A stretch of DNA of 36,415 nt from Thermoplasmata archaeon (GCA_030037955.1 JASHPT010000155.1:1-36415), one strand, 5' to 3'. Counted from the stretch's first letter, positions 1 through 36,415 are shown. Notes: generated from the sequence alone by a model not told the origin. Numbers and translations: made by a program.

Positions 1-3000
1 TACCAGCTCGATAGCTCCGGCGACGGTCTCACGAACCTCGAGAAGTCGAACGGCTGGGTCGTGGCGCTGCCGAGCACCCAGACGTACGAAGGGATCCCGC
101 TCTCGACCTCCACCAGCCTCGTCACTGCCGATCCGTACGCCTGGGCGACCAACGGCCTCGTCAACGATTACGTGGAGAAGGAGTACGACTTGAACGCCCA
201 CACGCTCGACACCGCCGACAGCGGGATGCTGGACACCTGGAACCTGACCTTCAGCCTCGGCTCCAGCGACAGCTGCCCGGCCGACTTCAGCTGCTTCACC
301 GACGCCGCCGTCAACCCGTTCAACGAGAGCCAGTACCCGGGAGAGTCGCCGACCGGAGGTCCGGTCCACACCAACACGTCCGCGCCCCGGTATCCGCTGG
401 ACGACAGCGTTCCGTACGACGCGACGGTCCTCTGGGAAGGGAACACGCTCTCGTATCTCCAGGAACTCATCCAAACCGAGACCTGGGGGGAGAGCTTCCG
501 CGGGTTCATCGGGTCCTATGACGGGAGCTACACGCTGACCGTCTGGGGGAAGCTCTCGTGGGGCGCCGACCCGCTGGTCTCCTCGTCGATCCATGACGGC
601 ATCGCAGATGGTACGAGAGTCGACCCGGCGGCAGCGGTCGACATCGAGATCAGCGACCTCAATGCGACCTGCTCGGGACTGAGCTCGGGCACCGGCTGGG
701 CGGTCAAGTTCACGCCGCGGAACGGCAGCGCGACCTCGGGCGGGGCGGAGTTCTCGAACTATTCGCAGCCGGCGATCAGTTGCGGCAGCAGCTCATCGGA
801 GAAGGTGGCGAACTACAACGTTGCCCTTCCGATCAGCCAGCTCTACGCGACGCAGACGATCCAGATATCGGTCATCGCCAACGAGAGCAAGAAGCTGACT
901 CCGCTGGCGTTCAACAGCACCGCCAGCGAAAAGAACCTGACCTTCAACCTGTTCGGGAAGGCGGCCAGCTACTCGTTCACCGGCTCCGGCTCTACGCACG
1001 CCACCCTCAGCTTCACCATCGCCACGGTCGCGGTCGGCGGGAAGGCGCCGACGTACCTGTGGCTGCCCGACGGGAACGGCACGGTCAACGGACTGCCGAA
1101 TGGCCTGGAACGCTACACCGGCGAGCAGTCGTTCGACTTGGTGGTCGTGAACGCCTCCAGTTCGATCTCCATCACGGGCGTGCCGGATTTCTGGTCGAGC
1201 AGCGCGACGTATGGCATCGCCCTCGCTCCCGGTCTCAACAACTTCCTGATCCCCCGGGAGGAGTTCCTGAACACGAGCTTTGGCCGGGGCGTGCTGGAGA
1301 ACTCGACCGAGCCGTATACCGACACCACGGCCAGCCCTCCGCTGATCATCAGCGGCGGGGACGAGAACCTGATCTCGAGCTTCGGAGCCTCGACACTGCT
1401 CGGGAAGCTGAGCTGCTACTGGCAGAACCGGGCCGTCAGCTCCGGCACGAAGACAATCACGGGCTGCGAGGAGGCCGGGACGGCGGCGAAGACGGAGGGA
1501 GCGATCTCGGTGTTGGCGGTCGATAGCTCGACACCCCCGGCGAACAACACCGGGGGCGTCCCCGGCAACCCCTCTCTGGAGACCGCGAGCGAAGCGGGGG
1601 CTGCCGTGCAAGCCATCGTCACCGTGAACGTGACGACGACGAACGAGCTTCAGCTGCTGCTGGCGGGACTCCTCGATAACGAAACGGGTGGCGTGAACGG
1701 GACGTTCGAGTCGATCACGAGCGAGGTGCCATTCATGGGCTTCCTGGCCCCGGTGCTAGGGGCGCTTGCGAACGCGACCCTTGTCACCGATGGACTCTAC
1801 GCGGCTCCCACCAGCACGACACCCTCGCCAACGTCGAGCAGTTCGTCGGTCTGGGGATGGCTGTGGGGCTCGGCGGCCGGCGCGATCCTAACTCTCGCAC
1901 GAGGAATCGTGACCCTGGTCGAGATCGCGTGGACAACCGAGTTCGCTGCGTGGATCTACCTGGCACATCTAGCGCGCGAGGCGCTGGCGCTAGCCGGCGC
2001 CGTTCTTACTCGCGCCGCAACCGCGCTCGCGGCGGCGGGGAATGAGATTAAAGGAATGCTCGCTGCTGCCTTGGATGTCGCGCGAACTCTTGCGGTAGCC
2101 CTTTTCTCCGATATTCTCAGCCCTATAAGTGACGCCTTCAAGAACGCATACGACGCTTGGGTTTCGACCCTCTACATCGCAGCAAATGACTCCTTGAATG
2201 CGTATGAGGGGGTCAACACAGCCAAAAACCTCTTGGGGGCCGCCTCAGCGCTATCAACGTTCTTGGTTCCGGCACTGATTGGTGTTACTGTCCTCGTCGT
2301 TGCCTTCGAGGTCGTGACCGGCGTCGCTGTTCCGCTAGACATGGGTCCGTCTCTGCTCATGGGGCTTCTCTTGCCGTTAGTGCTGAATTCTCTCTCGATC
2401 GCGCTTCAGGGATCGGGTCTCGCCTCGTGGCCCAGCCTGGTCTTTTCAGACTTAATCAGCGGTACCCAAGCTACGCTGAACGGCTTCAGTTCAGTTGCTC
2501 AGTGGCTTTTGAACGAGTCCTTCTCCAATGTGCTGACCGCAGTAGGCAAGGTAGCCGCCTCCGTTCCCGGAGATTTCATGTCACTTGTAGTTCTCGTGCT
2601 GGGGGGCGCCTCGGTCTTCATGGCTTATTGGGACTTCGCACTGCTTAACTCGAAGCTATCGACGCCAATCGATGAGGCTCCGGCTCTTCAGCAGACGGAC
2701 GAAGCCTCCAACGCGGGCCAGTCACTCCTCTTCGGTCTGGCCGCGATCTTCCTTGTCGGGTTTGAGTACATTGTTTCCCTTTCGGCGCAGTCCTTGCTGC
2801 GGTATGTAGCGCAAATGATCTTGGCGATTCTGGGAGTGCTTACAGGGGTACTAGCCCTAATCTTTGGCCTCCTAGCCCTGCGTGGTGTCCCGGTCGCAAA
2901 TTCTGGTTTAGTCGGCACGGTGTCCGTCCTGTTGGGGCTCGGCAGCGTCGGTGCTGGAGCCTACGACATCTATAGCCAACTCGGTTCTGGCCCTCCCTAA
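1..3000 (+). CDS. Large surface-exposed membrane protein, 5' end outside window
   Basis: The frame is open to base 1, so the start lies upstream; the first in-window GTG (61) is not a credible start because the preceding codons read DSSGDGLTNLEK, a calcium-binding type-3/dockerin-like loop. About 600 residues of Ser/Thr/Gly/Asn-rich sequence follow with many N-x-S/T sequons, as in glycosylated archaeal surface proteins. From about residue 620 (counted from base 61) the protein becomes hydrophobic, with at least six probable membrane segments to the C-terminus (for example around residues 740-800, 840-860, 890-950). The C-terminal third is also poorer in GC (I count 53% in 2041-2100 and 48% in 2101-2160, against 70% in 661-720), so the gene may be a fusion or recombinant. 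The next gene starts 12 nt downstream. No family or function recognised; confidence refers to its being a real coding region. Confidence 0.85.
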   Translation, partial: YQLDSSGDGLTNLEKSNGWVVALPSTQTYEGIPLSTSTSLVTADPYAWATNGLVNDYVEKEYDLNAHTLDTADSGMLDTWNLTFSLGSSDSCPADFSCFTDAAVNPFNESQYPGESPTGGPVHTNTSAPRYPLDDSVPYDATVLWEGNTLSYLQELIQTETWGESFRGFIGSYDGSYTLTVWGKLSWGADPLVSSSIHDGIADGTRVDPAAAVDIEISDLNATCSGLSSGTGWAVKFTPRNGSATSGGAEFSNYSQPAISCGSSSSEKVANYNVALPISQLYATQTIQISVIANESKKLTPLAFNSTASEKNLTFNLFGKAASYSFTGSGSTHATLSFTIATVAVGGKAPTYLWLPDGNGTVNGLPNGLERYTGEQSFDLVVVNASSSISITGVPDFWSSSATYGIALAPGLNNFLIPREEFLNTSFGRGVLENSTEPYTDTTASPPLIISGGDENLISSFGASTLLGKLSCYWQNRAVSSGTKTITGCEEAGTAAKTEGAISVLAVDSSTPPANNTGGVPGNPSLETASEAGAAVQAIVTVNVTTTNELQLLLAGLLDNETGGVNGTFESITSEVPFMGFLAPVLGALANATLVTDGLYAAPTSTTPSPTSSSSSVWGWLWGSAAGAILTLARGIVTLVEIAWTTEFAAWIYLAHLAREALALAGAVLTRAATALAAAGNEIKGMLAAALDVARTLAVALFSDILSPISDAFKNAYDAWVSTLYIAANDSLNAYEGVNTAKNLLGAASALSTFLVPALIGVTVLVVAFEVVTGVAVPLDMGPSLLMGLLLPLVLNSLSIALQGSGLASWPSLVFSDLISGTQATLNGFSSVAQWLLNESFSNVLTAVGKVAASVPGDFMSLVVLVLGGASVFMAYWDFALLNSKLSTPIDEAPALQQTDEASNAGQSLLFGLAAIFLVGFEYIVSLSAQSLLRYVAQMILAILGVLTGVLALIFGLLALRGVPVANSGLVGTVSVLLGLGSVGAGAYDIYSQLGSGPP

Positions 3001-3012
3001 CCCGGACCTACG

Positions 3013-3510
3013 ATGATCGGTGGTGACGACAACGCGCCGCGCCGCGTCAGGACCCGGGTACTTACCTACACAGACCTGCGAACGCAACTCATAGTACTCG
3101 CATGCGTCCCCGTTCTAGCCCTGCTTGTCTTAGGCCTCACTCCTGGGGGCCCGACCCATGACTTCGACCTCAAACTTGGGATACTCATTTCCGTACTTGC
3201 GGTCAGTGACCTCCTGATCGAGGGCGTCGCGTCCGTACGGGGAATCGACATCGGTCCGGATGGAGTGACATTTCGATACCTGTTCAACTCAGAGTTTGGG
3301 AAGTGGTCGGACCTCTTCGCCTCTTCTGAGGAAGCTCGACACTCCATGTGGGTTGTAATCCGTCTGACGAAGGGGAGATCGCCCGGACGTCGAGGCCACT
3401 GGATTACCGTTGAACAGGCAAGGGCGATACTTGAATACCCGAGCGGACGGGATTGGGGCTTGTCGGCGGGAGTCGCCGCGAGTCTCGGACTCGTGGGCCA
3501 CTCGGCCTGA
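3013..3510 (+). CDS. Small membrane protein, first of a tandem paralogous pair
   Basis: 165 residues. Two hydrophobic segments (about residues 28-47 and 55-75) are followed by a soluble C-terminal half. That half shares a pattern with the gene at 3650: VRGIDIGPDGVTFRYL here against VRKVTLDAEGIRFDYL there, then G-K/R-W-x-D, H-x-MW, and ITVEQARAILEYP against ITLERARAILSFP. Order and spacing are the same, so the two are duplicates. The layout of two membrane segments plus a beta-rich domain resembles bacterial PH-like membrane proteins, which is only a guess. It lies 12 nt after the large surface protein, probably in the same transcript, and shares that gene's lower GC (50% over 3241-3300 by hand count). 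Confidence 0.75.
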   Translation: MIGGDDNAPRRVRTRVLTYTDLRTQLIVLACVPVLALLVLGLTPGGPTHDFDLKLGILISVLAVSDLLIEGVASVRGIDIGPDGVTFRYLFNSEFGKWSDLFASSEEARHSMWVVIRLTKGRSPGRRGHWITVEQARAILEYPSGRDWGLSAGVAASLGLVGHSA

Positions 3511-3649
3511 CGATCCGTGTCCGCTCTCAGGTTTCCGGGGCGGGTCCCGAGGCTCTGGGGTCCCACACGACTCCCCTCGCCATCCGGTTCACCGGGCCCT
3601 CGATGGGTTCATTGGGCTCGGCGCAGTTCGCAACCCCGGGTCTTCCTGA

Positions 3650-4162
3650 ATGGCTGGGACAAGCGTACCTGACCGGGTTTCCGTCCGAACCGCTGGGTGG
3701 ACGTGGCTGGACCGGATGGTTCAGGTTGTAGTCGCCGGAGTCTTCCCCCTGGCGGTGCTCATGGCCACTGCCCTATCCGGCCCTCGCTTTCCCAATGAAT
3801 TCCCTCAACGGGTCATCGTGATCGGGGCCTTCCTGCTCGTCCTCGACTTCACGGCAGAGGCACTCGGTTCGGTGCGCAAGGTCACCCTCGACGCGGAGGG
3901 AATTAGGTTCGACTACCTGTTGCACACGGAGCGAGGCCGATGGGCCGACATGAGGCCGGGCGCCGATGCCCCGGTCCATGGCATGTGGTATCTGTTGCGA
4001 AACCTCCACAACAACAGCCGGCTGCTCCCAGAGCGGAGCCACCAGATCACGCTCGAACGGGCCAGAGCTATTCTGTCTTTTCCGGCGTGTCCCGACTGGC
4101 CGATTCCCGAGGCCACCCTGGCTCAGATCGGCATACGTCGGAACGGGGCTGTTTCCTACTAG
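3650..4162 (+). CDS. Small membrane protein, second of the tandem paralogous pair
   Basis: 170 residues with two predicted membrane segments (about 25-42 and 53-70) and a soluble C-terminal domain. It aligns with the product of 3013-3510 over most of its length, most clearly in the stretches after the second membrane segment and at the ARAIL motif near the end. Unlike its paralogue it has the high GC of the surrounding genome. The 139-bp gap to the upstream copy contains nothing I recognise. Function unknown; a role at the membrane alongside the upstream surface protein is suggested only by position. Confidence 0.75.
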   Translation: MAGTSVPDRVSVRTAGWTWLDRMVQVVVAGVFPLAVLMATALSGPRFPNEFPQRVIVIGAFLLVLDFTAEALGSVRKVTLDAEGIRFDYLLHTERGRWADMRPGADAPVHGMWYLLRNLHNNSRLLPERSHQITLERARAILSFPACPDWPIPEATLAQIGIRRNGAVSY

Positions 4163-4205
4163 CGTGGGTCCCTCCCGCTCGCTTCGCTCGCGGGCCCCTC
4201 CCACG
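4163..4205. repeat. Inverted repeat / strong hairpin after the paralogue pair
   Basis: CGTGGG at 4163-4168 pairs with CCCACG at 4200-4205, and CCCGC pairs with GCGGG inside, around a GCTCGCTTCGCTCGC core. It starts immediately after the stop codon at 4162. It could act as a transcript-end or RNA-stability structure. There is no T-tract directly after it, so it is not a canonical intrinsic terminator. Confidence 0.5.
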
Positions 4206-4265
4206 TTTCGCTCACTTTGGGCATCCCCACGAGCATCTCTCTCCCTCTCTCGGCGAGGGAGACAG

Positions 4266-4541
4266 ATGCCTGCGACCGATCACGCGCCCGTGCCCATCCT
4301 GTACCCGAAAACCCCCCATACGCTGAGAATGGCGATCCGCGGCGCGGCAACGTCCACGGTCGGATTGGTCCTCGCGGCCGCGGCAGCCGAGTGGCTCTCG
4401 TTCGTCAACCTGTGCGCCGTCAGCGTGACGTGCCTCCCCGCCGTTTCCCAGCTGGACCTTGCGATGGCCCTAGGGGTCGTGTGGGTGGGGATCCTTCTGG
4501 CCGTCGGTCCAAACGGGGCTGGTGGGAGTGACGGAAATTAG
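4266..4541 (+). CDS. Small two-TM hypothetical membrane protein
   Basis: 91 residues from ATG 4266, preceded by a purine-rich GAGGGAG about 6 nt upstream that can serve as a ribosome binding site. Two hydrophobic stretches (about residues 30-50 and 65-83) suggest a hairpin membrane protein, with cysteines between them (LCAVSVTC). The same frame is open for about 300 nt upstream, but that part overlaps the upstream gene and the hairpin, so the ATG after the purine-rich site is preferred. No family recognised; moderately sure it is real because of the start signal and clean hydrophobic pattern. Confidence 0.5.
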   Translation: MPATDHAPVPILYPKTPHTLRMAIRGAATSTVGLVLAAAAAEWLSFVNLCAVSVTCLPAVSQLDLAMALGVVWVGILLAVGPNGAGGSDGN

Positions 4542-4633
4542 TCTCGACTTTGAGGAACACGTCCTAGGCGCCCGGCACGAGGAGCGGCGGCATGGAAGCC
4601 CGTAAAGGGATCCATTCCTATACAGCAGCGGGG

Positions 4634-5083
4634 TTACGCTCGGTCAGTCGGCAGACGGTTCGGCTCGAGATCCAGTTTCCGGAGGCCGAGGGTCTCGTCC
4701 ATCGGTCGGGCCCAGCTGCGGCCCGGGAAGGTGTCCACGAGGATCTCGTTCAACACCCAGACGGTGCCGCGCATCAGGTGGCCCCCCACCAGGCTGTGGT
4801 CCGGTGCGGAGAGGGCGGCATGCAGGTGCACCGATGGTCCATCAGCCTCGGCGAGAGAGCCATGGAGGCCGACCAGCTCGTGGGGTTCCGGCAGAGGCTT
4901 CTGGACGTACTCCGATCCGTTCCAGTACCCGATCGTCGCGTCCTTCAGCATTCCGATACCGGAGACGACCACGGCGGCGCGAATGCTGTGGTCTCGCGCG
5001 AAGCCTGCGAGAGAGGCGAACAGGTCCTGGCCCTGATCGAGCCGAAGCATCCAGCGCGTACCGTCCGAGAGAGCTTGCATCAT
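4634..5083 (-). CDS. PPC/DUF296 domain protein
   Basis: 149 residues, the usual size for single-domain PPC (plants and prokaryotes conserved, DUF296) proteins. Typical features are SGIGMLKDATIGYW near residues 41-54, the central HLHAALS and the GGHL motif; in this family such histidines cluster at a metal site of a trimer. The plant relatives carry AT-hooks and bind DNA, but here only the PPC domain is present, so DNA binding cannot be assumed. There are two adjacent ATG codons (5083 and 5080); a TTAA-containing TATA-like box lies 27 nt before the second one, so the real start may be 5080. It is divergent from larE, with about 80 bp between the starts. Confidence 0.85.
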   Translation of the reverse strand: MMQALSDGTRWMLRLDQGQDLFASLAGFARDHSIRAAVVVSGIGMLKDATIGYWNGSEYVQKPLPEPHELVGLHGSLAEADGPSVHLHAALSAPDHSLVGGHLMRGTVWVLNEILVDTFPGRSWARPMDETLGLRKLDLEPNRLPTDRA

Positions 5084-5102
5084 CGGCGGCAGCGTGACCG
5101 GC

Positions 5103-5113
5103 CGTTAAGGGCG
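5103..5113 (-). promoter_or_regulatory. TATA-like box for the PPC gene
   Basis: CCTTAACGG on the minus strand is centred at about 5107, 27 nt before ATG 5080. This spacing predicts a transcript that begins at or next to the start codon (leaderless). Confidence 0.4.
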
Positions 5114-5130
5114 TTTCGCCAGGCTCCGGA

Positions 5131-5140
5131 AAGTGTAATG
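5131..5140 (+). promoter_or_regulatory. TATA-like box for larE-uvrB
   Basis: GTGTAATG is an AT-rich patch in GC-rich DNA, centred about 29 nt before ATG 5166, consistent with leaderless transcription of larE. Confidence 0.35.
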
Positions 5141-5165
5141 GTTCACCGTCGATTCCAACTCTCCG

Positions 5166-5987
5166 ATGGAGTCGTCCGCCCGCGGGACCGCCCTCCGGAA
5201 GCCCGGGACCCCCGAGGAGATCGTTGAGCGATTGGTCGGCGGGGGTCCTACCCTGATCGCTCTGTCGGGCGGCGTGGACTCCGCCGTCGTCGCGTCGTTG
5301 GCCCGCGAGGCGCTCGCCACCGATGCCGTGGCGGTCACCCTCTCCGGCCCCGCCGTCGCAACCTCCGAGGTCGATGCCGCCGTTCAGGTGGCCTCCGCCA
5401 TCGGCATCCGACACGTCCTGCTGAGCTCCGACCCTCTCTCGGACCCCCGGTACGCCGAGAATCCGTCGAACCGATGCTACTTCTGTCGCCGCCACGAGGG
5501 GGGCCTGCTGCGCGAGTGGGGAGCGACCCACGCGATCGAGACCTATCTCGACGGAACCCAGCTCGATGACCTTGGGGACGACCGGCCCGGGCTCCGAGCG
5601 ATGGACGAGCATGGCTTTCGTCATCCGCTCGTTGAGGCCGGCTGGGCGAAGGCCGACGTGCGCGCCTATGCACGTCGGACCGGGCTCCCCAACTGGGACC
5701 GGCCGTCCAACGCCTGTCTCTCGTCCCGGATCGCTCACGGCCAGGCCGTTACCCTTGACCTGTTGGACCGTGTGGGGGCCGCGGAGGCGTGGCTGACGGC
5801 CCGCGGCTTCCGACGTGTGCGGGTCCGGGTGGCCGGCCGGGCGGCACGAGTCGAGGTGGACCCCACCGAGGTCTCGCGGTTGATGGCCCCGGCCACGGTC
5901 GGTCCGCTCCACGAGGCGCTCGGCCGCCTTGGGTTCGCCTCCGTAGAGATCGACCCGCGGGGCTACCGGAGCCGGGCGGTCGCATGA
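5166..5987 (+). CDS. larE: LarE-family ATP-dependent sacrificial sulfur transferase
   Basis: 273 residues, normal LarE length. The N-terminal PP-loop SGGVDS is at residues 34-39. Cysteines occur in RCYFC (C104, C107) and in PSNACLSSR (C184), the position matching the sacrificial cysteine of lactobacillus LarE. LarE proteins with an extra CxxC are described as binding a [4Fe-4S] cluster that supplies sulfur, so this may be the cluster type. The known role is thiolation of the pyridinium precursor of the nickel-pincer cofactor of lactate racemase. No larB, larC or larA is in the window, so the substrate here is open; related PP-loop sulfur transferases are often annotated loosely. Its stop overlaps the uvrB start in ATGA, so the two are translationally coupled. 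Confidence 0.88.
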   Translation: MESSARGTALRKPGTPEEIVERLVGGGPTLIALSGGVDSAVVASLAREALATDAVAVTLSGPAVATSEVDAAVQVASAIGIRHVLLSSDPLSDPRYAENPSNRCYFCRRHEGGLLREWGATHAIETYLDGTQLDDLGDDRPGLRAMDEHGFRHPLVEAGWAKADVRAYARRTGLPNWDRPSNACLSSRIAHGQAVTLDLLDRVGAAEAWLTARGFRRVRVRVAGRAARVEVDPTEVSRLMAPATVGPLHEALGRLGFASVEIDPRGYRSRAVA

Positions 5988-8050
5988 CGCCGGCTCGCCG
6001 GCCATCCCAGCTTCGGGGCCACGCGCCCGCGGCGGTGGACGCTTCGCAACGCTTCGAGCTCGACTCCGAGTTGACGCCCCAGGGAGACCAGCCCAAGGCC
6101 ATCGCCGAGCTCGTTCGTCGGCTCAAGGCAGGCGAGCGGTTCGAGACCTTGCTCGGCGTCACGGGCTCGGGCAAGACCTTCACGATGGCTCACGTCATTC
6201 AGCAGCTCCAGCGACCGACCCTGGTCGTGTCGCACAACAAGACGCTCGCCGCGCAGCTGGTGACTGAGTTCCGGGCGCTCTTCCCGCGGAATGCGGTCGA
6301 GTACTTCGTGAGTTACTACGACTACTATCAGCCCGAGGCGTACGTGCCTCAGATCGACCTCTACATCGAGAAGGACGCCTCGGTCAACGAGGAGATCGAC
6401 AAGCTCCGGCACCGGGCGACCCAGGCACTGCTCACGCGTCGGGACGTCCTGATCGTTGCCTCCGTGAGCTGCATCTATGGACTGGGCTCACCCGAGGAGT
6501 ACCGCGAGAACACCCTGATCCTCCGGAAGGGAGAGGAGATCGGCCGCCAGGCGCTCCTCGACCATCTGGTCCGGCTCAAGTACTCCCGGAACGACACGGA
6601 ATTTCAACGCGGCCGGTTCCGGGTGCGCGGGGGGACCATCGATATCCAGGGCTCCGGAGAGTCACTGCACCGCGTCGTCCTCGAGGGCGATACGATCGCA
6701 GGTCTCTACGAGCTCGATCACCTCTCCCAGGAGGAGATCCGGGAAGTCGCCTCCTTCACGGTGTTTCCGGCCACGCACTTCCTCACCGTGGATGCGCGAC
6801 TCGAGGAGGCCCTGTCACAGATCAATGCCGAGAAGGAGGCCCGGGTGAAGGAGCTCCATGACGGAGGGCACCTGGTCGAGGCCCAGCGTCTCAAGAGCCG
6901 GACGGAGTACGACCTCGAGATGATCCGGGAGACCGGCTTCTGCAGCGGCATCGAGAACTACTCCCGGTACTTCTCGGGCCGACCGGCGGGTGAGCCCCCG
7001 TTCACACTGTTGGACTTCTTCCCGCCCGATCTCCTGACCTTCGTCGACGAGTCGCACGTGACATTGCCCCAGCTCCAGGGCATGTACAAGGGGGATCGGA
7101 GCCGCAAGGACAACCTGGTCGAGTTCGGCTGGAGGCTGCCGTCCTGCCGCGACAACCGTCCGCTCAAGTTCCCGGAGTTCCTCTCCCACGTGGGGCCGAT
7201 GGTCTTCGTCTCCGCCACGCCGGGTCCGTTCGAGCTCAAGCACTCGAGCGGGGTGGTCGAGCAGATCATCCGGCCCACCGGGCTGGTGGACCCCGGGGTC
7301 GAGGTCCGGCCGCTCAAGGGCCACATCGCCGACCTGGTCGAGGAGCTCCGGCGCCAGGTGGCTCGGCAGGAGCGATCCCTGGTCACGACGCTCACCAAGG
7401 CGACCGCCGAGGAGCTCTCCTCCTATCTCGCGAACCTGAACTTCAAGGTCCGCTACCTCCACTCCGATGTCGAGACGCTGAAGCGCATCGAGATCCTGCG
7501 GGACCTGAGGGTCGGCCGATTCGACATCCTAGTCGGCATCAACCTGCTCCGAGAGGGTCTCGACCTCCCCGAGGTGAGCCTCGTGGCGATCCTGGACGCG
7601 GACAAGGAGGGATACCTCCGCAGCGACACCTCGCTCATCCAGACCGCCGGCCGCGCCAGCCGGAACGTGGGCGGCCGGGTGCTGCTCTACGCCGACCGGG
7701 TCACCGGATCGATGGCCCGGGCGATCGCGGAAACGACCCGACGCCGCGACCTCCAGCTGGCCTACAACCAGGAGCACGGGATCGTGCCCGAAACGATCGT
7801 CAAGGAGGTGCGGTCCCTGCTCGCCGCGTCCGAGGAGGCGGAGTCCGGCGACCTCTCCACCGCCGGTTTGGGAAAGAAGTGGAGGGAGCGGCTCCCGATG
7901 CTGATGGCGAACCTCGAGGAAGAGATGCGTCTCGCCGCCGAGCGCCTCGACTTCGAGGAGGCGGCCCGGATCCGCGACCGGATCCGGGAGATCGAGCGGA
8001 AGGCCGGCCTGGGCCGGGCCGTCCGGGCGCCGGCGAGCGCCTCGGCCTAG
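5984..8050 (+). CDS. uvrB: Excinuclease ABC subunit UvrB
   Basis: 688 residues from ATG 5984, close to the usual 660-690. It acts in nucleotide excision repair: UvrA loads it at damaged DNA, it opens the duplex with its beta-hairpin and recruits UvrC. Visible motifs are Walker A GVTGSGKT (58-65), the beta-hairpin YYDYYQPEAYVPQ (about 105-117), TFVDESHV (Walker B), the late helicase motif QTAGRASRNVGG, and a C-terminal UVR motif (LDFEEAARIRDRIREIE) for UvrC contact. The open frame extends upstream into larE, but homology starts at about residue 22 and the ATG overlaps the larE stop. No uvrA or uvrC is in the window. The 3' end overlaps the convergent MFS gene by a shared CTAG. Confidence 0.97.
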   Translation: MTPARRPSQLRGHAPAAVDASQRFELDSELTPQGDQPKAIAELVRRLKAGERFETLLGVTGSGKTFTMAHVIQQLQRPTLVVSHNKTLAAQLVTEFRALFPRNAVEYFVSYYDYYQPEAYVPQIDLYIEKDASVNEEIDKLRHRATQALLTRRDVLIVASVSCIYGLGSPEEYRENTLILRKGEEIGRQALLDHLVRLKYSRNDTEFQRGRFRVRGGTIDIQGSGESLHRVVLEGDTIAGLYELDHLSQEEIREVASFTVFPATHFLTVDARLEEALSQINAEKEARVKELHDGGHLVEAQRLKSRTEYDLEMIRETGFCSGIENYSRYFSGRPAGEPPFTLLDFFPPDLLTFVDESHVTLPQLQGMYKGDRSRKDNLVEFGWRLPSCRDNRPLKFPEFLSHVGPMVFVSATPGPFELKHSSGVVEQIIRPTGLVDPGVEVRPLKGHIADLVEELRRQVARQERSLVTTLTKATAEELSSYLANLNFKVRYLHSDVETLKRIEILRDLRVGRFDILVGINLLREGLDLPEVSLVAILDADKEGYLRSDTSLIQTAGRASRNVGGRVLLYADRVTGSMARAIAETTRRRDLQLAYNQEHGIVPETIVKEVRSLLAASEEAESGDLSTAGLGKKWRERLPMLMANLEEEMRLAAERLDFEEAARIRDRIREIERKAGLGRAVRAPASASA

Positions 8051-9243
8051 GGCGGACCGACCGGGACCGTCGGCGGGGGAGCGGAGGTCGCCTCCGCAAG
8101 TCGTCCCCGGCGGCCACGCACGTAGAACCCTTCAATCGCGATCAGGGAGACCGCGGTCGCGCCGATCGAGAACGCGAAGAGGCCGGCGGGTCCGGCGAGG
8201 GTAACGGCGACGCTGCCAGCAAGGGGGCCCAGGCTCCATAGCGTCGAGTTGATCAGCGAGAAGACGCCCAGGTACTCGGCGCGGCGGTCCGGGGGTGCGA
8301 GCCGGGCCACCCACGAGAGCATCGCCGGGCTCAGGAAGGCGAACCCGAGGTTCCGGAAGCCCTGGGCCGGCAGGAGCTGGACCCAGGTGACCGCGAAGAG
8401 GAAGATCAGGATGCCCACGATCGAGACAGCCGTTCCCCACAGCAGGCCCTTGATCTCGCCCATCTCGTCGACGAGCCGGCCGACCGGGAGCGCGAAGACG
8501 GCCATGGCCGCCAGTCCGGCGATCGCGACCAGCGAGACTTCGAAGAGGTTCGCTCCCAGCGCCCCCGCATAGATGCCGTAGAACGCGCCGACCGCGCCGG
8601 CGCCCAGGGACCGGATCGAGACGGTGGTGGAGAAGTACGCCACCTCCTTCATCTCCCGAAGGGGCCGCCGGGCCGGTGTGCCGGCGACGCGGTCGTTCGG
8701 GACCCTGATCAGCAGGATGGCGAGGGTGCCGACCTGGACCAGCGCGACGAAGTAGAACAGGTAGTGGAACCCGAGCGAGAGGACCAGCACCCCAACGATC
8801 AGGAAGCCGGCGATCCCGCCGGCTGAACTCGCCGCGTTGAGCAGGCCGTAGGCGCCTCCCCGCGCCCGGTCGCGGGTGACATCGGCGACGAAGGCGTTGA
8901 GCGCCGGGCCCCCCATCGACAGCACGGTCTCCCCGGCGATGAAGGCCAGCGCCGCGGCCCAGTACCCGGGCTCGAACGGGATGGACAGGAACAGTGGCAA
9001 CGCACCGAGTTCGGCCGCGAGCAGGAACGGGCGTCGGCGGCCGACCCGGTCCGACCATCGACCCGCCGACGGCTGCACCAGGCTGCCGGCCACGTAGGCT
9101 ACCGAGGTCAGGGCCAGCGTCAACGCGATGGGGGCGTGGTCGACCTCCACCAGAAAGATGGGAAAGTAGACTAGGAAGACCCCGGAGCGGTTACTCGAGA
9201 GGAGCGAGTAGAGAGAAAGACCCACCAGGGTCCGGTCGACCAC
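8047..9243 (-). CDS. MFS transporter, 12 TM
   Basis: 398 residues with about 12 hydrophobic segments and the MFS loop 2-3 signature (GRWSDRVGRRRP, about residues 61-72); a related G-R-L-V-D-E motif occurs at the start of the second half. It is an integral membrane secondary transporter; the substrate cannot be told from sequence. The start is GTG 9243: a strong A-tract TATA box lies about 24 nt upstream, which predicts a leaderless message starting at this codon. Divergent from the winged-helix gene at 9336, whose product could regulate it (inference from arrangement). The C-terminus is a Pro/Ala-rich tail. Confidence 0.88.
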   Translation of the reverse strand: MVDRTLVGLSLYSLLSSNRSGVFLVYFPIFLVEVDHAPIALTLALTSVAYVAGSLVQPSAGRWSDRVGRRRPFLLAAELGALPLFLSIPFEPGYWAAALAFIAGETVLSMGGPALNAFVADVTRDRARGGAYGLLNAASSAGGIAGFLIVGVLVLSLGFHYLFYFVALVQVGTLAILLIRVPNDRVAGTPARRPLREMKEVAYFSTTVSIRSLGAGAVGAFYGIYAGALGANLFEVSLVAIAGLAAMAVFALPVGRLVDEMGEIKGLLWGTAVSIVGILIFLFAVTWVQLLPAQGFRNLGFAFLSPAMLSWVARLAPPDRRAEYLGVFSLINSTLWSLGPLAGSVAVTLAGPAGLFAFSIGATAVSLIAIEGFYVRGRRGRLAEATSAPPPTVPVGPP

Positions 9244-9260
9244 ACCGGGGCGTGGACTCC

Positions 9261-9272
9261 GCCTTTTTTAGG
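9261..9272 (-). promoter_or_regulatory. TATA box for the MFS gene
   Basis: CCTAAAAAAGGC on the minus strand is centred about 24 nt before the GTG at 9243. It is among the most AT-rich patches in this part of the window and fits an archaeal TATA element with a leaderless start. Confidence 0.55.
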
Positions 9273-9335
9273 TCGCCCCTGCACCGGGGCCGCGCGGCGA
9301 GGCTCTTTTGACCCGGCGCGGGTCCTGCTCCCCCG

Positions 9336-10148
9336 GTGCCCGCGGACGCGCACACCCGACCGGCCTCGGGACTCGGTCTGCTCCGACGGAGCGGCGCCGT
9401 GACCGAATTGCTCTTCCTGCACGAGTGCGCGACCCGGGAAGTGACCCAGCTTCGGCCGGTCGCCGGGCGGCTGGGCCTCACTGTCCAGGCCGCGTCGCAT
9501 ATCTTTCGCCAGCTGCGCCGCCGGGGGCTGGCCGAGGTCCGGGCCGACCGCTACCGGCCCACGGTCGCCGGGATCGCCTGGCTCCACGCGGCCTTCGGGG
9601 CGGTCCGCGACGACCTAGACGACCGTCTCCAGCGGTTGCACATCATCCGCACCACGCGGGCGGTCGCGGCGGGAAGGATCCTAGCCGGCTCTCCGGTGGT
9701 CCTGGAGGTCCGACGGGGAGTCCTGGAGGCTCGGGTCGGCCGACAAGGCGCCTCCCGGGGCACCGCTCGTACGAGTGCCCGGCACGGAGAACTGGTGGAC
9801 GTGGTCGACCTCGAGGGGATCGTCCCGCTCGACCGGGCCGAGGTACGGATCGTCACGATGCCGGATGCCGCGGCGCTCGACCCGTCCGTCCTTGCGAAGC
9901 TCCGCCGCATCGTCCACTCCGCCGGCGACGGACTTCTCGCCGCCGTGGGTGCCGAGGCGTATCACTGGTTCCAACGCGCTACTCCCCGACCCGTGCTCCG
10001 GTACGGGGTCGCCGCTTCGGCGACCGAGGCGTCCAAGGTCGGGGTCCCGACCACGATCGTCGTGCTGGAGCGGGACCTGGCGCGGCTCCTCGCCCAGTTC
10101 GACCAGCCACAACCGCCCCCGTTGACGGTGCGGCGTCTAGGCGGCTGA
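9336..10148 (+). CDS. Archaeal winged-helix transcriptional regulator
   Basis: 270 residues. Residues about 25-75 form a winged helix-turn-helix (VAGRLGLTVQAASHIFRQL is the HTH, followed by RGLAEVRADRYRPTVAG as the wing). The long C-terminal part, with LEVRRGVLEARVG and GELVDVVDLEGIVPL, resembles the second domain of a family of archaeal predicted regulators whose ligand is unknown. The start is GTG 9336 with a weak TATA-like CTCTTTTGA about 29 nt upstream. It is divergent from the MFS gene (92 bp between starts) and convergent with the B12 ATPase gene, overlapping it by 12 bp. Either neighbour could be its target. Confidence 0.75.
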   Translation: MPADAHTRPASGLGLLRRSGAVTELLFLHECATREVTQLRPVAGRLGLTVQAASHIFRQLRRRGLAEVRADRYRPTVAGIAWLHAAFGAVRDDLDDRLQRLHIIRTTRAVAAGRILAGSPVVLEVRRGVLEARVGRQGASRGTARTSARHGELVDVVDLEGIVPLDRAEVRIVTMPDAAALDPSVLAKLRRIVHSAGDGLLAAVGAEAYHWFQRATPRPVLRYGVAASATEASKVGVPTTIVVLERDLARLLAQFDQPQPPPLTVRRLGG

Positions 10149-11447
10149 CGCCGAGCGCCCGGGCAGAACCCCGGCCGGGCGGAGCACTTCGAGAAGTTCG
10201 GCCGGGCTCTGCACGACCCGGGCGCCGGTGGCGACGAGTCGCGCCCAGAGCTGCTGCGCTGCCCCTCCCGTGAAGTCCCGGCGGCTCCAGTCCCCGCCGC
10301 CGAGCAGCAGGATGGGGGTCCGCCCGGCGTAGGGCATCAGGTCCTCGAGGTTGGCGAGGTTGCCCGGCCCTACCGGGAACGGGGCCACCACGATCCGGTC
10401 CGCGTGGTCCAACAACCGGCGTTCCTCGGCGCGACTGGCGTCGCTGAGAGGAGCGAACGGCACTTCGGTCGCGACCGGTATCCCGAGCTCTTCCGCCGTC
10501 GTGTGGTCGCTGTCGAAGAGTGCCACCACGCCGCACGTCACCGTGAAGCCCTCCTCCCAGAGCTGGCGCAGGACGGGGGTTCCCGTGCCGCCACCGGCGA
10601 CCACGTGGACCCGCAACCCCGGGGCCGGAGGCCGTGGCCGGGGGACCTCCGTGCGCAGTCGCGGGATCAGGTAGGGAACTCCGCTGCGCGGGTCCTCCCT
10701 CAGGTCGGCCACGACCCCCCAGACCTCCTGCAGGAGGGCCGGGGAAAGCACGGCACGGGCCGGGCCCTCGGCCACGAGACGGCCGTGCTGCAGGACCGCG
10801 ATGCGGTCCGCAAAGCGGGCCGCAAGGTTCAGGTCGTGCAACGCCGCGATGGCCGCACGGCCCTCGGTGTGGCAGCGCGCCCGGACCCGGTCGAGAACCT
10901 CGAGCTGGTGGGCCATGTCGAGATGGGCCGTCGGCTCGTCCAGCAACAGACACGGGGTCTCTTGCGCCAGCACCCGGGCCAGTCGAAGGCGCTGTCGCTC
11001 GCCTCCGCTGATCTCCCACGCGCCGGACTCCCATCGGTCGCCCAGTCCGACCTCGTCGAGCGCGGCCTTGGCGATCCGACGCTCGCTGTCCCCCTCGGTG
11101 GTGAACGGAGGGAGATGCGGGTACCGGCCGTACATCACGTAGTCGAGCAGACTCACGTTGTCTCCCGGTGGCTCCTCCTGGGGCATCCAAGACACTCGTC
11201 GGGCCCGCTCGTTGATGGAGAGCGCATCCACCGGGGTGCCCAGCAGGCTCACGTCTCCCGACTCGCGGGGTACGAGCCCGAGCAGCGCGCGGATGAGCGT
11301 GGTCTTCCCCGCCCCGTTCGGACCGGCAATGGCGAGCAGCTCCCCCGGAGCTACCGCCAGCGTCACGTCCCGCAGTACCCGATGGTCGCCCAGCCGAACG
11401 CTGAGCGAGGACAGGGACAGCGGCGGCCCCGCCGCGCCGATGCTCAT
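10137..11447 (-). CDS. btuD: B12/iron-chelate ABC transporter ATP-binding protein with C-terminal extension
   Basis: 436 residues. Residues 1-260 are a complete ABC ATPase: Walker A GPNGAGKT (42-49), signature SGGERQRLRLARV, Walker B CLLLDEPTAHLD and the switch His in ALHDLNLAARF; the spacing is that of the FecE/BtuD group that drives corrinoid, heme or siderophore import. Residues about 280-425 form an additional Rossmann-like domain beginning VHVVAGGGTGTP and containing GRTPILLLGGGDW, not part of the standard ATPase. The start ATG 11447 overlaps the permease stop (ATGA), so the genes are coupled. Corrinoid specificity is inferred from neighbouring DUF71 and the second binding protein; iron-chelate import is the alternative. 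Confidence 0.85.
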   Translation of the reverse strand: MSIGAAGPPLSLSSLSVRLGDHRVLRDVTLAVAPGELLAIAGPNGAGKTTLIRALLGLVPRESGDVSLLGTPVDALSINERARRVSWMPQEEPPGDNVSLLDYVMYGRYPHLPPFTTEGDSERRIAKAALDEVGLGDRWESGAWEISGGERQRLRLARVLAQETPCLLLDEPTAHLDMAHQLEVLDRVRARCHTEGRAAIAALHDLNLAARFADRIAVLQHGRLVAEGPARAVLSPALLQEVWGVVADLREDPRSGVPYLIPRLRTEVPRPRPPAPGLRVHVVAGGGTGTPVLRQLWEEGFTVTCGVVALFDSDHTTAEELGIPVATEVPFAPLSDASRAEERRLLDHADRIVVAPFPVGPGNLANLEDLMPYAGRTPILLLGGGDWSRRDFTGGAAQQLWARLVATGARVVQSPAELLEVLRPAGVLPGRSASAA

Positions 11448-12577
11448 ACCGCCGGGCCCCCGGTGAAGGTTCGGCGCCGATAGAGCAGATAGACGAAGAA
11501 CGGAGCGCCGACGAAGGAGGTGGGGATCCCGACCGGCAGCACGACGGTCGGAATGACGACCTGGGCGACATCCCAGGCCGCCGCCAGGAACACGGCACCC
11601 ATCGCCGCCGACAGGGGTAGCACGGATCGATAGTCCGGGCCCGCGAGTCTCCGGACGATGTGCGGCGACACCAGTCCCACGAAGCCGATGACCCCGGTGA
11701 ACGCGACGGCCGTGGCCGTGAGCAGCGTCGTCGTGAGCACCAGTTGTCGCGCGACGCGCCGGCCGTCCACCCCGAGGCTGTGAGCCACGTCGGGGCCCAG
11801 CTGGAGGATGTTCAACTGACGCGCGCGGAGCGCGACCACGGCGCCGGCGATCATGAGCGCGCCCACCACGATCCCGGCCCGGCCCCAGGTGGCGCCGGTC
11901 ATTCCGCCGAGCAACCAGAAGCTGACCTCGAGGTCGCCCAGCGGATTGAGCAGGAGGAAGGTCGCGAGGATCGCCGAGAACAGGGCTGCGAGAGCTACCC
12001 CGGTGAGTACCAGGGTCTCTACGGCCCGGGTCCGACCGGCGGCCAGGTACACCACGGCCCCGGGGATCAGACCGCCCAGGAATGCGAAGACCGGGAGAAC
12101 CAGGTAGGCGGAGGCCAGGTCGATCTGGAAGACGAACAGGAGGGACGCGCCCATGGCCGCCCCGGAGGACAGCCCCAGCAGGTAGGGGTCGGCCAGCGGA
12201 TTGCGGAAGACCCCCTGCAGCGACCCCCCGGAGAGTCCGAGGGCCGCCCCGGTGGCCAGGGCGAGGACGACGGCCGGCATCCGGGCCCCCCAGACGATCT
12301 CCACCCAGATCGTGCACTGACGCACCGAGGTCGGATACGCACCACACGCCGAACCTCTGAGGAGGCCCTGGAAGCTCTGGTGCAGCAGGATCGATTCTAC
12401 GACGCTCACCGGGATCGGAACCGGTCCGATGAGCGGGGAAAAGAGGACGAGTCCCGCCCCGACCACCGCGAGTCCGAGGAGGGCGATCCAGCGGAGCCTC
12501 CGTCGCCGCAGGAAGGTCGCGGCCAGGGACTCGGTGCCGGACGGAGCGTCGGGGTCGGCCGTCCGGCCCGCGGCCAC
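11444..12577 (-). CDS. btuC: B12/iron-chelate ABC transporter permease (FecCD family)
   Basis: 377 residues with around ten membrane segments, a length usual for FecCD/BtuC permeases plus a 30-residue N-terminal tail. Family motifs are WGARMPAVVLALATGAALGLSGGSLQGVFRNPLADP-type sequence in the first half (about residues 95-130) and GFVGLVSPHIVRR in the second half, which contacts the ATPase. The start is GTG 12577, 10 nt after the binding-protein gene stop. Order binding protein, permease, ATPase on the minus strand is the standard import operon. It would form a homodimer in the membrane with two ATPase subunits. Confidence 0.92.
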   Translation of the reverse strand: MAAGRTADPDAPSGTESLAATFLRRRRLRWIALLGLAVVGAGLVLFSPLIGPVPIPVSVVESILLHQSFQGLLRGSACGAYPTSVRQCTIWVEIVWGARMPAVVLALATGAALGLSGGSLQGVFRNPLADPYLLGLSSGAAMGASLLFVFQIDLASAYLVLPVFAFLGGLIPGAVVYLAAGRTRAVETLVLTGVALAALFSAILATFLLLNPLGDLEVSFWLLGGMTGATWGRAGIVVGALMIAGAVVALRARQLNILQLGPDVAHSLGVDGRRVARQLVLTTTLLTATAVAFTGVIGFVGLVSPHIVRRLAGPDYRSVLPLSAAMGAVFLAAAWDVAQVVIPTVVLPVGIPTSFVGAPFFVYLLYRRRTFTGGPAV

Positions 12578-12587
12578 AGCGCCGGAC

Positions 12588-13655
12588 CTACGGAGACGGA
12601 TATAGCGTTGGGTGGACGATGTGCAGGAGCACCGGAAGCTCGAAGATCAGGGTCGGATCCGGTTCCGAGACCAGCGTGACGTCGAGGGCGACCTTCGTCC
12701 CGTTCAGCTGACTCCAGTACGGCGCCCCGGAGGTCGGAGACGCCCACTGGGCCGGGGTCTCGTTCTCGACCAGCCAGGGGTCGTTCCAACTCGTCCCGTA
12801 GAGGATGATCTGGGGGCCGTCGTTCAGCACGACGCTGCCGTTGAGCTCGAAGTACAGAAGCGGGGTGGTTCCGGCGACGTTGACGGCGCCGAGCGCGTCG
12901 ATGAGGGACTGCCCGAAGGAGTCGGGCCCGTAGGTGTAGTAGCCACCGGAATCGTAGTAGTAGGTGAGGAGCACCGTCGGCAGCGCGTTGCCGTTCGTGG
13001 AGAGGTTCGAGTCAAAATTGGCGGCGGCCACGAGCTGGGCGTCCAGGGCGGCCTCGAGCGCGGTGCCCGTGCTCGCGACCGCCGGAACGATCGATGCCAC
13101 GAGCTGGACATCGCTCACGATGCCCTGGAGCGTCGTCGGGTTCAGCATGACGACCGGAATGCCGAAGGTTACGGAGATCTCCTCGACGTCGGCGGCGGAC
13201 GTGTAGGTCGGGGCGAGGACGACCTGGGGGCTCAGGTTCAGCAGCTCGTCCACATCGAGAGACGGGTAGTCGCTGATGCAGAGGCCGGCGGAGATGTTCC
13301 AGAGCGCGCTCTGGTTCGGACTATATTCGTTGAGCAGACCGCCCGGGATTCCGGCGTCGCATCCGACTCCGACGACCCGGTCCCGCAGGCCGAGCCGGTA
13401 GACGATGTCCATGATGCTCGGCGCGAGCACGACGATCCGGGACGGGTTCTCGGCCACGACGACGGTGCGCCCGAGATCGTCGACCACGGTCACCGTCGGA
13501 CCCGAGATGTGGGTGCTCGGCGGATGCAGCTCCCAGTAGACGGCGCCCCCGACCACCGCGACTCCCGCGATGACCAGGATCGCGACCACGATGAGGGCAC
13601 CCGGGACCCGCGTCCGGCGGCTGCCGTCCGACGACGGCGCGTCATTCAAAGACAT
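12588..13655 (-). CDS. btuF: Membrane-anchored corrinoid/iron-chelate binding protein (BtuF/FepB-like)
   Basis: 355 residues. One hydrophobic segment (about 18-42) after a basic N-terminus acts as an uncleaved anchor or signal, so the domain would sit outside the cell. VTVVDDLGRTVVVAENPSRIVVLAPS (opening, about residues 53-80) is typical of the type-III binding-protein fold, followed by LGLRDRVVGVGCD and a long helix linking two lobes. Several N-x-S/T sequons fit an exposed archaeal protein. First gene of the import operon; a strong TATA box lies 27 nt before ATG 13655. Which ligand it binds is inferred from neighbours. Confidence 0.88.
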   Translation of the reverse strand: MSLNDAPSSDGSRRTRVPGALIVVAILVIAGVAVVGGAVYWELHPPSTHISGPTVTVVDDLGRTVVVAENPSRIVVLAPSIMDIVYRLGLRDRVVGVGCDAGIPGGLLNEYSPNQSALWNISAGLCISDYPSLDVDELLNLSPQVVLAPTYTSAADVEEISVTFGIPVVMLNPTTLQGIVSDVQLVASIVPAVASTGTALEAALDAQLVAAANFDSNLSTNGNALPTVLLTYYYDSGGYYTYGPDSFGQSLIDALGAVNVAGTTPLLYFELNGSVVLNDGPQIILYGTSWNDPWLVENETPAQWASPTSGAPYWSQLNGTKVALDVTLVSEPDPTLIFELPVLLHIVHPTLYPSP

Positions 13656-13675
13656 TGTAACTCAGGCAAACACGA

Positions 13676-13687
13676 TTTACTATAAGG
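13676..13687 (-). promoter_or_regulatory. TATA box of the ABC import operon
   Basis: CCTTATAGTAAA on the minus strand is centred 27 nt before ATG 13655. It is preceded by GC-rich sequence and fits a leaderless start of the binding protein-permease-ATPase transcript. Confidence 0.6.
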
Positions 13688-13718
13688 TCTTCCCGATGTC
13701 GGGGCGAAGGCGGCCGGG

Positions 13719-14636
13719 TCAGACCGGTACGGGCGCAAATGCGTTCGGTGGGCCCGTCCAGTCCACGGAGTGGGGGTGCAGGAGGTGCGCCAAAAGTCGC
13801 GTTCCCTCCGCGACCCGAGGGCCGGGGCGCGAAAGGTACGAGTCGGCGTCCACGGCAAAGACCCGTCCGGTGCGGACGGCGGGTAAGGACGCCCACCCCG
13901 GCAGGGTTCGCAGCCGGTCGGCTTCCTGGAGGGCACGCGCGAGGTGGTAGCCGCAGGGCGCGACGACGAGCACTTCCGGCGCCCAGCGGAGGACCTCGTC
14001 CCAGGGAATCCGGGTCGATTCCTCCCCGCGGTGGGCGAGAGTGTCGACGCCCCCGGCCGCTTCGACCATTTCCGGTACCCAGTGGCCGGCGCAGAAGACC
14101 GGGTCGGCCCACTCCATGCAGAAGACCCGCGGTCGCTGTGACAACGGGGCCGTTGCCCTCCGGACCTCGGCGATCTCCGACCGCAGCCGGGACACGAGGG
14201 CGGCGGCCTCGGCCGTGCGACCGGCGTGAGCCCCGAGGTCAGTGATGTTGTCGAGTATGCCCTCGAGGGAGCGCGGCGTCATCCAGACGATGTCGGGCCG
14301 GGGTGTCAGACCCGCCAGTGCCCGCGTCACTTCGGTGCCGGACGGCGCGCAGACCTGGCAGAGATTCTGCGTCAGCAGCAGGTCGGGACGGGCGTCGCGG
14401 AGGATGCCTTCGTCGACCTCATAGAGCGTCCCCTTCTCGTGCAGTTGCCGCGTGACCCGCTCATCGACCTCACGCGGAGAGAGTCCCGCCAGGTCGACCG
14501 CGAGACGAACCACCACGGGCTTCCGCTTCGCGTCCGCCGGGTAATCGCACTCGTGCGACACGGCGCGGAGCTCCGCTCCGAGGCCCAAGGCATAGGTCAT
14601 CTCCGTAGCCGCCGGAAGGAAGGACACGATGTTCAT
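13719..14636 (-). CDS. Cytosolic-type cobalamin/corrinoid-binding protein (BtuF-like, no signal peptide)
   Basis: 305 residues from ATG 14636 (MNIVSFLPAATEMTYALGLG). This is the COG0614/BtuF fold, starting directly at the first strand with no signal peptide or anchor, unlike the neighbouring binding protein. The two lobes are joined by a long helix (ITDLGAHAGRTAEAAALVSR). Cysteines are seen in SHECDYP, TQNLCQVCAPSG and VVAPCGYHLARAL. Signal-less BtuF-like proteins of this type are common and often called cobalamin-binding. The absence of export suggests a cytosolic corrinoid-handling role. Its stop lies 64 bp upstream of the import operon start codon, same strand; the start is divergent from the asparagine-synthetase-like gene (73 bp). 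Confidence 0.82.
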   Translation of the reverse strand: MNIVSFLPAATEMTYALGLGAELRAVSHECDYPADAKRKPVVVRLAVDLAGLSPREVDERVTRQLHEKGTLYEVDEGILRDARPDLLLTQNLCQVCAPSGTEVTRALAGLTPRPDIVWMTPRSLEGILDNITDLGAHAGRTAEAAALVSRLRSEIAEVRRATAPLSQRPRVFCMEWADPVFCAGHWVPEMVEAAGGVDTLAHRGEESTRIPWDEVLRWAPEVLVVAPCGYHLARALQEADRLRTLPGWASLPAVRTGRVFAVDADSYLSRPGPRVAEGTRLLAHLLHPHSVDWTGPPNAFAPVPV

Positions 14637-14709
14637 CGACGGGTACGCGCGCCGGCGCTGGTTCCTGCGATTTCCGGGCGCGTAGAAGAGCGTTCTCCCC
14701 GGCATCTTC

Positions 14710-15759
14710 ATGTCGGGACACGCGTCCCCCCGGACGGGCCGTCCGCTGGCCCGGACATTCCGGATGTCGGTCCCGACCGAACGCGCACTCGCCGCGGACT
14801 CTGAGCTCGGTCGGGCCGCCGCCGAGGTTCGGGAGCTCGTAATCCGTGCCGTCGCCCGTCGCCCGGCGGACTGCCTCCTGTTGTCCGGGGGACTGGATAC
14901 GGCCATCCTGGCCCCGCTTGCCGCCGAGGCCGGCACGGCGGCCGCGGTCACGGTGCTGACGTCGCCCGAGGCCCCGGATCGGCCCTATGCGGCGACCGTC
15001 GCGGCCCGCCTCGGGTGGGCCCATACGGTCGTCGACGTGTCGCTCGACGACCTGGTCCACGAGCTGGATTTCGTGGTCCGGACGCTGCGAACGTTCGACC
15101 CGATGGAGATCCGCAACAGCCTCGTAGTGGCCCGCGGCCTCCGCGAGGCCGTGCGGCAGGGCCACTCGCGAGTCATGACGGGGGACGCGGCGGACGAGCT
15201 CTTCGGAGGCTACTCCTTCATGTGGGGAAAGCCGGACGCGGAGTTCGAAGAGTACTCCCGTCGGATGGCCGCTACGATGCGCTTCTCGTCGATGCCGATG
15301 GGGAAGGCCCTGGACGTGGACGTCCGGGCGCCGTATACGGATCCCGAGCTCGTTCGGTTCGCGACCGGTCTCCCGAAACGCCTCAAGGTCGGCGTCCGGG
15401 ACGGAGCGACGGTGGGAAAGTGGGTACTCCGGTGGGCGTTTCCGGACTGCCCGAGCCAGTGGAGGCGAAAGGACCCGATCGAGGTCGGGTCGGGCGCGAC
15501 CCGCCTGCCCGAATGGTTCGCCGGACGAACGTCGACGGAGTCCCTCGGGGTGCAGCAGGGTCGGATCCTGCGCGAGGATCGTGTCGAGATCCGGGACGCA
15601 GAGCACCTCGCGTACTACGAGGCGTTCCGCCGGATCTACCCGGAACTGCTCGCCCAGCGCCGGCCAGGTGCCCAGACCTGTGCCCACTGCGGCTTCGACC
15701 TGCCCCGGCCGGACTCCACGTTCTGCATCACGTGCGGGGCGTACCCGGCGCGGCCCTGA
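14710..15759 (+). CDS. Asparagine-synthetase-like PP-loop protein with C-terminal zinc ribbon
   Basis: 349 residues (ATG 14764 is an alternative start, removing 18 residues). It has the ATP-pyrophosphatase domain of AsnB-type enzymes: PP-loop SGGLDT (59-64), TGDAADELFGGY (about 157-168) and VRAPYTDPELVRFA (about 204-217). The N-terminal glutaminase domain of AsnB is absent, so ammonia would have to come from elsewhere. A CxxC-x11-CxxC zinc ribbon (C324, C327, C339, C342) closes the protein. The family adenylates a carboxylate and transfers nitrogen to form an amide. Next to B12 transport and DUF71 genes, a corrinoid side-chain substrate is conceivable, but this is inference. The DUF71 gene follows after 20 nt, probably in the same transcript. 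Confidence 0.82.
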   Translation: MSGHASPRTGRPLARTFRMSVPTERALAADSELGRAAAEVRELVIRAVARRPADCLLLSGGLDTAILAPLAAEAGTAAAVTVLTSPEAPDRPYAATVAARLGWAHTVVDVSLDDLVHELDFVVRTLRTFDPMEIRNSLVVARGLREAVRQGHSRVMTGDAADELFGGYSFMWGKPDAEFEEYSRRMAATMRFSSMPMGKALDVDVRAPYTDPELVRFATGLPKRLKVGVRDGATVGKWVLRWAFPDCPSQWRRKDPIEVGSGATRLPEWFAGRTSTESLGVQQGRILREDRVEIRDAEHLAYYEAFRRIYPELLAQRRPGAQTCAHCGFDLPRPDSTFCITCGAYPARP

Positions 15760-15779
15760 GCCGCCGAGGGACATTGCAG

Positions 15780-16496
15780 GTGCCGCGACAGGCCGGCACC
15801 GGCCGTCTGCCGGCCGTACTGTTCTGGAGCGGCGGAAAGGACGCGGCCTTCGCCCTCCACGAGATCCAGCGCGGAGCCACGTGGGACGTCGTCGCCCTAC
15901 TGACGACGGTGGAGGAACGTACGCGACGCGTCGCGATGCACGAGGTGCGGTCCGCGCTCCTGGCGGCGCAGGCGGCGTCGGTAGGTCTCCCGCTGGTCCG
16001 CGTTCCGTTGCCGCCGTTCCCCCCGAACCGCGTCTACGAGGCGGGGGTCGGTGCCGCCCTGGACCGGTTGCGGTCCCGGGGCGTCCGGCACGTCGTGTTC
16101 GGCGACCTCTTTCTGGAAGACATCCGAACGTACCGGGAGCGGCTGATGGCTCATCGTGGGATGCAGTGCGTGTTTCCGCTCTGGGGGCGAGATACGACTC
16201 ATCTCGCCCGCGAGATGATCCGGTCGGGGTTGGAGGCGCGGGTCGTCTGCGTGGACACCCGTCGGCTCCCGGCCGGCGCGGTCGGTCGACGGTTCGACGA
16301 TACGTTCCTCCACGACCTTCCCGCCGGGGTGGACCCGTGCGGCGAAAACGGGGAGTTCCATACCTTCGTGACCGGCGGCCCGATGCTCCGGTGGCCGGTG
16401 AGCGTGCGGCTGGGCCGACGCCGCGACGGGCCGGAGTACGCGCGCGTCGACCTCCTCCCGGGGCCGGTGTTCCGGTCGCGCCGGAGCAAACCATAA
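15780..16496 (+). CDS. DUF71/COG2102 PP-loop ATPase, probably of the B12-salvage subgroup
   Basis: 238 residues from GTG 15780. N-terminal PP-loop WSGGKDA (16-22), where the usual SGGKDS serine is Ala; VFGDLFLEDIRTYRERLM in the middle; GENGEFHTF (188-196) near the end. The family includes diphthine-ammonia ligase (Dph6). A comparative-genomic study of DUF71/COG2102 separated a diphthamide group from a group linked to B12 salvage. The ENGEFHT form and the location beside B12 transporter genes favour the latter. Expected chemistry is ATP-dependent amide formation in the cytosol. Dph6 remains the alternative; archaeal Dph6 would be encoded elsewhere in the genome. The frame is open far upstream but overlaps the preceding gene, so the GTG after its stop is chosen. 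Confidence 0.8.
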   Translation: MPRQAGTGRLPAVLFWSGGKDAAFALHEIQRGATWDVVALLTTVEERTRRVAMHEVRSALLAAQAASVGLPLVRVPLPPFPPNRVYEAGVGAALDRLRSRGVRHVVFGDLFLEDIRTYRERLMAHRGMQCVFPLWGRDTTHLAREMIRSGLEARVVCVDTRRLPAGAVGRRFDDTFLHDLPAGVDPCGENGEFHTFVTGGPMLRWPVSVRLGRRRDGPEYARVDLLPGPVFRSRRSKP

Positions 16497-16524
16497 GCCC
16501 CGGAGCGCTCCCGGACCCTCGGGA

Positions 16525-16686
16525 GGGAGCATAGGCTAATCTGGCAGACCAGCGGGCTCCAGTCAGGTCTCCTGCGAAGGGGATCTTTGCATAGGGTCAG
16601 CGGAGGGCCGCTTCGGCGGACCGATGACGAGTGACTGGAGCGCGCGGAGAGACCCGCATATCGGGGTTCAAATCCCCGTGCTCCCA
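16525..16686 (+). tRNA. trnW: tRNA-Trp (anticodon CCA) with intron
   Basis: Acceptor GGGAGCA (16525-16531) pairs with TGCTCCC (16679-16685), discriminator A 16686. T8-A9 follow, then a D arm beginning GGCT with a C-A mismatch at 12-23. The anticodon stem GCGGG (16552-16556) pairs with CCCGC (16653-16657). The loop reads CT-CCA-G before the intron, so the anticodon is CCA (16559-16561). The T arm is CGGGG-TTCAAAT-CCCCG (16662-16678). The intron removed is 16563-16651. CC follows the discriminator, without the final A. Confidence 0.93.
16563..16651 (+). other. tRNA-Trp intron (89 nt) at position 37/38
   Basis: The 4-bp central helix CTCC (16557-16560) with GGAG (16646-16649) is flanked by 3-nt bulges AGT and AGA, giving cuts after AG on each side: the archaeal bulge-helix-bulge rule. 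The inner helix on the intron side is weak. Inside are a UUCG-capped stem (CCGC-TTCG-GCGG, about 16608-16619) and a box-C-like ATGACGA (16624-16630). A second, longer pairing is possible: GCTCCAGTCA (16556-16565) with TGACTGGAGC (16632-16641). Confidence 0.8.
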
Positions 16687-16702
16687 CCCGTCTACCGGTG
16701 AC

Positions 16703-18508
16703 TCATCGGGGCCGGGATCCCTGGAGGTCGGCGGCGGCCGCGATCGTGTCCGACTGCTTCGTCACGGACGTCTGGGCCGGACGGGGCGTCCGGGCCGGGT
16801 GCTCTCCGTAGATGAACCGCTCTCCTCGGAGGGCCGAGACCACGGCGCCGATGCCGGTGACGATCCCGGCGAACAGGAACGCGCTCGAGAGCGCATGGGA
16901 GAACGCCGGCGCGATCGCCGACGCGAAGAAGTGCGGCGCGAGGAGCTGCTGCTGCACGGCCGGGGAGAGCGGGGTCCAGCCGGGGACCAGCGCCGCGCCC
17001 TGCAGCAGCACGCCCATCGGGTTCTCGCCGAGGAACGCGCCGAAGAGGGCGCCGGTCGGGTTCGCGGCGACGATGCCGCCCAGGATCTGGGTGTCCGGCT
17101 GGCCGACATTCGCCGCCCCGAGGGCGGCGTGGACGGAGGTGCCGAGACCGCCGGCCAGGCCCACGATCACGATCGTGAAGAAGATCGCGAGCGACACCTG
17201 CTGGCCGGTATTCTGCAGGGTCGCAAGCATGCCGGACGCCACGCCGCGGTTCTCGGCCGGCACCGAGTTCATGACGGCGGCCGCATTCGGGGCGGCGAAC
17301 ATCCCCATCCCGCAGCCCTGGACGAAGAGGAGGAGCCCCATCTCCCAGTACGCGAAGTTCGTGGGCAGGAGCGCCAGGCCGAAGAACGTGCCGGCGGCGA
17401 TGAGCATCCCCGTGGTGGCGAGCAGCCTCGGTCCCCGAGTGTCCGAGAGCCAGCCACTGACCGGACCGGCGACCAGGAACCCGGCGATCATCGGCATCAT
17501 CAGGACACCGGCCCAGAACGGGGTCTCGGCGAAGGAGTAGCCGTGAAGCGGTAACCAGATCCCCTGGAACCAGAGCACGAGCAGGAGCATCATGCCGCCC
17601 CGGGCCAGGGAGCCGAGGAGCGAGGTGATGTTGCCGGCCGCAAAGGCGCGGACCCGGAAGAGGCTCAGCCGGAACATCGGGTCCGCGACGCGGGTCTCGA
17701 CCCAGAGGAATGCTAACAGGAGCCCCACGCCGCCCGCGATGCCGGCGATCACCCAGGGGTCGGTCCAGCCCATGCTGGAGGACTTGTACGGGAGGAGCCC
17801 GTAGGTCGTTCCCAGCAGGACGAGGGTGAGTCCGAGCGCGAAGAGACTGTTCCCGACGTAGTCGACCTTCTGGTTGGCCTTCCGGATGGAGATCTCGTGG
17901 AGCTTGGCGTACGCCCAGATCGTGCCGGCCACGCCGATCGGCACGCTGACGAGGAAGATCAGGCGCCAGGTCGGCAGCACGAGGGGTCCGAGGTGGAGCG
18001 TCGGGATGCTCGCGAGGATGCCTCCGACGACCAGGCCGACCAGCGACCCTCCGATGAAGGCGATCTGGTTGATCCCGATGGCCTTCCCCCGCTCGCCCGG
18101 TGGGAAGGCATCGGTGATGAGCGCCGCCGAGTTGGCGAAGAGGAAGGAGGCGCCGAGCGCCTGGATGAGCCGGAATCCCACGAGCGCCCAGGCGCCGGTC
18201 GCGCCGCTCCATGGGTCGAGGAACAGGAAGATCGATCCGGTGGAGAAGATCGCGAAGCCCATGTTGTACATGCGAGCCCGACCGAACATGTCCGAGAGCC
18301 GGCCCACCGTGACGAGCAAGGTCGCCGTGACGATCCCGTAGCCCAGCAGGAGCCAGATCAGGATCGGGAAGCTCGACGGGAGGAACGGGTCGACGCCGAT
18401 CCCCCGGAGCACCACGGGCATCGCGATGAGCAGGATGGTGCCGTCGAGGGACGCGAGCAGTCCGCCCATGGTCGTGTTCGAGAGAACAGTCCACTTGTAC
18501 GCGACCAT
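16703..18508 (-). CDS. DHA2-family (EmrB/QacA-type) 14-TM drug exporter
   Basis: 601 residues with about 14 membrane segments. DHA2 features are LLASLDGTILLIAMP in TM1 (motif D1), GRLSDMFGRARM in the loop between TM2 and TM3 (motif A), and a P-x-G-x-x-G-type stretch later. It would export drugs or other amphipathic compounds using the proton gradient. The gene starts 4 nt after the marR-type stop on the same strand, with GGGAGTG of the upstream gene's end serving as ribosome binding site, so it is co-transcribed with its likely regulator. Its 3' end is 16 bp from the tRNA-Trp gene on the other strand. Confidence 0.92.
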   Translation of the reverse strand: MVAYKWTVLSNTTMGGLLASLDGTILLIAMPVVLRGIGVDPFLPSSFPILIWLLLGYGIVTATLLVTVGRLSDMFGRARMYNMGFAIFSTGSIFLFLDPWSGATGAWALVGFRLIQALGASFLFANSAALITDAFPPGERGKAIGINQIAFIGGSLVGLVVGGILASIPTLHLGPLVLPTWRLIFLVSVPIGVAGTIWAYAKLHEISIRKANQKVDYVGNSLFALGLTLVLLGTTYGLLPYKSSSMGWTDPWVIAGIAGGVGLLLAFLWVETRVADPMFRLSLFRVRAFAAGNITSLLGSLARGGMMLLLVLWFQGIWLPLHGYSFAETPFWAGVLMMPMIAGFLVAGPVSGWLSDTRGPRLLATTGMLIAAGTFFGLALLPTNFAYWEMGLLLFVQGCGMGMFAAPNAAAVMNSVPAENRGVASGMLATLQNTGQQVSLAIFFTIVIVGLAGGLGTSVHAALGAANVGQPDTQILGGIVAANPTGALFGAFLGENPMGVLLQGAALVPGWTPLSPAVQQQLLAPHFFASAIAPAFSHALSSAFLFAGIVTGIGAVVSALRGERFIYGEHPARTPRPAQTSVTKQSDTIAAAADLQGSRPR

Positions 18509-18512
18509 GCAA

Positions 18513-19025
18513 TCACTCCCGCGACGGACGGGTCAGCGCCGCGTTGAGCTCGCGGGACAACCGGTCGAGCGCCGCGCGTCCGGCCGGCGTCAGTTCCTTC
18601 GCGAGCGCCTCGAGGAACTCGACACACTGAACCTGGGCACGACGCTGGGCCTCTCGACCGAGCCGGGTCAGTCCCACCACGGTGGCCCTCCGGTCCGTCG
18701 GGTCGCGCCGGCGCTCCAGGAGGCGGCGCTCCTCGAGGCGGTCGAGCAGCTGGGTCATGCCCGCCGGCGTGATGGCGAGGTTCCGGCCGAGGGCCGTCGG
18801 GCTGGTCACTCCCTCCCGAATCCGGGTGAGGGCCCAGAAGTCGGTGGTCGCGAGACCGTCCGACGCGAGCCGGTCGGCGAGCTGCCGCCGCATCAGGCGG
18901 ATGCTGATCGAGAGACTCTCGAAGGGGGTCCCTGACGTTACCGCCGCTCCCGGCTCCGGACGTGCGCCGTGGCTCACGCGGAGGACACTGACCGCCACGT
19001 CCGTCTTTAGTTCAGTAGAATACAT
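18513..19025 (-). CDS. MarR-family transcriptional regulator
   Basis: 170 residues; MarR proteins are usually 140-170. The recognition region is SPTALGRNLAITPAGMTQLLDRLEERRLLER followed by the wing RDPTDRRATVVGLT (about residues 74-118), which is diagnostic. It would bind as a dimer to its own promoter and control the exporter just downstream. The start is uncertain: the ATG at 19025 and a GTG at about 18998 are both possible, since conserved sequence begins only near residue 35. AT-rich DNA just upstream (ACTGTAGT at 19031-19042 and TTCAGTAGAA at 19011-19020) may contain operator half-sites. Confidence 0.9.
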   Translation of the reverse strand: MYSTELKTDVAVSVLRVSHGARPEPGAAVTSGTPFESLSISIRLMRRQLADRLASDGLATTDFWALTRIREGVTSPTALGRNLAITPAGMTQLLDRLEERRLLERRRDPTDRRATVVGLTRLGREAQRRAQVQCVEFLEALAKELTPAGRAALDRLSRELNAALTRPSRE

Positions 19026-19082
19026 TACGGGACTGTAGTAACCCGCGCTACGTCTCTGGCCGAACGGAAGGGGAGTGCGGTT

Positions 19083-19727
19083 CTACTCGGACGCCGGCAC
19101 GCCCAGGTTCTTCAGCAGTTGCCGGTGTTCGGACCGGCTGATCCAGTCGACTTCCAGGTACTTCCGCAGGAAGCCATTCGAGACCCCGAGTCGACGGGCC
19201 TCGGCGACGGAGAAGCCGTACGCCTCGAGCTCGGTGGGGCTGTCGACGTAGCCGTGAGAGATGTCCCAGAGTTCCCGGCCCGATTCTCGCTGGAGGATGT
19301 GGAAGAATTCGTGGTAGATGTCGAGGTAGAGCGTCATCGCGGGACTGGACTCGAGGTGCATGTGTCCCACGACGATGCAATTCGTCTGGCTCGTGAAGGG
19401 CTTCCAGCCGACGGCCTCGGCGAACGGGGGCGGAACGCGGGGCGCCACGTACATCCACGTTTCCTCGGCGACGACCTGGACGGTCGTGCCACTTGCCACG
19501 GAACGTACATGCTCGCTCGGGCCCGGATACCTCGAGAACGGTGGCGCGTTCACAAAGCCGGGGAAGACCTCCAAGAGCGGGTAGTTGCCGGGACCGAGGT
19601 CTCGGGTGATCCGGAAGGCCGCCGGGGGGTCTGGGTCCACCGTGGGCCGCCTCCGACGGGAGGCGTTGCCGGCCGACTTGCGTGTCGGACCTGCGCTCCG
19701 GGACACGGCCGGGCGTCGGGCTGCCAT
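19083..19727 (-). CDS. Compact HExxH (gluzincin-like) metallopeptidase candidate
   Basis: 214 residues from ATG 19727, chosen because a TATA box lies 26 nt upstream; an upstream ATG at 19751 falls inside that box. The basic, Arg-rich first 30 residues are followed by a folded region. HEFFH (H139, E140, H143) sits in a helix YLDIYHEFFHILQRESG, and TELEAYGF (E166, E168) follows 23-25 residues later, the position of the third zinc ligand in gluzincins. This suggests a zinc peptidase or a related small domain. There is no signal peptide or membrane segment, so it is probably intracellular. Not assigned to a named family; substrate unknown. The adjacent genes give no clear hint. Confidence 0.7.
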   Translation of the reverse strand: MAARRPAVSRSAGPTRKSAGNASRRRRPTVDPDPPAAFRITRDLGPGNYPLLEVFPGFVNAPPFSRYPGPSEHVRSVASGTTVQVVAEETWMYVAPRVPPPFAEAVGWKPFTSQTNCIVVGHMHLESSPAMTLYLDIYHEFFHILQRESGRELWDISHGYVDSPTELEAYGFSVAEARRLGVSNGFLRKYLEVDWISRSEHRQLLKNLGVPASE

Positions 19728-19747
19728 GGCCGGCGGTAAAGCGACCC

Positions 19748-19757
19748 CCATATAGCT
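19748..19757 (-). promoter_or_regulatory. TATA box for the HExxH gene
   Basis: GCTATATGG on the minus strand is centred 26 nt before ATG 19727, giving a predicted leaderless start and excluding the ATG at 19751. Confidence 0.6.
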
Positions 19758-19836
19758 CGGACCGCGCCGCGGCTTCACCGACTCGGGACCGCGACGCTCA
19801 TGGAACCGCCGGCCCTCCGCGACCCGAGGTCCTCGG

Positions 19837-20697
19837 ATGAGTGGGCGTGCGACCCAGGGGGTCCACCTCACCGGCGTCCAGGAGACGCTGTTCATTCCGC
19901 TGTATGCCAAGGCGCTCGACGCACGCCGGCACCGACCGATCCTGGGCGACCGGAAGGCGGACGAACTGGTCCGTGCAATGCCGTTCGACATCGAGCGGCT
20001 CACCCACTCCGGCGTGGGCCCGGTCCTGGTCGTACGGGCCCGGCACCTGGATGAGTGGGTGCGTCGCTTTCTGGCGGTACATCCCTCCGCGCTGGTCCTC
20101 AACCTGGGCTGCGGGTTGGACTCCCGCGTGCTCCGGATTGGTCCGGCGCCCGGCGTGCTCTGGGTCGACCTCGACTTCCCCGAGGTCATCGAAGTTCGTC
20201 GTCGGTTTTTCGAAGAGCGGGACGGCTATCGGATGCTGGGGTCGTCGCTCTCGGCACCGGGTTGGCTCGAGGGCTTCTCCCCGGACCGCCCCGTCCTCGT
20301 GATAGGGGACGGGGTCTTCGAGTACCTGGACGCCGGAGAGCTCCAGACCCTGTTCCGCCGGGTGACGGGACACTTTGTCCGGGGCGAGTTCGTGTTCGAC
20401 ATCATGAGTTCCTCCGCCCTCGCCCGGGGGAATGCGAGCCTGGCGCACCGGACGGGGGCGCGACTACGCTTCGCCGTGGACGACCTCGCCACGCTGGACA
20501 CGCTCGACCCACGGCTTCACAGGGTGGAGGTCGTGTCCCTGCTGAGGTCGCCCTATCATCCCTGGGGGCTGCGGCTCCTCTACGGACTGGCCTCGCTGTC
20601 CCATGGGCTCCGGCGAGTGATCCGACTGGTGCGCGCCGATTTCGGGACCCCCGGGTCTCAGGCCCAGCGGTCAGGCAGGGCCGGAGGGAGTCCGTGA
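19837..20697 (+). CDS. Leucine carboxyl methyltransferase (LCM/PF04072)-type SAM methyltransferase
   Basis: 286 residues. Motif I LVLNLGCGLDSRVLR (about residues 86-100) with the following WVDLDFPEVIEVRRRFF is the hallmark of the LCM/PpmO family, which methylates carboxyl or hydroxyl groups; bacterial members often act on polyketide-type compounds. VIGDGVFEYLDAGELQTLF is the family's motif around the active site. The substrate here is unknown. The stop overlaps the start of the GNAT gene in GTGA, so the two are coupled and may modify the same molecule. Confidence 0.85.
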   Translation: MSGRATQGVHLTGVQETLFIPLYAKALDARRHRPILGDRKADELVRAMPFDIERLTHSGVGPVLVVRARHLDEWVRRFLAVHPSALVLNLGCGLDSRVLRIGPAPGVLWVDLDFPEVIEVRRRFFEERDGYRMLGSSLSAPGWLEGFSPDRPVLVIGDGVFEYLDAGELQTLFRRVTGHFVRGEFVFDIMSSSALARGNASLAHRTGARLRFAVDDLATLDTLDPRLHRVEVVSLLRSPYHPWGLRLLYGLASLSHGLRRVIRLVRADFGTPGSQAQRSGRAGGSP

Positions 20698-21242
20698 GGG
20701 GGACGCGGATCCAAGGCAGGCAGGTCGAGCTTCGTCCCCTGGCACGGTCCGATGCTACCGCCCTCGACCGCATCCTGCGCGACGGGCAGGTCACCCGGTT
20801 CCTCCCCCCAATCGTTCGGCGTGAAACCGGTACCCAGTTCGTGGCCCGGGTCCTGGACGGACGGCGGCGCGGTCAGGGCGTACCGTTCGTGATCGTACCG
20901 CTCGGGGGCGAGGACGCCATCGGTCAGGTCCGGTTGTTCCACTGGTCCCGGGAGACTCGGGACGCGGAGATCGGGTATTGGCTCCGTCGGTCCGCCTGGG
21001 GACGGGGATGGGCCACCGAGGCCGTTCGCCTCGCCTGCGGCTTTGGGTTCCGGTCCATGCGTCTGCACCGGATCGAAGCGCTGGTTCTGGACGGGAACGA
21101 CGCGTCGCGTCACGTGCTCGAAAAGGTCGGCTTTCGAGCGGAGGGCCGCTGTCGACAATCCGAACGCCTGGCGCGCGGCTGGGTGGACGAGCTCCGATTC
21201 GGACTCTTGCGGGGCGAGTTGCGGACCGGGCCGCAGGTCTAG
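20694..21242 (+). CDS. GNAT acetyltransferase (RimJ/RimL type)
   Basis: 182 residues from GTG 20694, which overlaps the methyltransferase stop. It has the RimJ/RimL arrangement: N-terminal VELRPLARSDATALDRIL, central EIGYWLRRSAWGRGWATEAV (acetyl-CoA pyrophosphate loop R/Q-x-x-G-x-G/A) and MRLHRIEALVLDGNDASRHVLEKVGF (about residues 121-146). It would transfer an acetyl group to a protein N-terminus or small amine; the target cannot be told. It converges with and overlaps by 4 bp the small gene at 21239. Confidence 0.88.
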   Translation: MRGTRIQGRQVELRPLARSDATALDRILRDGQVTRFLPPIVRRETGTQFVARVLDGRRRGQGVPFVIVPLGGEDAIGQVRLFHWSRETRDAEIGYWLRRSAWGRGWATEAVRLACGFGFRSMRLHRIEALVLDGNDASRHVLEKVGFRAEGRCRQSERLARGWVDELRFGLLRGELRTGPQV

Positions 21243-21538
21243 GAGACGCCCCCGCGTCCTGGCTTCCGCCCTTTGGGCACGTAGTCGAAGAACCGCTCGG
21301 TGGTGCCCTCCGCCGACCATTCCGAGCGCAGTCGGTTCTTCCGCTCCACTCGACGGAGGTCCGTCAGGAGCTCTCGGTTGAGGGTCACCGCGTCGGGCCC
21401 ATCGACCTCGGCTCGGACGACCAGCTCGCTCGGGTCGCCGGTGAACGTAACAGCTGCCCCCGGAAATCGCTGCAACAGGACGGGTCGTATCGTCTGCGGG
21501 CTGGCGGTGCGGACTGAGGCCCGGAGCTGGAAGCGCAT
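21239..21538 (-). CDS. Small hypothetical protein, basic C-terminus
   Basis: 99 residues, soluble, with alternating hydrophobic pattern in residues 1-60 (ASVRTASPQTIRPVLLQRFP, then AAVTFTGDPSELVVRAEVDG), consistent with an alpha-beta fold, and a basic tail (VPKGRKPGRGG). The VRAEVDGPDAVTLNRELLTDLRR stretch looks like a small Pcc1-type fold (Pcc1 is a KEOPS subunit of about 80-100 residues with the same strand-helix pattern), which I note as a possibility only. Start ATG 21538. It overlaps the GNAT stop tail-to-tail. Confidence 0.6.
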   Translation of the reverse strand: MRFQLRASVRTASPQTIRPVLLQRFPGAAVTFTGDPSELVVRAEVDGPDAVTLNRELLTDLRRVERKNRLRSEWSAEGTTERFFDYVPKGRKPGRGGVS

Positions 21539-21628
21539 TGGCTTCCTCCTCTTGCCGACCCAGGCCTTCTCGCGGTAAGCCAGTTTCGGGGGACGATTCG
21601 AGGGCGCGGAGGGGCCTCCACGTCGCGG

Positions 21629-22300
21629 TTACTTGGGCCCTCCCGATCCGAAGATCGGACGCAGCACGTCGGCGATGGCAGGAACCTCGCTCAGGCGGAG
21701 CTCCGTCCCCGCTCGGAAGGAGCCGTCGTCCGGAGCCTGTTCGACCGCGAAGCGGGCCGCCGTCCACTCCGAAACCTCACTGCCCCGAAGGTGGAGGACG
21801 GTTTCGAAGGCGCGCCGCCCGTCCGGCGGCGCGTCGGCAAACGTCACGATCAGGATTGCGCCGGCCGCGACGATGGCCCGCACGATGGGGCCGATGCCCG
21901 GGGCCGGATAGAGCGCTACGATCCGGTGCGCGTTCGACAACACGAGGGGTACGGGTCGGCCCATGGACGGCAGCGTGGCGACGGTCTCCCGGGTGGATTG
22001 CGGGAGGCGGAGCAGAGCGGCCATCTCGGCCGAGTCTCGGGGGGAGCCGGAGGCAGCTTCGGGGCCGGCGCCCGGCCGCAGCTCTTCGGGGTAGCGGAAG
22101 GACAGCTGGTCGGAGGGGATGAGGCTCCGGGCCAGCAGGTCGTTCGGCTCGAACAGCTCCCCCCGGAGGCGGACGTCCGTCCACCGGAAGAACGGGCCCG
22201 AGTTCAGGGCCAGCGCGTACGCGACCCAGTTGAGAAAGCCCCGGCTGGTTCCCGAGACAAAGACCGAGGTAGGCCGCACAAACAGGCGCGGATTGGGCAC
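21629..22300 (-). CDS. Hypothetical protein, possibly a degenerate RecA/KaiC-like fold
   Basis: 223 residues from GTG 22300. It has no clear Walker A, but VFVSGTSRGFLNWVAYALAL (about residues 13-32) has the strand-loop-helix layout where a P-loop would sit, and later strands AGAILIVTFADAP and VPLVLSNAHRIVAL resemble buried parallel strands. The region between is rich in charged and Pro residues. I do not recognise the family. Same strand as the small gene at 21239, with a 90-bp gap; divergent from the membrane gene at 22396. Confidence 0.6.
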   Translation of the reverse strand: MPNPRLFVRPTSVFVSGTSRGFLNWVAYALALNSGPFFRWTDVRLRGELFEPNDLLARSLIPSDQLSFRYPEELRPGAGPEAASGSPRDSAEMAALLRLPQSTRETVATLPSMGRPVPLVLSNAHRIVALYPAPGIGPIVRAIVAAGAILIVTFADAPPDGRRAFETVLHLRGSEVSEWTAARFAVEQAPDDGSFRAGTELRLSEVPAIADVLRPIFGSGGPK

Positions 22301-22395
22301 GGTACCCTCGACGACCCGGACGTCCGGGAATACGATAGGACGGTCCCGCCGTAAGAACGTGCCGCGGACGCGAGCCGGGCTCCTGTCGCCAAACG

Positions 22396-22917
22396 GTGAT
22401 ATGGCCCCCGGCTTGGCCGGAGCGGGGGCTGCGATCGACGACCTGGGACGCGTTCTTCGCCGCCGAGGTCGGGGCGTCGGCCGCGCTGGCCGGACTCCTG
22501 TTTGTTGGCCTGTCCATCAACCTGCAGCGGATCATCTCGCTCCCGCTCATCGCGAACCGAGCTCTCCAAGCCCTCGTCCTGCTCGTCGAAGTGCTGGCGA
22601 TCGCGTCGATCCTGCTAGTTCCCGGCGACTCCATGACGGCGGCCGGGGTCGTGGTGCTCCTGGTCGCCGTGCCCCTCTGGGTCGGCCTCAACGGCCTCGA
22701 ACAGCGGAACTGGAAGCTCGTGGACGCGGGGCGGCGGCGTTCGATGAGCGGACACACCCTCGAAGTGCAGGTGCCCTGCGGCCTCTTTGTCGGCGGAGGA
22801 ATCCTCCTGGCGCTCGGCCAGCCGTGGGGGTTCTACTGGTTCCCGGCCGCGATGGTCGTGAGCTTCCTGGTCACGATCCTCGAGGCATGGGTGATCCTCG
22901 TCGAGATCAACCGGTAG
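22396..22917 (+). CDS. Four-TM membrane protein of unknown function
   Basis: 173 residues from GTG 22396. Four hydrophobic segments (about residues 20-45, 56-75, 80-96, 130-165). FFAAEVGASAALAGLLFVGL followed by S-I-N-L-Q-R-I-I is a pattern I associate with a family of small membrane proteins common in soil actinobacteria, of unassigned function. The presence in an archaeon suggests possible transfer. Tail-to-tail with the cyclic-nucleotide-binding gene. Confidence 0.7.
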   Translation: MIWPPAWPERGLRSTTWDAFFAAEVGASAALAGLLFVGLSINLQRIISLPLIANRALQALVLLVEVLAIASILLVPGDSMTAAGVVVLLVAVPLWVGLNGLEQRNWKLVDAGRRRSMSGHTLEVQVPCGLFVGGGILLALGQPWGFYWFPAAMVVSFLVTILEAWVILVEINR

Positions 22918-22934
22918 CGGCGGCGGTAGGGCGG

Positions 22935-23369
22935 CTAGTCGCTCAGCGCGCCGGAGCTTGACCGCATCCGGCGAACGGTCTCTTTGAGCAGGGTCCGAAG
23001 GACCTCCGGCTCGTTGCCGACGGCCGCCCAGAACTCCCACGGGGACAGCACGAGGCACTTCACCGGCCCCTGCGCCTTCACGTCGGCCGTCCGCGGCTGC
23101 TCGTCCAGCAGGGCCATCTCGCCGAAGAACTGGCCGGGTCCGAGCTCGGAGAGTTTCTGTCCCGCCTTCTCCACCCGGGCTCGGCCGTCCAGGATCAGGT
23201 AGAAACCGATGCCCTTCTCTCCCTGCCGGACGATCAGATCGTTGTCCCGGTAGCTGCGTTCCTTGGCCGTGGTGGCCATGGTCCGGATCTGGGACTTGCT
23301 GAGGCCCGAGAAGAGAGGCACCGACCGGAGCAGGCTCTGGGCATCCATGGGCGTCGACACGTCGGGCAT
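22935..23369 (-). CDS. Stand-alone cyclic nucleotide-binding (cNMP/CRP N-terminal) domain protein
   Basis: 144 residues, a single cNMP-binding beta-roll. The phosphate-binding cassette is GQFFGEMALLDEQPRTADV (about residues 79-97), with the Glu and Arg that contact cyclic nucleotide in true binders both present. There is no DNA-binding helix-turn-helix and no kinase or channel domain, so it must act through a partner or by localisation. Cyclic nucleotide use in archaea is poorly known, so the ligand is open. An AT-rich box lies about 28-31 nt upstream of ATG 23369. Confidence 0.88.
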   Translation of the reverse strand: MPDVSTPMDAQSLLRSVPLFSGLSKSQIRTMATTAKERSYRDNDLIVRQGEKGIGFYLILDGRARVEKAGQKLSELGPGQFFGEMALLDEQPRTADVKAQGPVKCLVLSPWEFWAAVGNEPEVLRTLLKETVRRMRSSSGALSD

Positions 23370-23393
23370 CTAGACTCCCGGACCGCATCGGCT

Positions 23394-23406
23394 CGATACA
23401 TAAATG
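23394..23406 (-). promoter_or_regulatory. TATA-like box for the cNMP-domain gene
   Basis: CCATTTATGTATC on the minus strand, centred about 31 nt before ATG 23369; transcription would start within a few nucleotides of the start codon. Confidence 0.5.
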
Positions 23407-23461
23407 GGTAGCCGGCGGCCCGAGGGGCGGGGCCGGATGCGGCCGCGAAGGACGACCCGTT

Positions 23462-23728
23462 CTACTCGAACCAATCGTGGAAGAATCCGATGCCGATGGA
23501 AACCCACGAACCCAGCAGGACGGCCGTGAGGATCAGAAGGGAGACGAAGACGATGACGATGTCCTGGAACAGGCTGAAATGCGTCGCCCAGAACGCCACG
23601 TAGAGCAGGGTGAAGCTGACCCAGGCCGTCGCGGCTGCGATCGAGGCGAGGATTCGTCGCCGGATCCGACCAAACAGGTTCCCACGAAAGCCGAAGGGGT
23701 TGTCTCCGGGGTACTCGGTGGCGCTCAT
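23462..23728 (-). CDS. Small two-TM membrane protein
   Basis: 88 residues. The basic region GRIRRRIL (about 20-27) precedes two membrane segments (about 28-48 and 56-78) and the C-terminus is FFHDWFE. The positive-inside rule places the N-terminus in the cytoplasm. No family recognised. The start ATG 23728 lies 25 nt downstream of a CTTAAG TATA-like box. A perfect 6-bp inverted repeat (23763-23779) lies just upstream of that box, perhaps an operator. Confidence 0.7.
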   Translation of the reverse strand: MSATEYPGDNPFGFRGNLFGRIRRRILASIAAATAWVSFTLLYVAFWATHFSLFQDIVIVFVSLLILTAVLLGSWVSIGIGFFHDWFE

Positions 23729-23749
23729 CGGCGGGAAACAGGCGCGCTC

Positions 23750-23758
23750 ACTTAAGGG
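23750..23758 (-). promoter_or_regulatory. TATA-like box for the 88-residue membrane protein
   Basis: CCCTTAAGT on the minus strand is centred about 25 nt before ATG 23728, consistent with a leaderless start. Confidence 0.45.
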
Positions 23759-23762
23759 CTAG

Positions 23763-23779
23763 ACTCACCAGTTGTGAGT
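23763..23779. repeat. Perfect inverted repeat in a divergent intergenic region
   Basis: ACTCAC (23763-23768) and GTGAGT (23774-23779) are perfect complements around a 5-nt CAGTT loop. It lies immediately upstream of the TATA-like box of the 88-residue gene, where an operator or activator site would be expected; a chance hairpin is possible. Confidence 0.35.
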
Positions 23780-23894
23780 GGCCGTCACGACGGGCCGGCG
23801 CAGTGCTCATGCGTCCCGGGCCGTCGCGAAGACAGTGTCCGGGGACCAGCCGCCGGCGTATTGAGCCCCGACCGGTGGGACGTCCCGGTGCCTC

Positions 23895-24473
23895 ATGACC
23901 GAGATGAATCCCATCTCGCGATTCTTCGTCAACCTGTCCGCCCGCCGGCGGTCCAACCGCCGGTACGCATGGATCTCGAGCGGGGTGGCGATCCCGGCTT
24001 CGTCCCGTTGTCTCGAGCTCGGATGCGGCAACGCCATCTTCGCGGCCCAGTTCGTCGAGAAGTTTCGGCCCTCCTCCTACGAGGCGACGGACCTGGATCC
24101 CGAGCAGCTGACTCGGGCCCGCCGGCTGCTTGCCCGGCAATTCCCGGCCGGGGTCCCTGCGGAGCTTCACCTTCAGGAGGCAAACATGCTCCAGCTTCCG
24201 TTCCCGGACTCCACACTGGACGTCGTGCTGGCGTTCGTGACGCTGCATCACGCCGGCGAGGACCACCACGACTTCGCGGCGGTTCAACGCGCGTTGTCCG
24301 AGGTGAACCGGGTGCTTCGGCCGGGCGGCCGTTTGGTCTACGAGGAGTTTCTCCACCGGGACGCCATCCGTTCCTGGCTAGGCTCGAAGGGGTTTGTCAT
24401 CGAGCGGGTGGACCGTCGCTTTCGCCTCGAGCGCGTAGCCGCCCGGAAACCCCCTGTCCCCGATACGCCCTGA
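23895..24473 (+). CDS. Class I SAM-dependent methyltransferase
   Basis: 192 residues. Motif I CLELGCGNAIFAAQF (about residues 39-53) with the acidic end of strand 2 in ATDLDPEQL, motif II-like LPFPDSTLDVVLAFVTLHH (about residues 101-119) and VLRPGGRLVYEEF (about 140-152) identify a Ubie-type fold. A short N-terminal helix precedes the fold and the C-terminal strands are abbreviated, so it is smaller than usual. The substrate is unknown. The gap from the divergent membrane gene (about 165 bp) holds the inverted repeat at 23763 and a weak TATA-like GTATTGA at 23858. Confidence 0.88.
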   Translation: MTEMNPISRFFVNLSARRRSNRRYAWISSGVAIPASSRCLELGCGNAIFAAQFVEKFRPSSYEATDLDPEQLTRARRLLARQFPAGVPAELHLQEANMLQLPFPDSTLDVVLAFVTLHHAGEDHHDFAAVQRALSEVNRVLRPGGRLVYEEFLHRDAIRSWLGSKGFVIERVDRRFRLERVAARKPPVPDTP

Positions 24474-24625
24474 AGGACCCGCCAGTCCCCCGGCCGGGGC
24501 GTCCCGTACCGGGGCTCCTTTCCCTCCCCTGCCGTGACCTCGCCCGGTGGGTTCGTCTCTTCTCCTCCGGCCGCCGCCGTGGGGATGGTCCTCGTCCGGG
24601 TCGGCTCCGATGAATGAAGGCCGGA

Positions 24626-25201
24626 CTATCGTCGGCCTCCAAGATCTCGGCTTCGGAAGCACCTGGCCTCGTGGTCGTTCACCAGGCCGGCGGCCTGCAG
24701 GTAAGCGTAGACGATCGTAGGCCCGACGAAGCCGAAGCCCCGCCGCCGCAGGTCCTTGCTCAGCGCGACCGACTCCGGGGAGGTCGCAGGGACTTCGTGC
24801 CCGCCCTGCGGGCGCCGCCTCCGAGGTGCATCGCCCACAAAGGGCCACACGTAGGCATCGAACCGGCCGTACTCCTTCTGGACCCGAAGGAAGGCCCGGG
24901 CGTTTTCGACGGTCGACTCGATCTTCCGCCGGTTGCGAATTATTCCGGCGTCGTGGAGGAGGGACCGGATTCGGGCTGGTGTAAAGCGAGCCACCGTCGC
25001 GGGGTCGAACCCCGCGAAGACCCGTCGATAGTTCTCCCGTCGGTGCAGGATCGTGGACCAGCTGAGACCCGCCTGGGCTCCCTCCAGGACCAGGAACTCG
25101 AAGTGCCGGCGATCGTCGTGAACGGGAACCCCCCATTCCCGGTCGTGGTACTGGCGAAGGAGGTCGTCCGGGCCCGTGGCCCAGCCACACCGCTCGGTCA
25201 T
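24626..25201 (-). CDS. tag: DNA-3-methyladenine glycosylase I
   Basis: 191 residues, as in E. coli Tag. It excises 3-methyladenine from DNA as the first step of base excision repair. C5, H19, H177 and C181 correspond to the four zinc ligands of the Tag zinc snap; YHDREWG and LEGAQAGLSW contain the conserved catalytic-site residues (Glu 40). The start overlaps the stop of the alkyltransferase-like gene (ATGA), so the two alkylation-damage genes are coupled. The 152-bp stretch between its end and the upstream methyltransferase gene shows nothing recognisable. Confidence 0.95.
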   Translation of the reverse strand: MTERCGWATGPDDLLRQYHDREWGVPVHDDRRHFEFLVLEGAQAGLSWSTILHRRENYRRVFAGFDPATVARFTPARIRSLLHDAGIIRNRRKIESTVENARAFLRVQKEYGRFDAYVWPFVGDAPRRRRPQGGHEVPATSPESVALSKDLRRRGFGFVGPTIVYAYLQAAGLVNDHEARCFRSRDLGGRR

Positions 25202-25536
25202 TCCACGGACCGGGGTCGAGCGGGACCCGCCTGCCGTAGCCGTCGATACCGGGCCGCCGGCATGATGACCCGATGACCCCGGAGAGGCACGCCCTCTCGT
25301 CGCAGTCGTCGGTACTGCGCATCACCGATCGGGAGCGATCCGTCCGCCCGAACCACCCGATGCCATGGCATCGAGTCGTCCGAGGTCGCGAGGACCTGGC
25401 CGACCTGACGGGGAGCGTGCGGATCGACATCCCCGTAGGTTGCTACGTACCCTCGAGGGATCGCGCGAACCCGCGCGATGACGAACTCGCTGTAGACGAC
25501 CGAGGGACGTCTCGGCCGGGCCCGTCGCGCTCGCAT
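25198..25536 (-). CDS. Alkyltransferase-like protein (ATL, MGMT family without acceptor Cys)
   Basis: 112 residues from ATG 25536, typical for the single-domain ATL group. GYVATYGDV (29-37), APRQVGQVL (41-49) and PWHRVVRADG (57-66) match the MGMT DNA-binding domain, but the acceptor cysteine of PCHRV is Trp (W58). Known ATLs with this change cannot accept the alkyl group; they bind O6-alkylguanine, flip it out and hand it to nucleotide excision repair. A UvrB is encoded elsewhere in this window (5984), so that pathway is at least partly present. It sits between the toroid gene (5 nt gap) and tag (4-nt overlap), an apparent operon. Confidence 0.9.
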   Translation of the reverse strand: MRARRARPRRPSVVYSEFVIARVRAIPRGYVATYGDVDPHAPRQVGQVLATSDDSMPWHRVVRADGSLPIGDAQYRRLRREGVPLRGHRVIMPAARYRRLRQAGPARPRSVE

Positions 25537-25541
25537 GTTGC

Positions 25542-26564
25542 TCAAGGCTCCAGCCGCCCGGCGGCGCATAGTACGCCGAGTGCGTCCACGGTCACCCACG
25601 CGTTGGACCGGCGGAGGCCCGTGCCCCCCCAGTCGACGAACTCGCCGGAACCCGCGTAGCGGCGCGGGCTGTACCGGTAGTACTTTGACTCGGCGGGCCA
25701 GCCGCCGTCGGGGAGGCGCTTCTGTTCGAGGAGGTCGAGGGCATCGGAGCAGCGCTGGTCACGGATCCGGCCCACCGCGGCCATGGCGCGCAGGCCGGCC
25801 AGCACGTCGTAGTGAAAGTACGTGGGATAGTGCAGCCGGACGAAATCGGGTCGGATGACTCGCCCATCGGACCTCCGTCGGTACAGGTGTCGGCTCAGGA
25901 ACACTTCGCTCGCCTGTCGGGCGGCTCGACGTTCGCGCGTCGAGCCGGTGGCGGCCGCATGCGCCGCGAGCCCCCCCATCGGAAGCAGGGTTTCCATGAA
26001 GGAGGACGTGTCGGCCGAGGCGCGTCGGTCGCAGTTCCACCCGCCGTCCGGCCACTGCCAGTGCAGGAGCCGTTCGGCCAGCTGGGCTCCCCTCCCATCG
26101 TCGAGACCCAGTCGCGTGATGGAGAGGAGGGCGTTTCCTTGCTGGGAGGCGCATCGGCGGTATCGCCCGTCAATCACGGGAACGCCCGGCCGTGCGGCGG
26201 CTTCCGACGCCCGGGTCGCAACGAACTCCCGGAAGTATCGGGAACCCAACCAGAGCTCGAGAACCCGGTCCCGCATGGCCACGAGCGCGGGGTCCCCGGC
26301 CGGGTACCCCAGGTCGGCGAGGTGAGCCAGGACCCACTGGAAGCCTTGCCACTTGAGATAGACGTCCCGGACCGACAGCACCCGGCCCGGCCGATCCCGG
26401 TCCCGCAGCAGCCGTCGGACCCGGTCCGAGCGACGCACCTCCGCCTGGAGGGCACGGAGTCGCCGAGAGCCGGGCTCTTCCCCTAGGACCTGGACGCGTG
26501 CCTTCCAGCGGAGCGACGGCTCCGACGAGCCCAACAGGTGGGCCAGCACGGGTCCCGGCCGCAT
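25542..26564 (-). CDS. Prenyltransferase/squalene-cyclase-like repeat (alpha-alpha toroid) protein, copy 1
   Basis: About 340 residues from ATG 26564; GTG 26618 would add 18 residues, but the ATG aligns with the start of the paralogue at 29193 and has an AT-rich patch at the TATA distance. Repeats with QWPDGGWNCD and KRLPDGGWPAE resemble the QW motifs of the prenyltransferase/cyclase toroid. RLHYPTYFHYDVLAGL matches RFHYPTHYFYDVLVGL of the paralogue. The DxDD motif of hopene cyclases is absent, so cyclase activity is unlikely. Proteins of this type are sometimes mislabelled NifH in databases. First gene of an operon with the ATL protein and tag, which hints at a DNA-damage link (inference). 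Confidence 0.8.
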   Translation of the reverse strand: MRPGPVLAHLLGSSEPSLRWKARVQVLGEEPGSRRLRALQAEVRRSDRVRRLLRDRDRPGRVLSVRDVYLKWQGFQWVLAHLADLGYPAGDPALVAMRDRVLELWLGSRYFREFVATRASEAAARPGVPVIDGRYRRCASQQGNALLSITRLGLDDGRGAQLAERLLHWQWPDGGWNCDRRASADTSSFMETLLPMGGLAAHAAATGSTRERRAARQASEVFLSRHLYRRRSDGRVIRPDFVRLHYPTYFHYDVLAGLRAMAAVGRIRDQRCSDALDLLEQKRLPDGGWPAESKYYRYSPRRYAGSGEFVDWGGTGLRRSNAWVTVDALGVLCAAGRLEP

Positions 26565-26698
26565 CGACCGGCGAACGGCCCCCGGCTCTAATCTCTTCCA
26601 GAGCCCTTTCGGGCCCACCCACGGCAGGAGCGCCGGAGGACCGGCCGTTTCAGCACCCCTCCCTCCGGTTCAAGTCGGCGCGGAGCCTCCCGTCCGGC

Positions 26699-27550
26699 AT
26701 GACGGTGACGTCAGGTCCTGGCCGAGCCCGCCCCGATTCCGACATAGTGAAAGTCCCCGGAGGTCATCTGGCCTACGACGCCGCCGGACGCGGTGCGACT
26801 GTAGTGTTCATCCATTCCGTCATCGCCGACCGGAGAATGTGGGACCGCGAGTTCGCCAGGCTGGCAGGCCATCACCGGGTGGTGCGCTTCGACCTCCGCG
26901 GCTTCGGAGGATCCTCGGCCGCGACGGACCGCTTCTCCAACATCGCCGACCTCCATGCCATCATCCACGAGCTGCGTCTTGCGCCCGCCACGCTGGTCGG
27001 TTCCAGCATGGGAGGCGCGATCGCTGTCGACTATGCCCTGGAGCACCCGGACGACGTGGCCGCCCTCTTTCTCGCAGCCCCGGGACTTTCCGGAGGGATT
27101 CTGCCACCCTTCGACGCGGCGGAACAAGCGGCGCTCGACTACGACGACCAAAAGTCACAGGAAATCTCTCGCGCGTGGACTGCCGGGGACCGGTCGAAGG
27201 CGGTTGAACTACTGCAGCATCTGTGGTGTGCGGAACTCAAGGGCCCGGCGCTGTCGCTCTTCCGGACGATGGTCGAGGAGAACCTGACCGAGGTCTTCGC
27301 GAGCCCGACGCAGAATCAGGCGCAGGCGACGCCGGCGGCGACGCGTCTCGGACAGCTCCATGCCCCCACGACGGTGGCCGTCGGCGACCGGGACAACCCC
27401 TCGATGCCCGTCTTCGCCCGTCGGATCTCTGAGGGGATCTCCGGCAGCCGGCTGGTGACCATACCGGGGGCCGACCACTTGATCAATCTCTCGCAGCCCG
27501 AGGCGTTCGAGACGCACCTCCTCGCCACGTTCGCGAGCCGTCGTCAGTGA
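26699..27550 (+). CDS. Alpha/beta hydrolase
   Basis: 283 residues from ATG 26699. Nucleophile elbow GSSMGG (Ser about residue 103), acid in VAVGDRDNPS and catalytic His in GADHLINLSQP give a complete triad; VVRFDLRGFGGS precedes, as in esterase/C-C hydrolase and non-heme haloperoxidase-like members. Substrate unknown. The frame is open about 200 bp upstream, overlapping the divergent toroid gene, so the later ATG is preferred. Its stop overlaps the start of the GNAT gene (GTGA), so they are coupled. Confidence 0.9.
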   Translation: MTVTSGPGRARPDSDIVKVPGGHLAYDAAGRGATVVFIHSVIADRRMWDREFARLAGHHRVVRFDLRGFGGSSAATDRFSNIADLHAIIHELRLAPATLVGSSMGGAIAVDYALEHPDDVAALFLAAPGLSGGILPPFDAAEQAALDYDDQKSQEISRAWTAGDRSKAVELLQHLWCAELKGPALSLFRTMVEENLTEVFASPTQNQAQATPAATRLGQLHAPTTVAVGDRDNPSMPVFARRISEGISGSRLVTIPGADHLINLSQPEAFETHLLATFASRRQ

Positions 27551-28188
27551 CCGTGGCGAACCCGCGGCTCCGGCGGCCGACTCCCCGGGGCTCGGACGGC
27601 CCCAGGCTCCGCGCGTACGACCTCTCCCCGTCTCGATGGAAGGACTTCGAGCGGCTGTTCGTCCGGAACCACGGGGTCCAGGCCGGCTGCTGGTGCATGT
27701 TCTACCACCGGGAGCGCCCCACCGGCCCCCTCGAGAGTGCCGAGCGACAGGAAGGGAACCGGCGGGACCACCGAGCCCTGGTGCTCCGAGGCCACGCCCA
27801 TGGAGTTCTCGTCTACCGCGACGGTGAGCCGGTGGGATGGTGCCAGTTTGGACGTCGCGAGGATCTTCCGCGGATCGAGAACGGTCGGCGGTACCGGTCC
27901 GCCGCCCCGGAGCTGGGTCCTCCTCCCGAGTGGCGGATCACCTGCTTCCTCGTGGACCCGCCCTCCCGCCGGGCCGGGATCGCACGATTCGCGCTGCGCG
28001 CCGCCCTCGCGGCCATCCGGCGGCTGGGCGGAGGAGTCGTCGAGGCGTACCCTGCCACGCACGCGAATGCGGTCGACATCTGGTTCGGCACCGTGCGCAT
28101 GTTCCAGCGCGAGGGGTTCCGCGCGGTCCGGCCCTTCGGACGGAGCAACGTACTGATGCGGAAGGCCCTGAGACCCGCCCGGCCCTAA
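27547..28188 (+). CDS. GNAT-family acetyltransferase
   Basis: 213 residues from GTG 27547. HGVLVYRDGEPVGWCQFGRR (about residues 79-98), ITCFLVDPPSRRAGIARFAL (about 136-155, with the acetyl-CoA loop R-R-x-G-I/A) and FQREGFRAVRPFGRSNVLMRK near the end fit the GNAT fold. The N-terminal GCWCMFYHRERP is characteristic of a subset of environmental GNAT proteins of unknown target. Coupled to the upstream hydrolase. Confidence 0.85.
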   Translation: MTVANPRLRRPTPRGSDGPRLRAYDLSPSRWKDFERLFVRNHGVQAGCWCMFYHRERPTGPLESAERQEGNRRDHRALVLRGHAHGVLVYRDGEPVGWCQFGRREDLPRIENGRRYRSAAPELGPPPEWRITCFLVDPPSRRAGIARFALRAALAAIRRLGGGVVEAYPATHANAVDIWFGTVRMFQREGFRAVRPFGRSNVLMRKALRPARP

Positions 28189-28221
28189 CGGGCTACCCCG
28201 AGGACTCCGGTGCCCTCGCCG

Positions 28222-29193
28222 CTACTGCGCTCTCTCAACTCGGTCGAGGACCCGGAGCGCGGTGAGGGTGATCCATTTGCTGGGTCGCCCGGGCTCTTCG
28301 AGGATCAGCGGAGTGATCCTCCGAGCGTGGAGGTCGATCTTCGTCCCGCGCCCGAAGTCCGGGTGCACCCGGTCGATGACCCAGGTGCCGTCGCGCCGAC
28401 GCTTGTCCCGGAGAATGTTCAGCGCGGAGCGGAGCCTCGGGTCGTCGGCAAAGCCGAGCCGGGTGAGGACGTCCAGACCCACCAGCACGTCGTAGAAGTA
28501 ATGCGTCGGGTAGTGGAACCGGAACCACGGCGCGTATCGTCGGCCTTCCCGGAAGAGATTGCGCTTCAGGTAGAACTCCGCGCCCCGGGCGATGGCGCGA
28601 TCCATCCGGGCCGACCGTTTCGCTTGGGGGACGGCTGCGAACGCCGCCAGCGCCTCCCAGCCGTCGAGCGTGCCGGGAGCCTCCGGGCTGCAGTTCCATC
28701 CGCCGTTCTCCCGCTGGTCCTCTAGCATCCAGTCGAAGAGCATCCGCACGCGGCGGTCGTCGCCGTAGCCGAATCTCGTCAGGGTCCGGGCCACGTTGCC
28801 GACCGCGCACACCTCCTCGTGGAAGAAGTTGAAGGGCGAGGACAGCTGCAGCTTGTAGCGGAAGATCAGCTCGGCCAGTTTCCGGATCCGGGGGTCGGCC
28901 GACGTCATCCCCAGGTCCGCCAGCACGACGGCGCGCCAGATCGTCGTCCGATACTCCGGGAAGTAGAGGAACGAGAACCACTCCTTCAGGGACTTCGGCT
29001 CCCGGCGCTCCCAGTATCCGGCCGGTTTCTGGAGGCGCAACATGTCGTGCGCCCAGCCGACCCGAGCGATCCGAGACCGCGCAGCCCGCACGTCCGGGTC
29101 GTCCTCCCTCCGCCCCAGCAGGTCCGTCAATGCGTAGGCGCGGACGGAGGGCTGGTCCGGCTCGAGCAACCACTCGACGACGGGCGACGACAT
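28222..29193 (-). CDS. Prenyltransferase/squalene-cyclase-like repeat (alpha-alpha toroid) protein, copy 2
   Basis: About 323 residues from ATG 29193, which lies about 32 nt from a TATA-like CTTTATCG; an earlier ATG (29211) adds six residues. Opening SSPVVEWLLEPDQPSVRAY, repeat motif ENGGWNCSPEAPG and FHYPTHYFYDVLVGLDVLTR align with copy 1. As in copy 1 there is no DxDD, so it is a toroid protein of unknown role rather than a cyclase. Lies 34 bp from the GNAT gene, tail-to-tail; between the two copies lie only the coupled hydrolase and GNAT genes. Confidence 0.82.
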   Translation of the reverse strand: MSSPVVEWLLEPDQPSVRAYALTDLLGRREDDPDVRAARSRIARVGWAHDMLRLQKPAGYWERREPKSLKEWFSFLYFPEYRTTIWRAVVLADLGMTSADPRIRKLAELIFRYKLQLSSPFNFFHEEVCAVGNVARTLTRFGYGDDRRVRMLFDWMLEDQRENGGWNCSPEAPGTLDGWEALAAFAAVPQAKRSARMDRAIARGAEFYLKRNLFREGRRYAPWFRFHYPTHYFYDVLVGLDVLTRLGFADDPRLRSALNILRDKRRRDGTWVIDRVHPDFGRGTKIDLHARRITPLILEEPGRPSKWITLTALRVLDRVERAQ

Positions 29194-29220
29194 CCGACGG
29201 TGGGTCCGCATGGGCGCTAG

Positions 29221-29230
29221 GCGATAAAGG
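29221..29230 (-). promoter_or_regulatory. TATA-like box for toroid copy 2
   Basis: CCTTTATCGC on the minus strand is centred about 32 nt before ATG 29193; it supports that start over the ATG at 29211. Confidence 0.45.
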
Positions 29231-29280
29231 ATGACACCCGGTCGGTAGCCGCTCCGTGCGGCGCGGTCCTGACGATGTTC

Positions 29281-31557
29281 CTACTGTGCGGGGGGAGCCC
29301 GTCGGCGGCGACTCGCGGCGACAACGACCGCGACGGCGGCGGCGATCACCGCTCCGAGAACCGCGACCAGCAGGAACTCGCCCTCGGCCTGGGGCAGTCC
29401 GAGGAACGACGCGTGGATGACCAGCGTGAGGTTGCTCCAGGCCGAGACTCCGCTGGCATCGGTGACATTGACGCCGACCAGGAACGTGCCGGTCGAGGAC
29501 GGCGAACACCGCAGATTGGCTGTGCTGGACGAGGCGCAACCGGTCGGCAGGCCGGTGTATGCGTAGCTGAGCGGTGGCGTGCCGCCGGCGGTGACCACTC
29601 GGAGCGTGGTCGGGCTGCCCGCGAGGACCGTCGACTGCGACGAAGCGAACGACAGGATCGTCGGCCGGGGGTAGATCGTGTAGTTCAGGGTCGGGCCTGC
29701 CTGGGCGAAGTGATTCGCGTCAGTGACGGTGACCGTCACGGCGAAGCTCCCGGTGTCCGAGGAGAGGCACGAGACCGTCGCTAGGTCGGTCCCCGTGCAG
29801 GTGCCGGGGAGGCCGCTCCAATTGTAGGCATAGCCTCCGGCTCCGCCGGACACCTGAGTTTGGAACGTCACGGAGAGGCCCACGTCCGTTCCCGTTGCAC
29901 CCGGGGACGCGACCGGCTCCGTGACGGCCGGGTCGGAGTCGACCGTGACGGCGATGGCCCCGCTGGTCACGGAGCCGCCGGAGGAGTCCGTCGCGGTGAC
30001 GGTCACGGAAAAGCTACCGGGAGCCGTCGGGCTGCAGTCGAGCGCATCCGTGGAGACGGACGTGCAGCCCGTCGGCAGACCGGCCCAGACGAACGTGACG
30101 CCGCTCGAGCTCTGGTCGAGGTCGACGGTGAGCAGGAGAGTTTGGCCGACGTCCACCGAGGTCGGGAGCGCCCCGGCGGAGACGATCGTGAGCCCGGAGA
30201 AGACCTGGTAGTCCAGCACGGGACTGGAGAGCGAGTGGCCGCCCGTTTCGCCGATGACCAGCTGGATGGGATAGGTCCCGGCGGCCGTGGCGGTTCCCTG
30301 GCACGTATAGAGTTCGTCCGAATCCGACGGCGTGCACGTCCAGGTGCCAGGCAGCGACTCGGACCAGTCGGCGTATGTGGGGTTCGAGTCCACGTGCTCG
30401 ACGACGACGGGGTCGGCGAACTGCACGTCGACGGCCTGTCCCTCCTCGATGCTCGCCGGAGTGGCGGTGGGGGTGGGAAGCTTTGCGTCGGTCGTGAACC
30501 CCCACCATCCGAGCATCGACAGTGAGGAGATGTTCTGGGCCGACTGCCAGTGCGGCCCGTACGTGCTGCCCCCCGAGGCGTCCACGAACTGCAAGGACGT
30601 GTCGCCCGGCGTCTGAGAGAACTCGGTGGACCCGATCGAGTCGTAGCAGAGCCCGTCCGTCGGTGGATACCATTCGTCCGACCACGGCGTGAAGTCCACG
30701 ACGTACGCGCCGGCGACGAACTGGTAATTCACGACCGGCATATCGGTGTAGGATTCGCAGCTCGTCGCGGAGGGGTCGACGATCTCGGTCATCGGTCCCG
30801 TGAAGTAGCCGCCGTTGGCCCCGTAAGCGAAGTAGTTGGTGGAGGGCGTCGACCCGGGGTCCGGCTGACTGACGCAATTCAGGAATGCCGTCTGGGGATG
30901 CGTAAGGTCCTGGGCCGTGAAGCAGACATCGCCCGAGGAGGCCACGTAGAGTCCGAGCTCGACCTCATCCCCGGCAGAGATGGCCAGGCTCGACGTGACG
31001 CAGGGGCCCGAGATGGACTCCTCCGCCGCGTTCCAGACCTCGTTCATCACCTCGAAGCCGTCCGCACACCAGTTGTAGCCGACCATCGATTGGTACCAGT
31101 CGCCGGTGTTGGAGACGGCGTTCAGTTCAAATCCGGTGTAGTACGGGCTCGTTTCGACCTGGACATCGACGTAGAGCGACGAGTAGCCCGAGAACGCCGT
31201 GCATGAGCCGGTGACATTGGCGAAGCAGGCCTGGTCCAGGAATGCCCCCTCTTGCATGTAGTAAGCGCAGTCTCCGCACCCACTCGCCGCATACGGGGTA
31301 GCGGCCTGGGGAGAGAAGTCACCGAGTGCTCCTGTCGACGTCGGACCCGGGCCGCCGGGGCGGTCCACCGGCCGCGGTAGCGCCAGAGGTACATGCAGGC
31401 TCGAGCTCGAGGAGGCTCCAGTAGCCGCCGCGATCGAGAGACTGGGCGCGACGGTTAGTGTGAGGGCGAGGGCGGCGATGACGAGAGTACCCGCCCGCCC
31501 AAGGGAGCACCGGGGGCGGCCGGGAAGTGCCGCGTGCCGTGGCTGGCCCGTTTGCAT
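29281..31557 (-). CDS. Secreted, membrane-anchored Ig-like/PKD-like repeat protein
   Basis: 758 residues from ATG 31557, chosen because a TATA box lies 26 nt upstream; GTG 31569 is the alternative. A signal peptide (about residues 25-47) is followed by a region of about 300 residues with paired cysteines and WYQSMVGYNWCADGFEVMNE-type sequence, then at least four Ig/PKD-like repeats, each with a GLPxxC...C pattern (for example GLPTGCTSVSTDALDCSP and GLPTGCASSSTANLRCSP), and a final membrane segment with an RRRR tail. A disulfide-rich extracellular protein anchored at its C-terminus. The first half may be a lectin- or peptidase-like domain that I cannot name. Confidence 0.85.
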   Translation of the reverse strand: MQTGQPRHAALPGRPRCSLGRAGTLVIAALALTLTVAPSLSIAAATGASSSSSLHVPLALPRPVDRPGGPGPTSTGALGDFSPQAATPYAASGCGDCAYYMQEGAFLDQACFANVTGSCTAFSGYSSLYVDVQVETSPYYTGFELNAVSNTGDWYQSMVGYNWCADGFEVMNEVWNAAEESISGPCVTSSLAISAGDEVELGLYVASSGDVCFTAQDLTHPQTAFLNCVSQPDPGSTPSTNYFAYGANGGYFTGPMTEIVDPSATSCESYTDMPVVNYQFVAGAYVVDFTPWSDEWYPPTDGLCYDSIGSTEFSQTPGDTSLQFVDASGGSTYGPHWQSAQNISSLSMLGWWGFTTDAKLPTPTATPASIEEGQAVDVQFADPVVVEHVDSNPTYADWSESLPGTWTCTPSDSDELYTCQGTATAAGTYPIQLVIGETGGHSLSSPVLDYQVFSGLTIVSAGALPTSVDVGQTLLLTVDLDQSSSGVTFVWAGLPTGCTSVSTDALDCSPTAPGSFSVTVTATDSSGGSVTSGAIAVTVDSDPAVTEPVASPGATGTDVGLSVTFQTQVSGGAGGYAYNWSGLPGTCTGTDLATVSCLSSDTGSFAVTVTVTDANHFAQAGPTLNYTIYPRPTILSFASSQSTVLAGSPTTLRVVTAGGTPPLSYAYTGLPTGCASSSTANLRCSPSSTGTFLVGVNVTDASGVSAWSNLTLVIHASFLGLPQAEGEFLLVAVLGAVIAAAVAVVVAASRRRRAPPAQ

Positions 31558-31578
31558 GCGTAAAAACACGCATTGGGG

Positions 31579-31595
31579 GATATTAAGACCTTAAT
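31579..31595. promoter_or_regulatory. TATA box overlapping a perfect 14-bp palindrome
   Basis: GATATTAAG (31579-31587) gives TTAATATC on the minus strand, 26 nt before ATG 31557. ATTAAG (31582-31587) and CTTAAT (31590-31595) form a perfect palindrome around AC, overlapping the TATA box, so a dimeric regulator could block it. A bidirectional TATA element is an alternative reading. Confidence 0.5.
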
Positions 31596-31719
31596 GGCGC
31601 CGGATCGCGCCCCCGAATCGGAGCCCGAGGCTGCTTCCACCGGACGGACCTATGGCCTGCCCTCCCCCGCTGCGGACCACAAGTTCTGTAAGAGCGGGAG
31701 CCGTCGGGGCGGTGTGGCC

Positions 31720-32031
31720 ATGTACGACATGAAGAACCTGGACCGGCTAAAGACGATCGAGGAGAACGCCGCTGACGCCATGCAGGCGTTCTGGGCGTTC
31801 GACAAGGCCGCCCTCGCCGACGGTACGATTCCGGTGAAGTACAAGGAACTGATGGCGTGTGCCGTCGCGTTCACGACGCAATGTCCCTACTGTATCGAGA
31901 TCCATTCGAAGCAGGCTCGCAAGGCGGGTGCATCGGACCAGGAGCTGGCCGAGGTCGTCCTCGTCGCGGCGGCTCTACGGGCCGGGGCGGCGGTGACACA
32001 CGGCACACACGCATTCCCCGACCGTCGGTGA
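31720..32031 (+). CDS. AhpD-like / carboxymuconolactone decarboxylase family protein
   Basis: 103 residues from ATG 31720. CPYCIEIHSKQARKAGAS (about residues 54-71) holds the CxxC-x3-H motif of AhpD-like peroxidase reductases; LMACAVAFTTQ precedes it and EVVLVAAALRAGAAVTHG follows, as usual in the CMD fold. Likely a small thiol-peroxidase or disulfide-relay protein protecting against peroxides. The frame is open to 31573 but the extra N-terminus is unlike the family. A weak TATA-like TTCTGTAAG lies about 30 nt upstream. Confidence 0.9.
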   Translation: MYDMKNLDRLKTIEENAADAMQAFWAFDKAALADGTIPVKYKELMACAVAFTTQCPYCIEIHSKQARKAGASDQELAEVVLVAAALRAGAAVTHGTHAFPDRR

Positions 32032-32165
32032 GAGTGCGGCCGCGGCCGCCGCCGGTGGGCGGCGCGCCAGCCCGGCCGTAGCCGGGGCCCTGACGACTCC
32101 ATGCACGGGGGCGTTTCCGGCCCCGGGCGCGGTGCGGTGTCGGACCGGCGCAGTGCCCGAACGGG

Positions 32166-32555
32166 TCACCGAGCCGCCGGGCTGCGAGTGTTCACGACCG
32201 TCGGGCCGTTTCCGATGAGGACGGCGACTACGATCGCGTCGACGGCGGTGTCGGGATTCACGTCGCGGTGCACGTTCTTTGGTGGGATCCGGAAATGGTC
32301 GCCCGCTTGGAGCTCGACCGCCCGCGAACCGCCCGGCCCGTAGTCAAACCGGAGCCGGCCCTCGATGAGGTAGCCGAAGAGCGTCCGGTCCCCGTGATGG
32401 TGCCACTCGGACGTCACTCCCCGCTGGATGCGGGACTTCGAAACGGCCACGCCAGGCAAGTCGAAGGCCAGGGACCGGATGATGCCCGCGGTTGGCTTGC
32501 CCTCCGGCAGGTCCTTGTGCCGAACGATCTCGATCTGGGACTGGCCCACTGCCAT
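32166..32555 (-). CDS. Cupin-domain protein
   Basis: 129 residues, single cupin. Motif 1 is GVTSEWHHHGDRTLFGYLIEG (about residues 46-66) with the clustered metal-binding His; motif 2 is DHFRIPPKNVHRDVNP (about 84-99). The fold binds a metal such as Fe, Mn or Ni; function could be isomerase, dioxygenase or regulatory. Start ATG 32555 lies 23 nt from a TATA-like box. The 134-bp gap between the AhpD-like gene and this gene shows nothing recognisable. Confidence 0.9.
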   Translation of the reverse strand: MAVGQSQIEIVRHKDLPEGKPTAGIIRSLAFDLPGVAVSKSRIQRGVTSEWHHHGDRTLFGYLIEGRLRFDYGPGGSRAVELQAGDHFRIPPKNVHRDVNPDTAVDAIVVAVLIGNGPTVVNTRSPAAR

Positions 32556-32572
32556 GAGGGCCCGTATACGTC

Positions 32573-32583
32573 CGAGTAAATGG
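32573..32583 (-). promoter_or_regulatory. TATA-like box for the cupin gene
   Basis: CATTTACTC on the minus strand, centred about 23-25 nt before ATG 32555, consistent with a leaderless start. Confidence 0.4.
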
Positions 32584-32805
32584 GTGATGCGAGCCCCGGC
32601 GCCGGCTCAAACCGCAGGCTCCCGGGCCGCTCGACCCCGAGTCCTTTCGCGCCGGCGCCGCCCATCGATGCTCTCTCCTGAGGTCACCCCGCAAGAGCGG
32701 CCCCCGGAGCTTCGGAACCGGAACGGCGCAACCTCGGGATGAAAAAAACTCCCCCTCACTCGGAAGCTATTTCGATGACGACTGGTCGGTCGTCTCGCGC
32801 GATCC

Positions 32806-32893
32806 ATGCTAGGCGACTTCGATGTCGTTGTGGTCGGGGGCGGCCACAACGGACTGGTGGCGGCTGCCTACCTCGCCCGGGCCGGGGCCAAGG
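32806..32893 (+). pseudogene. Truncated FAD/NAD-binding oxidoreductase (phytoene-desaturase-like) N-terminus
   Basis: ATG 32806 begins with DVVVVGGGHNGLVAAAYLARAG, a clear Rossmann dinucleotide-binding motif of the phytoene-desaturase/amine-oxidase group (glycines at about residues 11-16). After about 29 codons the similarity ends abruptly; the frame then runs 57 codons antisense to the zinc-ribbon gene and stops at 33066. A TATA-like GCTATTTCGA (32766-32775) precedes the ATG, so the remnant keeps promoter and start but lost the rest, probably by deletion or insertion of the neighbour. A small functional ORF is unlikely. Confidence 0.6.
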
Positions 32894-33101
32894 AGGCAAG
32901 GAGGAGCGAGAAAATCACGGCAAACAGCGCGCCCAGGAACAGCGCGGCTTGGGGGAGTCCGGTCGTTCGGGAGCCGCAGATCGGACACACGTGGCTCGGC
33001 CCAGCGCACTTGAAACAGAGAAAGACGTGGTCGGTCCGGCACCAGTTTGCGTTCGCTAGGGAGTAGGCCGAATACTTGCGAAGACAATTGGCGCAGTGCA
33101 T
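32868..33101 (-). CDS. Small zinc-ribbon membrane protein
   Basis: 77 residues from ATG 33101. Three cysteine pairs (CANC, CFKC, CPICG) plus a further Cys and His suggest one or two zinc ribbons in residues 1-47, followed by one membrane segment (about 50-72) and a short Arg-rich tail. Archaeal proteins of this shape are common and uncharacterised. Its 3' end overlaps the oxidoreductase remnant on the other strand by 26 bp. A weak TATA-like GTGTTAGAC lies about 29 nt upstream. Confidence 0.75.
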   Translation of the reverse strand: MHCANCLRKYSAYSLANANWCRTDHVFLCFKCAGPSHVCPICGSRTTGLPQAALFLGALFAVIFSLLLASLAPARAR

Positions 33102-33190
33102 CCCCGCCGGCGACCGAAACCATCAGTCTAACACCTTTCGCTCCCGGCGGAGGTTCCCGAATCTCTCCCGGACGGCCGGGCGACCCGGTG

Positions 33191-33661
33191 CTAGCGGCGG
33201 GGGGAAGCCCTCCTCCGCCGCTTCGTGTTCAGAGCCTTGCGTTGAGGCCGGTGCATCCACGGCACATAGGACACTGCGACCAGCAACCCATCCTCGGTCT
33301 GGAACCTCACGACGGTTTGCCCCCACGGGTCGGTCCGGGGCTCGTGGAGGAGGAGATGCCCCCGCGACCTCAGCTCTCGGGCTGCGGAGGCGACTTCGCT
33401 CCGGTCCCCCACCTCGAACTCGATGAACATCTGGGGGACGGGCCGGTTGCCGGGCCATCGGGAGCGGCCAAAGCAGGCCCGTGCCGCTTCGGACAGCGGC
33501 CAGACGCCGAAGTATCGGCTTCCGGGAAGCTTCTGCGTGTACAGGAAATCCCCGCCCCGCGGCTTTTTCAAGGGCAGTCCGAGGTCCTTGGAATACAATC
33601 CACGGCCCTTCCTCAGGTCCCGCACGATGACTCCCAGCGAGCCGATGAAGACGATCCGCAT
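33191..33661 (-). CDS. Glyoxalase/VOC superfamily protein (dioxygenase/bleomycin-resistance type)
   Basis: 156 residues. The IGSLGVIVRDLRKGRGLYSKDLGLP opening and PVPQMFIEFEVGDRSEVASAARELRSRGH plus TDPWGQTVVRFQTEDGLLVAVSYVP closing are the two beta-alpha-beta-beta-beta modules of the VOC fold. A Glu in QMFIEFEVGD and a later acidic position could be metal ligands, but the usual first His is replaced by Gly/Val, so activity is uncertain. The C-terminus is a basic tail. It shares no strong similarity with the second VOC gene at 34305. Confidence 0.85.
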   Translation of the reverse strand: MRIVFIGSLGVIVRDLRKGRGLYSKDLGLPLKKPRGGDFLYTQKLPGSRYFGVWPLSEAARACFGRSRWPGNRPVPQMFIEFEVGDRSEVASAARELRSRGHLLLHEPRTDPWGQTVVRFQTEDGLLVAVSYVPWMHRPQRKALNTKRRRRASPRR

Positions 33662-33743
33662 GCCGCCGACACCCGCCTGGCCGGACTCCTGTTGACCGGG
33701 GATATCCGCAGGCCCGGAACCTCAGGGAGAGGTGTCCACGCGG

Positions 33744-34145
33744 CTACCGGAGCTGGACGGGCTGGGCGGGTCCCGCATCCGGCTCGACCTGGACCGCCGT
33801 GCCGTAGGCCAGGATCTCGCTCATCACGTCGCCGAGCTCGGAGGAGTCGAACGACACGGCAATCACAGCATTCGCGCCGAGCTGCTGGGCGTGCTGGGCG
33901 AGTCGTTGGAGTGCCTCTCCCCGGGTCTGGTCGAGGAGCTGGGTGTACTCGGTGATCTCTCCGCCAGCCAAGCTGCGGAACCCGGCGGTAATGTTCCGAC
34001 CGAGCCCTCGCGACCGGACAATGAGTCCCCAGGTGACACCCAGGGTTCGTACGATGCGGTAGCCGGGGACGAAGGGAGTCGTGACCATGACGATGCTGGA
34101 GGGCGGGGGCGGAGGCATCGAGGGCAGTGGGGCGGCCGGGGGCAT
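33744..34145 (-). CDS. YbjQ/UPF0145-family protein
   Basis: 133 residues: a Pro-rich N-terminus (about 20 residues) followed by a YbjQ-type domain, recognised from VTTPFVPGYRIVRTLGVTWG (about residues 21-40), RGLGRNITAGFRSLAGGEI and AQQLGANAVIAVSFDSSEL. The family forms pentameric beta-rich rings; cellular role not established, though some members are metal or lipid linked. Its start ATG 34145 lies 26 nt downstream of a TATA-like GTTAAGAG. Confidence 0.9.
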   Translation of the reverse strand: MPPAAPLPSMPPPPPSSIVMVTTPFVPGYRIVRTLGVTWGLIVRSRGLGRNITAGFRSLAGGEITEYTQLLDQTRGEALQRLAQHAQQLGANAVIAVSFDSSELGDVMSEILAYGTAVQVEPDAGPAQPVQLR

Positions 34146-34165
34146 AGAGGGCGGTAAGACATCCG

Positions 34166-34175
34166 GCTCTTAACA
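34166..34175 (-). promoter_or_regulatory. TATA box for the YbjQ-type gene
   Basis: TGTTAAGAGC on the minus strand is centred about 26 nt before ATG 34145, a leaderless arrangement. Confidence 0.5.
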
Positions 34176-34304
34176 GGGACCGGACCGTTCGTGGTCCACA
34201 GCGGCGGGACCGCTTCCGGGCTCGAAAAACTTCAGCCCGGCGCGTTTCAGGACCCCTTCGAGCACCTTAAGCGGGAACGTCCGGGTGGCCGGGCGAGGCT
34301 GGGA

Positions 34305-34739
34305 ATGCTCGCCCTAGCAGACTGCGCTGTGACGGTCTCGGATGCCAAGGCGACTGCGAACTGGTGGGCCGAGAAATTCGGCTTCGCCGTACATATCGTC
34401 GGCGGAACCGGCCATGCGGTGACTGTGGCGCCGCCCGGCGACCGATTCATCGTCCATCTCTGCGAGGGGGTGGAGCCCGTCGAACCCGGCAACACCGGGA
34501 TCGCGTTCGTGACCGATGAGATCGAGCCGCTCGTCCAACGGCTGCACTCCGCAGGAGTCAAGTTCCCTGAGCCGCTCAAGAAGCAGAGCTGGGGTGCGAT
34601 GGCCAAGTTCGCGGATCCGGACGGGAACATCTTCTGGCTCCTGAGCGCCCCTTCGTCGTTCATCCGGGCCGAGACCCAGACCAAGGCGGCGAAGAGTCCC
34701 ACACGGCGAAAAGTGCGGGACTCCAGAAAACGCCCGTGA
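34305..34739 (+). CDS. Glyoxalase/VOC superfamily protein
   Basis: 144 residues from ATG 34305. The fold begins immediately: LADCAVTVSDAKATANWWAE, then GFAVHIVGGTGHAVTV, GNTGIAFVTDEIEPLVQRLH and KFADPDGNIFWLL, the diagnostic C-terminal VOC signature; the Lys/Arg-rich tail is extra. GTG 34191 in the same frame has a weak TATA-like TTAA at about the right distance and would add 38 residues, but conserved sequence starts at the ATG. The two VOC genes and the YbjQ-type gene form a small-protein cluster with no shared pathway evident. Confidence 0.85.
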   Translation: MLALADCAVTVSDAKATANWWAEKFGFAVHIVGGTGHAVTVAPPGDRFIVHLCEGVEPVEPGNTGIAFVTDEIEPLVQRLHSAGVKFPEPLKKQSWGAMAKFADPDGNIFWLLSAPSSFIRAETQTKAAKSPTRRKVRDSRKRP

Positions 34740-34892
34740 CTCTTCGGGCGCAGCCCATCGTCCATGGGCCGGGCCACGCTCGGACCTCGGGTCGGTGTTC
34801 GCACCTGCCCGGGGCTCGTATGCGATGGCCGGGCGCCCGCTCTCTCGATGACTGTGCTCGAGGGATCGGGACCGTCGTGCCCGCGCATCGTT

Positions 34893-34902
34893 GGGAGGAG
34901 GG
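34893..34902 (+). promoter_or_regulatory. Shine-Dalgarno-type site
   Basis: GGGAGGAGGG ends 6 nt before the GTG at 34909. Most first genes in this window show no such site, so this leadered start stands out; it sets the start at 34909, not the in-frame TTG at 34891 that precedes it. Confidence 0.6.
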
Positions 34903-34908
34903 CCTACC

Positions 34909-36045
34909 GTGACACCTGCCGCACGGGGCCTTGCGTCCCGCGTCGAGATTCGGTTTCCTCTCCCGGGCAACCCCGCGCAGGTATTCACCCGCGTCACCGA
35001 CCAGATGACGGACGGACTCCGGCGCCGCGGGGTTCGCCTCGAGCCCCGATCCGGTGGCCGAGTTGCCGAGGGGGAGACGGACTTCGGTCGGGTCATCGCG
35101 TGGCTCCCCGGTCGAGAGGTTGTGGTCGAGGTTCGTCCCGTCTCCTGGGCAAAGTCACCGACAGTCACTGTGCGGGTGGCCTTGAGCCCGCGGGCCGACG
35201 GTACGATGGTGAGCCTCTCGGTCGACGGCTGGCGGGACATGCTCGAGGAGAGCGATAGCGGCTGGATCGACTGGACGGCCGGCACCCTGCTCCCCCGGGT
35301 ACTCGAGGAACTCACGCCCCACCGGTTGGGGGACTGGATGACCGACCGTGCCGCTCGACGCCCGACGGGAGAGTCCGCCGTCTCAAATTACCGGGACCCG
35401 CAGTATCACTGGCCGAACTTCCTGCGGATCCTGGACCTGATCCAGCTCACGGCGACGGACCGTCTCCTAGAGGTCGCGTGCGGCGGCGGCGCCTTCCTCC
35501 GAAAGGCTCTCGAGTCCGGCTGCACGGCCTTCGCCATCGACCACAGCCCGGACATGGTTCGTACGGCACGAGAACTGAACCGGGCCTCGATCGCGGCCGG
35601 TCGGGCGACCATCGAGGAGGCCGAGGCGGACCGGCTCCCGGTGCCGAGCAATGCCTTCACGTGGTGTGTCTGCACCGGGGCGTTCAACTTCTTTCCGGAC
35701 CCCCAGGCCGCTCTCCGACAGATGCTCCGTGCCCTGGTGCCCGGGGGCAAGGTCGTGATCTACGTGAGCTCCGCATCCCTGCGCGGCACCGAGGCCGCCC
35801 CTGAACCGGTCGCTTCCCGTATCCATTGGCACACGCCGGCCGAGCTCGCCCGGCTGGCTCGGGCCGCCGGATTCGTCCACGATCGGGTCGAGGGGGCGGA
35901 TGAGGAGCGCTACGCGCGCAAGGTCGGTCTTCCGGAGGAGGCGATCGCCTTCTTCCGAGGGACCCGGGGCTCGCATCTTCTCATCGCGCAGAAACCGATT
36001 CGCCGGGCGAAGAGCAGCCGGCGCCGTAGGGCGAAACGCCCGTAG
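34909..36045 (+). CDS. SRPBCC-like domain fused to a SAM-dependent methyltransferase
   Basis: 378 residues from GTG 34909. Residues about 1-130 resemble an SRPBCC/START-type ligand-binding domain: FPLPGNPAQVFTRVTDQM at the start, beta strands, then a helix with DWTAGTLLPRVLEELTPHRLG. Residues about 160-365 are a class I methyltransferase: DRLLEVACGGGAFLRKAL (motif I), FAIDHSPDMVRTARELN, and GGKVVIYVSSASLRG. A Lys/Arg-rich tail closes the protein. The fusion suggests a hydrophobic ligand presented to the methyltransferase. The strong ribosome binding site fixes the start. About 165 bp upstream to the VOC gene show nothing else recognisable. Confidence 0.88.
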   Translation: MTPAARGLASRVEIRFPLPGNPAQVFTRVTDQMTDGLRRRGVRLEPRSGGRVAEGETDFGRVIAWLPGREVVVEVRPVSWAKSPTVTVRVALSPRADGTMVSLSVDGWRDMLEESDSGWIDWTAGTLLPRVLEELTPHRLGDWMTDRAARRPTGESAVSNYRDPQYHWPNFLRILDLIQLTATDRLLEVACGGGAFLRKALESGCTAFAIDHSPDMVRTARELNRASIAAGRATIEEAEADRLPVPSNAFTWCVCTGAFNFFPDPQAALRQMLRALVPGGKVVIYVSSASLRGTEAAPEPVASRIHWHTPAELARLARAAGFVHDRVEGADEERYARKVGLPEEAIAFFRGTRGSHLLIAQKPIRRAKSSRRRRAKRP

Positions 36046-36087
36046 CGGCGGGTGCCGCGTCGATCCCGCGTAGAGGGGGCGGACCGA

Positions 36088-36415
36088 TCAGGGGGCGCCC
36101 GCGGGCCGCGCCGCTCCGTTCTGGAGCTCCGCGAACTCTGCGGCGAGGTCCGGTCGCGCCGTCGCGAGGTTCATCCGCTCCAGGTCCGCGAGGCGACGCC
36201 GCAGGGCGTCCTGGTCTCCCCGGACGAGGTCGAGCTGGGCGAGGCGGAGCGTCACATCGATCTCGTGGAGCCGGTTGTGCAGCGCCGACAGCATCCGATG
36301 CGCTTCGGTGAGGTCGGCCTCGGCGGCACCGAGGTCGCCCAGGTCCATGGCGATCTGCCCGCGGACCTTGATCGACACTGCCTGTCCGACGCGGTCTCCG
36401 ATGCGGCTCAGGGTG
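36088..36415 (-). CDS. TPR-like helical-repeat protein, 3' part only
   Basis: The frame is open to the window edge; the GTG at 36378 is internal because the reading continues upstream with SRIGDRVGQAVS. Repeating helical pattern (AMDLGDLGAAEADLTEAHRM, about 20 residues, then QLDLVRGDQDALRRRLADLE) is typical of tetratricopeptide repeats as in regulators and adaptor proteins of the large ATPase type. The C-terminus is Ala/Pro-rich. Only the last 100 or so residues are visible, so family and role are unknown. Confidence 0.65.
   Translation of the reverse strand, partial: TLSRIGDRVGQAVSIKVRGQIAMDLGDLGAAEADLTEAHRMLSALHNRLHEIDVTLRLAQLDLVRGDQDALRRRLADLERMNLATARPDLAAEFAELQNGAARPAGAP

Follow-up and report, generated by a model that had tools for sequence, protein, structure and literature searches.

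The window, which is the whole 36,415-nucleotide stretch of Thermoplasmata archaeon DNA that was analyzed, contains a cluster of predicted transport and amide-forming genes with the following layout.

9336..10148, plus strand: winged-helix/DUF7839 protein, a putative regulator of this B12 locus (PF25211, E 6.3e-7)
10137..11447, minus strand: BtuD-type ABC ATPase with a C-terminal extension (ABC_tran, E 1.5e-24)
11444..12577, minus strand: BtuC-type permease (FecCD, E 3.6e-75)
12588..13655, minus strand: BtuF-type binding protein with an N-terminal membrane segment (Peripla_BP_2, E 1.6e-11)
13719..14636, minus strand: signal-less BtuF-like protein, BtuF2 (Peripla_BP_2, E 1.2e-24)
14764..15759 (start possibly 14710), plus strand: AsnB-like PP-loop protein, a predicted amide synthetase without a glutaminase and with a C-terminal zinc ribbon (PF00733, Asn_synthase, E 1.1e-29)
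15780..16496, plus strand: putative DUF71-B12 PP-loop protein with the motif GENGEFHTFV (PF01902, Diphthami_syn_2, E 5.7e-31)

The BtuF, BtuC, and BtuD genes formed a tight minus-strand operon with BtuF2 upstream of it. The AsnB-like gene was divergent from BtuF2, and the DUF71 gene began ~20 bases after the AsnB-like gene. All of the genes that a sequence-only reading had placed at 10137–16496 (BtuFCD, a signal-less BtuF, AsnB-like, and DUF71) were present in the order described, with the start of DUF71 corrected to 15780, that of BtuF2 best set at 14636 (MNIVSFLP), and that of the AsnB-like gene likelier at 14764 than at 14710 according to the alignment. The source genome is an assembly of 168 contigs that is 89.6% complete, and nearly all genomes it was compared with were MAGs. 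The region was syntenic in the nearest named relative, Thermoplasmata archaeon JOPF021 (L065, which appears to be the G209 contig). G209 is the other genome of this genus that carries the locus; a third, G181, lacked the AsnB-like and DUF71 genes. A chance ORF pattern or chance neighborhood was ruled out by the synteny in G209 and by the recurrence in many phyla reported below.

The importer most closely resembled corrinoid systems. The best NCBIfam match of BtuD was the corrinoid ABC ATPase PRK09536 (291.6 bits over residues 2–352, next best 226), below the 537-bit cut-off, and that of BtuC was PRK09535 BtuC at 215.9 bits compared to 210.4 for FhuB, with the curated cut-off not reached. BtuF had a single hydrophobic N-terminal segment with a hydropathy peak of 3.10 at residue 20. 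An iron-siderophore transporter was rejected in view of the dedicated B12 genes in relatives. The subunit set and an ATPase C-terminal extension matching PRK09536 are shared with the Halobacterium-type BtuFCD, whereas the window locus also has a second, signal-less BtuF next to the AsnB-like gene. This paralogue, BtuF2, contained the motifs SHECDYP and TQNLCQVC and no hydrophobic segment within its first 70 residues, and its profile matched BtuF structures. Its gene was divergent from the AsnB-like gene in G209, G101, G165, G230, and G173 and co-directional with it in the external loci L066 and L075. BtuF2 is probably a cytosolic corrinoid-binding protein.

The AsnB-like protein starts at its PP-loop domain, with no class II glutaminase, and matched only PF00733 and a weak C-terminal zinc ribbon (CxxC..CxxC). 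Against the glutamine-hydrolyzing asparagine synthetase model TIGR01536, it scored 84.9 bits, short of the cut-off of 267. The signature of PP-loop amide synthetases (SGGLD, catalytic Lys, and fold) was present, with S41, G43, D45, and K236 invariant; across the 41 sequences aligned, the PP-loop, D141/D144/E145, K219, R223, K236, and the four Cys were all invariant. The zinc ribbon was found in all AsnB-like relatives inspected except the truncated L144 and was missing from three true AsnB outgroups. An AlphaFold2 model (pLDDT 95.2) had asparagine synthetase (TM 0.70–0.71) and beta-lactam synthetase as its nearest solved folds in Foldseek. The protein has the same fold, PP-loop, catalytic Lys, and acidic residues as the C-terminal domain of asparagine synthetase B (1CT9; TM about 0.70) and beta-lactam synthetase (1JGT; about 0.6), but it differs from both in its missing glutaminase, its zinc ribbon, and its B12 gene context. 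The TTVRAS loop of AsnB contacts the substrate. In comparison with E. coli AsnB, the catalytic Lys and the E-x-R-x-P region aligned, and this loop was replaced by PMExRNS. A plain asparagine synthetase was rejected given the missing glutaminase and the changed loop. In the simplest reading, the protein would be a functional amide synthetase with free ammonia as nitrogen donor and a substrate other than aspartate. An 860-aa AsnB-like fusion in L047 was discarded as it looks like open-frame read-through at high G+C, and a plasmid search with the AsnB-like protein returned distant AsnB relatives only.

The window DUF71 protein carries GENGEFHTFV, with a His at the position of Dph6 E188. The DUF71-B12 subgroup of COG2102 is characterized by an ENGEF/Y-H motif where Dph6 has EGGE/D-x-E (de Crecy-Lagard et al. 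2012, PMC3541065). The window protein shares with that subgroup the motif, the BtuCDF adjacency, and the occurrence in B12-salvaging archaea and bacteria; it differs in being paired with an AsnB-like protein and a signal-less BtuF in a genome without CbiB or CobS. The only other DUF71 gene found in the genome (L056) encodes the Dph6-type motif GEGGEFETLV and scored 178.6 bits against the archaeal Dph6 model TIGR03679 (cut-off 197 bits), compared to 80.1 for the window protein. In our tree, the window protein joined the other H-type proteins, and three Dph6 sequences branched separately (100/100), which bears out the earlier DUF71-B12 assignment; the missing E188, the tree, and the separate Dph6 together ruled out a plain Dph6. 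The other Thermoplasmata members of its branch, where 20 kb could be read, lay outside B12 loci, as did ENGEFH-type DUF71 genes in the family's genus g2, so the H motif alone is no proof of a B12 role. DUF71 lay next to genes for B12 transport or for CbiB in the window and in 16 external AsnB-like loci.

Close relatives of the AsnB-like protein were identified in 9 of 250 Thermoplasmata genomes. DUF71 accompanied it in three of these (G000, G209, and G193) and CbiA in five (G101, G165, G230, G242, and G173), while none had both. In G230, G173, and G242, the locus continues with CobB/CbiA and then BtuF-BtuC-BtuD, and in G101 and G165 CbiA also lies within the locus. The CobB/CbiA proteins of G230 and G242 scored 403–410 bits (cut-off 254). 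Thus, a true CobB/CbiA takes the place of DUF71 in sister genera, between BtuF2 and BtuFCD, and this exchange at the same position points to side-chain amidation. Among 45 genomes of the family, 2 had both DUF71 and CbiA, 24 DUF71 alone, 12 CbiA alone, and 7 neither (Fisher p 1.6e-4, kinship ignored).

A profile search of GTDB genomes with the AsnB-like family yielded 80 loci, 37 from ammonia-oxidizing archaea (AOA) and kin and 43 from other organisms. Counting CbiB, CobS, CobU, CobT, CobY, BtuR, CbiZ, and DUF71 as B12-specific, at least one such gene was present in 24 of the 43 non-AOA loci compared to 0 of the 37 AOA loci (Nitrososphaerota), most of which had another fixed neighborhood; the remaining 19 non-AOA loci had none within the stretch of DNA examined. 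DUF71 occurred in 16 of the 24 B12-context loci, mostly one to two genes away, and was of the H type wherever the motif was readable. The trio of BtuF2, AsnB-like, and DUF71 recurred in Chloroflexi (L066: BtuF2-AsnB-like-DUF71, then BtuF-BtuCD) and Gammaproteobacteria (L075: TonB-DUF6580-AsnB-like-BtuF2-DUF71). Other loci included L109 (TonB-CbiB-CobD-AsnB-like-DUF71-BtuFCD-CobU-CobT) and L070 (CobY, CobS, CobT, CbiB, CobD, BtuFCD, AsnB-like, radical SAM, and DUF71). In the AsnB-like tree, the Thermoplasmata sequences grouped with Chloroflexi L066 (99/75), and the B12-context label was strongly clustered.

Cobalamin riboswitches preceded AsnB-like clusters in L066 (two), L075, L109, L110, L133, and L134. 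Those of L066 were at 4969–5112, abutting BtuF2, and at 7808–7953, before BtuF-BtuCD, and that of L133 (6593–6797) was directly before AsnB-like-DUF71. The window contained no riboswitch at Rfam gathering scores. In six genomes of the family (G000, G209, G193, G230, G173, and G242), the DUF7839 gene had either BtuD or the AsnB-like gene as a neighbor, and homologs with 28% identity over near full length stood at the end of riboswitch-less BtuDC-BtuR-DUF71-BtuF clusters in Dehalococcoidia (L115 and L130). Based on these homologs, we hypothesize that the winged-helix DUF7839 protein regulates the B12 locus in place of a riboswitch. The neighborhood therefore recurs in distant phyla, accompanied by cobalamin riboswitches and specialized B12 genes, which, along with the B12-type DUF71, supports the sequence-only reading of a corrinoid locus. 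Outside the AOA, the AsnB-like family very probably has a role in corrinoid salvage.

The corrinoid gene content of the genomes was also investigated, using well-known genomes as positive controls, which gave the expected matches. The window genome encodes the cobalamin-binding (small) subunit of methylmalonyl-CoA mutase beside MeaB, indicating that it uses AdoCbl. No CobQ/CbiP, CbiB, CobS, CbiA, or CbiZ was found in this 89.6% complete genome, including no match anywhere to TIGR00313 (CbiP) or PF01955 (CbiZ). Corrin methylases were likewise absent from it, and its one tetrapyrrole methylase is presumably Dph5. CbiP, CbiB, CobS, and CbiZ were missing from all nine AsnB-positive Thermoplasmata genomes, so gaps in the assemblies are unlikely to explain their absence. 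CobQ/CbiP was also absent from 21/21 external genomes with the AsnB-like gene in a B12 context (completeness not given), and CobS from the L066, L075, L087, L115, and L130 genomes. With CbiP, CbiB, CobS, and CbiZ absent, the one known amide-forming step on corrinoids that is still available is side-chain amidation, whereas arm removal of the CbiZ type or linker re-attachment would give a dead-end product here without CbiB and CobS. The earlier proposal that imported corrinoids are amidated or re-linked thus holds in part: the fold and the conservation of catalytic residues would allow amidation, and re-linking fits poorly in this organism, with CbiB and CobS absent from 9/9 genomes.

Our preferred reading, to which we give a probability of roughly 0.45, is a corrinoid uptake-and-finishing locus in which the AsnB-like protein, with DUF71 or CbiA, amidates side-chain carboxylates of imported corrinoids. 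BtuFCD would import cobamides, and the signal-less BtuF-like protein would bind the imported corrinoid in the cytosol. The AsnB-like enzyme may then adenylate a corrinoid side-chain carboxylate with ATP and amidate it with free ammonia, standing in for CbiP, while DUF71-B12, or CobB/CbiA in sister genera, may amidate other side chains in a related way. Under-amidated or partly hydrolyzed corrinoids would in this way reach the fully amidated form for methylmalonyl-CoA mutase, assuming that nature supplies under-amidated corrinoids. We infer the corrinoid substrate, the side-chain carboxylate as acceptor, the ammonia donor, the role of BtuF2, and the division of labor between the two PP-loop enzymes. 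More tentatively, an ammonia-dependent amidation pathway of AsnB-like, DUF71-B12, and cytosolic BtuF might complete or repair scavenged corrinoids across CbiP-less archaea and bacteria.

Cobamide remodeling, in which DUF71-B12 with the help of the AsnB-like protein would remove or exchange the aminopropanol-nucleotide arm, is an unlikely explanation of the locus. Such a CbiZ-like role for DUF71-B12 was predicted from its anticorrelation with CbiZ in bacteria (de Crecy-Lagard et al. 2012, PMC3541065). Several AsnB-like and DUF71 clusters do hold the cobamide-rebuilding genes CbiB, CobD, CobU, CobT, and BtuR. However, all AsnB-positive Thermoplasmata genomes, three of them with DUF71, lack the CbiB and CobS needed for rebuilding, so cleavage would destroy the cofactor; the five external genomes without CobS listed above also speak against it, and in L100 CbiZ coexists with AsnB-like-DUF71. 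PP-loop enzymes of this class are known as amide-forming and not as amide-hydrolyzing.

We give a similarly low chance to the pair acting on another molecule tied to B12 status, such as a lower-ligand base, a corrinoid adduct, or a corrinoid-binding protein. The strong link to B12 import and riboswitches would also suit such a substrate, and Dph6, a relative of DUF71, modifies a protein (PMC3541065). The exchange of DUF71 for CobB/CbiA in sister genera argues against this, as the known substrates of CobB/CbiA are corrinoid-type side chains.

It is improbable that the AsnB-like protein is a soluble substitute for CbiB that would join cobyric acid to the aminopropanol linker. Besides ammonia, other amines can be accepted by PP-loop synthetases, and the window genome has no CbiB. 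However, L070, L081, L109, L114, and L131 have a CbiB gene adjacent to the AsnB-like gene, so the protein is not a CbiB stand-in there, and without CobS the AsnB-positive genomes of the family that includes the window genome could not complete the product. An ordinary asparagine synthetase and Dph6 lying by chance beside an iron or B12 importer, as Pfam annotation alone would suggest, is very improbable given the absent glutaminase, the non-conserved TTVRAS loop, a DUF71 without E188, a separate Dph6 elsewhere in the genome, and the cross-phylum recurrence with riboswitches.

The reaction proposed for the AsnB-like protein in the uptake-and-finishing reading, ATP-dependent amidation of corrinoid carboxylates, is that of CobB/CbiA and CobQ/CbiP. 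Those enzymes combine a P-loop synthetase with a class I glutaminase, whereas the AsnB-like protein has an unrelated PP-loop fold and no glutaminase. The DUF71 paper names AsnB only as an ammonia source and, in a small number of archaea, as a domain fused to the N-terminus of DUF71; a referee queried the function of this fused domain (PMC3541065). In the open literature, as distinct from subscription journals and preprints, nothing beyond that paper was found on an AsnB-like partner in B12 salvage.

DUF71-B12, whose role has been a prediction since 2012, now has a partner enzyme family that is conserved across phyla and under cobalamin riboswitches, and there are genomes whose cofactor would be lost if it acted hydrolytically as predicted. 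Its annotation could be reduced to a few in vitro assays. If the more tentative ammonia-dependent amidation pathway is real, the role of DUF71-B12 would be synthetic instead of hydrolytic. The findings also point to carboxylated corrinoids as a possible natural source of usable B12.

The AsnB-like, DUF71 and BtuCD genes of external B12 loci were repeatedly adjoined by a radical SAM protein of cluster c48 (locus L070, 10908-11678; also L073, L100 and L114). The importer binding protein of G193, an AsnB-like-positive genome of the window's family, carried a long N-terminal extension of beta-propeller-like repeats (BtuF1; L046, 17782-19662, minus strand).

Two further features of the window were identified, the first by TIGR00268 (249.5 bits) as another PP-loop enzyme besides AsnB-like and DUF71. 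The second, containing an 89-base anticodon-loop intron, was missed by default ARAGORN and recovered using the intron option.
5166-5987, plus strand, LarE-type sacrificial sulfur transferase
16525-16688, plus strand, tRNA-Trp(CCA)

Ammonia-oxidising archaea encoded a CobQ/CbiP of ~280 aa without the glutaminase half, within a CobD-CbiP-CbiB(-CobS)-CobY cluster.
L178, 3488-4333, short CobQ/CbiP
L179, 3174-4013, short CobQ/CbiP
L180, 3706-4569, short CobQ/CbiP
L181, 4690-5556, short CobQ/CbiP
Their AsnB-like zinc-ribbon gene retained a fixed non-B12 neighbourhood (Nitrososphaerota loci L083-L141), comprising XRE-type regulator, aldo/keto-reductase-like and prenyltransferase-like genes, as named by sequence inspection only. 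In the Thermoplasmata genome G161, where neither CbiP nor CbiB was found, a tetrapyrrole methylase adjoined CobB/CbiA (contig C12, 11801-14120), a pair that possibly represents a short tetrapyrrole amide pathway.

A winged-helix DUF7839 gene was associated with B12 loci of both Thermoplasmata and Dehalococcoidia.
Window, 9336-10148, winged-helix DUF7839 protein
L115 (Dehalococcoidia), 15510-16328, winged-helix DUF7839 protein
L130 (Dehalococcoidia), 15796-16593, winged-helix DUF7839 protein
No cobalamin riboswitch was detected in these three DUF7839-bearing clusters, and the protein is a candidate corrinoid-responsive regulator.
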